DNA of 64,000 nucleotides from Candidatus Altimarinota bacterium (GTDB lineage: Bacteria; Patescibacteriota; Gracilibacteria; BD1-5; UBA6164). The stretch covers positions 1 through 64,000 of the forward strand of contig CALREY010000007.1 of assembly GCA_943356435.1 (NCBI GenBank), written 5' to 3'. Position 1 is the stretch's first letter. Each line of letters starts with the position of its first letter. The notes beneath the pieces are model-generated. The model saw only the letters and a list, made by a program, of their open reading frames with translations, did no database searches and was not told the origin of the DNA. A program made the position numbers and the translations under genes. Positions 1 through 64,000 of this stretch are shown one piece after another.

Positions 1-1
1 T

Positions 2-1078
2 GATTGAATAATAGATATATCTAAAAATTTCATATCAGTTCTTACTATTCCTGATACATATTTATTTAAAACAATATTTAGACTTATCGATAGTGGAGGT
101 TTTAGAGATGATATAAAATCAGTACAATTAAAATGATATATGAGATATACATTATCATCTAAACAAATAACTTATAATATTTGAACATTAAATGATACTA
201 ATAATCAAAATTTTGAAACATTAAAAGTATATGGTATTACTAATATAAATAAAAGTAAACAAAAAGATTTAACACAAGACCAAGATAAAAAAGATGTAAA
301 AAATCTAGCATGACAAATAACTAAATCAACTCTCAGAGCAGATATAGTAAAAAATGCACTTACAACTATTAAATTTGTAACTCCAATAAATGGTGCTACT
401 CAAATTAATGATTTGACTGGTTCATGATGGACATCTGCTAATGACTGAAAAAGATTATGAAATATAATTTATTATTGAAATTTAGCTTGAGCAAATGTAG
501 AATTGAATGATACAAGTGGAAATAAATTTGAATGAAAAAAGACAATTATAGTAAAATGATGAAATCTATTTATTAAATCAAATATTATTAATAATTCATC
601 AAATGATATATTATGAATAATTGTTTTACCTGATGAAAATAATAATTGATGAAAAGTATATATTGATACAAATGTAAAAGAAGTAGATGCTGTAATATTT
701 GCATATAAATCTGTTGTAAGTTATAATGAATCATATAATAATTGAAACTCTGATATTGTAAAAAGCCATGAAGTAGATGGAAATATAGATAATTCAGTAA
801 TGCAAAATCAATTGTATATATTTGGTACAGTTTTCTCTGAAAATACTATATGATGATCTAGAAAAGCAACACCAGTATGTCCATTCTGGACAAAAGCAGA
901 GTCAATAAGTTGTACTCTTGAAGAAGCTCAAAAATACGATTTTAACTATTTAAGAGCATGAAAAAATAATAAATACAAATCTACTTACCCCGACTATCCA
1001 ATAATTATTAAATACAATTCTACTCTACAATCTGCACCACCACCATTGTTTAGTAAATAAAAAAATAACCCTTTAGGG
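2..1078 (+). CDS. C-terminal part of a large surface/secreted protein (partial)
   Basis: Open from the window edge in frame 2 with about 20 in-frame TGA (Gly) codons, so this is the 3' part of a native gene. Asn/Ser/Thr-rich sequence without a recognised catalytic motif; a Cys pair occurs near the end (VCPFW and ISCTL). The strict frame ends at TAG 1076-1078, inside the loop of the following terminator, and its last residues look unnatural. In the -1 frame from about 1020 the sequence reads QSAPPPLFSK and stops at TAA 1060-1062, just before the hairpin. A one-base frameshift or sequencing error near 1018-1024 is therefore likely, with a true end at 1062. Function unknown; an extracellular role is inferred from composition only. 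Confidence 0.6.
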
Positions 1079-1087
1079 TTATTTTTT
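1063..1087. terminator. Bidirectional intrinsic terminator
   Basis: Perfect inverted repeat AAATAACCC / GGGTTATTT with a TTTA loop, A-tract on the left and T-tract on the right. It lies between two converging genes and can serve both. Confidence 0.85.
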
Positions 1088-1088
1088 G

Positions 1089-2663
1089 TTAGAAAAATTT
1101 GATTTTGTCCGCATTTGGATGTTCTCTCAATTTTTCAAGTGTTTTTGCTTCTATTTGTCTAATTCTTTCTCTTGTAACTCAGAATTCTTTACCTACTTCT
1201 TCTAGAGTATGTACATCTCAACCATCTAGACCAAATCTCATTATGATGATTTTTCTTTCTCTTGGAGTTAGGAAATCAAGCATTTCATACAGATTGTCTT
1301 TTAATAAATTCATATTTGTTTGAGCATCTGGAGTTGGATTTTTGTCATCTTCTATGAAATCTCATAGGGAAGTGTCTTCTTCTGATCATACAGGTGCATC
1401 TAGAGATAATATATCTTGAGATATTCTCATGATTTGTCTTACTTTTCTGATGTCCATATCTAGCTCAGTAGCCAATTCTTCCATCAAAGGTTCACGAGTA
1501 AGTTCTTGAGTTAGTCTTCTATAAGTATGAGTAAATTTATTGATAGTTTCTATCATATGAACGGGTACCCTGATTGTTCTAGCTTGGTCTGCTATAGCTC
1601 TAGTAACTCATTGTCTAATCCACCAAGTAGCATAAGTAGAAAATTTGAATCATTTTTCAGCATCAAATTTATCAACAGCTCTAAATAATCATACGTTTCA
1701 TTCTTGTATCAAGTCTAATAATCATAGACCTCTTCACATATATTTTTTAGCTATAGATACAACTAGTCTCAAGTTTGCTGCTGCTAGTTTTTTCCTTGCT
1801 GCCATACTTCCTGACTTGATTTGTTTTCATAATGCTATTTCTTCTTCTGGACTTAGTAATTCTACTCTTCATATTTCATTTAAGTACATTCTGATAGAGT
1901 CATCACTTATTTCAGATAATGAAATAGATTGTTTTCAGTCTTTTTTACCTTTTCTATCACTATCAAACAGATTGTCTTTGTCTAAGTTGTCTACTATATC
2001 GATTTTTAATTGTAAAAATCTAGTATATATTTCATCCAATAATTCTATATCATCTTCAGCATTTGGTATTGCTGACATCACTTCATCTTGAGTAACACTA
2101 CCTTCTTTTTTTCATTTTTTCATCAATTCTTGGATCTTTGAAGGCATTCATTCTAGATATATTTCTTCAACAGTTACATCTATAAATTCTTGTATTCATT
2201 TACCTACTCTTCTCTTGTCATCTGCTCTATCTTTTGGTAATTTACTTAGTCATTTTTCTTTTTGTAGAGCCAATGCTATTTCTTCACCATCTTCTGTCAT
2301 TGCAATATTTTTCAAGTCTTCTTCACTTGGTTCATCGATAATAAAATCATCATCGAAGTCAAAATCATCAAAATCATCATTTTCTAAATCCTCTTCATCA
2401 TCATCGAAATCATCATTTTTAGTTTTTCATTTTTTGTATTCTGCAGCGAAGTTTTCGAAATCCTTTTTATTTATTTTTTTAGAATTATTACCTGAAAAGT
2501 CATCTTCTTTTATACTATCACTATTTTTGATTTTTCAAACATTTAAATCTTTTAAATCATCTAGATTTAATCAAGCCTCAGCTAATTCATCTAAATCTAT
2601 TTGATTTAAGTTTATTTCAAATGCTGTATTATCTCTTTTATTAGAATCTTTTTTTGGAGCCAT
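1089..2663 (-). CDS. rpoD: Primary RNA polymerase sigma factor (sigma-70 family)
   Basis: 524-residue sigma factor that directs RNA polymerase to promoters. A highly acidic N-terminal stretch (roughly residues 55-100, many Asp) precedes regions 1.2-4. Region 2 is visible as [22 protein letters not shown] and [11 protein letters not shown]; region 4 as [15 protein letters not shown] and the helix-turn-helix [21 protein letters not shown]. The invariant Gly of EFGVTRER is encoded by TGA, as are several others, which is strong evidence for UGA=Gly. No SD precedes the ATG. Divergent from the M14 peptidase gene. Size and motif order suit the housekeeping sigma. Confidence 0.97.
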
Positions 2664-2929
2664 TTATTTATAATTAATTAATATTATAATAAAGTTTTAT
2701 CTCAAACAATACAAAAAATTCCTTCATAATTATTAGATTGAAGGACCAAAAGGGTATTATTTATCAGTTTTTTTCATATTTTAAAAGAATTAGTATTCTT
2801 TTTCGATTTTGATTATATAATAAACTTGAAAATAATCAAACTTTTTTGCTTAATTTTGTATTTGTAGTTTTATTTTTTTATATATACTTGTATTATAATA
2901 ATTTATTAATTACAAATCTAATTTATTAA

Positions 2930-3745
2930 ATGAAAAAAATATTTAAATTTTTATGAAAATTAAGAAGGTCTTTGAAATCAATTTTTCAAGATAAATCCGA
3001 TAAAATACCTAATATTTCAGTGAATATAGAGAGAAATATTATAGGTAAATCTATAAATTGAAGTGATATAATGTGTTATAAAATATGAGAATGAAATATT
3101 AAAATATTATATGTTTCTTGAATTCATTGAAATGAAGTTTGAACAATAAAACTAGCATATAATTTGATAAACTGGTTATATGAAAATATAATAAAATTAG
3201 ATAATTATTGTATTTACATTATGCCATGTTTAAATGTTGATTGATATGATTTAGCAATTAAAAATCCAGATTATTTCAACTGATGAAAAATATGAAGATT
3301 TAATTCTAATAATGTAGATTTAAATCGTAATTTTGATACGAAAAGTTTTAAAGAAAAGTCAATTCGGTCATTTTGAAAAGAGTATTCTGAAAGTGTAGAA
3401 GTATTTTGTTGAAAATCATGAAATAGCGAAGCTGAAACAAAAATATTAACAAATTTTATAATAAAAAATAATATCTCGGTTTTATTTATGTTCCATAATG
3501 CTTGAAATGATGTAATGTGAAATAATACAGAACTTTCAAAAAAATTATCTAAAACATATTCAGATAATACATGATTTAAACTACTTACTGAAGAATACTG
3601 GAATACACTTAAACAAACATGAACAGCAAAAGAATGGTGTGATGAAAATGATATAACATATCTAGAGATAGAATGATCAAGCAGATATTGATCTGATTGG
3701 AAAGTTCAGAAAAATGCTATAGAAGAGACTTTGTTTATGTTATAA
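2930..3745 (+). CDS. M14-family zinc carboxypeptidase/deacylase
   Basis: 271 aa. The zinc motif HxxE is at His66/Glu69 (GIHGNEVG), followed by NVDGYD, then LNRNFD with the substrate-binding Asn-Arg, the third zinc ligand His189 (FMFHNAG) and a catalytic-type Glu near residue 246 (YLEIEG). This order matches the M14 peptidase / succinylglutamate desuccinylase superfamily. No signal peptide is evident, though the N-terminus is basic and hydrophobic. Substrate unknown: peptidoglycan peptides or protein C-termini are possible. Gly in GIHGNE and several other places is TGA. No SD; the start is the first ATG after an AT-rich leader. Confidence 0.85.
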
Positions 3746-3770
3746 TCTATAAATATTTAGATTTATTAAA

Positions 3771-3798
3771 TTGACAAAAAAACAAATAATTTTATAAT
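3771..3798 (+). promoter_or_regulatory. Sigma-70 consensus promoter
   Basis: TTGACA at 3771-3776, 16-bp spacer, TATAAT at 3793-3798. Both hexamers are perfect. It lies downstream of the peptidase stop and upstream of a non-coding stretch that ends in a terminator. Confidence 0.8.
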
Positions 3799-3804
3799 TT
3801 TTTT

Positions 3805-3990
3805 GCACTATGATTTTTTACTTTTAAATTTGAGTGAATATGAATTGTAGCACAGAAACTATTTGATAAAAAATTGTTTCCACAAAATTATAGGAGAGTG
3901 TCATGTACGCTATTACATTGAAAATTTAATTTTGCGAGCCGTTCCATTTTTCCTTTAACTTTTTATAGAGAGCATTTATTGCTCTCTTTT
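3805..3990 (+). ncRNA. Candidate small structured RNA, about 185 nt
   Basis: A consensus promoter (3771-3798) is followed by about 185 nt with no long ORF, ending in a strong intrinsic terminator (AGAGAGC/GCTCTCT, 3967-3987, then T-tract). An internal hairpin GAAAC..GTTTC with an ATTT/AAAT extension lies at about 3855-3881. I do not recognise tmRNA, SRP RNA or RNase P signatures; the length is similar to 6S RNA but no 6S motif is proven. A tiny SD-led ORF (AGGAGAG, then ATG at 3903, stop TAA at 3927-3929, encoding MYAITLKI) lies inside, so a leader-peptide mRNA is an alternative. Confidence 0.5.
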
Positions 3991-4051
3991 ATATTTGTTA
4001 TAAAATTAATAATATGTTAAAATAAATTCATAATACTATATAATTAAATTT

Positions 4052-4963
4052 ATGAAGTCAATAGTTTTATGAACATGAAATATTTGAAATCGGATAGAAA
4101 AAAACTTTTGATTAGAACAAAAATCTATATCTGCTATCTTGGAAACTACAAATAAAGTAGATAATATACTTGATTTAGATAATTTACAATCTCTATCAAA
4201 TTATATTATTTCAGAGTTAAATAATTGAAAAAATATTATTTGGACTGGTTATTTTAGTGAAGAATTGAGATATATTTTAAATGAAATTTACTTAAAAATA
4301 CCGGAAAAAACTGCTAATTTTTTGTTATTCTGAACTAATTGATTTGATGTAAATCCATGACTGAAATTTTCACAAATAGTTTTAAATTCTACTATAAAAA
4401 AAGAACAACTAAGTGAATTATCGCAATCACCATGATTTTTTTGAGTATCAATATTTTATTCACCAAATAGGGAAATCTTCTCTTGATTTGTAAATGATTT
4501 AAGAAATAAGTGATTGATTATAGAAAATGTTGAAACTGAAGATCAGATATTAAAAGAAACTTATTTAAAATCCTCATTGAATGTAATATTGAATACAGCA
4601 TGAGTTTTATTTTGTAAAAATTTAATTGATTCAATAAAGGAGTTAAATAAATTGTATTCAAATTATTATTGATTAGATTGATTAATTTGAGAAATAGCTC
4701 TGATTTTGAACTCGAAAAGAAATTGAATAATAAAAAATGAAGAGTTATTATCTTTTATAAATAATGCTCTAGAAAAAGTACCAAATGTTTATGCTAGTTC
4801 TGTATATTTGTATTGGGATATAGAGAAATGAGAAAAAAAGAAAGTATCAAATTGAGATGTTTATAATTTATTGAATTTTTTAATAAATAATGCTAAAGAT
4901 AAATTATTATCTGATAAAATACCTATTTTATTGGATTTGAATAAAAAAATATTAGAATTTTAA
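4052..4963 (+). CDS. Ketopantoate reductase (PanE/ApbA)-like NAD(P)-binding protein
   Basis: 303 aa. Starts with a Rossmann fingerprint (VLGTGNIGNRI). The middle segment KSSLNVILNTAGVLF resembles the Lys/Asn active-site helix of 2-dehydropantoate 2-reductases, and the C-terminal half (SSVYLYWDIEKGEKKKVSNGDVYNLL) resembles the conserved NG helix of that fold. Family members reduce ketopantoate in pantothenate synthesis, but no other pantothenate gene is nearby and divergence is high, so the substrate is uncertain. Multiple TGA (Gly) codons, no SD. It is not obviously in an operon. Confidence 0.45.
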
Positions 4964-5011
4964 ATCTGTAACAAAAGGGAAATAAAAAATCATATTTTTT
5001 TATTCTTTTTT

Positions 5012-5135
5012 TTGCCCAAAATCCGAGCAATAATTTTGCTCCCTTACTTTTGATACCAAAAAATTCCCCCTCAATTGAGGGGGAAGCGAAGAAATGAGCA
5101 GGGGGAGTTTTTCATCATTTCTAGAAGAGAGAAAT
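5012..5135. repeat. Partial copy of an intergenic palindromic repeat
   Basis: Contains the same TTTTTTGCCCAAAAT...CTCCCTTACTTTTG start and TCATTTCTAGAA block as the repeats at 5734 and 6589, but with a shorter centre built on a CCCCCTCAATTGAGGGGG palindrome. No gene is visible here. Confidence 0.6.
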
Positions 5136-5157
5136 AAATAATTAAGTGCAAGAATTA

Positions 5158-5481
5158 TTATCTAATAGAAATATTTATTACATATCTTTGTTTTAAATCT
5201 AGATTTTCATCAAAATCTAAAAATATACTTTTTGTTCTCCAAGTAATAACTAAACTATTTTCATTAGTTCTTCAAAAAACTTTTTCTTCTTTTAGAGTTT
5301 TTACAATTAAATCTTTCAACTCATTATGTCTATTTAACGCATCATCAATATATAATTTTATAATTTGATTTTCTGACCATATTCAACTATCTTGAAATAA
5401 ATTTTCATAATATATTCTGTATTTTTCAAAGTAATTTAAAATATATTTAGAAGAATCTTTTGCAAAAAACACTTTATACAT
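5158..5481 (-). CDS. Putative type II toxin, RelE/ParE-like fold
   Basis: 107 aa, native code (two TGA). Starts MYKVFFAKDS and ends with a beta-rich segment (NSLVITWRTKSIFLDFDEN...RYVINISIR) reminiscent of RelE/ParE-type mRNA interferases or gyrase poisons. Its start overlaps the end of the upstream small gene by 8 nt, a typical antitoxin-toxin arrangement. Sequence identity to named families is not obvious by eye, so the assignment rests on size, fold-like pattern and gene order. It could also be an unrelated two-gene accessory unit. Confidence 0.5.
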
Positions 5482-5626
5482 ACTCCAATTCACTTACTAA
5501 ATTATTTTTATTTCTTTTTTCTTGTAGATTTTTTCTTAATATTTCAGATTGTTCAATTATACCTTTTTCTATTATATCTGAGAATTCTTTCTCATCATAA
5601 TAAACATTTCCATTTATTATTTCCAT
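5474..5626 (-). CDS. Putative antitoxin, 50 aa
   Basis: Begins MEIINGNVYYDEKEF and continues as a Glu/Lys-rich helix (SDIIEKGIIEQSEILRKN). The C-terminal codons overlap the ATG of the toxin-like gene, implying translational coupling. Size and charge fit an antitoxin that masks its partner through an extended helix; no DNA-binding domain is clear. No TGA codon is present, but the gene is very short. Confidence 0.45.
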   Translation of the reverse strand: MEIINGNVYYDEKEFSDIIEKGIIEQSEILRKNLQEKRNKNNLVSELEYV

Positions 5627-5733
5627 AATCAAATAATTAACTTATTAAATTTTAATTATTATATATATTAATTATTACTTTGCAAATAAATATATACCTT
5701 TTATATATGATAGTAATTAAAATTCAAAATTCA

Positions 5734-6258
5734 TTTTTTTTTGCCCAAAATTACTTGCAATAATTCTGCTCCCTTACTTTTGAGACCAAAAGTAAGACAA
5801 AAGTCTTAGGGGGGATGAGTTCCAGCTGTTGGAGTAAAGATATTTCAAAAAGTACTCACCTCAATCATCCCCCCTAAAACCCCCATCATTTCTAGAAATA
5901 GATTTCTCCCTTTTTCAAAGGGAGTCCCGAAGGGGAGGGATTAGAACCAAAGTACACATATTTTTGACAAACAGACTCACAATATGATAAAATACTAATA
6001 ATTAAATATATTTAAAACATAAAAAATATTATTATGACAAATCCAAATCAAGTAAATGATGCACATGAGATGCAAGCAGGTGCAAACAAAGAGTGATTGA
6101 ACAGAAAACAAGAGGAATGAATAGTGAAATGAGAAGCAAGAGCAATGATGAAAGACTTAATGGCAGAAGTAGCCAATCCTTTTGCAATATCACAAGAACA
6201 AGGTGAGCAATATGCAGATAGTGGGCAAACTATGAGTGATGCAACAGTGAGTGATAAG
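5734..6258 (+). repeat. 855-bp tandem duplication, left copy (near-identical segment)
   Basis: Matches 6589-7113 at a constant offset of 855 bp with only scattered substitutions. It includes an intergenic palindrome (TTAGGGGGGATGA at about 5809 facing TCATCCCCCCTAA at about 5866), a promoter, and the first 75 or so codons of an EF-hand-like gene. After about 6258 the two copies diverge abruptly. Confidence 0.9.
5964..5991 (+). promoter_or_regulatory. Promoter of EF-hand-like gene, copy 1
   Basis: TTGACA at 5964-5969, 16-bp spacer, GATAAA at 5986-5991. Exactly repeated 855 bp downstream (6819-6846). Confidence 0.65.
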
Positions 6259-6447
6259 GATTTACTATGAGCATGTGATGCTGATTGAAGTGGAGATATA
6301 AAAGGTAGAAATGAAGCTATTTGTAAACATAATTTTAAAATGGATAAAAGTAAAGCAGAAATATCAGCCGATAAAGCAGATATTGCTAAAATAAAAGCTG
6401 AAACAGAAAAATTGAGACAAATAAAATGAATGTTGCAATGAAAATAG
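6034..6447 (+). CDS. Small acidic EF-hand-like protein, copy 1
   Basis: 137 aa, hydrophilic, with no signal peptide. A calcium-loop-like motif DADGSGDIK (Asp at loop positions 1, 3 and 7) sits at about residue 85, followed by a Lys/Glu/Ala-rich helix containing KAEISADKADIAKIKAETEK. In the paralogue at 6889 the N-terminal 75 residues are virtually identical but the loop is DADGNGVIK and the helix is longer. No function recognised; calcium binding is inference from the loop. Native: many TGA codons, no SD, own promoter and terminator. Confidence 0.75.
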
Positions 6448-6480
6448 ATTATTTTTGCACAATATAAATATTTATGATAA

Positions 6481-6517
6481 AATAATATAGAATAATTTAT
6501 TCTATATTATTTTTTTT
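6481..6517 (+). terminator. Intrinsic terminator
   Basis: AATATAGAATAA / TTATTCTATATT stem with a short loop, followed by eight T. Confidence 0.85.
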
Positions 6518-6664
6518 ATGGCAGAATTTGAGTGATGATATAAATGACCAGAAGAAAAACAAGACATACATACTACAACCCCTAGAGGTTTTTTTTTGCC
6601 CAAAATTACTTGCAATAATTCTGCTCCCTTACTTTTGAGACCAAAAGTAAGACAAAAGTCTTAG
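6518..6664 (+). pseudogene. Truncated 5' fragment of the downstream coiled-coil gene
   Basis: Starts MAEFEGGYKGPEEKQDI, clearly related to the MGIEGYKGPENELEK start of the gene at 7347. It loses homology by about 6588 where the repeat begins, then runs on in repeat sequence to TAG 6664. It shows that the duplicated unit once contained both genes and that the first copy of the second gene was cut off. Confidence 0.65.
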
Positions 6665-7113
6665 GGGGGATGAGTTCCAGCTGTCGGAGTAAAGATATTT
6701 CAATAAGTACTCACCTCAATCATCCCCCCTAAAACCCCCATCATTTCTAGAAATAGATTTCTCCCTTTTTCAAAGGGAGTCCCGAAGGGGAGGGATTAGA
6801 ACCAAAATCCACATATTTTTGACAAACAGACTCACAATATGATAAAATACTAATAATTAAATATATTTAAAACATAAAAAATATTATTATGGCAAATCCA
6901 AATCAAGTAAATGATGCACATGAGATGCAAGCAGGTGCAAACAAAGAGTGATTGAATAGAAAACAAGAGGAATGAATAGTGAAATGAGAAGCAAGAGCAA
7001 TGATGAAAGACTTAATGGCAGAAGTAGCCAATCCTTTTGCAATATCACAAGAACAAGGAGAACAATATGCAGATAGTGGGCAAACTATGAGTGATGCAAC
7101 TGTAAGTGATAAG
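6589..7113 (+). repeat. 855-bp tandem duplication, right copy (near-identical segment)
   Basis: Partner of 5734-6258, same promoter (6819-6846), palindrome and gene start. Near-identity in non-coding DNA suggests recent duplication or gene conversion. Confidence 0.9.
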
Positions 7114-7323
7114 GAAGTGTTAGCATCATGTGATGCAGATGGTAATGGTGTGATAAAAGGGTTGAAAGAGAGAGGATGTGAAATCAAGATGGGTAATGAA
7201 GTCTTAAAAAAAGAAATAGCAGCCGATAAAAAAGAAATAGAAGCAAGTAAAGCACAAATAGAGGCAAATAAAGCAGAAATAGAAAAAATAAGACAAAGAT
7301 TAATAAATAAAACATCTAATTAA
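6889..7323 (+). CDS. Small acidic EF-hand-like protein, copy 2
   Basis: 144 aa. Residues 1-75 nearly match the 6034 gene. The second half has the loop DADGNGVIKGLKERG and then a heptad-like helix with three related steps (KKEIEASKAQIEANKAEIEK), so probably a coiled coil. TGA is used in the conserved first part but not after about 7000, where Gly is GGT/GGG/GGA; the two halves may have different histories. Followed 23 nt later by a large coiled-coil gene, probably co-transcribed. Confidence 0.75.
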
Positions 7324-7346
7324 GAATTAATCAAAATATATAATAT

Positions 7347-9068
7347 ATGTGAATAGAATGATATAAATGACCTGAGAATGAACTAGAAAAAAGTGGTGTA
7401 TCAAATGATATACCACGAAATTTTGAATGAGAAAAAAATAATCCAGATAGTAAGAAAATAGATGAGGATAATCAAAAAAAACAAAAGGAATCACAAGATA
7501 ATCAATTGAATGTAAAAATAGAAGAAACAATAGATACATTTGAAGATTTATCATGAAATAAACTAGATGAAAAGCAAAAAGAAGAATTAAAGAAATTATT
7601 ACAAGATACAGCTACAAAAAGTGGAAAATCAGGTCAATATTTATGAGAAGTTACAGAGTTAGTAAAAGAAGTAGAAAAGTGAACTAGTTATGATGATTTG
7701 AAATTAGTGTTATTAGAAATAAATAATAAGTATCAAATTAAATGAGAAAAACAAGTAATTAAATGAGAAAAACAAGAAGTTAAATGAGAAGAGAAAGAAT
7801 CAAATGATATGAAAAATAATCTAAAAAATTTAGAAAGTTCATTTAATAATTTAGATAGTTCAAATCCACATTATTGAAAAATTAAGTCAAAAATACATGA
7901 TTTAATGGTAAATGATGATGCATTAAATGATTCAAAAAAATTTAAAGAAGAATATGATAGTATTATAAATCTATTAAAAACAGATGAAAATGCATTTGTA
8001 CATATCGCAGAAGACTTACAAAATCAAGATAAAGCTAATTGAACAAATAAGTATTCTGAATTTAAAAACACATTATTAAACATAGATAGGTCAGCATTTA
8101 CAGATAAAATAGATAGATATGAATGATGATTAACTGCTGCTAAACAAAAAATAGCTTTATGAGTTAATAATATTGATTGAGTAAATATATCAGATAATAA
8201 ACTATCTAAGAAAACAGATGATTGATATAGTATTGAGTTATGAAAAGAAGGTAGAAAATTATCATTAAATGATAGTGAGTATAAAATTGGTTCAAAATTG
8301 GATATAAATACAAATTTGCAATCAGTGGTAGAAGTGGAAAATAATACTAAAAAAGAATTAAAAGCATTGAATGAAGAGTTGAATACTATTTCTGGTATTA
8401 TAGATTTCATAGACCAAGCAATAGCAAATGAAGAAAATCTAGAAGATGTAAAACAAGAAATCAAATCTCAAAACAATGAATTATATAATGAATTAAATAT
8501 TGATAATATGGGTTCATTGGAAGAGATAAAGGATAGTATAGTTTGATTGTACAAGCAAAAGGAAGAAGAAAAGGAAGAAAAATTAAAACAAAAAAAGAGA
8601 ATAGTAGACGAGATAGTAGAAAAAAATGCACTAAATGCGAGAGAAAAAGATGAAAAAGTGCAAGATACTTTGAAATTTTTGAAATCTATATGATTTGATT
8701 TAATTCCACAAGATATCACTGATAACATCATTTCACAATTGAACTCAAACTCATGACTTAGAAATATGCTATGATTTAATTCTCTAATAGATTTCGAGAA
8801 CTGAAATCTGGGTATAGATTCAAATGGTGATTCTAATAATATGTCGTTGAATGAAAAAGTAAAATTCGCAGAAATATTTAATACTATGATCTGATGAGAT
8901 GATAAATGACCTATAAATATAAATGCATTGAGAAATGCTAGTTGAAGCCCTATAAGTAATACTTCAAACTTCAATGTGTACTTGGTAGATAACAAATTAA
9001 AAGACTCATGATATGCTTCTAGTATTATGTTGAGAAATTTAGAAAAATTTGCAATAAAAGGGAAATAA
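7347..9068 (+). CDS. Large cytoplasmic coiled-coil protein
   Basis: 573 aa, rich in Lys, Glu, Asn and Asp, with no signal peptide or membrane segment. Contains a short tandem repeat of the unit KGEKQ around residues 132-145 and long predicted helices at about 330-440 (EEEKEEKLKQKKRIVDEIVE). More than 30 in-frame TGA codons confirm native code. No family recognised. It sits downstream of the duplicated EF-hand-like gene, and a decapitated copy lies at 6518, so the two genes were duplicated together and may act together. Confidence 0.75.
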
Positions 9069-9103
9069 AAAATATGAATAAATTACTTTATTCATATTTT
9101 TTT
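9069..9103. terminator. Bidirectional terminator
   Basis: AAATATGAATAAA / TTTATTCATATTT inverted repeat flanked by A and T tracts between convergent genes. The primase stop codon lies in its loop. Confidence 0.85.
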
Positions 9104-10753
9104 AGCTTCATTTACTAGATGAGTATATTTCACAAATGCTTCATTATTACCATTTGCCATTTCTTTTTTCAGAGTTGTTACTAGTTTTTTGTATACTTCA
9201 CGATTCAATCAGCTAACTATTTTGTGCAATTCTTCGTCTGAATGCTCTTTGTTCGCATGTTCATTTTCTGCTTCTATTTTGAGAGCTATTCATCTATATC
9301 TCTCTTTTTTATTTAGTTCTAGAGAATTGATGTATCATAGTCATTCTTCTAATACTTTTTTTAAATCAGTTGCTAATCAATTTTTGAAAAGTATATGTTT
9401 GTTAAAAAAATCTATGTTTTTTTCTTCTATTATACAGTATCATATTACCATATCTTCACTAGAAGTTTTACTTACTTCTATTTTTGGGTCTTTGCTCGTA
9501 TTTGAAGTAAATTTTATTCTGTTAAATGAATCATATATCAAGTTTTGGTTTATATCTAGTCTCTTTGATATTTCTTTTAGATAATAATCTTTTTCGATGT
9601 TATCACTGTAAGATTTCACTATGTCTAATAGTTCTAATAATAGCTTCTTTTTTTCATCTATACTTGTTAAATCAAAATTTGATTTTTTTATATAATAACC
9701 AATAGGTGTTAAAGCATTATTTATGTATTCTTGGAAGTTTCAACCTGATTTGATTACATCATCTGGATCTTTTCATTCTGGTAAATATATTATTCTCACT
9801 TCAAATCAATTGTTTTTCATTTTTTCTAGTGCTGATTTCGTAGCTTTTTCACCTGCTGAATCTCAATCAAAACACAAAAATACTTTGTGAGTCAGTCTTT
9901 TTATAAGTGTCAGATGCTTATCAGTCAGAGCACTACCAGATACGGCAACAGTATTTGTAAATCATGCTGCTTGCAGGCTGATAGTATCCATTTGTCATTC
10001 AGTAACTATTATGAAATCTAGTTTACTTATAGAAGTTCTAGCATTGAATAATCAGTATAAAATATTTGATTTATCGTATAAGTCAGAAGCTGGAGAATTC
10101 AAATACTTAGGTTCTCATGCTCAGATTATTCTAGCTGTAAATGCTACGAAATCTCATCTAGCATTTTGGATAGGGAATATAAGTCTATTTATAAATTTAT
10201 CTTTTCTAGTTTTTATATCTATGAAAATATTTGACTGCACAATCATATCATCATCATATCATTTAGATTTCAGATAATTGTATAATTCTACACCACTATC
10301 AGCATAACCGAAGTGAAAATCCTCCATCACTTTTTCATTTAATCCTCTGTCAAATACGTATTTTTTTACTTCTGGATATTTATCTAGTGCATTTTTATAA
10401 TAATTTACTGCATCTTTGTACAGACTATAAATATTTTTCTTTGTTTCGTGTTTTTCTTTATTGAAATTTGTATTTACTTCTATACCTGTATAACCACCAA
10501 GTATTTCTATAGCATTTTTGAAATCACAGTTTTCTATATCCATTACAAATTTGATAGCTCATCATCATTTGTGACAACCAAAACAGTAAGCTATTTGTTT
10601 AGATGGAGACACCATAAAACTAGGGGTTTTTTCATTATGCCCAGGAAAAGGACAAACTCATTTATAGTTTGCTCCTGCTTTTTTTAGACTAGCATATTTG
10701 GAAACCAAATCTACTATGTCTATGGCTTGTTCTAGTTCTTCTGAAATGTTCAT
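9083..10753 (-). CDS. dnaG: DNA primase
   Basis: 556 aa. Synthesises RNA primers at the replication fork. The N-terminal CHC2 zinc ribbon is visible ([23 protein letters not shown], residues about 40-70; the three glycines after HK are consecutive TGA codons). The TOPRIM catalytic core follows (FDSAGEKA-type segment in the middle, with the upstream [14 protein letters not shown] motif). The C-terminal DnaB-interacting region is helical and poorly conserved. First ATG chosen: it fits the family start [20 protein letters not shown]. No SD. Standing alone here, not in the common rpsU-dnaG-rpoD operon. Confidence 0.95.
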
Positions 10754-10820
10754 TTAGTTTTAGCTTATAATTAATATCTTTATTTTAAATTAATTGTTTG
10801 TTTTGTAAAGAAAAAAGAAA

Positions 10821-10849
10821 AGAAATGAATTGCGAAACAATTCATTTCT
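10821..10849 (-). terminator. Terminator of the metzincin unit
   Basis: AGAAATGAATTG / CAATTCATTTCT perfect stem, T-rich in the minus direction, 20 nt after the gene. Confidence 0.8.
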
Positions 10850-10870
10850 AATATATCAAATTTTTGTTAA

Positions 10871-11764
10871 TTATCAGTAAGTGTACCATGCACCTCTTTG
10901 GTTATAGTATTGTGCATTTGCTTTTATGATTGAAACAGCATCAGATGAAGTATCTCCGCAAATTTGGTTATCAAAAGTACCACATTTGTAAGCAGTCTTA
11001 TCTGAAAATCTATTGTCTTTTTTAGCTTCAGAAAGTCCCAAATTAAATGCAGTCATTATAGTTCCATAATCATACGAAGAAGTACCAGCTTTACCATACC
11101 CACCAGCACCAGTACCAATTAAAATACTAGTAGGATAATGGCTCCAATCGTTGTTGTATATAGCAACCGAAACTCCATGATGCAAGCCAAATGTATGTCC
11201 TACTTCATGAGCTGTTAGGTAAACTCTACTTAAACAAGTATCTCTAGCATTTAAGAACAATATACCATCGTCGCCTTTTTTTAGCAGTGATGCAACAGTT
11301 GGAAAAGTGTTAGTGATTTGAGAAGTATTTGGTATATTTACTGAAGTACCACAAATACTAGTAGTTAACCAATTACTAGGTTTAACAATTCCAATTACTA
11401 CATCAGCTGTATAATTTTTTTGTATTTTATGCAATGTTAATCTAACTGCCTTTATACCACCAGCCAAACTAGGATTTACAGAATATTTGAATTTCAAGTA
11501 ATCCAAAGTGTCGCCAGCTACACTAATACTGTCAGTAGTATTAATTGCTAAAGTGAAATTAATGTATGAACCCAAACCGGAACCATTAAAACTTGCATTT
11601 AAATTATTAATGATATTGTTTGTTATATTTGTTCTTTCAATAGCAGTATAGTTTGTTGAAAATGTATCAAAAACTACAGCTACCCTAAGTGTTTGTACTA
11701 CTGCATTTGCAGTGTTGCAAATAAGGATTAGAAAAAGTAAGAAGCATAATTTAAAAACTTTCAT
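10871..11764 (-). CDS. Secreted metzincin-type zinc metalloprotease (foreign dialect)
   Basis: About 297 aa with an N-terminal signal peptide (hydrophobic core, cleavage near CNTANA-VV). The zinc signature HEVGHTFGLHH fits HExxHxxGxxH, and a Met-turn-like GTIMTAF follows about 45 residues later; both define metzincins. Several Cys could form disulfides. All 24 or so internal glycines are GGN and none is TGA, unlike the neighbours; an SD (GGAG) lies 8 nt before the ATG. The gene ends TGA TAA: with TGA as stop it finishes at 10874, with TGA=Gly it gains one residue and stops at 10871. Second gene of a unit with the membrane protein upstream. Substrate unknown; foreign origin is inferred. Confidence 0.85.
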
Positions 11765-11846
11765 TGTATATCTCCGAAAAATTGCATTATAAAAAATATT
11801 TTCTAATAGTCGATAATTTACTTCATTTTAACCTCCAATTTTATGA

Positions 11847-12602
11847 TTAATCAAGTCCAGAACCCATATCAACAGATAAATAATAATCAAATTTTCTATC
11901 AGGAACTATTACTCCTATTTTACTATCTATTTGAAATCTTTGATGATCATTTGGTTCGTATTTTATATTTCCAAAATATTTAAAATCTCCATTATTAAAT
12001 TTTGTTCCTCCAATATTAATATAATAAGTACTATCATTTTCTTCTATCTGAGAATAAGGCCTAATTCTAAAATCATAATAAGTATATTCGATTTCAGGTT
12101 TTAGATCCAATTCTGAAGAATGTTGAATATAAGCTGTATCTATTACTCCTAGATATTGTCTATCACCAACAATAAATGACACTTCATCACCAACTTTTCT
12201 ATCAAATATAGGACTGAAATCTGTCTTGAAAAAAGTTACTTCATCAGGATATTTCCGAACAAAACCTAGAAAAGACTCACCTAATGCAAATAAATCTTCA
12301 CCTTTTACTTCATCTGTTACTTGTTCAAATTCGATAGTTTCTACTATATTACTATATTGTTTTCCTTTTACTTTTTCAGGTTTTACTTGTACAACATTTT
12401 TATTAGCTAATTGTTTTTCAGTATTAGCATTTTTGTTAAAAGTAGCATTTTTTGCTATTACATTAACTATTGGATAATTTACTACTCTTCTAACCATACC
12501 TTTTGTTTCATCATCTCTAGTTTTATACCGAATAAAAACAATAACGAAAAGTACTAAAATACTAATAAAAACAGCAGAAACGATTTTCATTTTTTTACTC
12601 AT
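11847..12602 (-). CDS. Membrane-anchored protein of unknown function (foreign dialect)
   Basis: 251 aa. A single N-terminal membrane helix (residues about 6-25) is followed by an extracytoplasmic domain with no recognised motif; charged linker then mixed alpha/beta sequence ending SVDMGSGLD. TGA-free although about 17 glycines are present; the SD is AGGAAA before the ATG. It has its own promoter with a tetranucleotide tract (12718-12749) and is followed by the metzincin gene, so it may help export, anchor or inhibit that protease; this is inference from position. Confidence 0.7.
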   Translation of the reverse strand: MSKKMKIVSAVFISILVLFVIVFIRYKTRDDETKGMVRRVVNYPIVNVIAKNATFNKNANTEKQLANKNVVQVKPEKVKGKQYSNIVETIEFEQVTDEVKGEDLFALGESFLGFVRKYPDEVTFFKTDFSPIFDRKVGDEVSFIVGDRQYLGVIDTAYIQHSSELDLKPEIEYTYYDFRIRPYSQIEENDSTYYINIGGTKFNNGDFKYFGNIKYEPNDHQRFQIDSKIGVIVPDRKFDYYLSVDMGSGLD

Positions 12603-12717
12603 AATGTTTCCTAAAGAAATAGATAATTAACAAAAATTGATAAATTTTTCTAAATAAAATTTAGAAAAACAAATCTCCTTTTTTTGTACATTTAAATTTG
12701 AAAAAATATACTATGTT

Positions 12718-12749
12718 TTTATATTTATTTATTTATTTATTTTAGTCAA
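12718..12749 (-). promoter_or_regulatory. Promoter with TTTA-repeat spacer
   Basis: On the minus strand TTGACT (12744-12749) and TATAAA (12718-12723) are separated by 20 bp consisting only of TAAA-type units (four TTTA units plus TTTT). Losing one 4-bp unit would give an optimal 16-bp spacer. Confidence 0.55.
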
Positions 12750-12832
12750 TTATTTGAGCTTAAAAAAATAATTTTCTTTTAAAATTTTTACATTTAAAAA
12801 TTCCGATTATAATCTGTTAAATTATACCTTAT

Positions 12833-12908
12833 ATTGAGCCTCTTTCCCCTGATAAGGGGAGAGAATTGATCCCCTTGTGGGTGAATCCTGGCGACAAGAG
12901 AGAGGTGA
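12833..12908. repeat. Intergenic palindromic repeat
   Basis: Member of a dispersed family: TGAGCCTCTTTCCCC-TGATAA-GGGGAGAGAATT, then a stretch ending ACAAGAGAGAGGTG. Related copies at 42660, 49000 and elsewhere. Non-coding. Confidence 0.75.
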
Positions 12909-12928
12909 ATACTTCTTAATATTAAATT

Positions 12929-13591
12929 ATGTTTGTAGTTATAGACTGAATAGATGGTTCTGGTAAATGAACTCAAGTGAAACTATTGGAACAAAGACTT
13001 AAAGCTATGTGAAAAACTGTAAAAGTATTAGATTATCCTAGATATGGTGAAAAATCAGCTTTTTTTGTAGAAAAATATTTAAACTGAGGATATTGAAAAG
13101 ATGTTACAGCAAAACAAGCAAGTATTTTTTATGCTATAGATAGATATGATGATAGTTTCAATCTGAGAGAGGATTATGCTAAATATGATTACATTATCAG
13201 TAATAGATATGTTTCTGCTAGTATGATACACCAAGCAGGTAAGATAGCTGATAATCAAGAAAGACAAGAATTTCTAGAATGGTTATCTGACCTGGAATAC
13301 AATATATTTAAAATACCAAAACCTGATAAAACAATATTTTTAAATGTAAGTCCAGTAATGAGTCAGAAATTGGTACTCATGAAAGAAGATAGAGAATATT
13401 TGAAAGATGGTAAAAAAATGGATTTACACGAAGAAGATAAATATCATCTAATAAATGCTCATGCTTCTGCTATAGAAGTGGTAAATAGGTTCGAAGATTG
13501 GGTAGAAATAAATTGTGAAAGACATGGTGAAATGAGAAGTATAGAGGATATAAATAATGAGATAATGGGAGAGATAGAGGAAGTGATGTAG
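12929..13591 (+). CDS. tmk: Thymidylate kinase
   Basis: 220 aa. Phosphorylates dTMP to dTDP. P-loop IDGIDGSGKGTQ at residues 5-16 (two glycines of the loop by TGA), DYPRYG substrate segment, the DRY-type motif AIDRYDDS and the RY segment ISNRYVSASMIHQAGK. The LID region (REYLKDGKKMDLHEED) is charged. Length is normal. First gene of a close-packed set tmk-yraN-nitroreductase, with gaps of 22-23 nt. Confidence 0.95.
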
Positions 13592-13613
13592 AAACAATAA
13601 TAATAATACACTT

Positions 13614-13970
13614 ATGACAACAAAACAAACATGAGATAATTGAGAAGTAATTGCTATTAAATATTTGCAGAAAAATGGGTATAGTATATTGGATAGCAAT
13701 TTCAAATTTGGTAGATTTTGAGAGATTGATTTGATTGCTAGATTAGATGATATGACAGTGTTTATAGAGGTAAAATATAGAAATAATGATAAATACTGAA
13801 TACCAGAAGAATCTATTACTGCAAATAAATTGAGAAAATGCAAAAAAACAGTAGAATACTATGTGGTGAAAAATAGACTTGATTTCGAAAAAATCAGGTT
13901 TGATGTGATAACTATTCTGAAATGAGAAAAGAGCTATAATGTAAAACATTATAAAAATGTAGCGATATAA
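13614..13970 (+). CDS. yraN: YraN/UPF0102 family nuclease-fold protein
   Basis: 118 aa, full length. Family pattern: GDNGEVIAIKYLQKNGYSILDSNFKFGRFGEIDLIARLDDMTVFIEVKYR, with the Glu..Asp..Glu-x-Lys residues of the restriction-endonuclease-like fold. The exact function is unsettled; a DNA-processing role is assumed in the literature. In-frame TGA at several conserved Gly. Directly downstream of tmk. Confidence 0.9.
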
Positions 13971-13993
13971 TTTTATATATTAATATTACACAA

Positions 13994-14629
13994 ATGAATA
14001 ATACAATAGATGCTTTGAATTGGAGATATGCTGCTAAATCATTTGATACAACTAAAAAAGTAAGTCAATCAGATTTAACAGATATAATAGAGAGTTTTAG
14101 ATTGTCACCATCTAGTTTTGGTCTAGAACCATGGAAACTTATAGTGATAGAAAATGATGAGCTAAAAAATGAGCTAGTAAATTATTCTTATAATCAAAAA
14201 CAAGTAGGAGAGAGTTCTCATTTATTAGTTTTTACTATTAGAACAGATTTGGATGATGATTTCATAGATGAGCATTTGGATAATAATACTAAAATAACTT
14301 GAGCAACTAGAGAAAATCTATCTGCTTATGAAAATGTGATGAAATGATATTTTTCTGCTATGGACCAAGAAGCAAAAGAAAAATGGGCTAGAGAACAAGT
14401 ATTTATATCATTAGGAGTTGTGTTGAATACTTTAGCACAAAAATGAATAGATTCATGTGCAATTTGATGATTTAATCCTGCTAAATATGATGAAGTATTA
14501 TGATTATCAGATAAAAAATTAAAATCAGTAGTAGTATTACCGATAGGATATAGAAATATAGATGATAAATATTCTAAATCACCAAAAGTAAGATTTGAAA
14601 ATGAAAAAATAGTAGAATTTATCAAATAA
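13994..14629 (+). CDS. Nitroreductase family FMN oxidoreductase
   Basis: 211 aa. NAD(P)H-dependent flavin enzyme. The N-terminus WRYAAKSFD and the FMN-binding segment SPSSFGLEPWKLIVIEN are typical, as are the LLVFTIR strand and the C-terminal block LAQKGIDSCAIGGFNPAKYDEVL..VVLPIGYR. Most likely an NfsB/DrgA-like reductase. TGA used for many Gly; no SD. Third gene of the tmk cluster. Confidence 0.9.
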
Positions 14630-14795
14630 TTTTAACATTACCTATATAATCAATAAAAACAATTGTTAACAATTTGTTAAAAACTTATTTATAAGTAATG
14701 AATTGGAAAAGTACAGCTAAATTTGAAAAAAAATTTTTTTTTTTCGAAATTAACATTATAATCCACCTGTTATTTTATATTTTAAATTAAATTTT

Positions 14796-15059
14796 ATGAA
14801 AAAATTATTATTAGTTCTAGTTATGGTTTTCTTAGCTTCTTGTGGAGCAAGTAAAGATGCTACTCCTACAGATACTACTGCTACAGATACTACTACTACT
14901 GAAACTACAACTACTACTACTGAAGAAGCTGCTCCTATGACTGATGAAGCTACTACTGAAGAAGCTGCTCCTATGACTGATGAAGCTACTACTACTACTG
15001 AAGAAGCTACTACTACAGAAACTACTACTACTGAAACTACTACTGAAGAAGTTCAATAA
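14796..15059 (+). CDS. Small Thr/Glu-repeat lipoprotein
   Basis: 87 aa. Signal peptide with lipobox LASC at residues 14-17, so the mature protein starts with a lipidated Cys. The rest is low-complexity: Thr-rich runs, Glu, and two copies of TEEAAPMTDEATT. No TGA codon because the mature part has almost no Gly. Probably a flexible surface spacer or ion-binding coat protein; no enzymatic motif. Followed by a terminator and the envelope redox block. Confidence 0.8.
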   Translation: MKKLLLVLVMVFLASCGASKDATPTDTTATDTTTTETTTTTTEEAAPMTDEATTEEAAPMTDEATTTTEEATTTETTTTETTTEEVQ

Positions 15060-15076
15060 TATGTATACAAAAAATT

Positions 15077-15102
15077 GATTGTGAAAACAATCTTTTTTTT
15101 TT
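15077..15102 (+). terminator. Intrinsic terminator
   Basis: GATTGT-GAAA-ACAATC stem-loop followed by ten T. Confidence 0.85.
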
Positions 15103-15168
15103 GTAAAAATTAAAGATTTGTTTAAGATTGAATTATATTATGTTAAAAGTTATTCTTTATAAAAAAAA

Positions 15169-16503
15169 ATGAAAAATTTCATATTCAATCTAAAAACATC
15201 AGAAAAAATAAGTATAATGTTTACATTATACAATTTTTTATCGCTTATTATACTATTGATATGAATAAATATTATATATTTTTTTACATGGTATTCTGAT
15301 CAAAAAACAGAAAGTATGTATGATATGAATGTGAATTATAATATGTATTTATCCGAAAAAACTGATAATAATTTAGATGCATTTGAAAAGTATATACTTA
15401 AAAAAGATACATTAATAATTCCAAAAGACTGATGAAAAGTAATATGTTCTAATTGAGTTGAAAAAAAGCTACATAATAATACTGATATTATAAAAGATAA
15501 ATTATTTTTTAAAATTCAAGATAAAATATATTTTATATATAGCAATTATTATCCAGAAATAGGGGAAATAAAGGTTTTATTTGATACTACTCCTTATGTT
15601 AAATCACAAATGATAATAATAAAGATTAGTTTGATAATAATTATCTTTTCATTATTTATAAATTTTTTACTTGGAAAAAGTATATCTAAGTATGCACTTA
15701 GAAATTTAAAAAAGATAGTTAAACAAATTGATAATATAGATATAGAAAAAGACTTTAAAATAATAAAAATAATATGAAATAAAAATGATGAGATAAATAT
15801 ATTGGCTGAAACTTTAAATAAATCATTTTGTCATATTCATAAACAAACTAATAATTTGAAACAATTCATCACAGATGTAAGTCATGAATTCAAAACTCCA
15901 TTAATGATTATAAATTCTCAAATTGATTTGTATAATAAAAAACTTGAAAAATCAAAATTATCAGAAAAAGATACTCAGATTTTATTGGATAAGATAAAAG
16001 AAAAAACATTTAAATTAAACAAAATACTAGAAACATTTTTCTTACTATCAAGAGTAGAGAATAATATAGAAAAATTGAATACAAAAAATCAAAATTTAAA
16101 TAATTGTATAAAAATGGTAGTAGATAATTATTTGTTATGAGTAGATAAAAAAGTAGATATTATTTATAAATTTAAATCAGATATTAATATACAGATAGAA
16201 ACATCTACTTTTAATATAATTATTGAAAACATATTATCTAATGCTATTAAATTTTCATGAGAAAATACTATTATAGAGATATGAACAAATAATAACTCGT
16301 TTTATATAAAAGATAATTGAGTATGAATGGATAATGATGATATAGAAAAAATATGGGATAAATTTTATAGAAATGATACAAATATAGAATGATTTTGAGT
16401 ATGATTATTTATAGTAAAAAGATTGGTTGAATTGTATAAATGGGAAATAAGCATAGAAAGTGAAAAAGGAAAGTGAACTAAATTTATAGTTAATTTTAAA
16501 TAA
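15169..16503 (+). CDS. Sensor histidine kinase
   Basis: 444 aa. Two membrane segments (about residues 20-45 and 145-165) flank an extracytoplasmic sensor of about 100 aa; a short HAMP-like linker follows. The phosphoacceptor His239 lies in DVSHEFKTPL, with N box NILSNAIKFS, G1 box DNGVGM, F box KFYR and G2 box GFGVGLFIVKRL (several of these Gly are TGA). Partner is surely the response regulator 92 bp downstream. Context (thioredoxin, Msr fusion) suggests sensing of envelope or oxidative stress, which is inference. Confidence 0.95.
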
Positions 16504-16507
16504 AAAA

Positions 16508-16574
16508 TAAGGTGAACACATAGGTTCACCACTACAATTATTTGTAGGGACGAACCTTTGCGTTCGTCCTTTAG
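16508..16574. repeat. Intergenic repeat with two hairpins
   Basis: GGTGAAC..GTTCACC palindrome followed by GGGACGAAC..GTTCGTCC, separated by a short AT spacer. The GTAGGGACGAAC type of sequence is a common bacterial intergenic repeat. It separates the kinase and regulator genes. Confidence 0.7.
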
Positions 16575-16594
16575 AAGAACATAATAATAACAAT

Positions 16595-17251
16595 ATGAAG
16601 ACAAAAATATTACTAGTAGAAGATAATAGGGAAATAAGTGAAAATATAAAGGAATATTTAGAACTAGAATGATTTTCTATTGATACAGCTTTTGACTGAG
16701 AACAATGAATCGATAAAGCTTTGCTAATTAAATATGATTTAATCTTACTTGATTTGATGTTACCAAAGATAGATTGAATAAGTATTGCAAAAAAGTTAAC
16801 AAGAAAAATAGATACTCCAATTATAATTATTACAGCCAAAGGTTCTATAAATGAAAAATTAGTCTGATTTGAAAATTGAGCAGTTGATTATATAGTGAAA
16901 CCTTTTGATTTGAGAGAATTAGAAGCTCGTATAAAAGCTAATTTAAAAATTAAAAATAATCAAATAATAACTTACAAAGATTTAGAAATAGATTTACAAA
17001 AAAGAGAATTCAAAAAATCATGAGAAATATTAAATATTACTACAAAAGAATATATGATTTTTGATTATTTATATAATAATAAAAATCTGCTTTTAACTAG
17101 AACTGATATAATAGAATATGTGTGGTGAACAGAGAGTTATTTCGAAGAGGATGCGAAATTGGATGTGAATATTTCTACACTTAGGAAGAAATTATACAAG
17201 GAAATAATAAAAACTGTTAAGTGAGTAGGGTATCAAATAAATATAAAATAA
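16595..17251 (+). CDS. OmpR-family response regulator
   Basis: 218 aa. Receiver domain with acidic pair ED at residues 9-10, phosphoacceptor Asp53 (LLDLMLP), Thr/Ala switch region (IITAKG) and Lys (VKPFDLREL). The C-terminal winged helix is typical of OmpR/PhoB (TTKEYMIFDYLYNNKN..DVNISTLRKKLYKE..KGVGYQI). Works with the kinase encoded just upstream; probable targets are the thioredoxin/Msr genes next to it, by position. Confidence 0.95.
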
Positions 17252-17321
17252 TATGATTTAAGATTCATTTAAGGTATAGTTATATATTAACTATACTTTT
17301 TATTTATTAATTATATAATCT

Positions 17322-17939
17322 ATGTGAAATGAAGATAAATCTTGTTCAACTGGAACTTGCTCTACTAGCAAATGTGGTAAAATGATGATGCCTATGATGA
17401 TTATAGTTTTAGTTCTTGTAATTGCTTGAGTATTTGTTTATGCTAATAAAGATAATACTAGTACAGAAAATATGTCTATGAAAAATGATGCAGAAAAAAT
17501 AGTAAGTCATGATAATACAGATATGAATGTAGGTGATGAAAAAATGATGGATAATAAAAATGAATGGACAGAAGAAGAAATGAAAAAAATGAAAGAAGAT
17601 GAAAAATCAAGTATGAAAATGGAAGACAAAATGGATATGGCAATGGAATCTGGATACAAAATTTATTCACCAGAATTATTAGTAGCAAATAAAGCAAATG
17701 TATTATTTTTTGCAGCTAGTTGGTGTCCAGCTTGTCAAGCAGCTGATAAAAATTTTAGTTCAGAAACAATACCTGAAAATATAAATTTATTGAAAGTTGA
17801 TTATGATAAATATAATGATTTAAAGGTAAAATATTGAGTGACAATGCAACATACATATGTAGAAGTTGATACTGAGTGAAATCTAATTAAAAAATGGTCT
17901 GGATCTACAAATGTATCAGATTTATTAAAAGAAATATAA
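17322..17939 (+). CDS. Membrane-anchored thioredoxin-like protein
   Basis: 205 aa. A short cytoplasmic Cys-bearing head (CSTGTCSTSKCG, residues 7-18), one membrane helix (about 20-38), a Met/Lys/Asp/Glu-rich linker with many KM and DM steps, then a thioredoxin domain with CxxC at Cys135/Cys138 (FAASWCPACQAADKNF). The Met-rich linker is unusual and could bind metal or act as a sacrificial oxidant target beside Msr domains. Five nt upstream of the CcdA-Msr fusion, so it is co-translated and probably receives electrons from CcdA. Confidence 0.9.
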
Positions 17940-17944
17940 AAAAT

Positions 17945-19990
17945 ATGATACTACTAATTATTTCATTTTTTGCTTGAATATTGACTATTCTAGCACCGTG
18001 TGTATTACCATTATTGCCAATAATACTTTGAACTAGTTTGGATGATTCATCTGCTAAATCTAGACCATATATTATAATACTTTCACTAAGTATATCTATT
18101 ATTTTGTTTTCATTATTATTAAAGGCATCTACTATATTTATATGAGTAGATCCAATAGTTTGGAAATTATTTAGTTGAATTATTTTGATATTGTTTTGAA
18201 TAATAACTATTTTTCCAAATCTATGGAAAAATATCACTACAAAACTAGGACTTTCAGATAAATCAAATATTTGATTACAAAAATCATCAAATAAGAAATG
18301 AATACTCTGAAGTGTATTAGTCGGATTCTCACTTTGACCAGTGTTTTCTAGTTGTAGTCCTACTTATGCTGTTATTCTAGCAGTTATATTACCACTTAGT
18401 TTTATAAGCTGAATTATAAATTTATTTGCTTATGTATTATGATTGGCTTTTATGTTAATATTGATTTCACTTTTATGACAAAAATTGGTAAAAAAAGTGA
18501 GATGGGCCAGTGATTCAAATGGAATTTTTAAAAAGGTTTTAGGAATACTTTTTTTAATAATTTGAATATCTATAATCATGTGATATGACAAAATAATAGA
18601 AACAAAAATTATTCAAAGCGGTTATTTTCAAAATGTTACTAATTTTGAAAATGGATTATTAAAAAATATAGAATATAATAAAAATGAAAATATTTTAAAT
18701 TCTAAAGATAAAAATATGGAAAATACAAATCTAAAACAAGCTTATTTCGCAGGTGGATGTTTTTGGTGTATGGAGTGAATATTTGAAGCACAAGAATGAG
18801 TAAAAGAAGCAATTTCATGATATGCTTGATGAAGCCAAGAAGATGCTAACTACGATATGGTTTCTACATGAAAAACAAAGCATAGAGAAGCTATAAAAGT
18901 AGTATATGACCCAAGTAAAATATCCTATGAAAAATTAGTAGAATTATACTGGAGTCAAATAGACCCAACAGATCCAGAATGACAATTCGCTGATAAATGA
19001 TATCAATATACTACTGCTATAATATATTCTACTGAAGAAGAAAAATCTATAGATGAAATGTCTAAACAAGCACTACAAGACTCAAAAAGATTTAATAAAG
19101 ATATTGCTACATTGATAATTCCATTTACTACTTTTTATCCAGCTGAAGAATATCATCAAGATTATTACAAGAAGTCTAGTTTCAGATACAATCTGTACAA
19201 AAAATGATCAGGAAGAGAGGATTTCATAGAAAAATATAACTCTGTTCCAGAAAATGAAAATTTCCCAAGTTATTACAAACCTTATACGGAAGAAAATCTA
19301 AAAAACGCAACATGAAGTATATTATTATTTTTTCATGCAGATTGGTGTAGTACATGTAACGAATTTGAAAGACAAATCAAACAATTATGAAAAGTAGATT
19401 ATTTAACTATTTTTGTAGTAGATTATGATAGTGATACTGAGCTGAAACAAAAATATTCAGTATTGAGTCAATCTACATTTGTACAAGTAGATAATGAGTG
19501 AAATATGTACAAGAGATTTCTAGGTAAAACAGATATAAAAGATATATTAAATAATCTAGTACCATTTCAAGATATATTGAAAAAGAAATTAACACCACTT
19601 CAATACAAAGTGACACAAGAATCAGGGACAGAAAAACCATTTGACAATGAATATTGGGATAATCATGAAGAGGGGATTTATGTAGATGTAATAGATGGAA
19701 CTCCACTTTTTTCTTCTACTGATAAATTTGATTCTGGTACTGGATGGCCTAGTTTTTCTAAACCTATAGATGAAAATATGCTTGGTGAACAAGAAGATAA
19801 TACTCTATTTGCTACTAGGACAGAAATCAGAAGTAAAAATGCAGACTCACATTTATGACATGTATTTGAAGATGGACCAGCTGATAAATGATGATTGAGA
19901 TATTGTATAAATAGTGCTGCACTTAAATTTGTACCATTAGCTGAAATGAAAGAAAAATGATATGAAAAATATATGAAATTGTTTGAATAA
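17945..19990 (+). CDS. msrAB: CcdA-MsrA-thioredoxin-MsrB four-domain fusion, methionine sulfoxide repair
   Basis: 681 aa. Residues 1-210: multi-span CcdA/DsbD-type electron carrier ([18 protein letters not shown]; second Cys in [10 protein letters not shown]). About 260-430: MsrA with catalytic Cys272 ([11 protein letters not shown]) and EYHQDYY. About 440-560: thioredoxin with Cys468/Cys471 (HADWCSTC). About 570-680: MsrB with SGTGWPSF and catalytic Cys654 (RYCINSAA). MsrB lacks the CxxC zinc sites, and a Thr replaces Cys in the GTGW turn. Electrons would pass from cytoplasmic thioredoxin through CcdA to external Trx and both Msr sites. Comparable Trx-MsrA-MsrB fusions exist (PilB of Neisseria), but with CcdA on the same chain this is a complete repair machine. 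Confidence 0.93.
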
Positions 19991-20056
19991 TTTTATTATT
20001 TTACTTTTAATATAATTAATTATAATAACTATACATTTATAATTTAAATATTACTT

Positions 20057-20272
20057 ATGAAATATTTAGCATTAGTTATTAGGTTAGCAATTTTAGCGAT
20101 TTGAATTTACTTGATGTTAAAAAATCCAGGTATTCAAACTTCTGCATTTCTTAGTTGATTAGCATTTTTCCTTATTGGTATATTTTTGACTATGATTTCA
20201 GTAGCTTGAGGGAAATCTGTTAGATGTCCATTTATAAAATGTGAAGGTGAAGAATGTAAGTTAAAAAAATAA
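20057..20272 (+). CDS. Small membrane protein with C-terminal Cys pair
   Basis: 71 aa. Two hydrophobic helices (about 4-20 and 28-50), then a short tail RCPFIKCEGEECKLKK with three Cys. Reads through four TGA as Gly. No family recognised. Position directly after the Msr fusion suggests the same redox context. Confidence 0.7.
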
Positions 20273-20303
20273 AAAAAGCTGAGAATTCTCTCAGCTTTTT
20301 TAT
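20273..20303. terminator. Bidirectional terminator
   Basis: AAAAAGCTGAGA-ATTC-TCTCAGCTTTTTT between convergent genes (native small protein and foreign asd). Confidence 0.85.
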
Positions 20304-20323
20304 TTGCTTTTTACGAATTAAAC

Positions 20324-21409
20324 TTATTTTGGGCTTATATAACCAAGTTTAATCATAAGTTCAGCTGTTAGAACTGCTCCTCCAGCAGCTCCACGAACTA
20401 GGTTATGAATCAGGCCGGTAATCTGAAGAATACCAGTATTTTCATCGAATTTCATTGCACCACAAGTGAATTCCATACCACCTTGATTATTTGCATCTTT
20501 GAGCGGATTTGGATATTCATCATCGCCCAAATAGTTGATAACAGGATTTGGTGATGAGGGTAAATCATATTTTTCAAGCGGATTGTAGTAGTCGAAGTGC
20601 AGCTGCATATCTCTCACAATATTACTATTGCCAATAGTAGTTTTTATGAAAACATTTGCCAGATGCCCATCTTGAACTGGTACTCTGTAAGACGTCGCTG
20701 AAATGTTTAAGTTATCGTATGAGACTATTTTCCCATCTATAATTTCACCAAAAATCTTTTTGGGTTCAGTGATACTTTTTTCAGCTTCACCAGGTAATGG
20801 TAAGATATTTCCTTGTATTTCAGCTACTTCGTCCAAGTATTTACCAGAACCACTGATAGCTTGCATCAAGCTTACATTTACTTGTTCAATGTAAACATTG
20901 TCCATCAGTGAATGCAATATAGCCATATAGGCTTGAGCAGCACAGTTTGGTTTGACTACTATGCATCCATTTTGAGTACCAAGTCTTTGTTTTTGAACAT
21001 CGAGAATTTTCAGATGCTCAACTCCATTTATTTCGGGTACTATCATTGGTACATCATCGAAGAAACGCATTGCCGAGTTGTTTGATACTACTACGACTTC
21101 TTTTTTTGCATAAGCTTCTTCCAGAGCTATGATTTCTGCTTTGTCCATATTTACGGCACAAAAGACAAAATCGACTTTAGAAGAAATATCCTCTATTTCA
21201 AACACATCCTGAACAGTCAAGTCCAATATGTCTCTGTCAATTCGAGCTTGTCTATCAATATCTATCAGATATTTCAATTTTTGTCCTGCTGACCTAGAAC
21301 TAGCTGCAACAACAGTGACTTCAATCCAAGGGTGACTAGATAGTAATTTCAAAAATTCTCTACCAACCATACCTGTAGCCCCGAGTACTCCACATCTTAA
21401 CTTTTTCAT
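20324..21409 (-). CDS. asd: Aspartate-semialdehyde dehydrogenase, archaeal/fungal-type (foreign dialect)
   Basis: 361 aa. Reduces aspartyl phosphate to aspartate semialdehyde in the Lys/Met/Thr/DAP pathway. NADP fingerprint GVLGATGMVGREF, VVAASSRSAG, catalytic Cys in VKPNCAAQAYMA, base in QDGHLANVF and RGAAGGAVLTAELM at the end. Start at 21409 is preferred over the longer ORF (21481) because AGGAAA lies 7 nt upstream and the family begins here. No TGA among more than 25 glycines; ends TAA; GC clearly higher than neighbours. Own TTGACA promoter and terminator. No other gene of the pathway is in the window. The segment looks transferred. Confidence 0.93.
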   Translation of the reverse strand: MKKLRCGVLGATGMVGREFLKLLSSHPWIEVTVVAASSRSAGQKLKYLIDIDRQARIDRDILDLTVQDVFEIEDISSKVDFVFCAVNMDKAEIIALEEAYAKKEVVVVSNNSAMRFFDDVPMIVPEINGVEHLKILDVQKQRLGTQNGCIVVKPNCAAQAYMAILHSLMDNVYIEQVNVSLMQAISGSGKYLDEVAEIQGNILPLPGEAEKSITEPKKIFGEIIDGKIVSYDNLNISATSYRVPVQDGHLANVFIKTTIGNSNIVRDMQLHFDYYNPLEKYDLPSSPNPVINYLGDDEYPNPLKDANNQGGMEFTCGAMKFDENTGILQITGLIHNLVRGAAGGAVLTAELMIKLGYISPK

Positions 21410-21461
21410 ATAATTTCCTATTTTGTTTTGGTTTTGAAAATGTTTTTTTACATCCGACTGA

Positions 21462-21488
21462 ATTATAAATAATATTTCCAAATGTCAA
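21462..21488 (-). promoter_or_regulatory. Promoter of asd
   Basis: Minus strand TTGACA (21483-21488), 15-bp spacer, TATAAT (21462-21467), then a 50-nt leader with SD AGGAAA. Confidence 0.65.
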
Positions 21489-21513
21489 TATTATATTCTT
21501 AGTCAAGAAAAAG

Positions 21514-21540
21514 GAGGAAAACCCTTAACAGGTTTTCCTC
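21514..21540 (-). terminator. Terminator of the small GTG-start gene
   Basis: GAGGAAAACC / GGTTTTCCTC stem followed by a T-rich run in the minus direction, 14 nt after the stop. Confidence 0.75.
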
Positions 21541-21553
21541 TTTAAGCTTTGCA

Positions 21554-21730
21554 TTAGCTGAAACAAGGTAATTGTTTCAATTTACTTTCTACACATGTTT
21601 TTTTCATAAGTGCAAAACAGATAGTAGTAAACAAAACTAATTCAAAGGGTACTGGCACATACAACCACAGTAACCACAATACGAAACTCGATATGTAAAA
21701 CAAGGTTTTAAGGCCATCAAACTTACTCAC
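21554..21730 (-). CDS. Small hydrophobic protein, GTG start (foreign dialect)
   Basis: 58 aa, begins MSKFDGLKTLFYISSFVLW from GTG with SD GGAG 6 nt upstream. Two hydrophobic segments (about 8-25 and 27-42), then a basic tail with Cys (KKTCVESKLKQLPC). No TGA, ends TAA. Too short for the usual ORF cut-off but supported by SD, a TTGACT promoter (21777-21804) and a terminator. No function recognised. Confidence 0.6.
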   Translation of the reverse strand: MSKFDGLKTLFYISSFVLWLLWLYVPVPFELVLFTTICFALMKKTCVESKLKQLPCFS

Positions 21731-21776
21731 AATTCACTCCAATAGTTAACAAAATCTACTAAATAGTAGGTGGTGA

Positions 21777-21804
21777 ATTTTATTTATATTTAATATTTAG
21801 TCAA
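21777..21804 (-). promoter_or_regulatory. Promoter of the small GTG-start gene
   Basis: Minus strand TTGACT (21799-21804), 16-bp spacer, TAAAAT (21777-21782). Confidence 0.5.
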
Positions 21805-21832
21805 ATTTTGTTTGAATAATTTAGGAGTAATA

Positions 21833-22297
21833 TTATACATCTTTTATTACACTTTTAAATGCTTCAGTTGTCAAACTAGCACCAGAAACAATACTAATAG
21901 TAGATGCTTCTTCTGTAGTTTTACCTTTTACAACTTCATTTATTCATTTAGCAAATCATGCAGTATATTTTTCTGAATCAGGATTTCAAGTTACTAATTT
22001 TGCTTCTACATTTTCTATTAGAATACCATTCATAATAACTGTAAATTCTACTTCATCGTTTCATCCTGGAGATACATATGTTTTATTTAATTTTTGAACT
22101 TTAGCTTCTGGGATTGAAGTATCAGTTCAAGTACTTGTAGTTTCAGTAGCATCTATATTTGCTACTTCATTATTCATATCATTTAATACTTGAGTATTAT
22201 CTACTTCTTCTATTTTTTCTACTTCTTTATTCCCACAACTACTTAATAATATAGTTAACAATATAGTTGACAATAAAACTAATTTTTTATTTTTCAT
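21833..22297 (-). CDS. FMN-binding-domain lipoprotein
   Basis: 154 aa. Signal peptide with lipobox LSSC (Cys at about residue 21), then a Glu/Thr spacer and an FMN_bind-like domain: beta strands, and at the end SIVSGASLTTEAFKSVIKD, matching the SGA(S/T)xT motif where FMN is covalently attached by an ApbE flavin transferase in RnfG/NqrC/PplA relatives. Native: five TGA codons, no SD. Divergent from a heme-type membrane protein gene at 22467, so a small membrane electron route (heme to flavin lipoprotein) is plausible. Confidence 0.75.
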
Positions 22298-22466
22298 ATA
22301 ATATAATTAATGATAAAGATTTAAAGTATAATTATGATAATGATTATAATATACAAATCAAAAAATAAAATTATAATTATCTAAATCCAATTATAATTAG
22401 TTTTTATTTGAAATATATTTTTTTATTGTTACATTATAAAATATTATAGTTTTTAATTATATTCTT

Positions 22467-23126
22467 ATGTGATTTTTATTTTTGTTTATTATTTCTATTC
22501 TATCTTTGTTTTCGGTAAGTAATAAAATATGAGAATTTATTATAAAATACAGAGTATATCTCTCTAATATTTTATTGATTTTATCTTTTGCTACATTGTT
22601 CTTGATATTTTCTCCTTTTTCTATTAAAGAATCTTGAGAAAATGCTTTATCATTGTTATGGATTATATTGTGGTTACCAATTCTTTCAAAAGTATTTTGA
22701 CTTAGTATAGCTCAAAAACTAATGTGATTTCGTAAGGAATTATGAATCTGGATGTGATCTATGGCATTTGTACATGGTGCGAAATATTTCTTATGAGATT
22801 ATTCTACTGCTATGTGGAGTATGGATTTTTGGTTTTATAATGGTACAATTACATATTTAGCATTTGGAATGATTGCTTTAATATTAACAATAGTATTAAC
22901 TATCACTTCAAATATATTTAGTATGAAAATGTTATGAAAAAAATGGAAAACACTTCATAGAATAGTATATTTTTTATTAATTTTTATACTTTTACATGTA
23001 GCATTTTTAAAAAAATGAGCACATTGAAATATAGCAATAATTACAACATTTATACCATTTATAATATATTTTGTCTGAAAAATATTAGAATGGAAAAATA
23101 TAAAACTTCCACTTCAAAAAAAGTAA
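22467..23126 (+). CDS. Ferric-reductase-like / YedZ(MsrQ)-type heme membrane protein
   Basis: 219 aa, about six membrane helices. Candidate heme ligands: His in SMAFVHGAKYF (helix 3) and two in the pair KTLHRIVYFLLIFILLHVAF (helix 5), spaced as in ferric reductase transmembrane domains. MsrQ partners with periplasmic Met-sulfoxide reductase in other bacteria, and an Msr system lies 3 kb away, but the match to MsrQ itself is not certain. Native code with many TGA. Divergent from the FMN-binding lipoprotein. Confidence 0.75.
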
Positions 23127-23147
23127 CTATAAATAAGTTACTTTTTT
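23121..23147 (+). terminator. Intrinsic terminator
   Basis: AAGTAACT / AGTTACTT stem followed by T-tract, overlapping the stop codon. Confidence 0.8.
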
Positions 23148-23226
23148 GTTTCAATTAAAATAATATTATTGACATATATAATAAAATATATATTATATAA
23201 AAAATATTTCACATTAAATACAATTT

Positions 23227-23865
23227 ATGTCAATAAATAATCAAAAAACAGAAGTAACTAAATATGATACTGAACTATGAAGCATATTTGGAAAAAGATT
23301 TTCTGTTATTATGGAAACAATGAAATCAAAATCTACAGCAATTCTAAATATTAATTTATCAAATTGAATATGGAGTAGGAAATATTCACAAGTTAAATTA
23401 TCAAAAACTATAAATTGAGATTTCTTATTAGATTGAGAATCTTTTTATAATGAAACTAAAAAGATAAAACAAGTAATATCTGCGAATTGGACAGATGAAG
23501 AAATGGATGAGGTTCTTTATAAATTAACAGAAAATATTCAATTACATTTACTTAGAAAAGAATTAGATTTTATAGTATGAATGTTGCAAGAAAAATGAAT
23601 GAAAGTAGCTTACACACAGAAAAAAAATTGACCAAATCTAGAATTTGAATTATTTAATGTAGAAAATCCAGGTAGATTTGTAACAATATATTTACAAGAA
23701 GGTGATATAATGTTTGACTATTTTGATCCTAGTATGAGCAAAGAAACAAAGGATTTAAACCTGTTCTTTTTGGATAGTGATTGATATACTACTCTTCAAA
23801 AATGGCTATCAGGTGCATTGTTAGTGATTCAAAATAAACATAAATCTGAGAATGAAAATGAATAA
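23227..23865 (+). CDS. Hypothetical cytoplasmic protein
   Basis: 212 aa, no signal or membrane segment, mixed alpha/beta. Features: FGKRFSVIMETMKSKS near the N-terminus, a helical middle (EEMDEVLYKLTENIQLHLLRKELDF) and a C-terminal part with DIMFDYFDPS. Many TGA, no SD, followed by a terminator. No family recognised. Confidence 0.7.
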
Positions 23866-23897
23866 TAAAAAGACACTTGCTAGCAAGTGTCTTTTTT
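23866..23897. terminator. Bidirectional terminator
   Basis: AAAAGACACTTGC / GCAAGTGTCTTTTTT perfect stem between convergent genes. Confidence 0.85.
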
Positions 23898-23914
23898 AAA
23901 TCACCTAATTATCG

Positions 23915-24571
23915 TTAATCACTACTCATGATGGATGACAATCGAACAAATAGGTTAAATATATCCAAGTACAAATCTACTGCTCTATCCACAGCTGCGT
24001 CCATAGATGGAGTATCATCTAGAGCGTTAGCGAAATCATAAGCAATAAATCCGAGAAATATAATAGCAACAATCCAATCCATGATAGCCAAATTGTATCC
24101 GAATAACATAAGCACAACTTCAGCTATAATAGCCGCAAGTAATGCCCAAAATAGGATACCACCAATACTTCGAAAAAGATTGGAAAATGCAGCTCCAGCA
24201 AAGGCCATTATAGATGACAGAATAGCTGTAAATAATGCAGCTTTTTCTATCACTTCAGGATTTTTACTTCCAATAAATGGAATAGTAATAACACCGACCG
24301 GTACAACAACCATTAGAAATCCGATGAAGGATATCGTAGGATTCTCTGATGTCTTTGATAATGCTATTCCAGAGATTGCACAAACAAAGTAACCGATTAC
24401 GAGTACCCATTTATTTATGGACATGACAGCTTCAACTGGTATTGATTTAACCATTGCGAAGTTGAGTCCAAAACCGATGGCTAATACAGTTCCTAGAGTT
24501 ATCCAGTAAACCATAGCTTGTTCAGAACTAGCAGTTCTAAGTGTAGCATTAGAAATACTTTTAGTATACAT
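23915..24571 (-). CDS. Bax inhibitor-1 / YccA-YbhL family membrane protein (foreign dialect)
   Basis: 218 aa, seven hydrophobic helices. BI-1 family traits: start with RTASSEQAMVYWITLGT, FIGSKNPEVIEKAALFTAILSSIMAFAGAAFSNLFRSIGGILFWALLAAIIAEVV region, and the C-terminal aspartate-bearing end ALDDTPSMDAAVDRAVDLYLDIFNLFVRLSSIM. Family members act as pH-sensitive ion leak channels or FtsH modulators. No TGA among about 17 Gly; SD AAAGG upstream; ends TAA. Promoter TTGACT at 24628 and a terminator give a self-contained cassette between native genes. Confidence 0.9.
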   Translation of the reverse strand: MYTKSISNATLRTASSEQAMVYWITLGTVLAIGFGLNFAMVKSIPVEAVMSINKWVLVIGYFVCAISGIALSKTSENPTISFIGFLMVVVPVGVITIPFIGSKNPEVIEKAALFTAILSSIMAFAGAAFSNLFRSIGGILFWALLAAIIAEVVLMLFGYNLAIMDWIVAIIFLGFIAYDFANALDDTPSMDAAVDRAVDLYLDIFNLFVRLSSIMSSD

Positions 24572-24605
24572 AAAAATTGCCTTTATTTGGTTGATGGAGG
24601 TAAAT

Positions 24606-24633
24606 ATAATAATGTATTATTGTAAAAAGTCAA
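24606..24633 (-). promoter_or_regulatory. Promoter of the BI-1 gene
   Basis: Minus strand TTGACT (24628-24633), 16-bp spacer, TATTAT (24606-24611). Confidence 0.55.
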
Positions 24634-24667
24634 TAAGATTATTGTAATATTAATGATATATATTTTA

Positions 24668-24766
24668 AAAACTCTCCCTTGAATTCCCTCTCTTATTTAA
24701 GAGAGGGAGGCTCAATTGTAGCCCCTTTCTCTTAATTAAGAGAAAGGATTCAGGATAGAGTTTAAA
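24668..24766. repeat. Intergenic palindromic repeat, long form
   Basis: Two stems: CCCTCTCTTATTT/AAGAGAGGG and CCCTTTCTCTTAA/TTAAGAGAAAGG, bracketed by ACTCTCCCTTGAATT and GGATTCAGGATAGAGTTT. Almost the same unit at 33732-33842 and 58332-58459. Confidence 0.8.
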
Positions 24767-24883
24767 AGATTTGACATTATATGATTATATTGTATTATTA
24801 TAGAAAATAAAATTATTTTGTGACAAAACTTCTTTTGTGAATATAATCTATTTCTTAATTAAATTATTTTTAACCAATCATTA

Positions 24884-26152
24884 ATGTTATTCAAACAACT
24901 TGAAATCATCAGTCCAATACTTAAATCACTAGAAAAAAAATGATATACTAATCCTACTCCTATTCAAGAAAAAGCTATTCCTCATATATTGGCAGGTAGA
25001 GATGTACTAGGTTCAGCACAAACATGAACAGGGAAGACTGCAGCTTTTGCTATACCTATTTTGCAAACTCTATATACAAAAAAACAATTGTGAAATGTAT
25101 CAAAAAGTATTAAATGCCTAATATTAACACCTACTCGTGAATTAGCAATTCAAATAGAAGAAAATATAAATTTGTATTGAAAAGAATTATGACTAAGTCA
25201 TGCTGTAATATTTGGTTGAGTAAATCAACATTCTCAAGTAATTAAATTGAATAAATGAGTAGATATTTTGGTTGCTACTCCTGGTAGATTATTAGACTTG
25301 ATGAATCAATGATTTATAGATTTGAAAAAAGTAGAAATATTTACACTAGATGAAGCAGATAGAATGCTAAATATGTGATTTATAAACGATGTAAAAAAAG
25401 TACTGACTAAATTACCTAGTAAAAGACAAACACTTTTCTTCTCAGCAACTATGCCAAAAGAAATAATGTCACTAGCTAATTCTATACTTCATAATCCTGT
25501 GCATGTAGAAGTAACTCCTATCTCTTCTACTGCTGATACAGTGAAACAATCATTGTATTTTGTAAGTAAAAGTGATAAAAAACATTTACTTAATCACTTG
25601 TTATCAAACAAAGATATGAAAGCTATTTTGGTATTCACTCGTACGAAGCATTGAGCTGACAGAGTAGTAAAAGATTTGGCTCATTCATGAGTAGTAGCAG
25701 AAGCTATACATGGTAATAAATCACAAAATGCTCGTCAAAGAGCATTGAATAATTTCAAGTGATGACAGACTAGGGTGTTAATTGCCACTGATATTGCCGC
25801 TAGATGAATAGATGTAGTCGAGCTATGATATGTTATCAATTATGATTTACCGAACGAACCAGAGACATATGTGCACCGTATAGGACGTACTGGTAGAGCT
25901 GGACTTGATGGAACTGCATTTTCTTTTTGTAATCATGAAGAAGTAGATTATTTACTAGATATACAAAAAATAATAGGTAGGGAAATAGATGTAGTTACTG
26001 ACCATCCATATCCTATAACTATTGATTTGAGTAAAAAAGTCGCTAATAATTCAAAACCTAAAAAGGTATTTCTAGAAAAAAAACCTGTTTCAGCTAATAG
26101 CAAGAGAAATCAAAGAAGATCAAGAAACAAGAGAAATAAACCAGTGATATAA
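24884..26152 (+). CDS. DEAD-box ATP-dependent RNA helicase (RhlE/CsdA-like)
   Basis: 422 aa. Motifs in order: Q motif [14 protein letters not shown], motif I AQTGTGKT, Ia PTRELAIQI, Ib [53 protein letters not shown]. Basic C-terminal tail ([12 protein letters not shown]) for RNA contact. Unwinds structured RNA in ribosome assembly, decay or cold adaptation. Gly of motif I and V partly TGA. No SD; first ATG fits the family start ([19 protein letters not shown]). Confidence 0.96.
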
Positions 26153-26153
26153 A

Positions 26154-26182
26154 AAAAATACATTTTTAAATGTATTTTTTTA
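26154..26182. terminator. Bidirectional terminator
   Basis: AAAAATACATTT / AAATGTATTTTTTT between convergent genes. Confidence 0.75.
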
Positions 26183-26725
26183 TTTATTTTCAGTTTTTGT
26201 TTCTATACTTTTTTTGTCTGCTACATCTGGTAAAAGTATTATAAGAGCAATATACAGAATAACAGTACTTCATCCAGCAAAAGTACCAATAATGAATAAC
26301 AATCTAATCCATAGAGCATCTATTTCAAATTTCTCACCTATTCAATAACAAACTCATGATATTATTCATTTACTTGAATTTCTAGTAAGTGGTTTGCTTT
26401 TGTTCGAAAATATTTCTTTTATTGCAGCTTTTGCAGCTGTTCATGAATTTTTATTATCTTCTAATATATCGTTAAATATTTCTGATGGTTCTCATATCTC
26501 ATTTACTATAGATATCACAGATTTATCACTGATTTCTTTCACTTCTTGTTTTTCTAGTAATTCATCAAATTTTTCTGATACTCTTTCTTCTATATCATTA
26601 TATACTTCTATTTCCAATTTATTATTTGTTATGAAGTTTTTCATTCTAAGTAAATATTTCTTCAAAAATACATTTGCAGTTTCTGATAGTAAATATTTCT
26701 TTTCATTTATAATTATTTCGTTCAT
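26180..26725 (-). CDS. PspC-domain protein
   Basis: 181 aa. N-terminal helical part (MNEIIINEKKYLLSETANVF..) of about 110 aa, then a PspC domain: SSKGIISGVCYGIGEKFEIDALWIRLLFIIGTFAGGSTVILYIALIILLPD with one long membrane hairpin. PspC proteins take part in envelope-stress signalling. It follows the PadR gene by 21 nt, so the pair is an operon and the regulator probably controls it. Confidence 0.88.
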
Positions 26726-26746
26726 ATTTAATTATTTATTATTAAG

Positions 26747-27082
26747 TTATTTTTCACTTGATATATTATTAACTGCACTCATCAATTCATTCCATACTCC
26801 ACCCATTGTTTTTAGAGTTTCTTTTCATTGCTTTGTTAATTTCAAGTATTTTCTAGGTGGTCCAGATTTACTTTCTACCCAGTAATAAGCTATAAGAGAA
26901 TCGTTTTTCAATCTAGATAGTAGGGGATATAGAGTTCATTCTACTACTATTAATTTGTTCTTTTTCAAAATATTTAATATATCACTAGAGTATACTTCTT
27001 CAGAATTTATAATCATTAAAATAACATATTCTAGTATTCATTTACGCATTTGGGATGTTATTTTTTCTATATTATCAGTCAT
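26747..27082 (-). CDS. PadR-family transcriptional regulator
   Basis: 111 aa. Winged helix: RKGILEYVILMIINSEEVYSSDILNILKKN, recognition and wing EGTLYPLLSRLKNDSLIAYYWVES, GPPRKYLKLTKQGKE, the classic PadR pattern. TGA at conserved Gly (KGILE, EGTLY). PadR-PspC operons are common in Gram-positive-like genomes and in CPR; autorepression is expected. Confidence 0.93.
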
Positions 27083-27335
27083 ACTAGCTATTATGTATTA
27101 CATAGTAATCTACAAAAATTATTTAAATATTTATTTATTATAAATAAAAAATAACTACTTTGTATTACAAGGTAGTATAGTAAGAATTATTGATTTGTAA
27201 AGTTTTTTACAAAATAATTAAATAAAATATAATATTATTTTGATTATCAGAAAAAAATGAGTAACATTATAGCATTAATTTTTAATATATTATTATATTC
27301 AATATTAATCTATTTATTTTTTATACATTATTATA

Positions 27336-27533
27336 ATGAGTACAGGTAAAGTTAAGTTTTTTAACGAAACTAAAGGTTTTGGGTTCATAGTAGAAGATGA
27401 TACTAACAATGAATATTTTGTTCATATTTCTGGAGTTGAAGGAAATAGAGAATTAAATGAAGGTGAAAATGTTAAATTTGACCTAGAAGAAGGAAAAAGA
27501 GGAATGAATGCTGTAAATGTAAAAGTTATATAA
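27336..27533 (+). CDS. Cold-shock domain protein
   Basis: 65 aa CspA-type OB fold. RNP1 KGFGFI and RNP2 YFVHIS (usual VFVH) present. No TGA although seven or more Gly occur, but it also lacks an SD, so it is treated as native with codon bias typical of a highly expressed gene. Its 5' leader is long and AT-rich (about 27190-27335), possibly a thermosensitive UTR. Confidence 0.93.
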   Translation: MSTGKVKFFNETKGFGFIVEDDTNNEYFVHISGVEGNRELNEGENVKFDLEEGKRGMNAVNVKVI

Positions 27534-27541
27534 TTATTCAT

Positions 27542-27579
27542 AAAAAACACACATACAAAATTTTGTATGTGTGTTTTTT
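27542..27579 (+). terminator. Intrinsic terminator
   Basis: AAAAAACACACATACAAAA / TTTTGTATGTGTGTTTTTT. Confidence 0.9.
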
Positions 27580-27583
27580 GTAA

Positions 27584-27625
27584 CCCACCCTTGAATTCCC
27601 TCCCTAATATTAGGGATGGAGGAGC
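27584..27625. repeat. Short intergenic palindromic repeat
   Basis: CCACCCTTGAATTCCCTCCCTAATATTAGGGATGGAGG, a half-unit of the dispersed family (compare 33732 and 48942). Confidence 0.65.
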
Positions 27626-27636
27626 AATATCATTAA

Positions 27637-28338
27637 TTACTTCAGATTCAAATAATGTTTTCTTTTTTCTTCGTTGAATTTTTCTATTGCATATCTGAGC
27701 ATTGTTCTAGGCATTTTCGTAGTATTTTTATCCAAATAATCTGTTAATACTTTTTCATCTTTTTTTCATACTTCTCTCAAACACCATCCAGTAGCTTTGT
27801 GAATCAAGTCGTGAGTATCATTTATTAGTATATCGCACAATTTCAAAGTATCATCGTATTTATTATATTTGATGAAGTATAGTGTTGCTATTATAGATAT
27901 TCTTTTTTCCCATAGATTCTCAGATTTGGCTAAGCTATACAGTATAGATTTATCAGCATTTAATAAATAATTTCCTACTATATATGGAGCACTAGTATCT
28001 ACCAGATCCCAATTATTTATATTTTTCGTATGAGCCATATAAAAATCATAAATACTCTTTTTTTCTTCATCATTTCCAGACTTGTATTTGGCTACCAATA
28101 CTAATAATCCAGTCAATCTTTGTTCATGGTATTCATTTAGAATCAATTTTTCTACATCATCCAAACTCAGTAATTTATAATATTTTTTTACTACTATTCT
28201 AGTTTCTGGAACAGTGAGACCATAAAACTTATCTCATTCTCAGTATTGTCAGACTCAAGTTTTGAAAAATCTGGCAGAATTGATAGATCTTTGTGCATCT
28301 GAGAATTTTTCTAAGTCTTGAATTAATTGTTTAAGCAT
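27637..28338 (-). CDS. DNA alkylation repair protein (AlkD-like HEAT-repeat glycosylase)
   Basis: 233 aa, all-helical. Family landmarks: [31 protein letters not shown] near the N-terminus, NNWDLVDTSAPYIVGNYL (substrate-groove Trp-Asp), WEKRISIIATLYFI, and ATGWCLREVGKKDEKVLTDYL..MPRTMLRYAIEKF. AlkD excises N3/N7-alkylated bases without base flipping. Native TGA use. Confidence 0.92.
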
Positions 28339-28404
28339 ATTAAAAAGTTAAAAAATATTTATAAATAATATACTAATGAATAATAAATAAAATCAATACA
28401 AATT

Positions 28405-28430
28405 AAAAAGCCCTCATAATGAGGGCTTTT
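28405..28430 (-). terminator. Terminator of the secreted-protein cassette
   Basis: AAAAAGCCCTCATAATGAGGGCTTTT palindrome just after the stop codon of the minus-strand gene. Confidence 0.85.
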
Positions 28431-28450
28431 GTTTTCGCTAAATCTTATCG

Positions 28451-28927
28451 CTACATTTTCAGAAATGTTTTGATATTATTCAGATGTTGCTGGACTACTT
28501 GTTCAGCCTTTTGTGTAGCCATTGGAGTCTCAGTGTAATTTGCATAGATTGTTTTTCCACCGTCTCTGGCTTCCATGATATCAATAATCTCGCCAGTCTT
28601 TTCATCTACACTAAATACCGAAGAATACTTTGGATTCACTACACTTACTGGCATATAGGATACCAAAAACTCGTCGTTTTCCACATAACTGTCATAGTCC
28701 CAAATGGTATAAAATGTACCATTAACTATGAAAGTGACCTGCACTCGATACTTTCCAGAAACTGGAGCATCTTTATCGGCTTCTGGATCATTGAAATCAA
28801 CTTGCTTCGAGATGAAACTTGTATCTGGTGTCTGGTTCAACTTATCAACGATAGATTTTACTTCTACCGCTGAAGCAGTTTGGCTAACAAAAAACAATAC
28901 TACTGCAATAAATTTGATGACATTCAT
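28451..28927 (-). CDS. Secreted protein of unknown function (foreign dialect)
   Basis: 158 aa. Signal peptide MNVIKFIAVVLFFVSQTASA with an AxA site, mature part mixed alpha/beta (SGKYRVQVTFIVNGTFYTIWDYD..). Not assigned to a family. No TGA codon, SD AAAGGAA 6 nt before the ATG, stop TAG. TTGACT promoter at 28994 and a strong terminator make it a self-contained cassette. Composition is visibly more balanced than that of the native neighbours. Confidence 0.75.
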   Translation of the reverse strand: MNVIKFIAVVLFFVSQTASAVEVKSIVDKLNQTPDTSFISKQVDFNDPEADKDAPVSGKYRVQVTFIVNGTFYTIWDYDSYVENDEFLVSYMPVSVVNPKYSSVFSVDEKTGEIIDIMEARDGGKTIYANYTETPMATQKAEQVVQQHLNNIKTFLKM

Positions 28928-28971
28928 TTTGATTCCTTTTGTTTTTGTTTGAATAATTTTTTGGTATGAGA

Positions 28972-28999
28972 TTTATATATAAAAAACATTAAAAGTCAA
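28972..28999 (-). promoter_or_regulatory. Promoter of the secreted-protein cassette
   Basis: Minus strand TTGACT (28994-28999), 16-bp spacer, TATAAA (28972-28977). Confidence 0.6.
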
Positions 29000-29078
29000 G
29001 AATATTTTTTATTTGAATTATATTATAAAAGTAATAAACTATATAGGTATAAAGTTTTTATTATTTAATTTAAGTAAT

Positions 29079-29555
29079 ATGAATGAAAAAACATGTTTAA
29101 TAGATACGGATGACAAAGAATGTTGTCTAAAATTTCATCCTGAAAAATGGGATTGAAAAACATTTATATGGGAAAATAAATCATTTATAAAGGAGACTAT
29201 TCCTACATTTTTTCATATACCTTTTCCACCAATGATAGGGAAAAAAATATGAAAAATGGACAAATTAGCAAGGGAAGCAAATATGATTTCATCAGATAAA
29301 GAAGAAGTCTTGGTTTTATTTCGTGATTCATCTGCTTTTAAAAGTGAAATATATTTATCAGTAATATGATTAGTATCAAATGCTAATAATGTCACTATTT
29401 CGTGAAATTTTATAGCAAAAGTATATGACTGATGATATAATAGTGTTCCCAAGTTTATAAAACAATTAGATGAATATTTATTATCTATTGATAAAAAAGC
29501 AAAAGACTATTATGTGCATTATGCATATTGTCCAAAGTGTAGTGTAAAATATTAA
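29079..29555 (+). CDS. Conserved Cys-rich protein (family often annotated as hydrolase)
   Basis: 158 aa. Pattern CCLKFHPEKWDGKTFIWENKSFIKE, FHIPF, VTISGNFIAKVYDGGY and the terminal HYAYCPKCSVKY recalls a widespread small protein usually labelled hydrolase without biochemical proof; paired Cys at both ends suggest metal binding. It ends shortly after the CPKC motif, where relatives I recall extend some residues further. Native TGA use, no SD. Confidence 0.65.
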
Positions 29556-29600
29556 CATAATTATATGATTATATTTGCTCAGATTTAAATGTTTACCATG

Positions 29601-29629
29601 AAAAAACGCATACAAAGTATGCGTTTTCT
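29601..29629 (-). terminator. Terminator after the UGA-stop gene
   Basis: AAAAAACGCATAC / GTATGCGTTTT stem, 28 nt downstream of the TGA at 29657. Under the native code the upstream gene would be translated through it. Confidence 0.85.
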
Positions 29630-29656
29630 TGTCTTAGAAATGCTGCATTGATTAAA

Positions 29657-29878
29657 TCAAGCAACGGATTTCAAATGTCTTCTTTGTTTTACCAGTTCAC
29701 GCCGATCCATTTCAGCAATGACGGCTTTGCCACCAGCTTTTCCAGCTTCAAAAGCCAGATTTTTCATATAAGCATCAGGTCCACCTGCATCGCTCATATT
29801 TTGGAGCATTGCAGCGATACCATGGATTGGCTTATTGGTACGATGAGAAATTGCAGTCTGACTACATGTTTTTGGCAT
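29657..29878 (-). CDS. Small basic protein ending in TGA (foreign dialect, standard-code stop)
   Basis: 73 aa, MPKTCSQTAISHRTNKPIHG.., with Gly/Ala-rich FEAGKAGGKAVIAEMDRRELVKQRRHLKSVA at the end. SD GAGGTG 5 nt before the ATG. The only in-frame TGA is at 29657-29659; read as Gly it would add 24 residues across the terminator hairpin to TAA at 29585. As a stop it gives normal gene-terminator spacing. Higher GC than the surroundings. No family recognised; the basic, Gly-rich end suggests nucleic-acid binding (weak inference). Confidence 0.7.
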   Translation of the reverse strand: MPKTCSQTAISHRTNKPIHGIAAMLQNMSDAGGPDAYMKNLAFEAGKAGGKAVIAEMDRRELVKQRRHLKSVA

Positions 29879-29935
29879 ATTTCACCTCAAATAGGTTGTA
29901 AAAAAAAGAACTAACTTTTGCAAGCTAGTTTAGTA

Positions 29936-29962
29936 ATTATAATTAAAAATACAGATAGTCAA
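29936..29962 (-). promoter_or_regulatory. Promoter and leader attenuator-like hairpin of the UGA-stop gene
   Basis: Minus strand TTGACT (29957-29962), 15-bp spacer, TATAAT (29936-29941). Just downstream, at about 29901-29932, AACTA..TAGTT followed by eight T resembles a terminator inside the leader. Confidence 0.5.
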
Positions 29963-30127
29963 ATTGGAAAAATTAAATTTCTAATAACATAGGAAGTTCT
30001 TTTTTCCAATTTTTCCTAGTTTTTTCACAAAAGTGTCATCATCATCTTTTATTGTAAATAAAGAAATTTATTATCTTCATTATAAAATAGCTCTGAATAT
30101 GGAGTACTAATGTGGAAAGGGGGGATA

Positions 30128-30784
30128 TTAATTTCTTTCCTCTTTTAAAATTTTTTCAACAAGCAAGTAAACAGTTGTAGATGATTCTTCACTTCATGGA
30201 TTAGTACATTTTCAATTTGTTTTCCTAAATAATTCATATATTTTTTTTGCTCTTTTAATTGCTATTTCTGATGAACCATACAATACATCAAAAAAATTTT
30301 GATTTATTATTTTATTTGTTTTTCAATCATATTTTATATTTAATGGTTTTAAATAAGAATTTAGTTTTTTGTTATAATCTTTTCTATTCATTCATCATCA
30401 TTGGTGGTCTTCAAAATGTAGCAATAGCCAGTATTCAAATGCTTGATTTGAATACGCTATTCAAAATCATAATTTATTTCATTTAAAAATAGCATTATTA
30501 AAATTAGATATTTGAGTAGGATTACTAGGTTTAGGATCAGCATCAAATACACACCATATTTCATCATACTCATATTTTTTTGATTTTTCTAATGCTTCGT
30601 CTATTATTTTAATAGTGTTATATCAAGTTCATACTATTTCAATATCAATTGTTGAAATATTAAATTTATCAAAATATGAAGGTTCTGTGTTTTTTCATTC
30701 GCAGACTATTAAAAAGGTTTTCTTTTTATTTCTTAGTCATTTTTTTCTTTCTTTTAGTCATGTTCATTTTTTAAATCATCCCAT
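30128..30784 (-). CDS. rloB: RloB-like TOPRIM-type defence nuclease partner
   Basis: 218 aa. Starts with a basic head (KKGTGLKERKKGLRNKKK), then FLIVCEGKNTEPSYFDKF (conserved Glu), IWCVFDADPKPS (DxD) and YSNQAFEYWLLLHFEDH, the RloB pattern (CEGxxTE, DxD, NxAFExWLLLH). Full of TGA (about 15). Starts 3 nt after RloA ends, so the two are translationally linked. RloA/RloB pairs were first seen linked to restriction loci and are predicted to block phage; effector chemistry is inferred. Confidence 0.85.
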
Positions 30785-30786
30785 AT

Positions 30787-32097
30787 TTATTTATTTAATA
30801 TGTATTCTAAATTTTTGATTTTTGGAGTTGCTCAATATTTTCATCTTATATAATTTTTTTCAAAATTTTCTTCACTTTTAATAGAAAAGTCTGATAATGA
30901 ATACAAAGAAGACTCTCAATATATATTTTTTTCTATGAACCAAATTTGATCTCTTCTAAACAAAATATTAGAAAGAATATTTGTATTATGAGTAGTTGCA
31001 ATTAACTGGGCATTATTTTTATTAAGTGTATTAGAATTAAAAATAGATATTATTTTTTCGACTAAATTCGTATGTAATTTAGCTTCTAATTCATCAACAA
31101 TTAAAGTATATCAATTTTCAATTGTGTCTATTATTGGTCAAGTTAGAGCAAAAAATTTTCTTGTTCAAGATGATTCATCTTTTTCCATTGAAAATGATTC
31201 TTCTCATATAATATTATATTCTTTATTAAATTTTTTATAATAAAGTAAAGTATCTCATAGTATAGTTCATTGAGATTCAGTAATTTTTTGTCTTATTTCA
31301 TCTTTGTCTTCATCAGATAATAATTTCATTTTTTTTAATATTTTTTCTACGTCTGTTTCTATTTCTATATTTGAAACATTAATATTTACTCAATTAAGTA
31401 AATTTAAAATTTCATTTTTTTTATCAGTTAATTCACATATTTGAGATTGAGTGTATTTTTCAATTTTATTAGATAGTCAATTTGATATTCTTAAATTATT
31501 ATTAATCCGATTATATACATCACTTACTATTCATTTTTCATTTAATTGTCATGCTGCTAGAGAAAGTAATAATATATTTTCTCTTAACAAATTTTCATTT
31601 TTGATAACTAATCATTTTTTAAAATATTTTTCATTGATTTTTTCTATTCTATTATTTTCTCTATAAAATATAAGAATTTCTTTTCTATTTTCTTTATAGA
31701 ATAACCATTCAGAAATAATATTATTTTTTGTAGTTTCAAATCAATATCTATATAAATTGTTATTATTCAAAAAAATTATTTCAAATTCTGTTGGAATTTT
31801 ATCTGAATAATCATTTAATTTAAAATAATCAATATTTATAATATCTCATTTAGAACTTTTAAATCATATTTTTACAGTAAAAGATTTGAAAAAATTTATT
31901 GCATCAATAAATTTACTTTTTCAACTTGCATTAGCTCAATAAATAATTCAACTTTTTAGTAGTCTTAGTCAAAATTTTTCAACATTTATAATATTGCTTT
32001 TTTCTAGCTCTTTTTTATCGTATTTTGATGCAAGTAAACTGAAGATAGCTTTTTCTTTAAATGATTTATAATTTTTAACAGTAAATTGTATTAACAT
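30787..32097 (-). CDS. rloA: RloA-like AAA15/OLD-type ATPase
   Basis: 436 aa. N-terminal ABC-type ATPase start MLIQFTVKNYKSFKEK, Walker A YGANASGKS, a long helical insertion (about 150-290), then signature-like DESSGTRKFFAL, Walker B LIVDELEAKLH, and the D/H loop LIATTHNTNIL. C-terminal YIRGKYGATP matches the Y-x-R/K-G-x-Y-G-A-x-P end typical of RloA/Abi ATPases. Encoded entirely in the UGA=Gly code, so it is long resident or well adapted. Forms an operon with RloB. Confidence 0.88.
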
Positions 32098-32240
32098 ATT
32101 TATATTTATTATAGTATAATATATTTATATTATAATATTATCTTTAAAAAATCAAATAATAAATCAGTTTTTAGAGTAAAAATTTACAAAAATCAATTTA
32201 TTTTGTCATAATTTACAAAAATAAAATTATTATAAACACT

Positions 32241-32285
32241 AAAAAATCCTCAAATATAGTAAAACTATATTTGAGGATTTTTTTT
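32241..32285. terminator. Strong terminator
   Basis: AAAAAATCCTCAAATATAG / CTATATTTGAGGATTTTTTTT; serves the tRNA on the minus strand and/or isolates the defence pair. Confidence 0.85.
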
Positions 32286-32296
32286 CTTTTCTCTTT

Positions 32297-32372
32297 TGGT
32301 ACTCCCAAGGGGATTTGAACCCCTGTATCCACCGTGAGAGGGTGGTGTCCTAGGCCACTAGACGATGGGAGC
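32297..32372 (-). tRNA. tRNA-Glu (anticodon CUC), CCA encoded
   Basis: 76 nt. Acceptor arms GCTCCCA/TGGGAGT, D arm with CTAGTGGCCTAGGAC, anticodon stem CCACC/GGTGG around loop CTCTCAC (anticodon CUC), T arm AGGGG-TTCAAAT-CCCCT, discriminator A then CCA. The G1-U72 wobble is unusual. It lies immediately upstream of the RloAB region. Confidence 0.95.
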
Positions 32373-32476
32373 ATATAAGTATGCTCATTATATTAAAAAC
32401 AAAAATAAATCAATATTATTTTGAATTAATCCCAAAATAAATAAAATCATATAAATTTATTGTATGATTTTATTTT

Positions 32477-33727
32477 ATGCCAAAATTTTTGATAAATATT
32501 TCTAGGGGATACAAGATGTATGATTATTATATAGTTGCTTACACTGATCTGTATAAAAATCATAATATAAAGACAATTGTTTTTTTCGATAAAAATCTGA
32601 CTAATAATACCGATAAACATATAGAAAACGAAGCTTTTGATGTGATGTATTATGAGTCTATGGATGATTTAAAGATGCAGATTTGAGCTATAAATAGGGC
32701 AGATGTGTATTATATAAATACTTTTGATGAGACGCTTGTTTTGCATTTATTTGAACTCAAAAAAGAGCTGTGATATACTGTGTCAGAACACTACGAAGCA
32801 TTTAGAAACAAGAATTTGCAGAGAGAATTATTATTGGCGAATTATCCTGATACTTCGGTTGCATATTATCAAATAGATATAGAGACAGATAGTAGCTATG
32901 AGTATTTTGATAAACTAAGTTTTCCATATGTAATCAAACCTATAGCATGAGCCCAAAGCTCAGGAGTAGTGCTAATCAATTCGAGAATAGAATTGGATAC
33001 TTATCTATCAAATATAAAAAACTTGGACCAAAATATGTCTGATAGATGAATAAAAAATACTAAATATTTGATAGAAGAATTCATAGACTGAGATATGTAT
33101 ACTGTGAATTATTTCGTTAATCCTATTGGTGAGGTATTTTATTCTCCTATAGTAAAAGTGAACTCATCTAGAAAAATATGAATAGATGATTTTTCTAACT
33201 ATGTCAGGATAAATGGTAAAATAATAGAGAAAGAAATCAGTTTCGTAGATGTGAAAATATTTATAGAAAAAAATATAAAAACATTTGGTATTAGAGATAC
33301 TTTTATCCATCATGAATTCAAATTGACTAGTAAATGAATAATAAAAAACATAGAACTAAATGCTAGAATATGAGGATACAGACTAGAAATGATGCAAAAC
33401 ATATATGGATTCAATTTGTTGACTATGCCACTAAAAAACAATCTATATCATAATACTTCATTATCAAATGCTGTTTTTGTATTTTATCCAAAAACTACTG
33501 GTATCCTCAAATGATTTAATGAAGAATTATTAAAACAATTCAAGAATCTAGACTCATATAGCTCTATCAGAATCTCTAGCCAAAAAATATGACTCAAAGT
33601 ATGACCAACTAAAGATGGATTCGGTAGCCTAGTAGCACTCAGAATAAAAAATGATGATATAACCCAGTTCAAAAAAGATTATGATTTCATAGAAGGGAAG
33701 TACAATGAATTGATAGTTTTGGATTAA
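32477..33727 (+). CDS. ATP-grasp ligase-like protein
   Basis: 416 aa. Central ATP-grasp domain: SFPYVIKPIAGAQSSGVVLI (phosphate-binding loop), YLIEEFIDGDMYTVNYFV and the metal site IELNARIGGYRLEMM. N-terminal Rossmann-like preATP-grasp domain and a C-terminal lid similar to PurK/BacD/carbamoyl-phosphate-type ligases. Probably forms an amide or peptide bond; the substrate is unknown. TGA used for many Gly, including some in the ATP loop region. Stand-alone. Confidence 0.85.
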
Positions 33728-33731
33728 AAAT

Positions 33732-33842
33732 CTTTCATAACTCACCCTTGAATTCCCTCTCTTACTTAAGAGAGGGAGGCACAAGTATTAATTGTAGCCC
33801 CTTTCTCTTAAGTAAGAGAAAGGATTCAGGATAGAGTTATGA
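33732..33842. repeat. Intergenic palindromic repeat, long form
   Basis: AACTCACCCTTGAATTCCCTC..GAGGGAGGC and CCCTTTCTCTTAAGT/ACTTAAGAGAAAGG stems, ending GGATTCAGGATAGAGTTATG. Nearly the same as 58332-58459 and close to 24668-24766. Confidence 0.85.
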
Positions 33843-33878
33843 AAGTTTAATTTACTAAATCTTTTTCGATGTGTTTCA

Positions 33879-34008
33879 TAGGGATTTTCAAGGGGGATAC
33901 TTCGCCGTCAAACGAGAGATAAAACGTAATAGACTGTAAGCGAAGATTATCCTCCTTGAAGACTTTTGTTTACTTTTGGTCACAAAAGTAAAAGAAGAAA
34001 AGTATAAG
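33879..34008. repeat. Inverted repeat, about 80 nt between outer arms
   Basis: TCAAGGGGGATACTTCGC (about 33888-33905) faces GCGAAGATTATCCTCCTTGA (about 33940-33959), giving a long imperfect hairpin; followed by TTTACTTTTGG..CCAAAAGTAAA-like pairing that also occurs in the 5734 repeat. The rest of 33843-34159 is AT-rich with no gene seen. Confidence 0.6.
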
Positions 34009-34159
34009 AGCCAAATGTAAAAAATATTAAAAAATTAAAACAATTAAAAAAATATATTTAATATATTTAATTAATTTAATTATTTAAATTAAAAAAATAT
34101 ATTTTTAAAATAAAATTTATTAAATATAATGTACTTATTATAAATAATGATTTATTATT

Positions 34160-35833
34160 ATGAATATACAAAAAATAAACCTTAGAACAAGTGGATTTAC
34201 CTTAGTTGAACTAATAGTAGTAATTACAATTCTAGCTATTCTTTGAGCAATAGCATTTATCAGTTTACAATGATATAGTACAGATGCTAGAGATAGTACT
34301 AGGATAAGTGATATAAGTATCATGAGAACTTCTTTAGAGTTGTATAATTTAGAAGCATGAAAATATCCAAATCCTACTAATTATGTAAATATAGATTATA
34401 GTTGAGCGATAGTTTGGAATCAATGAACGTTTTGAGAATCTGTTTTTGCTAATGTAACCAAATTGGACAAGATACCACTTGATCCAATAACTAATAAAGA
34501 ATATACATATAGTACAACTAGTAACAAATATGAATTTCAAATATGAGGAATTATGGAAGGAGAAACTATATCAATGAATAATGAAAAATGAATAATGAAT
34601 AATAATGTAAATGCTGCAGATATTATAGCAACAGCATATGTCTGAGGTACTTATAACTGAATTTTAACAAAGACATATAGTGGTACAAACTGTAATGTAT
34701 TATCAGTTCCATCAATTATTACAAATGATATAGTAGAAACAGATTTACAAGATATAGTTACTAATAATAATTTCGTATTTAGTTGATTTCAAAATTTACC
34801 TGCATCATTTAAATCATCTAAGTTTAAATATAATTGATGATTTGCTTTTCAACCTAATAACTTGATTGCATATAGTGATACATGAAGTTGTGCTTCACTT
34901 ATAGAAAGTTCTAGTTCAGGTACTAGTGCTAGAATACAATTATTGTCAGGATTACAAAACTCATATAGTGGTACATTGTTAAACAATGTATGAGAAATAT
35001 CAAATATTACTTCAATGAATATTGATACAAACAATCCAAGTCCAGAAGTAGTAACATATTCTAATAATTTTGCTAATAACATATTATGAACTAGTTTAGT
35101 AAGCTCATCTAGTTCTTCTTCAAGTAGTTCAACTTGATGATGAAATAGTTGTAGTTCAACTCAACCAGCTAATGCAACACTAACTGCATGAAGTCCATTA
35201 ACTAGCAATCAGGCATGGCAAAATACAGATTCAAATTCTGCTTGTTTCTTTAGTTGTAATAGTTGATTTTGATGGGATTGAACAGATTGTCTAGTAGCAA
35301 CACAATGTACGAATTCACTACAAGAAATTACTTTAAATAATTGACAAATATGGTCTTGTAAAAATATATGAGCGACTGAAGTGTGATTGTGAGTTAATTC
35401 TTATTGAAGTTTTTATCAATGGTGAAATAATACTACTTGATGGCATTTTTGATGGACAGCATGAGTAAATGCATGGTGAGATATTACAAATACGGATTTA
35501 GCTAGACAATGACCTTGTCCTACTTGATGGCATATACCAAGTCATACTGAATGGCAATCTGCATGTAATGATATCACTTCAAACAATTGTTCTGTAAGTT
35601 CTACAACATTAAGCTTAATGAGAAATAAACTTCAATTACCATATTGAGGTACTTTACAATATAATAACTGATCAGCTGGTTCGGTATGATCTATTTGATT
35701 TTATTGGTCGAGTACACATTATGCTACCACAAATTCATATGCAATAATGCAAAGGTGAACATATAGTGATTTTTATATAGATAATTATTCTGAAGTAGCA
35801 AATGGATTCAAAATTCGTTGTATAAAAAATTAA
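34160..35833 (+). CDS. Type IV pilin fused to a C-terminal FISUMP/lectin-like domain
   Basis: 557 aa. Prepilin peptidase site and helix GFTLVELIVVITILAILGAIAFISLQGYSTDARDS (residues 12-45). A pilin-like stretch up to about 315 is followed by a Ser-rich linker (about 316-328) and a C-terminal domain rich in Trp and Cys: IWSCKNIGATEVWLG-type start (Gly from TGA), YQWGNNTTGWHFW, CPTGWHIPSHTEWQSAC, LPYGGTLQYNNGSAGS, FYWSSTHY, NGFKIRCIKN. This is the FISUMP/DUF1566 (C-type-lectin-fold) pattern. Likely a pilus-borne adhesin for glycans or host surface. Dozens of TGA codons. Terminator follows. Confidence 0.88.
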
Positions 35834-35867
35834 TAAAAAAACACTTCATTTAATGAAGTGTTTTTTG
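35834..35867. terminator. Bidirectional terminator
   Basis: AAAAAACACTTCATTTAATGAAGTGTTTTTT palindrome between convergent genes. Confidence 0.9.
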
Positions 35868-35870
35868 TAA

Positions 35871-36341
35871 TTATGCTAATTTAGCAGCAATTTCTGCTTT
35901 AGTTAAACCATCTACATCAGTAGTAATACCTGCTGATCTAGCTGTACCTTGAGCTATTTTCATAGCACCTGCAATATCAACTGCATTTAAGTCTGGCATT
36001 TTTTCTAATGCTATTTCTTTAACTTGTTGTAAAGTTAAGTGTCCAACTTTTTCTTTATGAGGAAGTTTAGAACCACTTTTTAAGTTCAATTTAGCTTTTA
36101 CTAAAACTGACATAGGTGGTTGTTTAACAACGAAATCAAAAGTTCTGTCTTCGTAAACAGTAATGATAACTGGTAATCTAACTCACATTCTATCTCTAGT
36201 TTGTTCGTTGAATTTAGATGTAAATTCTTGAATAGGTACTCAGTGTTGACCTAAAGCAGGACCTACAGGAGGAGCTGGAGTAGCTTGTCCTCAATTGATT
36301 TGTAACTTAATATATCCTTTTACTGGTTTTTTTGGTGCCAT
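35871..36341 (-). CDS. rplK: Ribosomal protein L11
   Basis: 156 aa, about 15 longer than usual at the C-terminus. Binds 23S rRNA in the GTPase centre. [48 protein letters not shown].. is canonical; TGA encodes Gly in NGGQA, QHGVP and RMGVR, so even a highly expressed ribosomal gene uses UGA. It stands alone: rplA and nusG are not adjacent. A leader of about 250 nt precedes it. Confidence 0.97.
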
Positions 36342-36370
36342 GATAATTATTATTATGTTTTAAAGTATTA

Positions 36371-36424
36371 ACCTTATATTTTGAGCCTCTCCGGCTAAAG
36401 CAGGAGAATTCAAGGATGGGTTAT
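36371..36424. repeat. Short intergenic repeat
   Basis: TGAGCCTCTCCGGCTAAAGCAGGAGAATTCAAGGATGGGTTA, inverted version of the dispersed family. The remaining 36425-36636 shows no gene. Confidence 0.6.
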
Positions 36425-36636
36425 TATTTTTTTCTTTTGAAGTTAAAATAATTAGTCTATGTGTATTGTTTTCGGGACAAACTAGATATAATTATATAAC
36501 TACCTCACTTAAGAGGTTTTTAGAAGCTGTGATATTCTATAAAAAAAATAAAAAAAATCAAATTTATTTTTTAATAAAATTTATTTATGAAAATATAATA
36601 TAAAAAGTCAAAAAAACACAAAAAATTTAAAACTAC

Positions 36637-36668
36637 TTGACAAATGTAAAAAAATAAGTATTTATACT
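36637..36668 (+). promoter_or_regulatory. Promoter of the foreign membrane-protein cassette
   Basis: TTGACA at 36637-36642 and TTTATA/TATACT at 36661-36668 (spacing 18 or 20). Confidence 0.5.
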
Positions 36669-36706
36669 CATGCCAATTTCGAAAACACAAACAAAATGGA
36701 GATACA

Positions 36707-37276
36707 ATGAACAATACAATGAGTCCTGTACAGATCCAAAACATGAAAAAAGCTGGAGTTTCAAACAAGGGGATTAATTACATTCTAGAAGTCGTCGATT
36801 TGTCCAAGCATGAAAACCCATGGTGGGTGTATTCAAAACTAGTTTTTGTCATTTTCATTGCTATCGTAATGTTGATTGCATGTTTAATCGGTAGCCAAGA
36901 CTACAATTTAGTCGCTATTCTCACACCTCTGGTGCTTTTCAGGGAAAACTTCACAGAATTTTTCAGTAATAACTTATGGAAAAATAACTATATGAAAGTG
37001 TCTGAAAAAAACATTCGTCGTTTTCTATCTGTAGATTTGCAGATACTTAAACCAGGTTCATTTAGAAGATTTGGTATTGTCTTGAGTTTTGCAGTTATTT
37101 TTGCAGGACTACTGCTACTCGGAAGTGTCGGTGAAATTTCAACATTTGTTATTTTAACTTTTTTGATGGCGATAAACTCGTTTATCAATTATGACAAGTA
37201 CAGGAAATCGCTTGTTGAATCAATCAATGAGTATGCAGAATCTGTCAAATCCACTCAAGTAGTGAGTCTTGATTAG
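36707..37276 (+). CDS. Two-pair membrane protein of unknown function (foreign dialect)
   Basis: 189 aa. Hydrophobic hairpins at about residues 45-80 and 125-158; basic linker between them (NNLWKNNYMKVSEKNIRRF). C-terminal tail cytoplasmic-like. No family recognised. SD GGAG 6 nt before the ATG, no TGA, Gly only by GGN, stop TAG, own promoter and terminator. Codon use (CTG, CTC, TCC, GGC-type) differs from neighbours. Confidence 0.75.
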   Translation: MNNTMSPVQIQNMKKAGVSNKGINYILEVVDLSKHENPWWVYSKLVFVIFIAIVMLIACLIGSQDYNLVAILTPLVLFRENFTEFFSNNLWKNNYMKVSEKNIRRFLSVDLQILKPGSFRRFGIVLSFAVIFAGLLLLGSVGEISTFVILTFLMAINSFINYDKYRKSLVESINEYAESVKSTQVVSLD

Positions 37277-37289
37277 TTTATGCAAAACA

Positions 37290-37320
37290 AAAAAATCGGG
37301 ATTTTAATCCCGATTTTTTA
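37290..37320. terminator. Bidirectional terminator
   Basis: AAAAATCGGGATT / AATCCCGATTTTTT, reaching into the stop codon of the convergent VirB4-like gene. Confidence 0.85.
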
Positions 37321-39162
37321 TTTCTTATTTTGATTTGCTGTTATTACTTGTTCTTCGAAATAACTAGCTATTACTTGTATACCTACGTGTTCTGTACCAG
37401 CGAAGAATAATCATTGTCATACTGCAGCATTTAGAAGTATGTATTTTTCTTGTTCTGTTAGTTTGTATATGTTTTGTAATGCATCGATAGAGGCACTAGA
37501 TTGTTTTAATAATAATTGTATAGAAGAGTTGGTCATGATAGGTTTACCATATTTACTACCTATGAAATCTTCTACATCTTGAGTAATTGTTGTTATTCAT
37601 AGACCATATTTTCTCGCTCTTTTTACTAGTCAGAATAAAAATCTAGCCGAGTCTTCATGTTGCATTATGTTCCATGCTTCATCTATTACCATTATTCTTT
37701 TTTTGCTTGTTGATCTTACTTTGTTCCATATATGATTTAGTACTACATACATGGCTATAGGTCTCATCATATCATCCAAATCTCTCACTGAAAATACTTG
37801 TAATCATTCATTTAAATCTACATTTGTTCTGTTTGAGAATATTCATGAAAATATACCAATAGTATATTTTTCTATTCTTTTTACCAGACTTCATGCTCAG
37901 TCCATAGTTTCTAGTACATCTTGTAAATCCTTCATTACAGGAATTTCTTTTCATACTATATTATCATCTTCTAGAGTTATTCATTTCAGACTATAAGTAG
38001 TTACAATAGCTTTTTCCATCACTGATTCTTCTTCTGCTGTCATTTTACCTAGCATCAGATTCATAAGTCATAACAAGCTTATAATTGCACTTCTAAGCAA
38101 GTCTCATGGATTTTCGTCATGGTCTTTCAATCAATATGGTAAGTCAAAAGGATTTATTCTTTGGTTTGAATTCAGAGATACATCTAAATAACTTCATCAT
38201 ACTTGGTTTACTAGTGGTTTGTATTCGTTTTCAGGGTCGATTATTATTACATCAGTTCCAAACATTAGACATCTCAGTATTTCCAATTTAACAGCAAATG
38301 ATTTACCTCAACCTGATTTCGCAAATACCGTCATATTAGCATTTTCAGTTTTGAATCTATCAAATATTATAAGTGAATTATTATGCGTATTTACTCAATA
38401 CAATATTCAGTCATCATGTGTCAATGTACTACTAGAAAATGGGAATGTAGTAGATAATCATCATGTAGATATATTTCTATAAACATTTAGTTCATCTTTA
38501 CAAAATGGTCCAGTAGAGATAAATGCTTGTTCTGCTCTCAAATATGATTGTTTTTGTAATACATTTCTACCTGCTAGAACTGTTTCTATATCTTTTCATA
38601 TTCTATTTAGTTTTTCTTCATCTTCAGCATAAACTGTAATATATAATCATAGATGGAAATATTTTTCTTCTCATCTAGTAAGCTTGTATCTCAATTCTTC
38701 TACATCTTGTATTTGTGCTTCTATTGCTGGATCATTTATCAATCATTTTTCTGCCATCATACTTCTTTCTGAATGCAGTTGAGTAAGTCTTTTTCTCAAG
38801 TATTTTTGAATAAATGCTGATTCTATAGGATATACAAATAAACTCATATCAAATTTCACATCCCAGTTTATAATAGGTGATAGCCAATTTCATTCCAAAA
38901 AATTAGGATAAGCATACACAAAATAAGTCTTAACGTATGTTTCGTTAATTTTTAGTTTGTTTGGATAGCTTTTCCAATAAGCAGGAGCAATAGCATCTTT
39001 TATATATGCTAGTGCTTCTTTATACTCTTTTTCAGACTCTAGTTCTAGTTTCTCTTCGGCTGTTTTTTCCTTTTTATTTTCTTTTATTTTACTTGTGAAT
39101 GTGTAAGTATCTCAATTAATTCTTGTTCAGACTAGAGCTATTAGTTTATTTTGGTTTTCCAT
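37318..39162 (-). CDS. VirB4/TraC-like conjugation/type IV secretion ATPase
   Basis: 614 aa. N-terminal VirB4-type domain with Tyr/Glu-rich helices (SEKEYKEALAYIKDAIAPAYW.., FLEGNWLSPIINWDVKFDMSLFVYP), then the ATPase core: Walker A VFAKSGGGKSFAVKLEILR (two of the three Gly are TGA/GGT), IIDPENEY, and Walker B KKRIMVIDEAWNIMQ, followed by ITTITQDVEDFIGS and the LLKQSS sensor segment. Energises DNA or protein export in VirB/Tra systems; no other vir gene is in the window. Native code with about 30 TGA. Confidence 0.9.
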
Positions 39163-39404
39163 GTATAAGACTTAGTTATTATTTCTCGATTATTTTAATT
39201 ATTAAACATCAATTGTAAAGTATGCAATACAATTTTAGCTTTACAAAAAACTTATTATATTTTTAATATTTTTTATGAAATAATTATATAAAAAGTAAAG
39301 TGAAAATAATACTAAATTATTGATATAAACATAAAATAAATATAATTAATGCATCATAATTCTTAGTTGATTATTATGAATTTCGAAATAAACCACCAGT
39401 CAAC

Positions 39405-39423
39405 AGATGGCTTTAGCCGTTTG
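39405..39423 (+). repeat. Conserved hairpin before each tail-collar gene (copy 1 of 5)
   Basis: AGATGGCTTTAGCCGTTTG here; related copies at 40069-40087, 40692-40710, 41310-41327 and 41972-41990, each lying 15-40 nt before the next ATG. ATGGCT/AGCCAT can pair. Variants keep pairing potential in part. Role unknown: RNA stability, processing, or recombination boundary. Confidence 0.7.
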
Positions 39424-39446
39424 AATACTTCAATAACAAAAAAACT

Positions 39447-40055
39447 ATGGAATTCTTACAAAAAATAAAATGATGAATTTATAATGGTATATGATTTGTA
39501 CTCGTATTATGAATTACAGGAATTGCATATTGAGCATATACTTCAATGACAGATGTAACTACATGACAAGCATTAACTGCATCTTTATTTAATCAAATAC
39601 AGGAAAATATAAGAGTACTTAGAACAGATGTAGATAAATCAAGTCCAGCTTGAGCTGTAATGGCATTCAATTTATCATCTTGTCCAACATGATGGATAGT
39701 AGCAAATTGAGCAAATGGAACTCCTGATTTGAGAGGGGAGTTTATTAGATGATTGGATGGAGGAAAGTGAGTAGATAGTGGGAGAACATTAGCTAGTTGG
39801 CAAAAAGCATCATATATAGTATATGATCAACAAAATTTATGAAGACTTACTTCTCTATATTCAAATCTTTCTGAAAATTCACAAGCTTGGGCAGATCAAT
39901 TATGAGTAGATTTATTAGTATGACATACAGAATCTATAAACACAAATGTTTCTCGTGTATTAGGAGCATGAACTAATGCATTTTCAGATAATCCAAATGC
40001 GGTTTGATGATCTCGTCCTAGAAATATAGCTTTATTATATTGTGTAAAACAATAA
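39447..40055 (+). CDS. Membrane-anchored tail-collar-like protein 1
   Basis: 202 aa. Basic start then one uncleaved-looking membrane helix (about 14-32), a helical stalk (TASLFNQIQENIRVLRTDVDKS), then a phage tail-collar-like domain: VMAFNLSSCPTGWIVANGANGTPDLRGEFIRGLDGGKGVDSGRTLASWQ and the ending RPRNIALLYCVKQ. The domain is known from tail-fibre tips and other adhesins. Most divergent member of the array in its centre. About 17 TGA codons. Exposed receptor binding is inferred. Confidence 0.85.
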
Positions 40056-40114
40056 TTTACTTGTCAACATATGGCTTTAGCCATTTGAATTATAAATCAA
40101 TAAAAAATGAACCT

Positions 40115-40678
40115 ATGAAAAAATATTTAGAATCTTATTATAGATGAATAATTAATTGATTGTGGTTGTTAGTAATAATTTGAATTACTTGAATAGCTTA
40201 TTGATCATTGAGTTCATTGACTGCTGTTAATTCTGAAACATTAACTGCATCTAAATGGAATGCATTGGTTGAACATGCTGTTCCGTCTTGAGCAGTATTT
40301 TCATTCAATTTATCTAGTTGTCCTAGTTGATGGATAGCTGCTGATTGAACTAATGGTACACCAGATTTAAGGGGAGAATTTATTAGATGATTGGATGGAG
40401 GTAGATGAGTGGATAGTGCTAGAAGTTTGGCTACTTCACAAACAGATACTTTACAAGGACACAATCATGATATTACTTTGAATTGAGTAAATGGAGTTGG
40501 TCCTTCAACTGGATGAGGTGTAGATGATAATAGATTTTCTTTTACGGATGATTTTTATGCTAGTCAATGATGATTTTACGCATGAAGTATATCTACAAAT
40601 TGAGTGAATTGAACTCCTAGAGTTAGTTCAGAAACGCGTCCTCGTAATGTAGCACTATTGTATTGTGTAAAACAATAA
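40115..40678 (+). CDS. Membrane-anchored tail-collar-like protein 2
   Basis: 187 aa. Anchor helix (about 12-32), short stalk (LTASKWNALVEH), then SFNLSSCPSGWIAADGTNGTPDLRGEFIRGLDGGRGVDSARSLATSQ, a His-rich GHNHDIT segment and SSETRPRNVALLYCVKQ. Closest to protein 3 (few differences outside two short loops). The HNHxI segment resembles metal-binding His of T4 short tail fibres, so ion binding is possible. In-frame TGA throughout. Confidence 0.88.
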
Positions 40679-40733
40679 AAAACTATTCAAAAGATGGCTT
40701 CAGCCATTTGCATATTTTAATATAAAAAAGCAT

Positions 40734-41297
40734 ATGAAAAAATATTTAGTAACATATTATAAATGATTGATTAATTGATTGTGATTTTTAACAATTATTT
40801 TAATTACTTGAATAGCATATTGATCATTGAGTTCATTAACTGCTGTTACATCTGAAACATTAACTGCATCTAAATGGAATGCATTGGTTGAACATGCTGT
40901 TCCATCATGATCTGTAATTGCATTCAATCTCTCATCTTGTCCAACATGATGGATAGCAGCAGATTGAGCTAATAGTACACCAGATTTGAGATGAGAATTC
41001 ATTAGATGATTGGACGGAGGTAGATGAGTAGATAGTGGTAGAAGTTTAGCTACTTCACAAACAGATACTTTCCAAGGTCATAATCATGATATCACTATGA
41101 ATTGAGTAAATGGAGTTGGTCCTTCAACTGGATGAGGTGCAGATGATAGTAGATTTACATTTTCTGATATATCTTATTCTAGCCAATGATGATTTTATGC
41201 ATGAAGTATATCTACGAATTGAGTAAATTGAACTCCTAGAGTTAGTTCAGAAACTCGTCCTCGTAATGTAGCTTTATTATATTGTGTAAAACAATAA
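40734..41297 (+). CDS. Membrane-anchored tail-collar-like protein 3
   Basis: 187 aa, near-duplicate of protein 2: same length, same anchor and ends. Differences cluster around residues 120-150 (HNHDITMNGVNGVGPSTGGGADDSRFTFSDISYSS), the part predicted to face outwards. Short intergenic distance (55 nt) with the shared hairpin. Confidence 0.88.
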
Positions 41298-41352
41298 AAA
41301 CTATTTAACAGATGGTTTTTCCATTTGAATATTTTATTATAAAAATAAGCCT

Positions 41353-41958
41353 ATGAAAAAATATTTAGAATGATATATGAAATGACTAAGTATTTGAATG
41401 TGAATACTTACTATACTTTGAATTACTTGAGTAGCTTACTGAGCATATGTAGCTATGACTGATGTAAATAATGGAGAAACATTAACTGCATCTACATTTA
41501 ATATAGTACAAGAAAATATAAGAACACTTAAAACTACTGTAGATTGACATACTTCTACTCTATCATGATTATCAAACATTCCTGCATGAGCAGTAATGGC
41601 ATTCAATTTATCATCATGTCCAAGTGGTTGGATAGCAGCAAATGGATCTAGTGGTACACCAGATTTGAGAGGTGAATTTATTAGATGATTGGATGGAGGT
41701 AGATGAGTAGATGCAGCTAGAACATTAGCAAGTGCACAAGCACAAGATTGGAAATGATTTTATCAAACAAATACATGAATGAATTGGTCTGCATGATATG
41801 CACATAATGATGTTTATATGTGAAAATCTACTTCAGCATACAACTGAGCATTATTTACTTGATATTGGTCAAATCCTTCAGCAGCAATTTGAACTAAATG
41901 GGATACTTCAGAAGTAAGACCTCGTAACGTAGCACTACTATATTGTGTAAAACAATAA
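41353..41958 (+). CDS. Membrane-anchored tail-collar-like protein 4
   Basis: 201 aa. Anchor region GLSIGMGILTILGITGVAYGAY, stalk STFNIVQENIRTLKTTVDGHTSTLSGL, then AFNLSSCPSGWIAANGSSGTPDLRGEFIRGLDGGRGVDAARTLASAQ, a unique Tyr/Asn-rich middle (FYQTNTGMNGSAGYAHNDVYM) and EVRPRNVALLYCVKQ. First 30 codons almost identical in DNA to protein 5. Confidence 0.88.
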
Positions 41959-42012
41959 TTTACTTGTAAATAGATGACTTTAGCCATTTGCTTATTTTAT
42001 TATAACAAGCCT

Positions 42013-42588
42013 ATGAAAAAATATTTAGAAAGATATATGAAATGACTAAGTATTTGATTATGAATACTTACTATACTTTGAATTACATGAGTAGCATATT
42101 GAGCATATGTTACATTATCAAGTGTATCTACATGAGATCCTCTTACTGCAAGTAATTATAATCAATTAATAGAAAATGTATCAGTTTTGAAGTCAACAGT
42201 TGATTGAATATGAAGTTGAGTAATACCAGTTTGAGCAGTAATGGCCTTTAATGGTTCTAGTTGTCCAACTTGATGGACAGCCGCTGATTGAAGCGGAGAT
42301 GAAAAAAATACAAGCTGAACTAATACAACTCTTGATTTAAGAGGTACATTTATAAGATGATTGAATTGAAGTGTAAATGGTAGAGATGTAAGTAGAACAT
42401 TATGAGATTACCAAGCAGATGAATTAAAAAGTCATAGTCATCAAGTTACTTGATGAGGAGGAGCAGGATGATGAGGTACTTATTTATGATATTTTCAATC
42501 TTTTACTGCTAACAGAGATACTACATCAGTATGATGAACAGAAACTCGTCCTCGTAACGTAGCACTACTATATTGTGTAAAACAATAA
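42013..42588 (+). CDS. Membrane-anchored tail-collar-like protein 5
   Basis: 191 aa. Same anchor as protein 4, stalk NQLIENVSVLKSTVDG, domain AFNGSSCPTGWTAADGSGDEKNTSGTNTTLDLRGTFIRGLNG with an 11-residue insertion relative to the others, then SHSHQVTGGGGAGGG and GTETRPRNVALLYCVKQ. The DLRG..F(I)RG core and the last 12 residues are invariant in all five proteins. Confidence 0.87.
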
Positions 42589-42597
42589 AAAAATAAA

Positions 42598-42758
42598 AAA
42601 TAACCCATCCTTGAATTCCTTCCCTTCATACGAATGGGAAGGAGGCTACAAATTAAATTGATGTAGCATCTTTCCCCTGATAAGGGGAGAGAATTCAAGA
42701 GAGAGGTTATTTTTTTGTGCTTCATCTCCCCTTACTAGAGGGAGAATTGAGAGGGGGC
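42598..42758. repeat. Cluster of intergenic palindromic repeats
   Basis: TAACCCATCCTTGAATTCC..GGAAGGAGGCT, then CATCTTTCCCC-TGATAA-GGGGAGAG..AGAGAGGTTA, then CTCCCCTTACTAGAGGGAGAA. Combines left and right halves of the dispersed family; probably also terminates both flanking genes. Confidence 0.75.
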
Positions 42759-43964
42759 TTATTGGTTCCAATACCATTCTGTGATAAATTCTTCTGGTAA
42801 CACTTCAGGATAATCAACAGATTTATCGTAGTCTTTTCATTTATAATGTATAACTGCTAGAGTTACATCATCTAGTTGAGTATGTTTATATCACATAAAT
42901 TTAGATAAATCTATTGTAATGTTATTAAATACACTTCTAGCTGATTTGTAGTCTTTTAAATTTACATTTGGAGCATTATTAATACTTTCTTCTAGTCTGT
43001 CTTCCATAAACATTTGTTCTGTTCAGTCTTTTGCTGATTTGTTTATTGCTTCTGTTACTCAGTCACTATATAATACTATTATGTCATTTTCTTCAAATTT
43101 TATTTCTTGTTCTTTTACTATTTTTGATATATCTTTTACCATACCTAGAGCTACTCAACCAGACTTGATTCTAAATGTTTTATTTTGTTTATGTTTATAT
43201 ATCATCAAGTATTCATGTCATGCTCAAGTCATGTACATCTTTTTTTCTTTACTATCCCATCTCACCATTAGTAAACTCATAAGTAAGTTTGCTTTTACTC
43301 TTGGTTTCAATATTTCATTTGTTCTAGCCAATATTATTGCTCAGCTTTTGAATACTTTTGCAAATCAGCTTATCATCGCATTTACCATTATCATTATGAA
43401 TCATGCTCATACTCAATGTCCTGTAGCATCTCATACATAGATATAGTAATTATCTGCTTGATTTATTATATCGTAACTATCTCAACCTATTTCTCATGCT
43501 GGTTTTGATTTAACTATTACTTCCAATTCTGGTACTTCTATCATTTTTTTAGTAAGCATTTTTCATTGTATTTCTTTACCTAGGTCTACTTCTGATCTGA
43601 TTTCTTTACCATGGATAAATTCATCTTTTATATTTTTAAGTGTATTTAAAGTCTTAGCAAAAAATGTAAGAGCATAGTTCAAGTTTGGATTTAGAGTTTT
43701 TTTGAATTCTATATCTGTATCTTTCAAGTTTCATACCAAGAAATTTTTGATTGTGAATTCTAGCTTGATAATTGGGTCATGATATAGTTTTTTTACTATA
43801 AAAAGTATTATAAAAAATTCTGTTAATATTAATATACCTATCAATGTAATTCTTTGAATTTCATCAATTTTCATAAAATAATCTCAAAATAAAAAATACA
43901 TCAAAGGGTTTGATATAAGAATTACTAGAATAATTGTCTGGAATATTGTATAAAATCATTTCAT
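42759..43964 (-). CDS. SpoIIE/RsbU-type PP2C phosphatase with membrane anchor
   Basis: 401 aa. Two N-terminal membrane helices (about 4-24 and 35-58), a helical linker, then the SpoIIE domain (about 170-385): KPAGEIGGDSYDI (metal Asp), YYIYVGDATGHGVGAGF (DGTGHG-type motif), MYMTGAGHEYLMIY, FEENDIIVLYSDGVTEA and the last metal Asp in QLDDVTLAVI. Such phosphatases dephosphorylate anti-anti-sigma or effector proteins. Located beside ftsA-ftsZ but on the other strand. TGA at most motif glycines. Confidence 0.9.
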
Positions 43965-44122
43965 TTTAGCTATATTTACATTATATATATAAATATCTTA
44001 CTATATTTACGAATTTAATGCAAAATAATCATATATTATTACATTATTTTTACTTTTATCAAGTATATTTACACCTACAAGGGATAGAATACAATGTTTT
44101 TAACATTAATTTATTACTTTTT

Positions 44123-44150
44123 TTGAAAAAGAATAATAGCTAGGTATAAT
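44123..44150 (+). promoter_or_regulatory. Promoter of ftsA-ftsZ
   Basis: TTGAAA (44123-44128), 16-bp spacer, TATAAT (44145-44150), then a leader of about 100 nt that contains a purine-rich AAGGAGGAAAAAGGAGAG stretch far (about 80 nt) from the ATG. Confidence 0.65.
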
Positions 44151-44258
44151 CTATGTATCAATTGAAGGAGGAAAAAGGAGAGAATGGCTTAAATATAAGG
44201 CAGAAACTAGTATAAAAAAATTGAACAAAAATTATACAATTTAAGTTAAAATACAAAT

Positions 44259-45497
44259 ATGTGAACAGCTAACACAATTACAACGATAGATATATGAAGT
44301 TCTAAGATTAGAACTGTTATATGATATTTTGATTCTGAAAACAAAGACAATTTCCATATTTTATGAGTAGGACTTTCAAATTCTAATGCAATTAGAAAGT
44401 GAAATATTTTGGATATGGAAGAATTTAAAAACAATTTAGATGCGTCTTTAGCAGAAGCAGAAAAAATGGCTTGAGAACAGGTAAATGGTGCATATATTTC
44501 ATTTAATTCTTCATCATTTGAAGTATATAGAAGTAAATGAGTTATTGCAGTTACAGGTGGAGAGATTTCTGAAGAAGATATAGATAGAGCCTTGGAAATG
44601 GCAAAAAATGGAGTAGATTTACCAAATAAAGAGATATTAAAAGTAATACCAGAACATTTCAGTGTTGATTTAGAAGAATGAATAAAAAATCCTATTTGAA
44701 TGTCAGCTAGAAAACTAGAAGTAGTATCAAATATTTTTTCTATGAATTTAAATGTATTAAATAATATTAGAAAAGCTATATCAGATATATGAATAGAGAT
44801 TTATGATATATATCCAAACTTACTTAGTTCACCAGAAGGAGTATTATCAAAAAGACAAAAAGAATTATGAGTTGTTTGTATTGATATTTGAGCATCTACT
44901 ACATGATTAACAGTTTATGAAAATGGAGTATTAAATTATTCTAGTATTATACCGATTGGTTGAGATAATGTGACAAATGATATAGCATTATGACTAAGAA
45001 CTTCTACAGTATTAGCAGAAAAAATCAAAATAGATTATGCAGAATTGAATTTAGAGAGAGATGAAAATTATGTTGATCATGAATTTGATTTGAGAGAATT
45101 AAATATGTGAGAAGAGTGATCTGTTTCTAGAGTTTATTTATCTAGAATAGTTACAGCTAGATATGAAGAAATATTGTATTACGTAAGAGAAGAGTTAAAA
45201 AGAGTTTGAAGAGATGGAATGTTACCAGAATGAGCAGTATGTGTATGATGATGAGTAAAAATGAGAGGTTTCATAGAATTATCAAAAAATTATTTAAAAC
45301 TTCCAGTTTTCATCTGAACTCCAGTTTCAAAAGATGAATTGGTAGATTCTTCGATAAGTGATCCAGTATTTGCTGCGGTTATTTGAACGATGATATTATC
45401 AAATCTATATGGAACGAATTCTAACTTATTTACATTTAATATTTCTTGATTTGTAGAATCACTTAAAAAAATGTTTAAAAAGTTATTACCAAAATAA
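44259..45497 (+). CDS. ftsA: Cell division protein FtsA
   Basis: 412 aa actin-like ATPase that tethers FtsZ to the membrane. Phosphate-1 ITTIDIGSSKIRTVIG, 1C domain (SVDLEEGIKNPIGMSARKLEV), phosphate-2 VVCIDIGASTTGLTVYENG, connect and adenosine segment AVCVGGGVKMRG. The C-terminal amphipathic helix is FVESLKKMFKKLLPK, as needed for membrane binding. TGA codes Gly in DIGSS, DIGAS and GGG. Start ATG-TGA (Met-Gly). ftsZ follows 31 nt later. Confidence 0.95.
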
Positions 45498-45528
45498 ACA
45501 CTAAATACTTTATAAATTAAATTATACT

Positions 45529-46767
45529 ATGATTAATAAAAGAAGAGAAGATAAATTAAAAAATTTACTTTGAGGTAACAGAGATAGTTCTTGATTCGCT
45601 GGAGCTGAAGAGATAAATATCTGAGCAGGTATTTCTCCAGTTGCTAGAATAAAAGTAGTTTGAGTAGGATGAGCTGGGCAAAATGCAGTAAACAGAATGA
45701 TTGAATGAGGACTAGAATGAGTAGAGTTTGTATCAATAAATACAGATACACAAGCATTATACAATTCACTTGCACCTACTAAATTAAATATCTGAAAAAT
45801 AATTACTCAATGATTATGAGCAGGAGCTGATCCAGAAATAGGTAAAAAATCTGCAGAAGAATCTAGAGAAGATATAAAAAATGCTTTAGTATGAGCTGAT
45901 ATGGTATTTATTACTTGTGGTCTAGGATGAGGTACAGGTACAGGTGCTGCTCCAGTAGTAGCTGAAATAGCTAAAGAACTTTGAGCATTAACTGTTTGAA
46001 TCGTAACTAAACCATTTTCTTTTGAAGGACAAAATAGAATGTGAAAATCTATAGATGGTTTCAATAATTTAAAAGAAAAAGTAGATACATTAATCACAAT
46101 TCCAAATGATAGAATATTATCTATCATCGATAAAAAAACTCCACTTTTAGATGCATTTTCTATCGTAGATGAAATATTAAATCAATGAGTACAAGGTGTT
46201 TCTGATTTGATTACTCAACCAGGGTTAATCAATGTTGACTTCGCTGATGTGACTTCAGTAATGAAAAATGCAGGTTCTGCACTTATGGGTATAGGTTATG
46301 GTTCTGGTGAAAACAGAGCTATAGAAGCTGCTAGATCAGCTATAGATTCTCCACTTTTGGAATTATCTATTGCTTGAGCTAAATGATTATTATTCAATAT
46401 TACTTGAGGTACAGATTTATCAATGTTTGAAGTAGATGAAGCAGCTAAAATAATTACAGAATCAGTAGATCCTGATGCTAATATTATCTTTGGTGCTACT
46501 ATCAACGAAGAATATAATGGAGAATTAAAAATCACTGTAGTTGCTACATGATTTGATGAAGATTCAAATAAAAACTATACAGAATGATCTAGATCAAGAA
46601 TACAAGTACCTACTCAAAATCCATTTGGTAGAAAACCAGTTACAGATTCTAGAATAACTCCAACTATAAATACTCCACCAGTTACTCCTCCACCTGCAAA
46701 TACAGGTCACTCTCATGGTCATAATGATGACCTAGATATTCCAACATTTTTGAGAAGAAAAATGTAA
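45529..46767 (+). CDS. ftsZ: Cell division protein FtsZ
   Basis: 412 aa tubulin-like GTPase that forms the Z ring. [18 protein letters not shown], tubulin signature [16 protein letters not shown] (about residues 131-146, with a TGA glycine inside), [19 protein letters not shown]. Usual C-terminal linker (Pro/Thr-rich) then [13 protein letters not shown], the conserved peptide that binds FtsA. A GHSHGH His stretch in the linker is unusual. The best single proof of UGA=Gly in the window. Terminator follows. Confidence 0.97.
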
Positions 46768-46770
46768 AAA

Positions 46771-46797
46771 CAAAAAATCCTTTTAAAGGATTTTTTG
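46771..46797 (+). terminator. Terminator of ftsAZ
   Basis: CAAAAAATCCTTTTAAAGGATTTTTTG palindrome four nt after the stop, followed by more T. Confidence 0.85.
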
Positions 46798-46870
46798 TTT
46801 TTTAAAATTTATTTTTAATTATTACTTATTTTTGTATAATAATTTATATATTACTTCTTATATAAATATC

Positions 46871-47626
46871 ATGAAACATATAACTAGAAAAATGTTGGAT
46901 TGAGTTTTAGTTGGTCTATGATTTTTACTAGTTCTATGATTTATGTGAATCACATATGCAGCATGGACTACAATGACAAATGTAAATACATGAGATGGAT
47001 TGACAGCTACTCTATGGAATAATTTGTTATGAAATGTAGAAACGCTTAAAACAAATACAGATTGAATTACAAGTGTAGCCTGAAAAGTATGAATATGAGT
47101 ACCAACAGCGACAGAAAAACTAGATGTAGCATGAACAGTGAAAGCTACAAAATTAGAATCAACAAAAACATCTTGGGTAAGAGTAATGGTAAATTGATGC
47201 TCTTGACCTTGTGCTTGAAGTCATACTTTAAATACATGGACAAATATAGCACCAGTAGTATCTCATTCTATAAATAATAATGATACTTCGACTTATTCTA
47301 CTACTTGATCAAATGGTACAGTAACAATTAATAAATCATGAACTTATATGATACGTGTGAATATGATAACAATGCCTGTATCAGAAGCTTGAAATAATTA
47401 TGTTGTACCATTTATAAATTGAGCAGTAAATTGATTATGAACTTTAGCTTGAGATCAAGCAATACATCAATATATGAAAGCAGGATTTTGGGCTACTTCA
47501 AATCATACTTTTGTAGCAGATTTAACAGCATGAACTACTGTATGATATTGATATTATCCAACTCGGGCATTGACTTATTGGGCACATGATAGTCATACTG
47601 GTATGGAGATAATTAAGTTGAATTAG
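46871..47626 (+). CDS. Membrane-anchored tail-fibre-like protein with C1q-like end
   Basis: 251 aa. The N-terminal anchor and stalk (ITYAAWTTMTNVNTGDGLTATLWNNLLGNVETLKTNTDG) are homologous to the tail-collar array at 39447-42588. Next comes GKVGIGVPTATEKLDVAGTVKATKL, the GIGT-P-EKLDV motif typical of tail-fibre shafts, a CSGPC pair, and a C-terminal jelly-roll-like part (SGTYMIRVNMI..GAGFWATSNHTFVADLTAGTTVGYG) resembling C1q/TNF-fold domains. Likely a trimeric surface adhesin; fold assignment is tentative. Confidence 0.75.
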
Positions 47627-47689
47627 AATTATATTTCAAAAAATTTGCAATTAGATAAAAAACTATTAGAATATTTATGTATTTAGAAC

Positions 47690-47822
47690 TGAAGCGGGGA
47701 TTTGTGAAAGCAAATTCTCGTTTTGTTTTAAAAAATTCCTTTTAATGAAAAATCCATTTAATTATTTTCCCCCTTATTAAGTGGGGATGGCTGAAAGCCA
47801 GGGGGATTTGCATTAGGAGGGG
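47690..47822. repeat. Intergenic hairpins and G/C-rich repeat
   Basis: CGGGGATTTG..CAAATTCTCG followed by TTTTGTTTT looks like a terminator for the upstream gene; CCCCCTTATTAAGTGGGGATGG and CCAGGGGGATTTGC/AGGAGGGGG belong to the dispersed repeat family. Confidence 0.6.
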
Positions 47823-47848
47823 GTTAATTATTATTTAACTTTAAAACT

Positions 47849-48940
47849 ATGTTAGATTTAAAACAAATAGAACAAGCTGTTAATATTATTTCAATAGAGA
47901 AAAAAATACCAAAAGAAAAATTGATAGAGATTATTGAAGCTGCTATAAAAACTGCTTATAAAAAAGATTATTCTACAAAAGATGAAGAAATAAATGTAAG
48001 ACTAGATTTACAAAATTATAATTTAGAAATCACAGTAGAAAAAACAGTAGTAAAAGAAGTGACAAATTCAGCAACTGAAATATCTTTTGAAGAATTAGGA
48101 GATGATGCAGGGGATTATGAAGAATGAGATATTATAGAACTAGATGTTACTGATGAGATAAATGGGGAAGACGGTTGAGAGAGTTTTTGAAGAATAGCTT
48201 CTCAAGCAGCTAGACAAGTAATAATTCAAAAAATTGGTGATAGTGAAAAAGAAAAAATCTATGATTTATTTGAATGAAAAGAAGGTCAAGTAATAAATAT
48301 GAAAGTAGAAATGGTAGAATGATGAAAAGTAATATTTGACTATAATGGAAATCAAGTAGTATTACCTAAATCAGAACAAGTGGCTAGAGATGCTTATACT
48401 CCAGGAGCTAGATTTTTCTTGTATGTAGCTGAAGTATCAAAAAATGAAACATGAACTCCAAAAGTAGTATTATCTAGAAAAAGACCTGAAATAGTAACTG
48501 CTATATTTGCTGAAAATGTACCAGAAATAGGTGATGGAATAATAAATATAGACAATGTAGTAAGACAACCATGAGTAAAAACTAAATTACTTGTATCTAC
48601 TACTTTTGAAGAAATTGATGCTGTTGGAACACTTATCTGACAAAAAGGTATCAGAGTAAAATGAGTAATGGATGAATTATCTGGTGAAAAAATAGATATT
48701 ATAGCAAATAGAGGAGATATCAGAGAAATACTTAAAAAATCACTTTCTCCAGCAGAAGTAATCAAAGTAGATGTAGATGAAAAAAATGAATCAGCTATAT
48801 GTTATATACTTCCAACTGAAAGAGCTAAAGCAGTTTGAAAAAATGGTTTAAATGTAAATTTAGCTTCAAAATTAACAGGTTATAGAATATCTATAGAAGA
48901 TATAGAACAAAAAGAAAAACCTAAAAAAGAAGAGAAATAA
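47849..48940 (+). CDS. nusA: Transcription termination/antitermination factor NusA
   Basis: 363 aa. N-terminal domain (LDLKQIEQAVNIISIEKKIPKEKLIEIIEAAIKTAYKKDY), an acidic insertion (GDDAGDYEEGDIIELDV), S1 domain (GQVINMKVEMVEGGKVIFDYNG..), and KH domains with PGVKTKLLVSTTFEEIDAVGTLIGQKGIRVKGVMDELSGEKIDII and TERAKAVGKNGLNVNLASKLTGYRISI. Lacks C-terminal acidic repeats, as in many non-proteobacteria. TGA within GQKG and other KH Gly. Confidence 0.95.
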
Positions 48941-49066
48941 CCCACCTTTGAATTTCCTCCCTAACTTTAGGGAGGAAGGCTCTTTTACTTAATGATTGAG
49001 CCTCTTTCCCCTGATAAGGGGAGAGAATTTATCCGAAGGTGTATCCCGTGGACAAGAGAGAGGTTT
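48939..49066. repeat. Intergenic palindromic repeat pair
   Basis: Left unit TAACCCACCTTTGAATTTCC..TAGGGAGGAAGGCTC and right unit GAGCCTCTTTCCCC-TGATAA-GGGGAGAG..ACAAGAGAGAGGTT. The right unit matches 12833-12908. Confidence 0.8.
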
Positions 49067-49136
49067 TTTCTTTTTTTATTTGATAATTTTTAATTATCTT
49101 TATAATAATATATAGTTAATTTGTAATATATTTACC

Positions 49137-49586
49137 ATGAAAGTATTATTTTTGAAGCATGTAGTAAATGTCTGAAAAGAGTGAGATATAAAAGATGTAA
49201 AAACTGGTTATGCAACTAATATGTTGTTTCCTCAATGATTGGCTATAGAACTGACTCCTGAAGTAGAAAAGAAGTATAAAGACAAGCAAAAAAAAGAAGA
49301 AGCACATAAAAGAGAATTGATAGAAAATAGACATAATATTTCAGAAAAATTGAATGGACAAAGACTTGATTTCAAATTAAAATCATGAGCTAACCACAAA
49401 GTTTTCTGAGCAATAGGAGAGAAAGATATTATTAGTGAAATAAAGAAGAAATTTAAAATAGAACTTTCTAAAAAACACATAGAATTACCAGAGTGACATA
49501 TCAAGAAATTATGAGAAAGTCAGATTTTTGTTAAACTTGGTAAAGATGCTATGGCTAAATTGTTTATAACAATAAGTGAAGAATAA
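49137..49586 (+). CDS. rplI: Ribosomal protein L9
   Basis: 149 aa. [40 protein letters not shown] is the conserved rRNA-binding N-domain (Gly in VGKEGD by TGA); long connecting helix EVEKKYKDKQKKEEAHKRELIENRHNI; C-domain FGAIGEKDIISEIKKKF. Co-directional and one nt from yqgF. Confidence 0.95.
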
Positions 49587-49587
49587 T

Positions 49588-49980
49588 ATGTATCTTTGAA
49601 TCGATTTATGAGACAAGAGGTGTGGAATATCTGTTTATGTACAATGAGTTGTTTTACCAAAATGAATTGTCCCTAGACCCTTACTTCTCACTCAGTTGAA
49701 AAAATTGATTAAAGAATATGGTATTACTACAATTGTTGTAGGTTTGCCTTATGATTTGTATGGAAAAAATTTGAGACAATTAGATAAAACTAATTTATTT
49801 ATAGAAAAACTCAAAAATATTTTTCCCAATCTAAAAATAGAGTGAATGGATGAAAGATTTACTAGTTTTGAGGCAGATTTTGTTTTGAGCAGTATGTGAA
49901 TAAAGGATAAAATTTGAAATAAAGACGATATCTCAGCAGTATTAATATTGGAGAGTTATTTGAATAAAAATAATTCTTAG
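49588..49980 (+). CDS. ruvX: YqgF/RuvX, RNase H-like putative Holliday-junction resolvase / 16S rRNA nuclease
   Basis: 130 aa. GIDLGDKRCGISVYV start (catalytic Asp6), VVGLPYDLYGKNL, ERFTSFEAD (catalytic Glu) and DDISAVLILESYL (last Asp). In E. coli the protein processes pre-16S rRNA; recombination function is also proposed. Close coupling to rplI fits a ribosome role. Several TGA at conserved Gly. Confidence 0.92.
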
Positions 49981-50029
49981 TTAATTGTTAATTTGTGCTA
50001 AATTATTTATAATTTGTAACTTATATAAT

Positions 50030-50875
50030 ATGAGATCACTAAAAATAATTTTTATATTGGCTATTTCTAGTTTTTTGTTTGGTAATGCATTTGCATCATC
50101 TATTGATAATATCACTGCAATAGATAATAATACAGTTGAGCTAACTACTAGTAGTGATGTAGTTTTATCTGATACTAAAGTAGACTGAGATGTTAAATTG
50201 TTAAAAGATGTTCCAGTTTCATTTAGTGCTAAAGATACTGAAAATAATAAAAAAGTATTAGTAAATTTATCATGAGATTTAATAGCTAATAATTCATATA
50301 GTTTGATAACTATCTTGGGTTGAGAATGAAACATAGATTTCAAAATCGGAAATTTCTTGGAATGAGAATTTGTTAATTCAAATCTATTAGAATGAGAAAA
50401 ATGAATAGCAAAAGTAAAAGTAATAGATTCTAGAACTATAGAAATTTATTTTACAGATGCATTAACTGAATCTACATTTGAATTCAAAATATTAAGTGAA
50501 ATAGAATTATCATGATTAAAAGCTGTTTCTACTAATAAATTTGCATTAGAAGTAGCAAAAAATATTGAAAAATCTACTAATTATATAGTTATGGTTTTAT
50601 CTTTAATAGATGCTGATGGTAAAAAAGTATCATTTAATGAAGATTTATATGACTTATCTACTCCAGCTAGTTTAGCATTAGCTGTTCCAGAACAACCAGT
50701 AACTGTTGCACAACCAGTACCAGATCCAGTACCAGAAACTGCAACTGGTAATCTAGAAGAAGTAGCTAAAACTCTTGATAGAACTCCAGAAACAGGAACA
50801 ACTTCAACTATTATAATAATGCTTGCATTATTATGAAGTCTAGGATTTTTCTTTAGAAAAAACTTTGTTAAATAA
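50030..50875 (+). CDS. Secreted surface protein with TPETG sorting-like tail
   Basis: 281 aa. Signal peptide MRSLKIIFILAISSFLFGNAFA with an AxA-type site; Ig-like beta-rich body with NNKKVLVNLSGDL; Pro-rich linker (QPVPDPVPETATG) and C-terminal TPETG, hydrophobic helix TIIIMLALLGSLGFFF and basic RKNFVK. This layout matches sortase substrates (LPxTG class) though no sortase is in the window. Native TGA use. Terminator follows. Confidence 0.75.
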
Positions 50876-50912
50876 TTAAAAAACTCTCTTTATAAAAGAG
50901 AGTTTTTTATTA
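50876..50912 (+). terminator. Intrinsic terminator
   Basis: AAAAAACTCTCTTTATAAAAGAGAGTTTTTT immediately after the stop. Confidence 0.9.
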
Positions 50913-50977
50913 TCTATTTTTTGCTTATTAAAACAAAGTATAGTAAAATAGTATAAATAACAAATAACTATACATAA

Positions 50978-52063
50978 ATGGAAAATGTAATTATAGAAGA
51001 CCATATAATAAAAGATCAATTATTACAAGTAATGATTGATAATGAGTGAAGTGATATGTATATAACAGTATGAACTTATCCTGCAATAAAAATAGGATGA
51101 GAAATAGTAAAAATAGATGATGGAGTAGAAATATTTACACCAAAAGATACTTTGGAGTTTGCTCATTCACTAATAAGTGAAAGACAACTTGATAGATTAT
51201 TAGCTGAAAAAAATCTAGATTTTTCATTTTTTCATTGAGATAGAAGATTCAGATGTAACATATCATTTCAAATGGCTCATTATATGGTTGTTCTTAGATT
51301 ACTTACTGCTGATATTCCTGATATAGAGGATTTGTGATTACCTGATATTTATAAAGAAGTAACTAAGTTATGACAAGGTTTGATACTAGTAACATGACCT
51401 ACTTGATCAGGTAAAACTACTACTTTAGCAGCTATGATTGATTATATAAATAGTAATTATACTAAACATATTATCACGATAGAAGATCCAATAGAATACG
51501 TACATCCACATAAAAAATCTATTATGGAACATAAGGAAATAGGTAAAGATATACCAGATTATGAAACATGATTGATTTGAGCGATGAGACAAAATCCACA
51601 AGTAATATTATTTGGGGAGATGAGAAATCAAAATGAAATGGAAATGGCTCTGAGATTAGCAGAAACAGGGCATATCGTGTTTTCTACTCTACATACCAGA
51701 AGTGCATACCAAACTATTACCAGAATACTAGATAGTTTCAGTGGTGAAGATAAAAACCAAATCAGAATGCAATTAGCTGATTCACTAGTAGCGGTTTTTT
51801 CTCAAAGATTATTAAAAACTACAGATGGTACCTGAGTAAAATTAGCAAAAGAAATCTTAGTTAAAAATTCAGCAGTAGCCAATCTGATAAGAGAAAATGA
51901 TTTACACCAAATTCCATCAGTAATACAAATGTGATCTAGAGAATGAATGCAATTATTAGAAACAGATATTATAAAACTAATACACTTATGATTGATATCA
52001 GAAGAAGAATGATTGAAATATTCTAATAATCCTAAATTGATTAAAGAAAGTTTGAACGCATAA
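50978..52063 (+). CDS. pilT: Pilus retraction ATPase PilT
   Basis: 361 aa. GspE/PilT family hexameric motor. Walker A ILVTGPTGSGKTTTLAAMIDYIN (two Gly by TGA), Asp box IEDPIEY, AIRQNP-equivalent AMRQNPQVILFGEMRNQNEMEMALRLAETGH with Walker B Glu, His box STLHT. Opposite strand to the pilB-pilC operon but within 7 kb. Drives pilus disassembly, twitching and DNA uptake. Confidence 0.95.
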
Positions 52064-52065
52064 AA

Positions 52066-52106
52066 AAATAAGTCATATAGCTTTAGCTATATGACTTATT
52101 TTTTTA
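52066..52106. terminator. Bidirectional terminator
   Basis: AAATAAGTCATATAGC / GCTATATGACTTATTTTTTT between pilT and the convergent toxin gene. Confidence 0.9.
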
Positions 52107-52343
52107 CTTCAATCATCTATATATATTTCATCTTGTATCAACAGCAACTATCTTATTTACATTTTCTTCTTTTATAAAAACTATTCTAATATTTCATTTT
52201 CTGATTCTATAATAATTTTCATATCATGATAATTTTTTAATGTAATATTCATCTAGATTATTGTTAGATATATCAATTATTATTTTATTTAGTATATTTT
52301 TTAATGGATTTTTTGATATAAATTTTTCCCATTTTTGTACCAT
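52104..52343 (-). CDS. RelE/ParE-family toxin
   Basis: 79 aa. KLSGYENYYRIRKGNIRIVFIKEENVNKIVAVDTRGNIYRG shows the RelE core: L-x-G-x-x-YRIR-x-G-x-IRIVF and DTRG-x-IYR. Three of the conserved Gly are TGA. Length is typical. mRNA interferase or gyrase inhibitor. The upstream 51-aa gene ends 8 nt before it and is the likely antitoxin. Confidence 0.88.
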
Positions 52344-52351
52344 GATAAATA

Positions 52352-52507
52352 TTATTTAGTTATTAAAAGATTAGCTTCAATAGGATTATCAAAAACAAAT
52401 TCATATAGATTGAAATCTTCTTCAATTTCACTATTTATTTCTTCATAAGTTTCTATATCCATTTCAACAGTTATTTTTTTGTCATTTTTTGATATTATTT
52501 TAAACAT
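52352..52507 (-). CDS. Antitoxin partner of the RelE-like toxin
   Basis: 51 aa, strongly acidic (MFKIISKNDKKITVEMDIETYEEINSEIEEDF...), no Gly and hence no TGA. Size, charge and position directly upstream of a RelE-like gene support an antitoxin. DNA-binding fold not evident. Confidence 0.7.
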   Translation of the reverse strand: MFKIISKNDKKITVEMDIETYEEINSEIEEDFNLYEFVFDNPIEANLLITK

Positions 52508-52574
52508 ATTCAATTAATTAATTAATAATATAATCATATTATAATCATTTATAAAATAATACAAAACTAATCAC

Positions 52575-52606
52575 AAAAAAAAGAACGATTGCTCGTTCTT
52601 TTTTTT
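52575..52606. terminator. Intrinsic terminator
   Basis: AAAAAAAAGAACGA-TTGC-TCGTTCTTTTTTTT; serves the pilin gene on the minus strand. Confidence 0.85.
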
Positions 52607-52664
52607 CCTATTTCATAATAAGTTCGTGACCTTATTGTGATTTGTTTATGAAATTTACTATATA

Positions 52665-53405
52665 TTAGTAAGGTAATACTGTAGTAGATAAGTTAGTAAT
52701 TACTCATGTAGCAGCAGTATTAGCAGTTTCACTGTCTAAAATTAGACCAGCTTCTTCAGCAGCAAATAGAGCAAGAGTAGTACCAGTATAAGTAGCACTT
52801 AGAGTAAGAGTTACACCATCTCTAGATACTTTACTAACTGTTAAACCTCCAGTAACTTTATCACCAACTTTAAATCTGTTAGCATTAGCATCATTTAAAG
52901 AGAAAGAAGTTCCATCAGCTGTACCAGAGTAAGCAGTAGCAGTTCTAGCTGAATATGTACCATTAACTTGAGCAGTATCAGTACCATCTTTTTCTAATGT
53001 AGCAGCAACTTGGAATACTCCACCTGCTTTAGTAGTAGCACCAATTCTATATTCTTTATCTGATTTAGGATCTTTGAAATCTTTAGCTATAACATTTAAT
53101 ACTGTATAACTAGGAGTACCAGCAGTATATTCAGTAGAAGTTAAACCAGTAGTATAACCAGCTAGATCAATATCAGTAACAGTATTAGCTGAATCAGCAG
53201 TAATAAAACTTAATAAAGGTACTCATTCTACTTGTTTAAGAGACATTGCTCCTTGGATGTTACCTAGGTCAGATGTTCTTTTTGAGTTTCTAGCATCAGC
53301 TGAGTAACCTTGTAAAGAAATAAACGCGATAGTACCTAAAATAGCCAAAATAGTAATAACAACGATTAACTCAACCAATGTAAACGCTTTTTTTGTATTT
53401 CTCAT
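52665..53405 (-). CDS. Type IV (pseudo)pilin, probable major pilin
   Basis: 246 aa. Prepilin motif KKAFTLVELIVVITILAILGTIAFISLQGYSADARNSKR at residues 5-43, with Phe+1 and Glu+5. The globular part is Thr/Ala/Gly-rich with beta repeats (TYSARTATAYSGTADGTSFSLNDANANRF). Only a few TGA codons among many GGT/GGA, which may reflect high expression. Own promoter 53555-53582, downstream of the pilB-phosphatase-pilC operon on the same strand. Confidence 0.9.
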
Positions 53406-53554
53406 TTATATTATGATTAGGAAATAAAATACAAAATAAATTTCATAAATACGTCTTTTTTAAGACTCATATATTCTATCCGAAATCATACATAATTGCA
53501 AAAAAAAAGTATATTTTTAACTAGACTAATCAAGCTTATTCTATTTTAATAAAT

Positions 53555-53582
53555 ATCATAATACACAATATATAAAAGTCAA
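53555..53582 (-). promoter_or_regulatory. Pilin promoter
   Basis: Minus strand TTGACT (53577-53582), 16-bp spacer, TATGAT (53555-53560), giving a leader of about 140 nt. The other bases of 53406-53767 hold only this promoter and the terminator below. Confidence 0.6.
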
Positions 53583-53658
53583 AAGCCTTAATTATCTTTT
53601 AGATTAGACTATACTTAGTTATCTTTTCTAAATGATAACTATTACCAGTATTAAGTAC

Positions 53659-53695
53659 AAAAAAACTGCAAAATAGTAATTTTGCAGTTTTTTTG
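53659..53695 (-). terminator. Terminator of the pilB-pilC operon
   Basis: AAAAAAACTGCAAAAT / ATTTTGCAGTTTTTTT stem 73 nt after the pilC stop. Confidence 0.85.
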
Positions 53696-53767
53696 TATAG
53701 TAATTGTTATTGACTTGTATATTATTATAAGTTTATAATATATTATTGTTCAAATTTTTTACCTTTC

Positions 53768-54982
53768 TTATAAATTTTTTGCGATTTTTCACATTTCAAA
53801 GAAAGGAAGCATTACTCAGATTATGATTGTACCTACTAATGCTCAAACTATTACTATGATGATTGGTTCCATCATACTAGACATGTTTCATATATATCTT
53901 TTCAAATCATTGTTGTAGTTGTATCATACTTTTTTCAGTGAGTCAGACAAACTTCAAGTCTCTTCTCATGTACTAACTACATATGCAAATTCTTCAGGAA
54001 ATAGAGGATTTAGATATACACTTGATTCATAATCTAGATTTAATCATAATGATTTAGATATAGTAAGTCATACTTCTACTTCGTTTTTGATTCTGATTAA
54101 TTCTTTTTTATATGCTAGATTTGGTACTACTTTACTAGATGTTTTAAGTGATTCTAATAACAATACTCATGAATCTAATAGGATAGTAAATGATTTGATA
54201 AAAAATACTATATTTGATTGTTTTACTACATATCAGAATATTGGCATTTTAGTAAACATTTTTGCAAATCACATCTTTCATACATATGTAGAATTTATCA
54301 ATCTAATTAATAATACAAATCATATAACTCATATTATTAGTTTCAAATAATCGTTCATAAAGAAATTTGATACTCATACTATGAATTGAGTAAGAGCTGG
54401 TAATTCTGTACCTGCTTTTTCAAAGGCAGCTGTAATTCTAGGTACTATGAATATCATCATAAATATTACCATGGTAATGGTTAATCATAATAATATCATA
54501 GGATATATCATCGCTCATTTTACTTTTCATTTTATTTCTATATTTTCTAGTAGGTTTTGATCTAGTTCCGCTAAGATTTTACCTAATTGTCATGTCTTTT
54601 CTCATACTCATACTAGGGCAGTAGTAAGTGAATCAAATACTTTTGGATATTCGTTCATAGTTTCACTTAAACTTATTCAATGATTTATGTTTTCTTTCAT
54701 TTCACCTACTATCCTTTTCATATAAGGATTTTTTATTTGTTTTACTAGGATAGACAATGCTCATTTAACATCGATTCATGAGTTTACAAATATAGAAAAC
54801 TTATTGATAAATGCCCACACATCTTTTTTTGAAACACTTTCAAATAAGGTAATTTCAAAATTCATATTACCTGATTTGTGCATCTGTTTATTTCTTTTTG
54901 CTTTTCTAGCTTTTTCCAAAATCGCAACAAACTTTTGGTTGTTGAAATTTCAGTATTTATCATAGAAGCTGTTTCAAAACAT
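53768..54982 (-). CDS. pilC: Pilus inner-membrane platform protein PilC (GspF family)
   Basis: 404 aa. Two GspF repeats: WAFINKFSIFVNSGIDVKGALSILVKQIKNPYMKRIVGEMKENINHGISLSETMNEYPKVFDSLTTALVGVGEKTGQLGKIL and the second copy VVKQSNIVFFIKSFTILLDSGVLLLESLKTSSKVV..FAYVVSTGEETGSLSDSL; three membrane helices between and after. Recruits PilB/PilT to the assembly platform. More than 25 TGA codons at conserved Gly. Confidence 0.94.
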
Positions 54983-55017
54983 AATGTGTGTTTAAATTAT
55001 TAAATTTTTTGTGTTTT

Positions 55018-55054
55018 CCCCCCACCTTACTAAGGAGGGGGTAGGGGGTGGTCT
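55018..55054. repeat. G/C-rich intergenic repeat
   Basis: CCCCCACCTTACTAAGGAGGGGGTAGGGGGTGG, another short palindromic repeat, between phosphatase and pilC genes. Confidence 0.6.
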
Positions 55055-55059
55055 ATTTT

Positions 55060-56976
55060 CTATATATTTCCATCTTTACTTATTATTTCTTCTGCTTCAG
55101 CAATAACAGTATCAAAATCTCATTTTTTTAGTAATTCTGCTAATATGCTGTATTTATTTACTACTTTTTGATTTTTTTGTTCTACTTTATAAGATTTTTC
55201 GTTATCTATGGCTTTTTTTAGATAGAAATTTATTTTTTTATCTATGTATCATTCTTTGATATATCTGATTGCTTCTTGTTTTAGCTTCAATATTTCTCAA
55301 GTATAATACAATCATTCTAGATTTTTTATTATTCTTTCTGTTTCTTTTTTCTTTTTTAATACTTCTAATTCTTTATCTATATCTTCTATTGTTTTTCATT
55401 TCAATTTTTTAATATCACTAGATTTCAATCATTCTTTTTCCTTTAATTCTTGGATATATTTAGATGATTCATCAACTAAATCTTTTCTAATATCTCTTTT
55501 TACTAATAACAAACTTACATCATCATCGAAATTTGCACCTCATCTAAATGATTTTAGATCATCGATTACATATTCATAAATAGAATTTACATCATTTTGA
55601 GTTTTACAAGCATGTGCAAATAATTGTTCTAGCTTTTCTATAGAGAAAAATTTTCATTCGAAGTCTTTACTTTCTACTATTCAGTCACTATATGTTAAAA
55701 GTATATCTCAATCATTTAGATTTATACTTTTTACTTTTATGTCTGTTGGTTTGTTTATTAGTCTGATTCAAGCTGCTAATCAACCTGGAATTAGTCTCTC
55801 TACAATTCAATCTTTTTTTCTAAATATTAGCATTGGCTCATGCCCCATTCATACGAAATTTAGAGCAGAAATATCTTCTTTATATATTTCAAAAAATATT
55901 CAAGTGATGAAATTTCTAGATTTCAAATCTTGTTTCAATCAATTGTTTATTTCATATGTTAATTGAGCTAGACTAGAATCTTTAACATATTTATTAAATA
56001 ATCTACTTAATAGAGTAATAATAAATCAAGCTCTAATACCATGTCATGTAGCATCTCATAAGAAGAAATTGTACTTACTATTATTTTCTACGAAACCAAA
56101 TGTATCACCAGATATTTTATCTGCTCAAAGTATTTTTCAGTAAAGTTCATATCATAACATTTTATTACTTGATAATTCTTTTACTAATCACTTATGAATA
56201 TTTGCTAATTTTCTAGCTGCTAAGTCATTTTTGATTTTTGAATCTTCTTCAATAAGCAGATTTATTTCATCTAATAATTTTTTCTTTCTTACTCTTTCTT
56301 TAATTCTTTTATAGAAATTTATTTTATCTTTTAGTTTTTCAAAAAATGATTTGTTTGCTTCAGCTTCAGAATCTATAATTTTTTCTTCTTCTTCTAGATT
56401 TACTGTTTTTCAGATAAGCGCCATAGCTTCAAGCTTGGCATCATTTTTCATTTTTTCATCTCTTTTTCTTTTTTCTCTTTCTAAACTTTTAAGAATAGTT
56501 TTCTTTTCTTTATTATAAAATCTAACTACACTAGGTTTTTCAGCATTTTCTTCCAAGAATTTTTGCAATAATGCTAAGGCATTATCACTTTTTCTATTTC
56601 ACATCAGTACTTCTATTTCATCCTTTATTTTTTTGAATCTGATTTTAAATCTCTCTGCATCTACATTTTGATTATATTTTTCTTCCTTTTTTTCTAGAAT
56701 TGCATATAAATCATTTAATTTTTTTTGTTTCTTTTTTAACTCATTTGTTAATCTTATTTTTTCTTTTTCATTTACTCAATCTTTGTCATCTTTTTGGTCG
56801 ATTTTATCCAAAATAATTGCTAATGAGTCTTTTTCTTTGTATTCAATCTCTTTTAGGGCTTTTTTTCATTTTTCCCATTCTGAAAGCATGATGAAAATCT
56901 CGATAGCTTTTAATGCGCTATCGAATTGTTTTATATTTCCAGTATCTACTTTTTTATTTTTAAAAAGACCAAACAT
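55060..56976 (-). CDS. Coiled-coil SpoIIE-type PP2C phosphatase inside the pilus operon
   Basis: 638 aa. N-terminal ~260 residues are charged helices (FKIRFKKIKDEIEVLMGNRK.., KILKSLEREKRKRDEKMK). SpoIIE domain about 270-490: ILGADKISGDTFGF, YNFFLGDATGHGIRAGF, ALNFVGMGHEPMLIFRK, LNDGDILLTYSDGIVES and NFDDDVSLLLV with metal Asp residues. C-terminal ~140 residues again helical. No membrane segment. Lies 25 nt after pilB on the same strand and before pilC, so pilus extension may be tuned by a phosphorylated partner; the partner kinase is not visible here. Confidence 0.88.
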
Positions 56977-57001
56977 TTTATTTAAATTAGGATTAAGTAT
57001 T

Positions 57002-58225
57002 TTATATTAATTTCAATGCTTCTTCAACTGTAGTTTCTCATAATACAGCTTTTAATAATGCATCTTGTGTAATAGTAATCATTCAGTGCTTTATAGCTGC
57101 ATCTCTCATCACATTAGCACTTTCTTTTTCAATAATCAGTGGTTCCATAAATTCTCATACTACTAGTACTTCATGAAATCACATTCTTCATCTATATCAT
57201 GTAAATCAACATTTTTCACATCATTTACCATGATAGAATACTACATTTTCTAGTTCTGATTTTTCTATAATTGGACCTAGTATTTCTCATACTTTTCTTT
57301 TTTCTATATCTTTTAATACATCTACTTCTTTACATTCAGGACATATCTTTTTTCATAGTCTTTGAGATATTACCATTTTCATCGCTGAGGCTAATAAGAA
57401 TGGTTCAACTCACATGTTTATAAGTCTTTGTACTGTAGCAGCTGCACTATTCGTATGGATTGTTGATAATACCAAATGTCATGTCAAGGCTGCTTCTACA
57501 GCTAATATTGCTGTTTCCTTGTCTCTGATTTCTCATACCATTATGATATCAGGATCTTGTCTAACTAGACTTCTAAGTCATGTAGAGAAAGTATATCATA
57601 TTTCTGGTTTTACTTGAGATTGGTTTACATATTCTATATTGTACTCAACTGGATCTTCAAGTGTTTCTATATTATATTCTAATGGATTGAAGTTTTTTAG
57701 GATACCAAACAATGTAGTAGTTTTTCATGAACCTGTAGGTCATGCAACTAGTATAATTCAATATGTACTATTCAGTGACTCTCTTACTTTTTCCAAGTTT
57801 ACATCTATCAGTCATAGAGCTTCTATGTTAATAAGTGATTCATCTTGTTTCAAGATTCTCATTACTATTTTTTCTCAGTAATTCGTAGGTAGAGTCGAAA
57901 GTCTTATATCTACATTCAAACTTTCTTTTTCATACATATAAACTATTTTACCATCTTGAGGTTTTTTGTTTTCATCAATTTTTATTTTTGATAATACTTT
58001 CAATCTGGTAATCATTCAGCTGATATTTTCTACATGCAATTTATCATAAAGCAAAAAATCCCCATCTTTACGAAATCTGATAAGTAAGAAAAACTCAGTA
58101 GGTTCTATATGTATGTCTGAAGCTCATAAATCGATAGCATTTGTAAACATTTTGTTGATATAATCAACAATATCTCAAATATCTCTCTTTACTTTTAGAG
58201 CATCAATATTTAAATTGTTATTCAT
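57002..58225 (-). CDS. pilB: Pilus extension ATPase PilB (GspE family)
   Basis: 407 aa. KMFTNAIDLGASDIHIEP start of the N2 domain, LVAGPTGSGKTTTLFGIL Walker A (Gly by TGA), [51 protein letters not shown] with Asp box and Walker B, STIHTN His box, and a four-Cys zinc site CPEC..CEKCGFTGYRGR near residues 315-355. Lacks the long N1 domain found in proteobacterial PilB. First gene of the pilB-SpoIIE-pilC operon. Confidence 0.95.
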
Positions 58226-58331
58226 TTTTTAATAAATTAACTTATATTTAGAATATAATAACATACTTTTAAATAATAGTAAAATATTTGAATTGACTTT
58301 TTTATAATTTATGTGTTTTATATAATAATTT

Positions 58332-58459
58332 CATAACTCACCCTTGTCCACAGGATACATCTTCGAATAAATTCCCTCTCTTACTTAAGAGAGGGAGGCT
58401 CATAAAAATTGTAGCCCCTTTCTCTTAAGTAAGAGAAAGGATTCAGGATAGAGTTATGA
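58332..58459. repeat. Intergenic palindromic repeat, long form
   Basis: AACTCACCCTTG, an inserted CCACAGGATACATCTTCG piece, CCCTCTCTTACTTAAGAGAGGGAGGCTC, CCCTTTCTCTTAAGT../..GAGAAAGG and GGATTCAGGATAGAGTTATG. Same architecture as 33732-33842. Confidence 0.85.
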
Positions 58460-58471
58460 AAATTTTTCTTC

Positions 58472-58497
58472 AAAAAAAACTCCAATTTTGGAGTTTA
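58472..58497 (-). terminator. Terminator of the tail-anchored coiled-coil gene
   Basis: ACTCCAATTTTGGAGT stem, T-tract in the minus direction; overlaps the stop codon. Confidence 0.75.
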
Positions 58498-59793
58498 TTG
58501 TTGATACAATTTTATTAATTCATTGTATTTTAATTGTAATATTAATTTTATTTTTTCTCTAGTAATTTTGTTTTTTGTAGCTGCAGCTTGATTGATTCTT
58601 TCTGCTTCGATTCTATCTTGTTCAGCTTTTCTTTCTGCTTCTGCTTGTTTTATTAGCATTACTTCAGAGTTAATTACTTCATCCATTTTTGCTTTAGTAT
58701 CATATACTATTTCATTGTATTTATATTTACTTCATTTTATTACTTGTTTTTGAGTATATGTATTGAAACTATATCCATCAATAGTAATTACTTCTAATAC
58801 CCATGGTTTCACTATATAATTAGTTTTTACTGTATTTACATTTTTTACTATAGCGTTTTTGTATATTTCTATTGAGTGATTTTTTGGATCAATTTTGAAC
58901 ATTGTACCTATAATTCCAATTGTTAATACAATAAGTCATACTACTAATAATACTCTAGTTTTTGGAAGTCTGATTCTATCAGAAAATTTCTTTTTTTCTG
59001 TTTCTACTTTTTCTATTATAGTTTCTTCTTTTTCTATGAATTCTGACTTATAATTTCAAAACAACTCTTTTTTATCATCTAGTACTTCAGGAGCTTCACC
59101 ATTTTCAGTACTTGAGCCTTTTTTTAACTTTTTATTTACTTCTTCTTCTACTTTTTCATTTATTTTTTTCTCTATTTCTTGTAATTCTAGCATTTTTTCT
59201 TCATCAGATTTTTGTGAAGTTTCCTCTTCATTTGTTTCTGTTTCTTCTTTGATATTATCTTCTTGTTTTATTTCATTAGTACTTGTAGTATTTTCAGTAT
59301 TTATATTTTCTCATTCCAATACTTCTAATAATTCTTCTTTTTTTCTAGCATGTTCATCTACTTTTTCTTTTACTGTTTCTTCTTTTATTTCTACTATTGA
59401 TTTAGTAGTTTTTATTGATGATAGTGATATTTTTGGCATCAATGAAGGTTTTTCATCTATTTGTTCTACTTCTTTATTTGCTTCAATATTTTCAACTACT
59501 TCAGTATTCGATTCTAGTTCAGATCAAACACTTTGAGCAGAATCTATATCTGAGTCAGCTTTTATAGTTTTTTCTTTTTTTATTTTTGTTTTTTTGATTT
59601 CTTCAGATTTTTCTTCTGCAGATTTAAATACTGATTCACTTACATGTGTTTCAGTTGTTGATTCATTTAAATCATTGTCATTTATAACTGGTACATCAAC
59701 AACAACAGAACTTGTATTATCATTTTCTGGTGTTTTATCTGTATTTTTTTTCTTTACCATAGCCGAGAGATTTATTTTTTGGATTGGGCTCAT
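58495..59793 (-). CDS. Single-span membrane protein with acidic cytoplasmic head
   Basis: 432 aa. Long hydrophilic N-terminal part (about 265 aa) rich in Glu, Lys, Thr and Asn; one membrane helix VLLVVGLIVLTIGIIGTMF (about 276-295); an outer domain with YNEIVYDTKAKMDEVINSEVM and a Glu/Lys/Ala helix ending KLILQLKYNELIKLYQQ. Few Gly; TGA occurs several times. No family recognised. Upstream of and co-directional with pilB, so a pilus-alignment or polarity role is possible but unproven. Confidence 0.7.
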
Positions 59794-59970
59794 AACTAGT
59801 TTTTATATTTTAAATATTTATATATATTATAATAATACTTTATTTTATACAATAAATCAAATATATTAGAGATAAATTATTTATTTTATTTTATTGTAAT
59901 ATATTAATTTGATTTTTTAGCTAATTTTCATAATCTATTGAAAATAAAATTATTTAATTATTCTAAAAAA

Positions 59971-61299
59971 ATGATAAAACCAAAAGCAATATCTTGATTT
60001 TATGAGAATCTACCTGATGCTCAAATAATAGAAGATAAATTTAAGGAAATAATTAGTAAAAACTACTCTTTATCAGGATTTACTCCACTTGATACACCAA
60101 ATATAGAGAGGGTAGAAACATTGACTTCTAAATGAGCAGATGATAATGAAATATATGGTATAAAGAGACTTAAAGCAGAAGGAGAAGAAAAAAACGACTT
60201 TGAATTATGACTTCGTTTCGATTTGACTGTACCTTTAGCTAGATATGTAGCACAATATGAATGAGAATTGGATTTTCCATTTAAAAGACAACATATAGCA
60301 AAAGTATATAGATGAGAAAGACCACAAAAATGAAGATATAGAGAATTTTACCAAGCTGATGTAGATATTATTTGAAATGCTAAATTATCACTTTTTGCTG
60401 ATGTAGAAATATTGTCTACAATATATAATTCATTAAAAGAATTGAATTTCTGAGACTTTGTTATAAATATAAATAACAAAAAATTACTTGTTTGATTTTT
60501 AGAAAGTCTAGAAGTAGATGAAATAGTAAAAACTATATCAATAATAGATAAAAAAGATAAAGTAAAATCTATTGTTCCTATGCTAGAAGAATTATGATTA
60601 AAAGAAGAACAAATCTCTGAAATTCTTACTTATATAAATCTATCTGAAGTCAGAACAAGTAGGGAAATACTAGAATATTTTTCAGATATTAATAATGAAA
60701 CATTGATAGAATGAGTAAAAGAGCTGAAATATGTATATGAAAATCTAGTTAATTTATGAGTAGATGATAGATTTCTCAAAATAAATCCATCTATATCAAG
60801 AGGATTGAATTATTATACATGAACAGTATTTGAGACATTTATATTGTGAGCTGAAGAATTAGGGAGTATATCTTCATGAGGTAGATATGAAAATCTAACT
60901 TCAAACTTTTCAAAAAATTCTTATCCATGAGTATGAGGAAGTATAGGATTATCTAGATTGTTATCTGTACTAAATAATATTTGAAAAATAGAATTATGAG
61001 CAAAAACAGTTTCTAAAGTATTAGTTTTGAATATGTGAGAAGAGAATTTAACAAGTAATTTACAAATTGTTAAAACATTGAGAAATCTTTGAATTAACAC
61101 TGAGATATATCTAGATTCTGATGCTAAAATACAAAAACAAATAAAATATGCAGATAATAAAAAAATACCATTTGTAATAATACAGTGACAGGATGAAATA
61201 AAAGAATGAGTATTTCAATTGAAGAACTTATTAAAATGAGAACAAAAAGAATTAAAAATTAAGGATATAGAAAAAAAAATATTAGGAATACTTTTATAA
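59971..61299 (+). CDS. hisS: Histidyl-tRNA synthetase
   Basis: 442 aa, class II synthetase. Motif 2 [37 protein letters not shown], histidine loop ISRGLNYYTGTVFET, motif 3 SISSGGRYENL..GGSIGLSRLLSVL, C-terminal anticodon domain VLVLNMGEENLTS..IYLDSDAKIQKQIKYADNKKIPFVIIQG. TGA encodes several catalytic-site Gly, for example in YRGER, YTGT and SSGGR. Confidence 0.96.
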
Positions 61300-61317
61300 A
61301 TATTTAATTTTTTATTT

Positions 61318-62256
61318 ATGAAAAATGGTATAATTATTAAATCTAATATTCCATTTAATAAAAGATGATTTACTTTTACTGAATTGATTATTGTTATTAT
61401 GGTAATAACCATACTTTGATTTATTTCATTAGCTAGTTACACATCATATCTTTCTATTGTTAGGGATTCTGCTAGATTGGAAGAAATGGATAATATTGAA
61501 ACATGATTATATTCATATAATTTGATAAGCTGATTTTTTCCACTACCATCTAATTCGTTGGATATTACTTATTCTTGATCTACAGTATGGAAACAATGAA
61601 CTTTTTGATCTTCAGTTTCTAGTATAATATGATATACAAATAATACATATGATAATTACACTCAAAAAGAATATACATATTCTATAAAAAATACATGAAC
61701 TGAATTTTCATTAGCATGAGTATTAGAAGAACATTCAAGTATATTATGATGATATAGTAATAATATAAAATTATATGCAAGTGAAGCAAAGAAAAAAACT
61801 TGATATGCATTAGTTAAATGAAATTATAATTGATTAATACTGTCTGTTTTTATTAATGAAACTACAAATATATTAGCATTACCTTCTATAGTCACTAGTG
61901 ATTTATCAAATTTAGATTTAGAAGATATATTAAATAACAATAAATTGGTTTATACTAATAATACTAATTTACCTGCCAGTTATTCGGGAACATTTTATAA
62001 TATGAATTCAGATTTAGATTTTTCAGCAAATAATTTAATTGTATTTAGTGGAAGTGTAAGTGATTTAAAAAACACTACTAATCAGATACAATTGTTAAGA
62101 GATATTTATTTAGCATATAGTTGAAGTATATTGTGAGATTCTATACCAATAAGTACATTAAATAATACTGATTTATTTTCAGAAAATCCTTCAAATTATA
62201 TAAAAGAAAAAGCATATAATATGATTAATTTTACTTTAAAATATAATTTAGATTAA
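61318..62256 (+). CDS. Pilin-like protein A
   Basis: 312 aa. Prepilin helix KRGFTFTELIIVIMVITILGFISLASYTSYLSIVRDSARLEEM (Gly-1 by TGA). The body shares blocks with the next gene: ETGLYSYNLISGFFPLPSN, TYSGSTVWKQGTFGSSV, KEYTYSIKNTGTEFSLAGVLEE, YALVKGNYNGLILSV, TNILALPSIV, LVYTNNTNLPASYSGTFYNMNSDLDFSANNLIVFSGSVSDLK. Minor or alternative pilin. Starts 18 nt after hisS. Confidence 0.88.
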
Positions 62257-62310
62257 ACATATCTTTAAGTTTTAATTATTAAATAATTTTAATATATACA
62301 TAAATAAAAA

Positions 62311-64000
62311 ATGAAAAAAACTAAAAATGCCATTACACTTGTAGAAATAATCATTGTTTGAACAATAATATCAATAATTTCTGTTGTTTGATTGTTGTAT
62401 TATAATTCATATTTAGTTACTGTTAGGGATTCTTCTAGATTGGTAGAACTATGAAATATAGAAACAGCATTATGAACATATGTACTAAAAAATTGATTTT
62501 ATCCTGATCCTTCAAATTGAGTACAAGTTACTTATAGTTGAGCTGAAGTATGGACTCAATGAACTATCTGAGAATCAGTAACTAATATAATTTCATACTC
62601 AAAAGATGTACATGATCCATTAACAAATAATGAATATACTTATTCAGTAAAAAATTCTAGAAAAGAATATTCTCTAGCATGAGTATTGGAGGAAAGACCA
62701 TGATTAGCTATAAATAATAGATTTATACAGACTGCTAATGCAGAAGCACCATGATCCAAAAAATGAATTGCTTTAGTAAAATGAAATTATAATTGAGAAG
62801 TAGTCTCAATTAAATTAAATTGAATTACTAATATATTGGCTTTACCTTCAATTGTATCAAGTAATTTATCATCTCCAGACATATTAGATATATTAAGTAA
62901 TCATGATTTAGTTTATAATGATTATTGAAATATTCCTGCTAGTTATTCGGGTAGTGTGTTTAATTTTGATGCTAATATTGATTTTGCACCAAATGAATTA
63001 GTTATTTTTACATGAAGTGTAAGTAATCTAAAAGAAACATATAATCAAGTTTGATTATTACAAGATTTATATTCAGCTTATAGTTGAAGTCTTTTATGAA
63101 AAAGTATATCAGTTAATAGAATTGATTATGTTGATTTATTTTCACCTGAACCGTCAAGTAAGACAAAAGTATTAGCTTGTGATTTGATAAATTTTAAACT
63201 TAAATATTTTGTAGAATGTTGATGAGTAGATTTTATTACATTTTTTGTTGTTAATGTACTTCATATAGATATTACAAACTTACCATGATCAAAAATAACA
63301 GTAGTTTATCAGGATAATGATTGAAATTTCGTATTTTGAACTAATGCATGATTAGCATTTTATGATTGAGAAAATTGGCTCGTTTATAATAAACAAAATA
63401 GTAGTTTAGTTCATAATTATATTACATCTGTAACTCAAGATAATACATGAAATTATTGGATATGAACTCAAAATTGAATAAGCAAATTAGTTATATGAGA
63501 TTTTTTAAATACTAATGATGATATTTGGGTAACCATATGATGAAATGTATTAGTATGAACTCATATACAATATATTTATACTGATTCTGATTGAATAGTA
63601 TGGATATGAACAAATCAAGGTGTTTCATCATATAATTGAGATATTTGGACAAGTTATACTAAACAGTCATCTTGATTAACACATAACAATATTACTGCTA
63701 TCTTTACTGATTCACAATGACATGTTTGGTTTTGAACAAATTCAAAATGAATAGATAAATTTAGTTTGTCATATAATAGATGTTTAGAATATTGGTGAGA
63801 TTGACATGAAGATGATGGTGAGTATGAAGATGATGATGACTTTGATAATGATTGATTTGAGGATGATTTTGATGATGATGATAATGACAATGATTGACAA
63901 AATGATGAAGAAGATGACGATGATGACAATGATTGACAAAATGATGAGGAAGATGACGATGATGATAATGATTGAATACATGATGAAAATGATGGTGAAC
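62311..64000 (+). CDS. Pilin-like protein B fused to beta-propeller repeats and Asp-rich tail (partial)
   Basis: Runs off the window; 563 codons seen. Prepilin-like helix AITLVEIIIVGTIISIISVVGLLYYNSYLVTVRDSSR; residues about 50-320 align with protein A. From about 325: two-component-regulator-type propeller repeats (GNFVFGTNAGLAFYDGENWLVY, ITSVTQDNTGNYWIGTQNGISKL, GIVWIGTNQGVSSYNGDIWTSY, ITAIFTDSQGHVWFGTNSKG). After Cys-Leu-Glu a tandem Asp/Asn/Glu repeat (NDGQNDEEDDDDD type) starts at about 63800 and continues to the edge; it could bind calcium. Surface-presented binding protein is inferred. Confidence 0.85.

Follow-up and report, generated by a model that had tools for sequence, protein, structure and literature searches.

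A 73-codon gene in the window (the whole stretch of 64,000 nucleotides that was analysed) ends in a TGA which is a stop in the standard code and a glycine codon in code 25, and an intrinsic terminator follows ahead of the next stop. The gene is probably cargo that immigrated from a standard-code background with its UGA left unrepaired; in its present host this UGA would be read as glycine, and the resulting non-stop mRNA would be rescued by tmRNA and SmpB. Composition and location lend good support to its foreign, standard-coded origin, although the searches found no donor, while glycine insertion at this TGA, the 3' end of the transcript, tagging of the product and its low dose are what we infer from the sequence features described below. 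Re-reading the sequence confirmed the initial annotation in placing an ORF of 73 codons, closed by TGA, ahead of a terminator, and translation bore out its code-25 frame of 97 residues, which extends 24 residues beyond the position of the TGA, through the terminator stem, to TAA at 29587-29585. The gene and its end consist of the following features:

29660..29878, minus strand: 73-codon gene for a small protein, with ATG at 29878, no in-frame TGA and all glycine codons GGN
29657..29659, minus strand: TGA, a stop in the standard code and glycine in code 25
29588..29656, minus strand: 23 codons 3' of the TGA, overlapping the terminator; the tail is glycine plus 23 residues
29603..29627, minus strand: intrinsic terminator hairpin with an 11-bp stem, a 3-nt loop and a U-tract to 29601
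29585..29587, minus strand: TAA, the first in-frame code-25 stop, 13 nt past the U-tract

The terminator stem (arms 29627-29617 and 29613-29603; -14.8 kcal/mol; z = -3.0) lies about 29 nt from the TGA. Since the U-tract ends 13 nt ahead of the TAA, a transcript terminated here would carry no in-frame code-25 stop. In a survey of 856 kb of the genome (about 55%, window included), not one of 589 native-like ORFs has a terminator-like site within the 90 nt that precede its stop, and 40 have one at most 90 nt downstream of it. The succession of TGA and terminator in the 73-codon gene is more than chance.

Expected reading of UGA in the host genome

The window is contig C7 of an assembly (G000) of 1.55 Mb in 30 contigs, which is 90% complete. 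TGA accounts for 744 of the 1203 glycine codons in window ORFs and for 74% of glycine in native ORFs, and most window genes carry in-frame TGA, which identifies code 25 (UGA = Gly). A single class-I release factor, RF1-like, is found in G000 and in each of three further genomes, namely G002 of the same genus, G125 of another genus of the family, and G037, from a different family in the same order (G+C 56%; TGA for about 7% of glycine). The RF-1 Pfam model detected no second class-I release factor in these four genomes, G000 being represented by its 90% complete assembly, and the RF2 model gave one match per genome, below the prfB cut-off and to an RF1-like sequence. This RF1-only result agrees with the literature, in which BD1-5 genomes are described as lacking prfB (PMC6851277). 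Furthermore, a tRNA with anticodon UCA (TCA) is located at 66.4 kb of contig C1 in G000, where the ARAGORN label SeC is taken from the anticodon. As RF1 is the only class-I release factor and a tRNA(UCA) is present, UGA is expected to be a sense codon in G000, and it is most likely read as glycine. The initial annotation had held that UGA must be a stop for this gene and had proposed the presence of release factor 2 as one of its checks; with RF1 alone detected, the claim is not supported and the gene would most likely become a non-stop gene instead. A tmRNA scores above the cut-off in G000, G002 and G037 and SmpB is encoded in all four genomes, by which non-stop ribosomes would presumably be rescued through trans-translation.

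Probable foreign origin, relatives and location

All glycine codons are GGN in the window gene and its three relatives, with TGA at 0/6, 0/8, 0/8 and 0/5 of them (0/27 in total), and the 0/6 of the window gene compares with 74% in native genes at p of about 3e-4. GGN-only glycine alone is no proof of import, since the native genes for L7/L12 and bL35 also lack TGA. Indeed, TGA looks like an avoided glycine codon in highly expressed native genes: it is rare or never used for glycine in those for L7/L12, bL35 and EF-Tu (L047:399-773; L060:3726-3971; L075, start 2608, minus strand), against a genome average of 74%. With glycine left out, the codon usage of the window gene has a log-likelihood of -60 under an immigrant-like set, which was picked by TGA absence and is a working class rather than a proven donor set, as compared with -75 under the native and -79 under the highly expressed native set. 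Native high expression as the cause of GGN-only glycine was rejected on this codon usage (-79 versus -60).

Three relatives were identified, all in other code-25 genomes: L002:5001-5219 (G002), L004:1462-1716 on the minus strand (G037) and L009:1456-1677 (G125). A strict scan of genome_contigs yielded one of them, L002 in Candidatus Gracilibacteria STC_129 (the same contig as G002:C16; same genus, 81% identity), and the copies in G037 and G125 were added by searching relatives as well as 353 genomes belonging to the class. Five of these 353 genomes matched, G175 among them being judged a chance match; the gene did not turn up in three further genomes of its genus, and its distribution is patchy. 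The profile matches in G175 and G666 are located inside long unrelated frames, a weak tblastn match in Variovorax overlaps no query-like frame and another in Polaromonas lies inside an annotated VWA protein; all four were taken as chance. No standard-code relative was found in searches which, beyond Patescibacteria, covered one strict genome_contigs scan as well as phage, plasmid and viral records. Likewise, the protein has no family match in Pfam, NCBIfam or PHROG and nothing significant among PDB sequences. An AlphaFold model from two sequences is helical but, at pLDDT 71 and pTM 0.37, not strong enough to search for related folds; it predicts at low confidence a long C-terminal helix rich in basic residues.

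The TGA of L002 is the same codon as in the window gene, and in both L002 and L004 a TGA stands at the matching place (LK-x-V-x-TGA) and is followed by a hairpin, which in L004 failed the strict terminator test. L009 closes in TAA, followed by a strong terminator. In L002, a gap of only about 4 to 6 nt separates the U-tract from the stop downstream of it. Judged from these arrangements, a transcript without an in-frame stop is predicted for the window gene and L002 and is likely for L004, but not for L009. The initial annotation had named homologues in code-25 genomes which conserve the extended C-terminus as evidence that would speak against it. The tail proved to be unconserved: the code-25 tails are unlike (GFNQCSISK... 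versus GFVNAIFLK...) and an indel shortly past the TGA breaks the frame, so that a conserved C-terminal extension was rejected.

Upstream, the similarity to G002 extends into the leader and a promoter-like region:

29636..29966, minus strand: block of 331 nt homologous to same-genus G002, with 83% nucleotide identity and unrelated sequence on both sides
29936..29962, minus strand: promoter-like TTGACT - 15 nt - TATAAT, kept in L002 and read by eye in the alignment
29909..29930, minus strand: leader hairpin of 9 bp followed by a T-run

The promoter-like element was called by eye, its 15-nt spacing being outside the range of the promoter scan. At the same leader position, L002 has a 7-bp hairpin, changed in sequence but retained as a hairpin. 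Between the window gene and L002, dS is 0.27 and dN 0.11 (ratio 0.42, Fisher p = 0.05), and the gene is probably, though not certainly, under selection; the TGA shared by the two species is weak evidence of selection, as at the synonymous rate the codon would stay unchanged with a probability of about 0.44. The neighbouring 233-aa gene has a dS of 0.59, versus 0.27 for the 73-codon gene, which has either been resident since before the two species split or been exchanged between them since. With leader and protein both conserved across two species, the import was probably not very recent. The recent import, not yet repaired, that the initial annotation offered as one option is supported in part: a gene written for UGA as a stop, with GGN-only glycine and foreign-like codon usage, has the look of an import left unrepaired, while its recency is doubtful given a second species that shares the gene, the TGA, the promoter-like region and the 5' hairpin near the same anchor genes.

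The surrounding region is a variable spot with these landmarks:

32297..32372, minus strand: intact tRNA-Glu(CTC), with an RloB/AAA pair between it and the 73-codon gene
27637..28927, minus strand: anchor genes at the opposite edge of the variable spot, a 158-aa gene (signal-peptide-like start) and a 233-aa DNA-alkylation-repair-like gene, named by resemblance only

The anchor pair is common to G000, G002 and G003, and in G003 the 73-codon gene is absent (empty site). Fragments of the tRNA-Glu 3' end occur in G002 at L092 11754, 13228 and 16646, the first of them 58 nt from the homologous block (11370-11696), and in G003 at L091 443, near the same anchor and the empty site. Furthermore, the G037 copy lies 64 nt from a second (duplicated) tmRNA 3' end. 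Such tRNA and tmRNA end fragments are the usual marks of integration, and the tRNA-Glu spot would thus be an integration hotspot. Within this spot, the RloB-like gene adjoins an AAA_21 ATPase gene (window 30128-32097), likely as an anti-phage pair. The 158-aa anchor gene (window 28451-28927) is without TGA in three species of the genus, with a dS of about 1.6 between two of them, and is read as an old TGA-free gene.

Proposed fate of the transcript and alternative explanations

In the explanation we favour, small cargo would be carried in by elements integrating at tRNA and tmRNA genes, would spread among code-25 Gracilibacteria and would be kept in at least two species of the genus with its UGA stop unrepaired. 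As there is no RF2, UGA would be read as glycine in this cell, inserted by the tRNA with anticodon UCA, and ribosomes would continue into the 3' UTR of the gene. With transcription halted at the intrinsic terminator, short of the next in-frame stop, the mRNA would be non-stop; tmRNA-SmpB would free the stalled ribosome and most product would be tagged and degraded, the surviving product being a tailed protein that arises through terminator read-through or from untagged chains. A wider proposal, which we consider improbable, is that UGA-ended immigrants in code-25 bacteria become non-stop genes throttled by trans-translation, at least one of them long kept since a low or stress-dependent output is useful, with the code change acting as a regulator of foreign genes.

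Alternatively, in line with the option of the initial annotation that the gene is read in another cell, it could be cargo that works mainly in standard-code hosts of a mobile element and is a silent or low-dose rider in Gracilibacteria, where its TGA persists since selection acts in the other hosts. We hold this to be unlikely. In its favour, all four relatives are readable to their end in the standard code, their distribution is patchy and they have integration-site neighbours; in addition, Gracilibacteria are among the predicted hosts of phages whose genes suit both codes (PMC10746230). Against it, the phage, plasmid and viral contigs searched yielded no relative, and the near-anchor position common to two species speaks for residence. 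Somewhat less likely still is an imported gene decaying in place, the non-functional passenger of the initial annotation. That reading is weakened by a dN/dS of 0.42 (p = 0.05) and by the retention of open frame, promoter-like region, leader hairpin and start region in two species, even if a non-stop configuration whose TGA was never repaired, and the absence from three other genomes of the genus, would suit it. The least credible account is a native, highly expressed code-25 gene with a freely varying glycine tail: the avoidance of TGA in highly expressed native genes could explain the glycine codons, yet the highly expressed codon set fits 19 log units worse than the immigrant set, and none of the 589 native ORFs has a terminator ahead of its stop.

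The small size of the gene, its predicted stop-less transcript and a product presumably limited by trans-translation recall two alternative rescue factors, Bacillus subtilis BrfA and Escherichia coli ArfA (PMC6881298; PMC10107115), and BrfA, with 71 codons, has a terminator inside its frame (PMC6881298). A rescue or stress factor regulated in this manner, non-stop by design, would have its terminator inside the code-25 frame so that protein accumulates only if tmRNA fails. Three observations would be in keeping with such a design: this small protein has a predicted basic C-terminal helix (low confidence), a terminator-like hairpin precedes the code-25 stop in three members of the set of four relatives, and the G037 copy lies next to ssrA. 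It is nevertheless highly improbable, as no Pfam, NCBIfam or PHROG family matches, L009 has TAA ahead of its terminator, the distribution is patchy and ssrA is a common integration site. Moreover, the RF2 that ArfA and BrfA recruit is absent here, and no sequence relation to these two factors was found; in contrast to theirs, the origin of the non-stop state would be a code mismatch, and one relative has a normal stop.

Foreign genes in a code-25 host have a precedent in Vampirococcus lugosii, a code-25 CPR bacterium with 126 horizontally acquired genes (PMC8080830). As in that report, foreign genes lie within a UGA = Gly genome; unlike it, resident genes here still end in TGA, one of them is common to two species, and a terminator makes its message a predicted non-stop one. 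The 73-codon gene resembles the code-11-compatible Gracilibacteria phages (PMC10746230) in having no in-frame TGA and being readable in both codes. It differs from them in that it is chromosomal, has no phage relative found and ends in TGA alone ahead of a terminator, whereas in these phages the gene ends bring together several different stops within a short distance. Reading through UGA could, it has been argued, spoil the expression of foreign DNA, and UGA recoding has been argued both to isolate these bacteria and to protect them from foreign genes (PMC8080830). Resident UGA-ended genes, one of them in two species, make this idea directly testable by asking whether their products are tagged, tailed or normal. 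In addition, TGA followed by a terminator, together with GGN-only glycine, provides a simple marker for unrepaired imports in code-25 genomes.

Further standard-coded genes in the genome

The 73-codon gene belongs to a small class. In the same 856 kb (about 55% of the genome), four further standard-coded genes were found that end in TGA and have a terminator a short way downstream:

Window 10874..11764, minus strand: weakly metzincin-like gene with 24 glycine codons, all GGN, and TGA followed immediately by TAA, like the clustered stops of the code-11-compatible phages
L064 11993-12385: Bax-like glucosaminidase gene, ending in TGA, with an in-frame stop just past the U-tract
L065 9219-10439: gene for a 407-aa protein, ending in TGA
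L079 18046-18429: gene with a weak VPLPA-CTERM match, ending in TGA

The hexamer TGATTT occurs at four TGA ends (window 29657, L064 12386, L079 18430 and L002 5220); a donor background common to them, or UGAU as a strong context for stopping, may account for this. Contig C3 of G000 contains, at about 51.9-70.4 kb (L064 11867 to L065 10448), an 18-kb stretch of about ten GGN-only, TGA-free genes encoding Bax-like, radical SAM, ABC ATP-binding and secreted-type proteins, which we read as a genomic island written in the standard code within a code-25 genome. PEP-CTERM/VPLPA-CTERM proteins are typical of Gram-negative bacteria with exosortase. In this CPR genome, PEP-CTERM- and VPLPA-CTERM-like proteins (L047:880-1488 and L079:18046-18465) are encoded by TGA-free genes, pointing to proteobacteria-like donors. 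Elsewhere in the window, at 39447-42588, five adjacent glycine-rich genes for proteins of about 200 aa each, all ending AAACAATAA, look like tandem paralogues.
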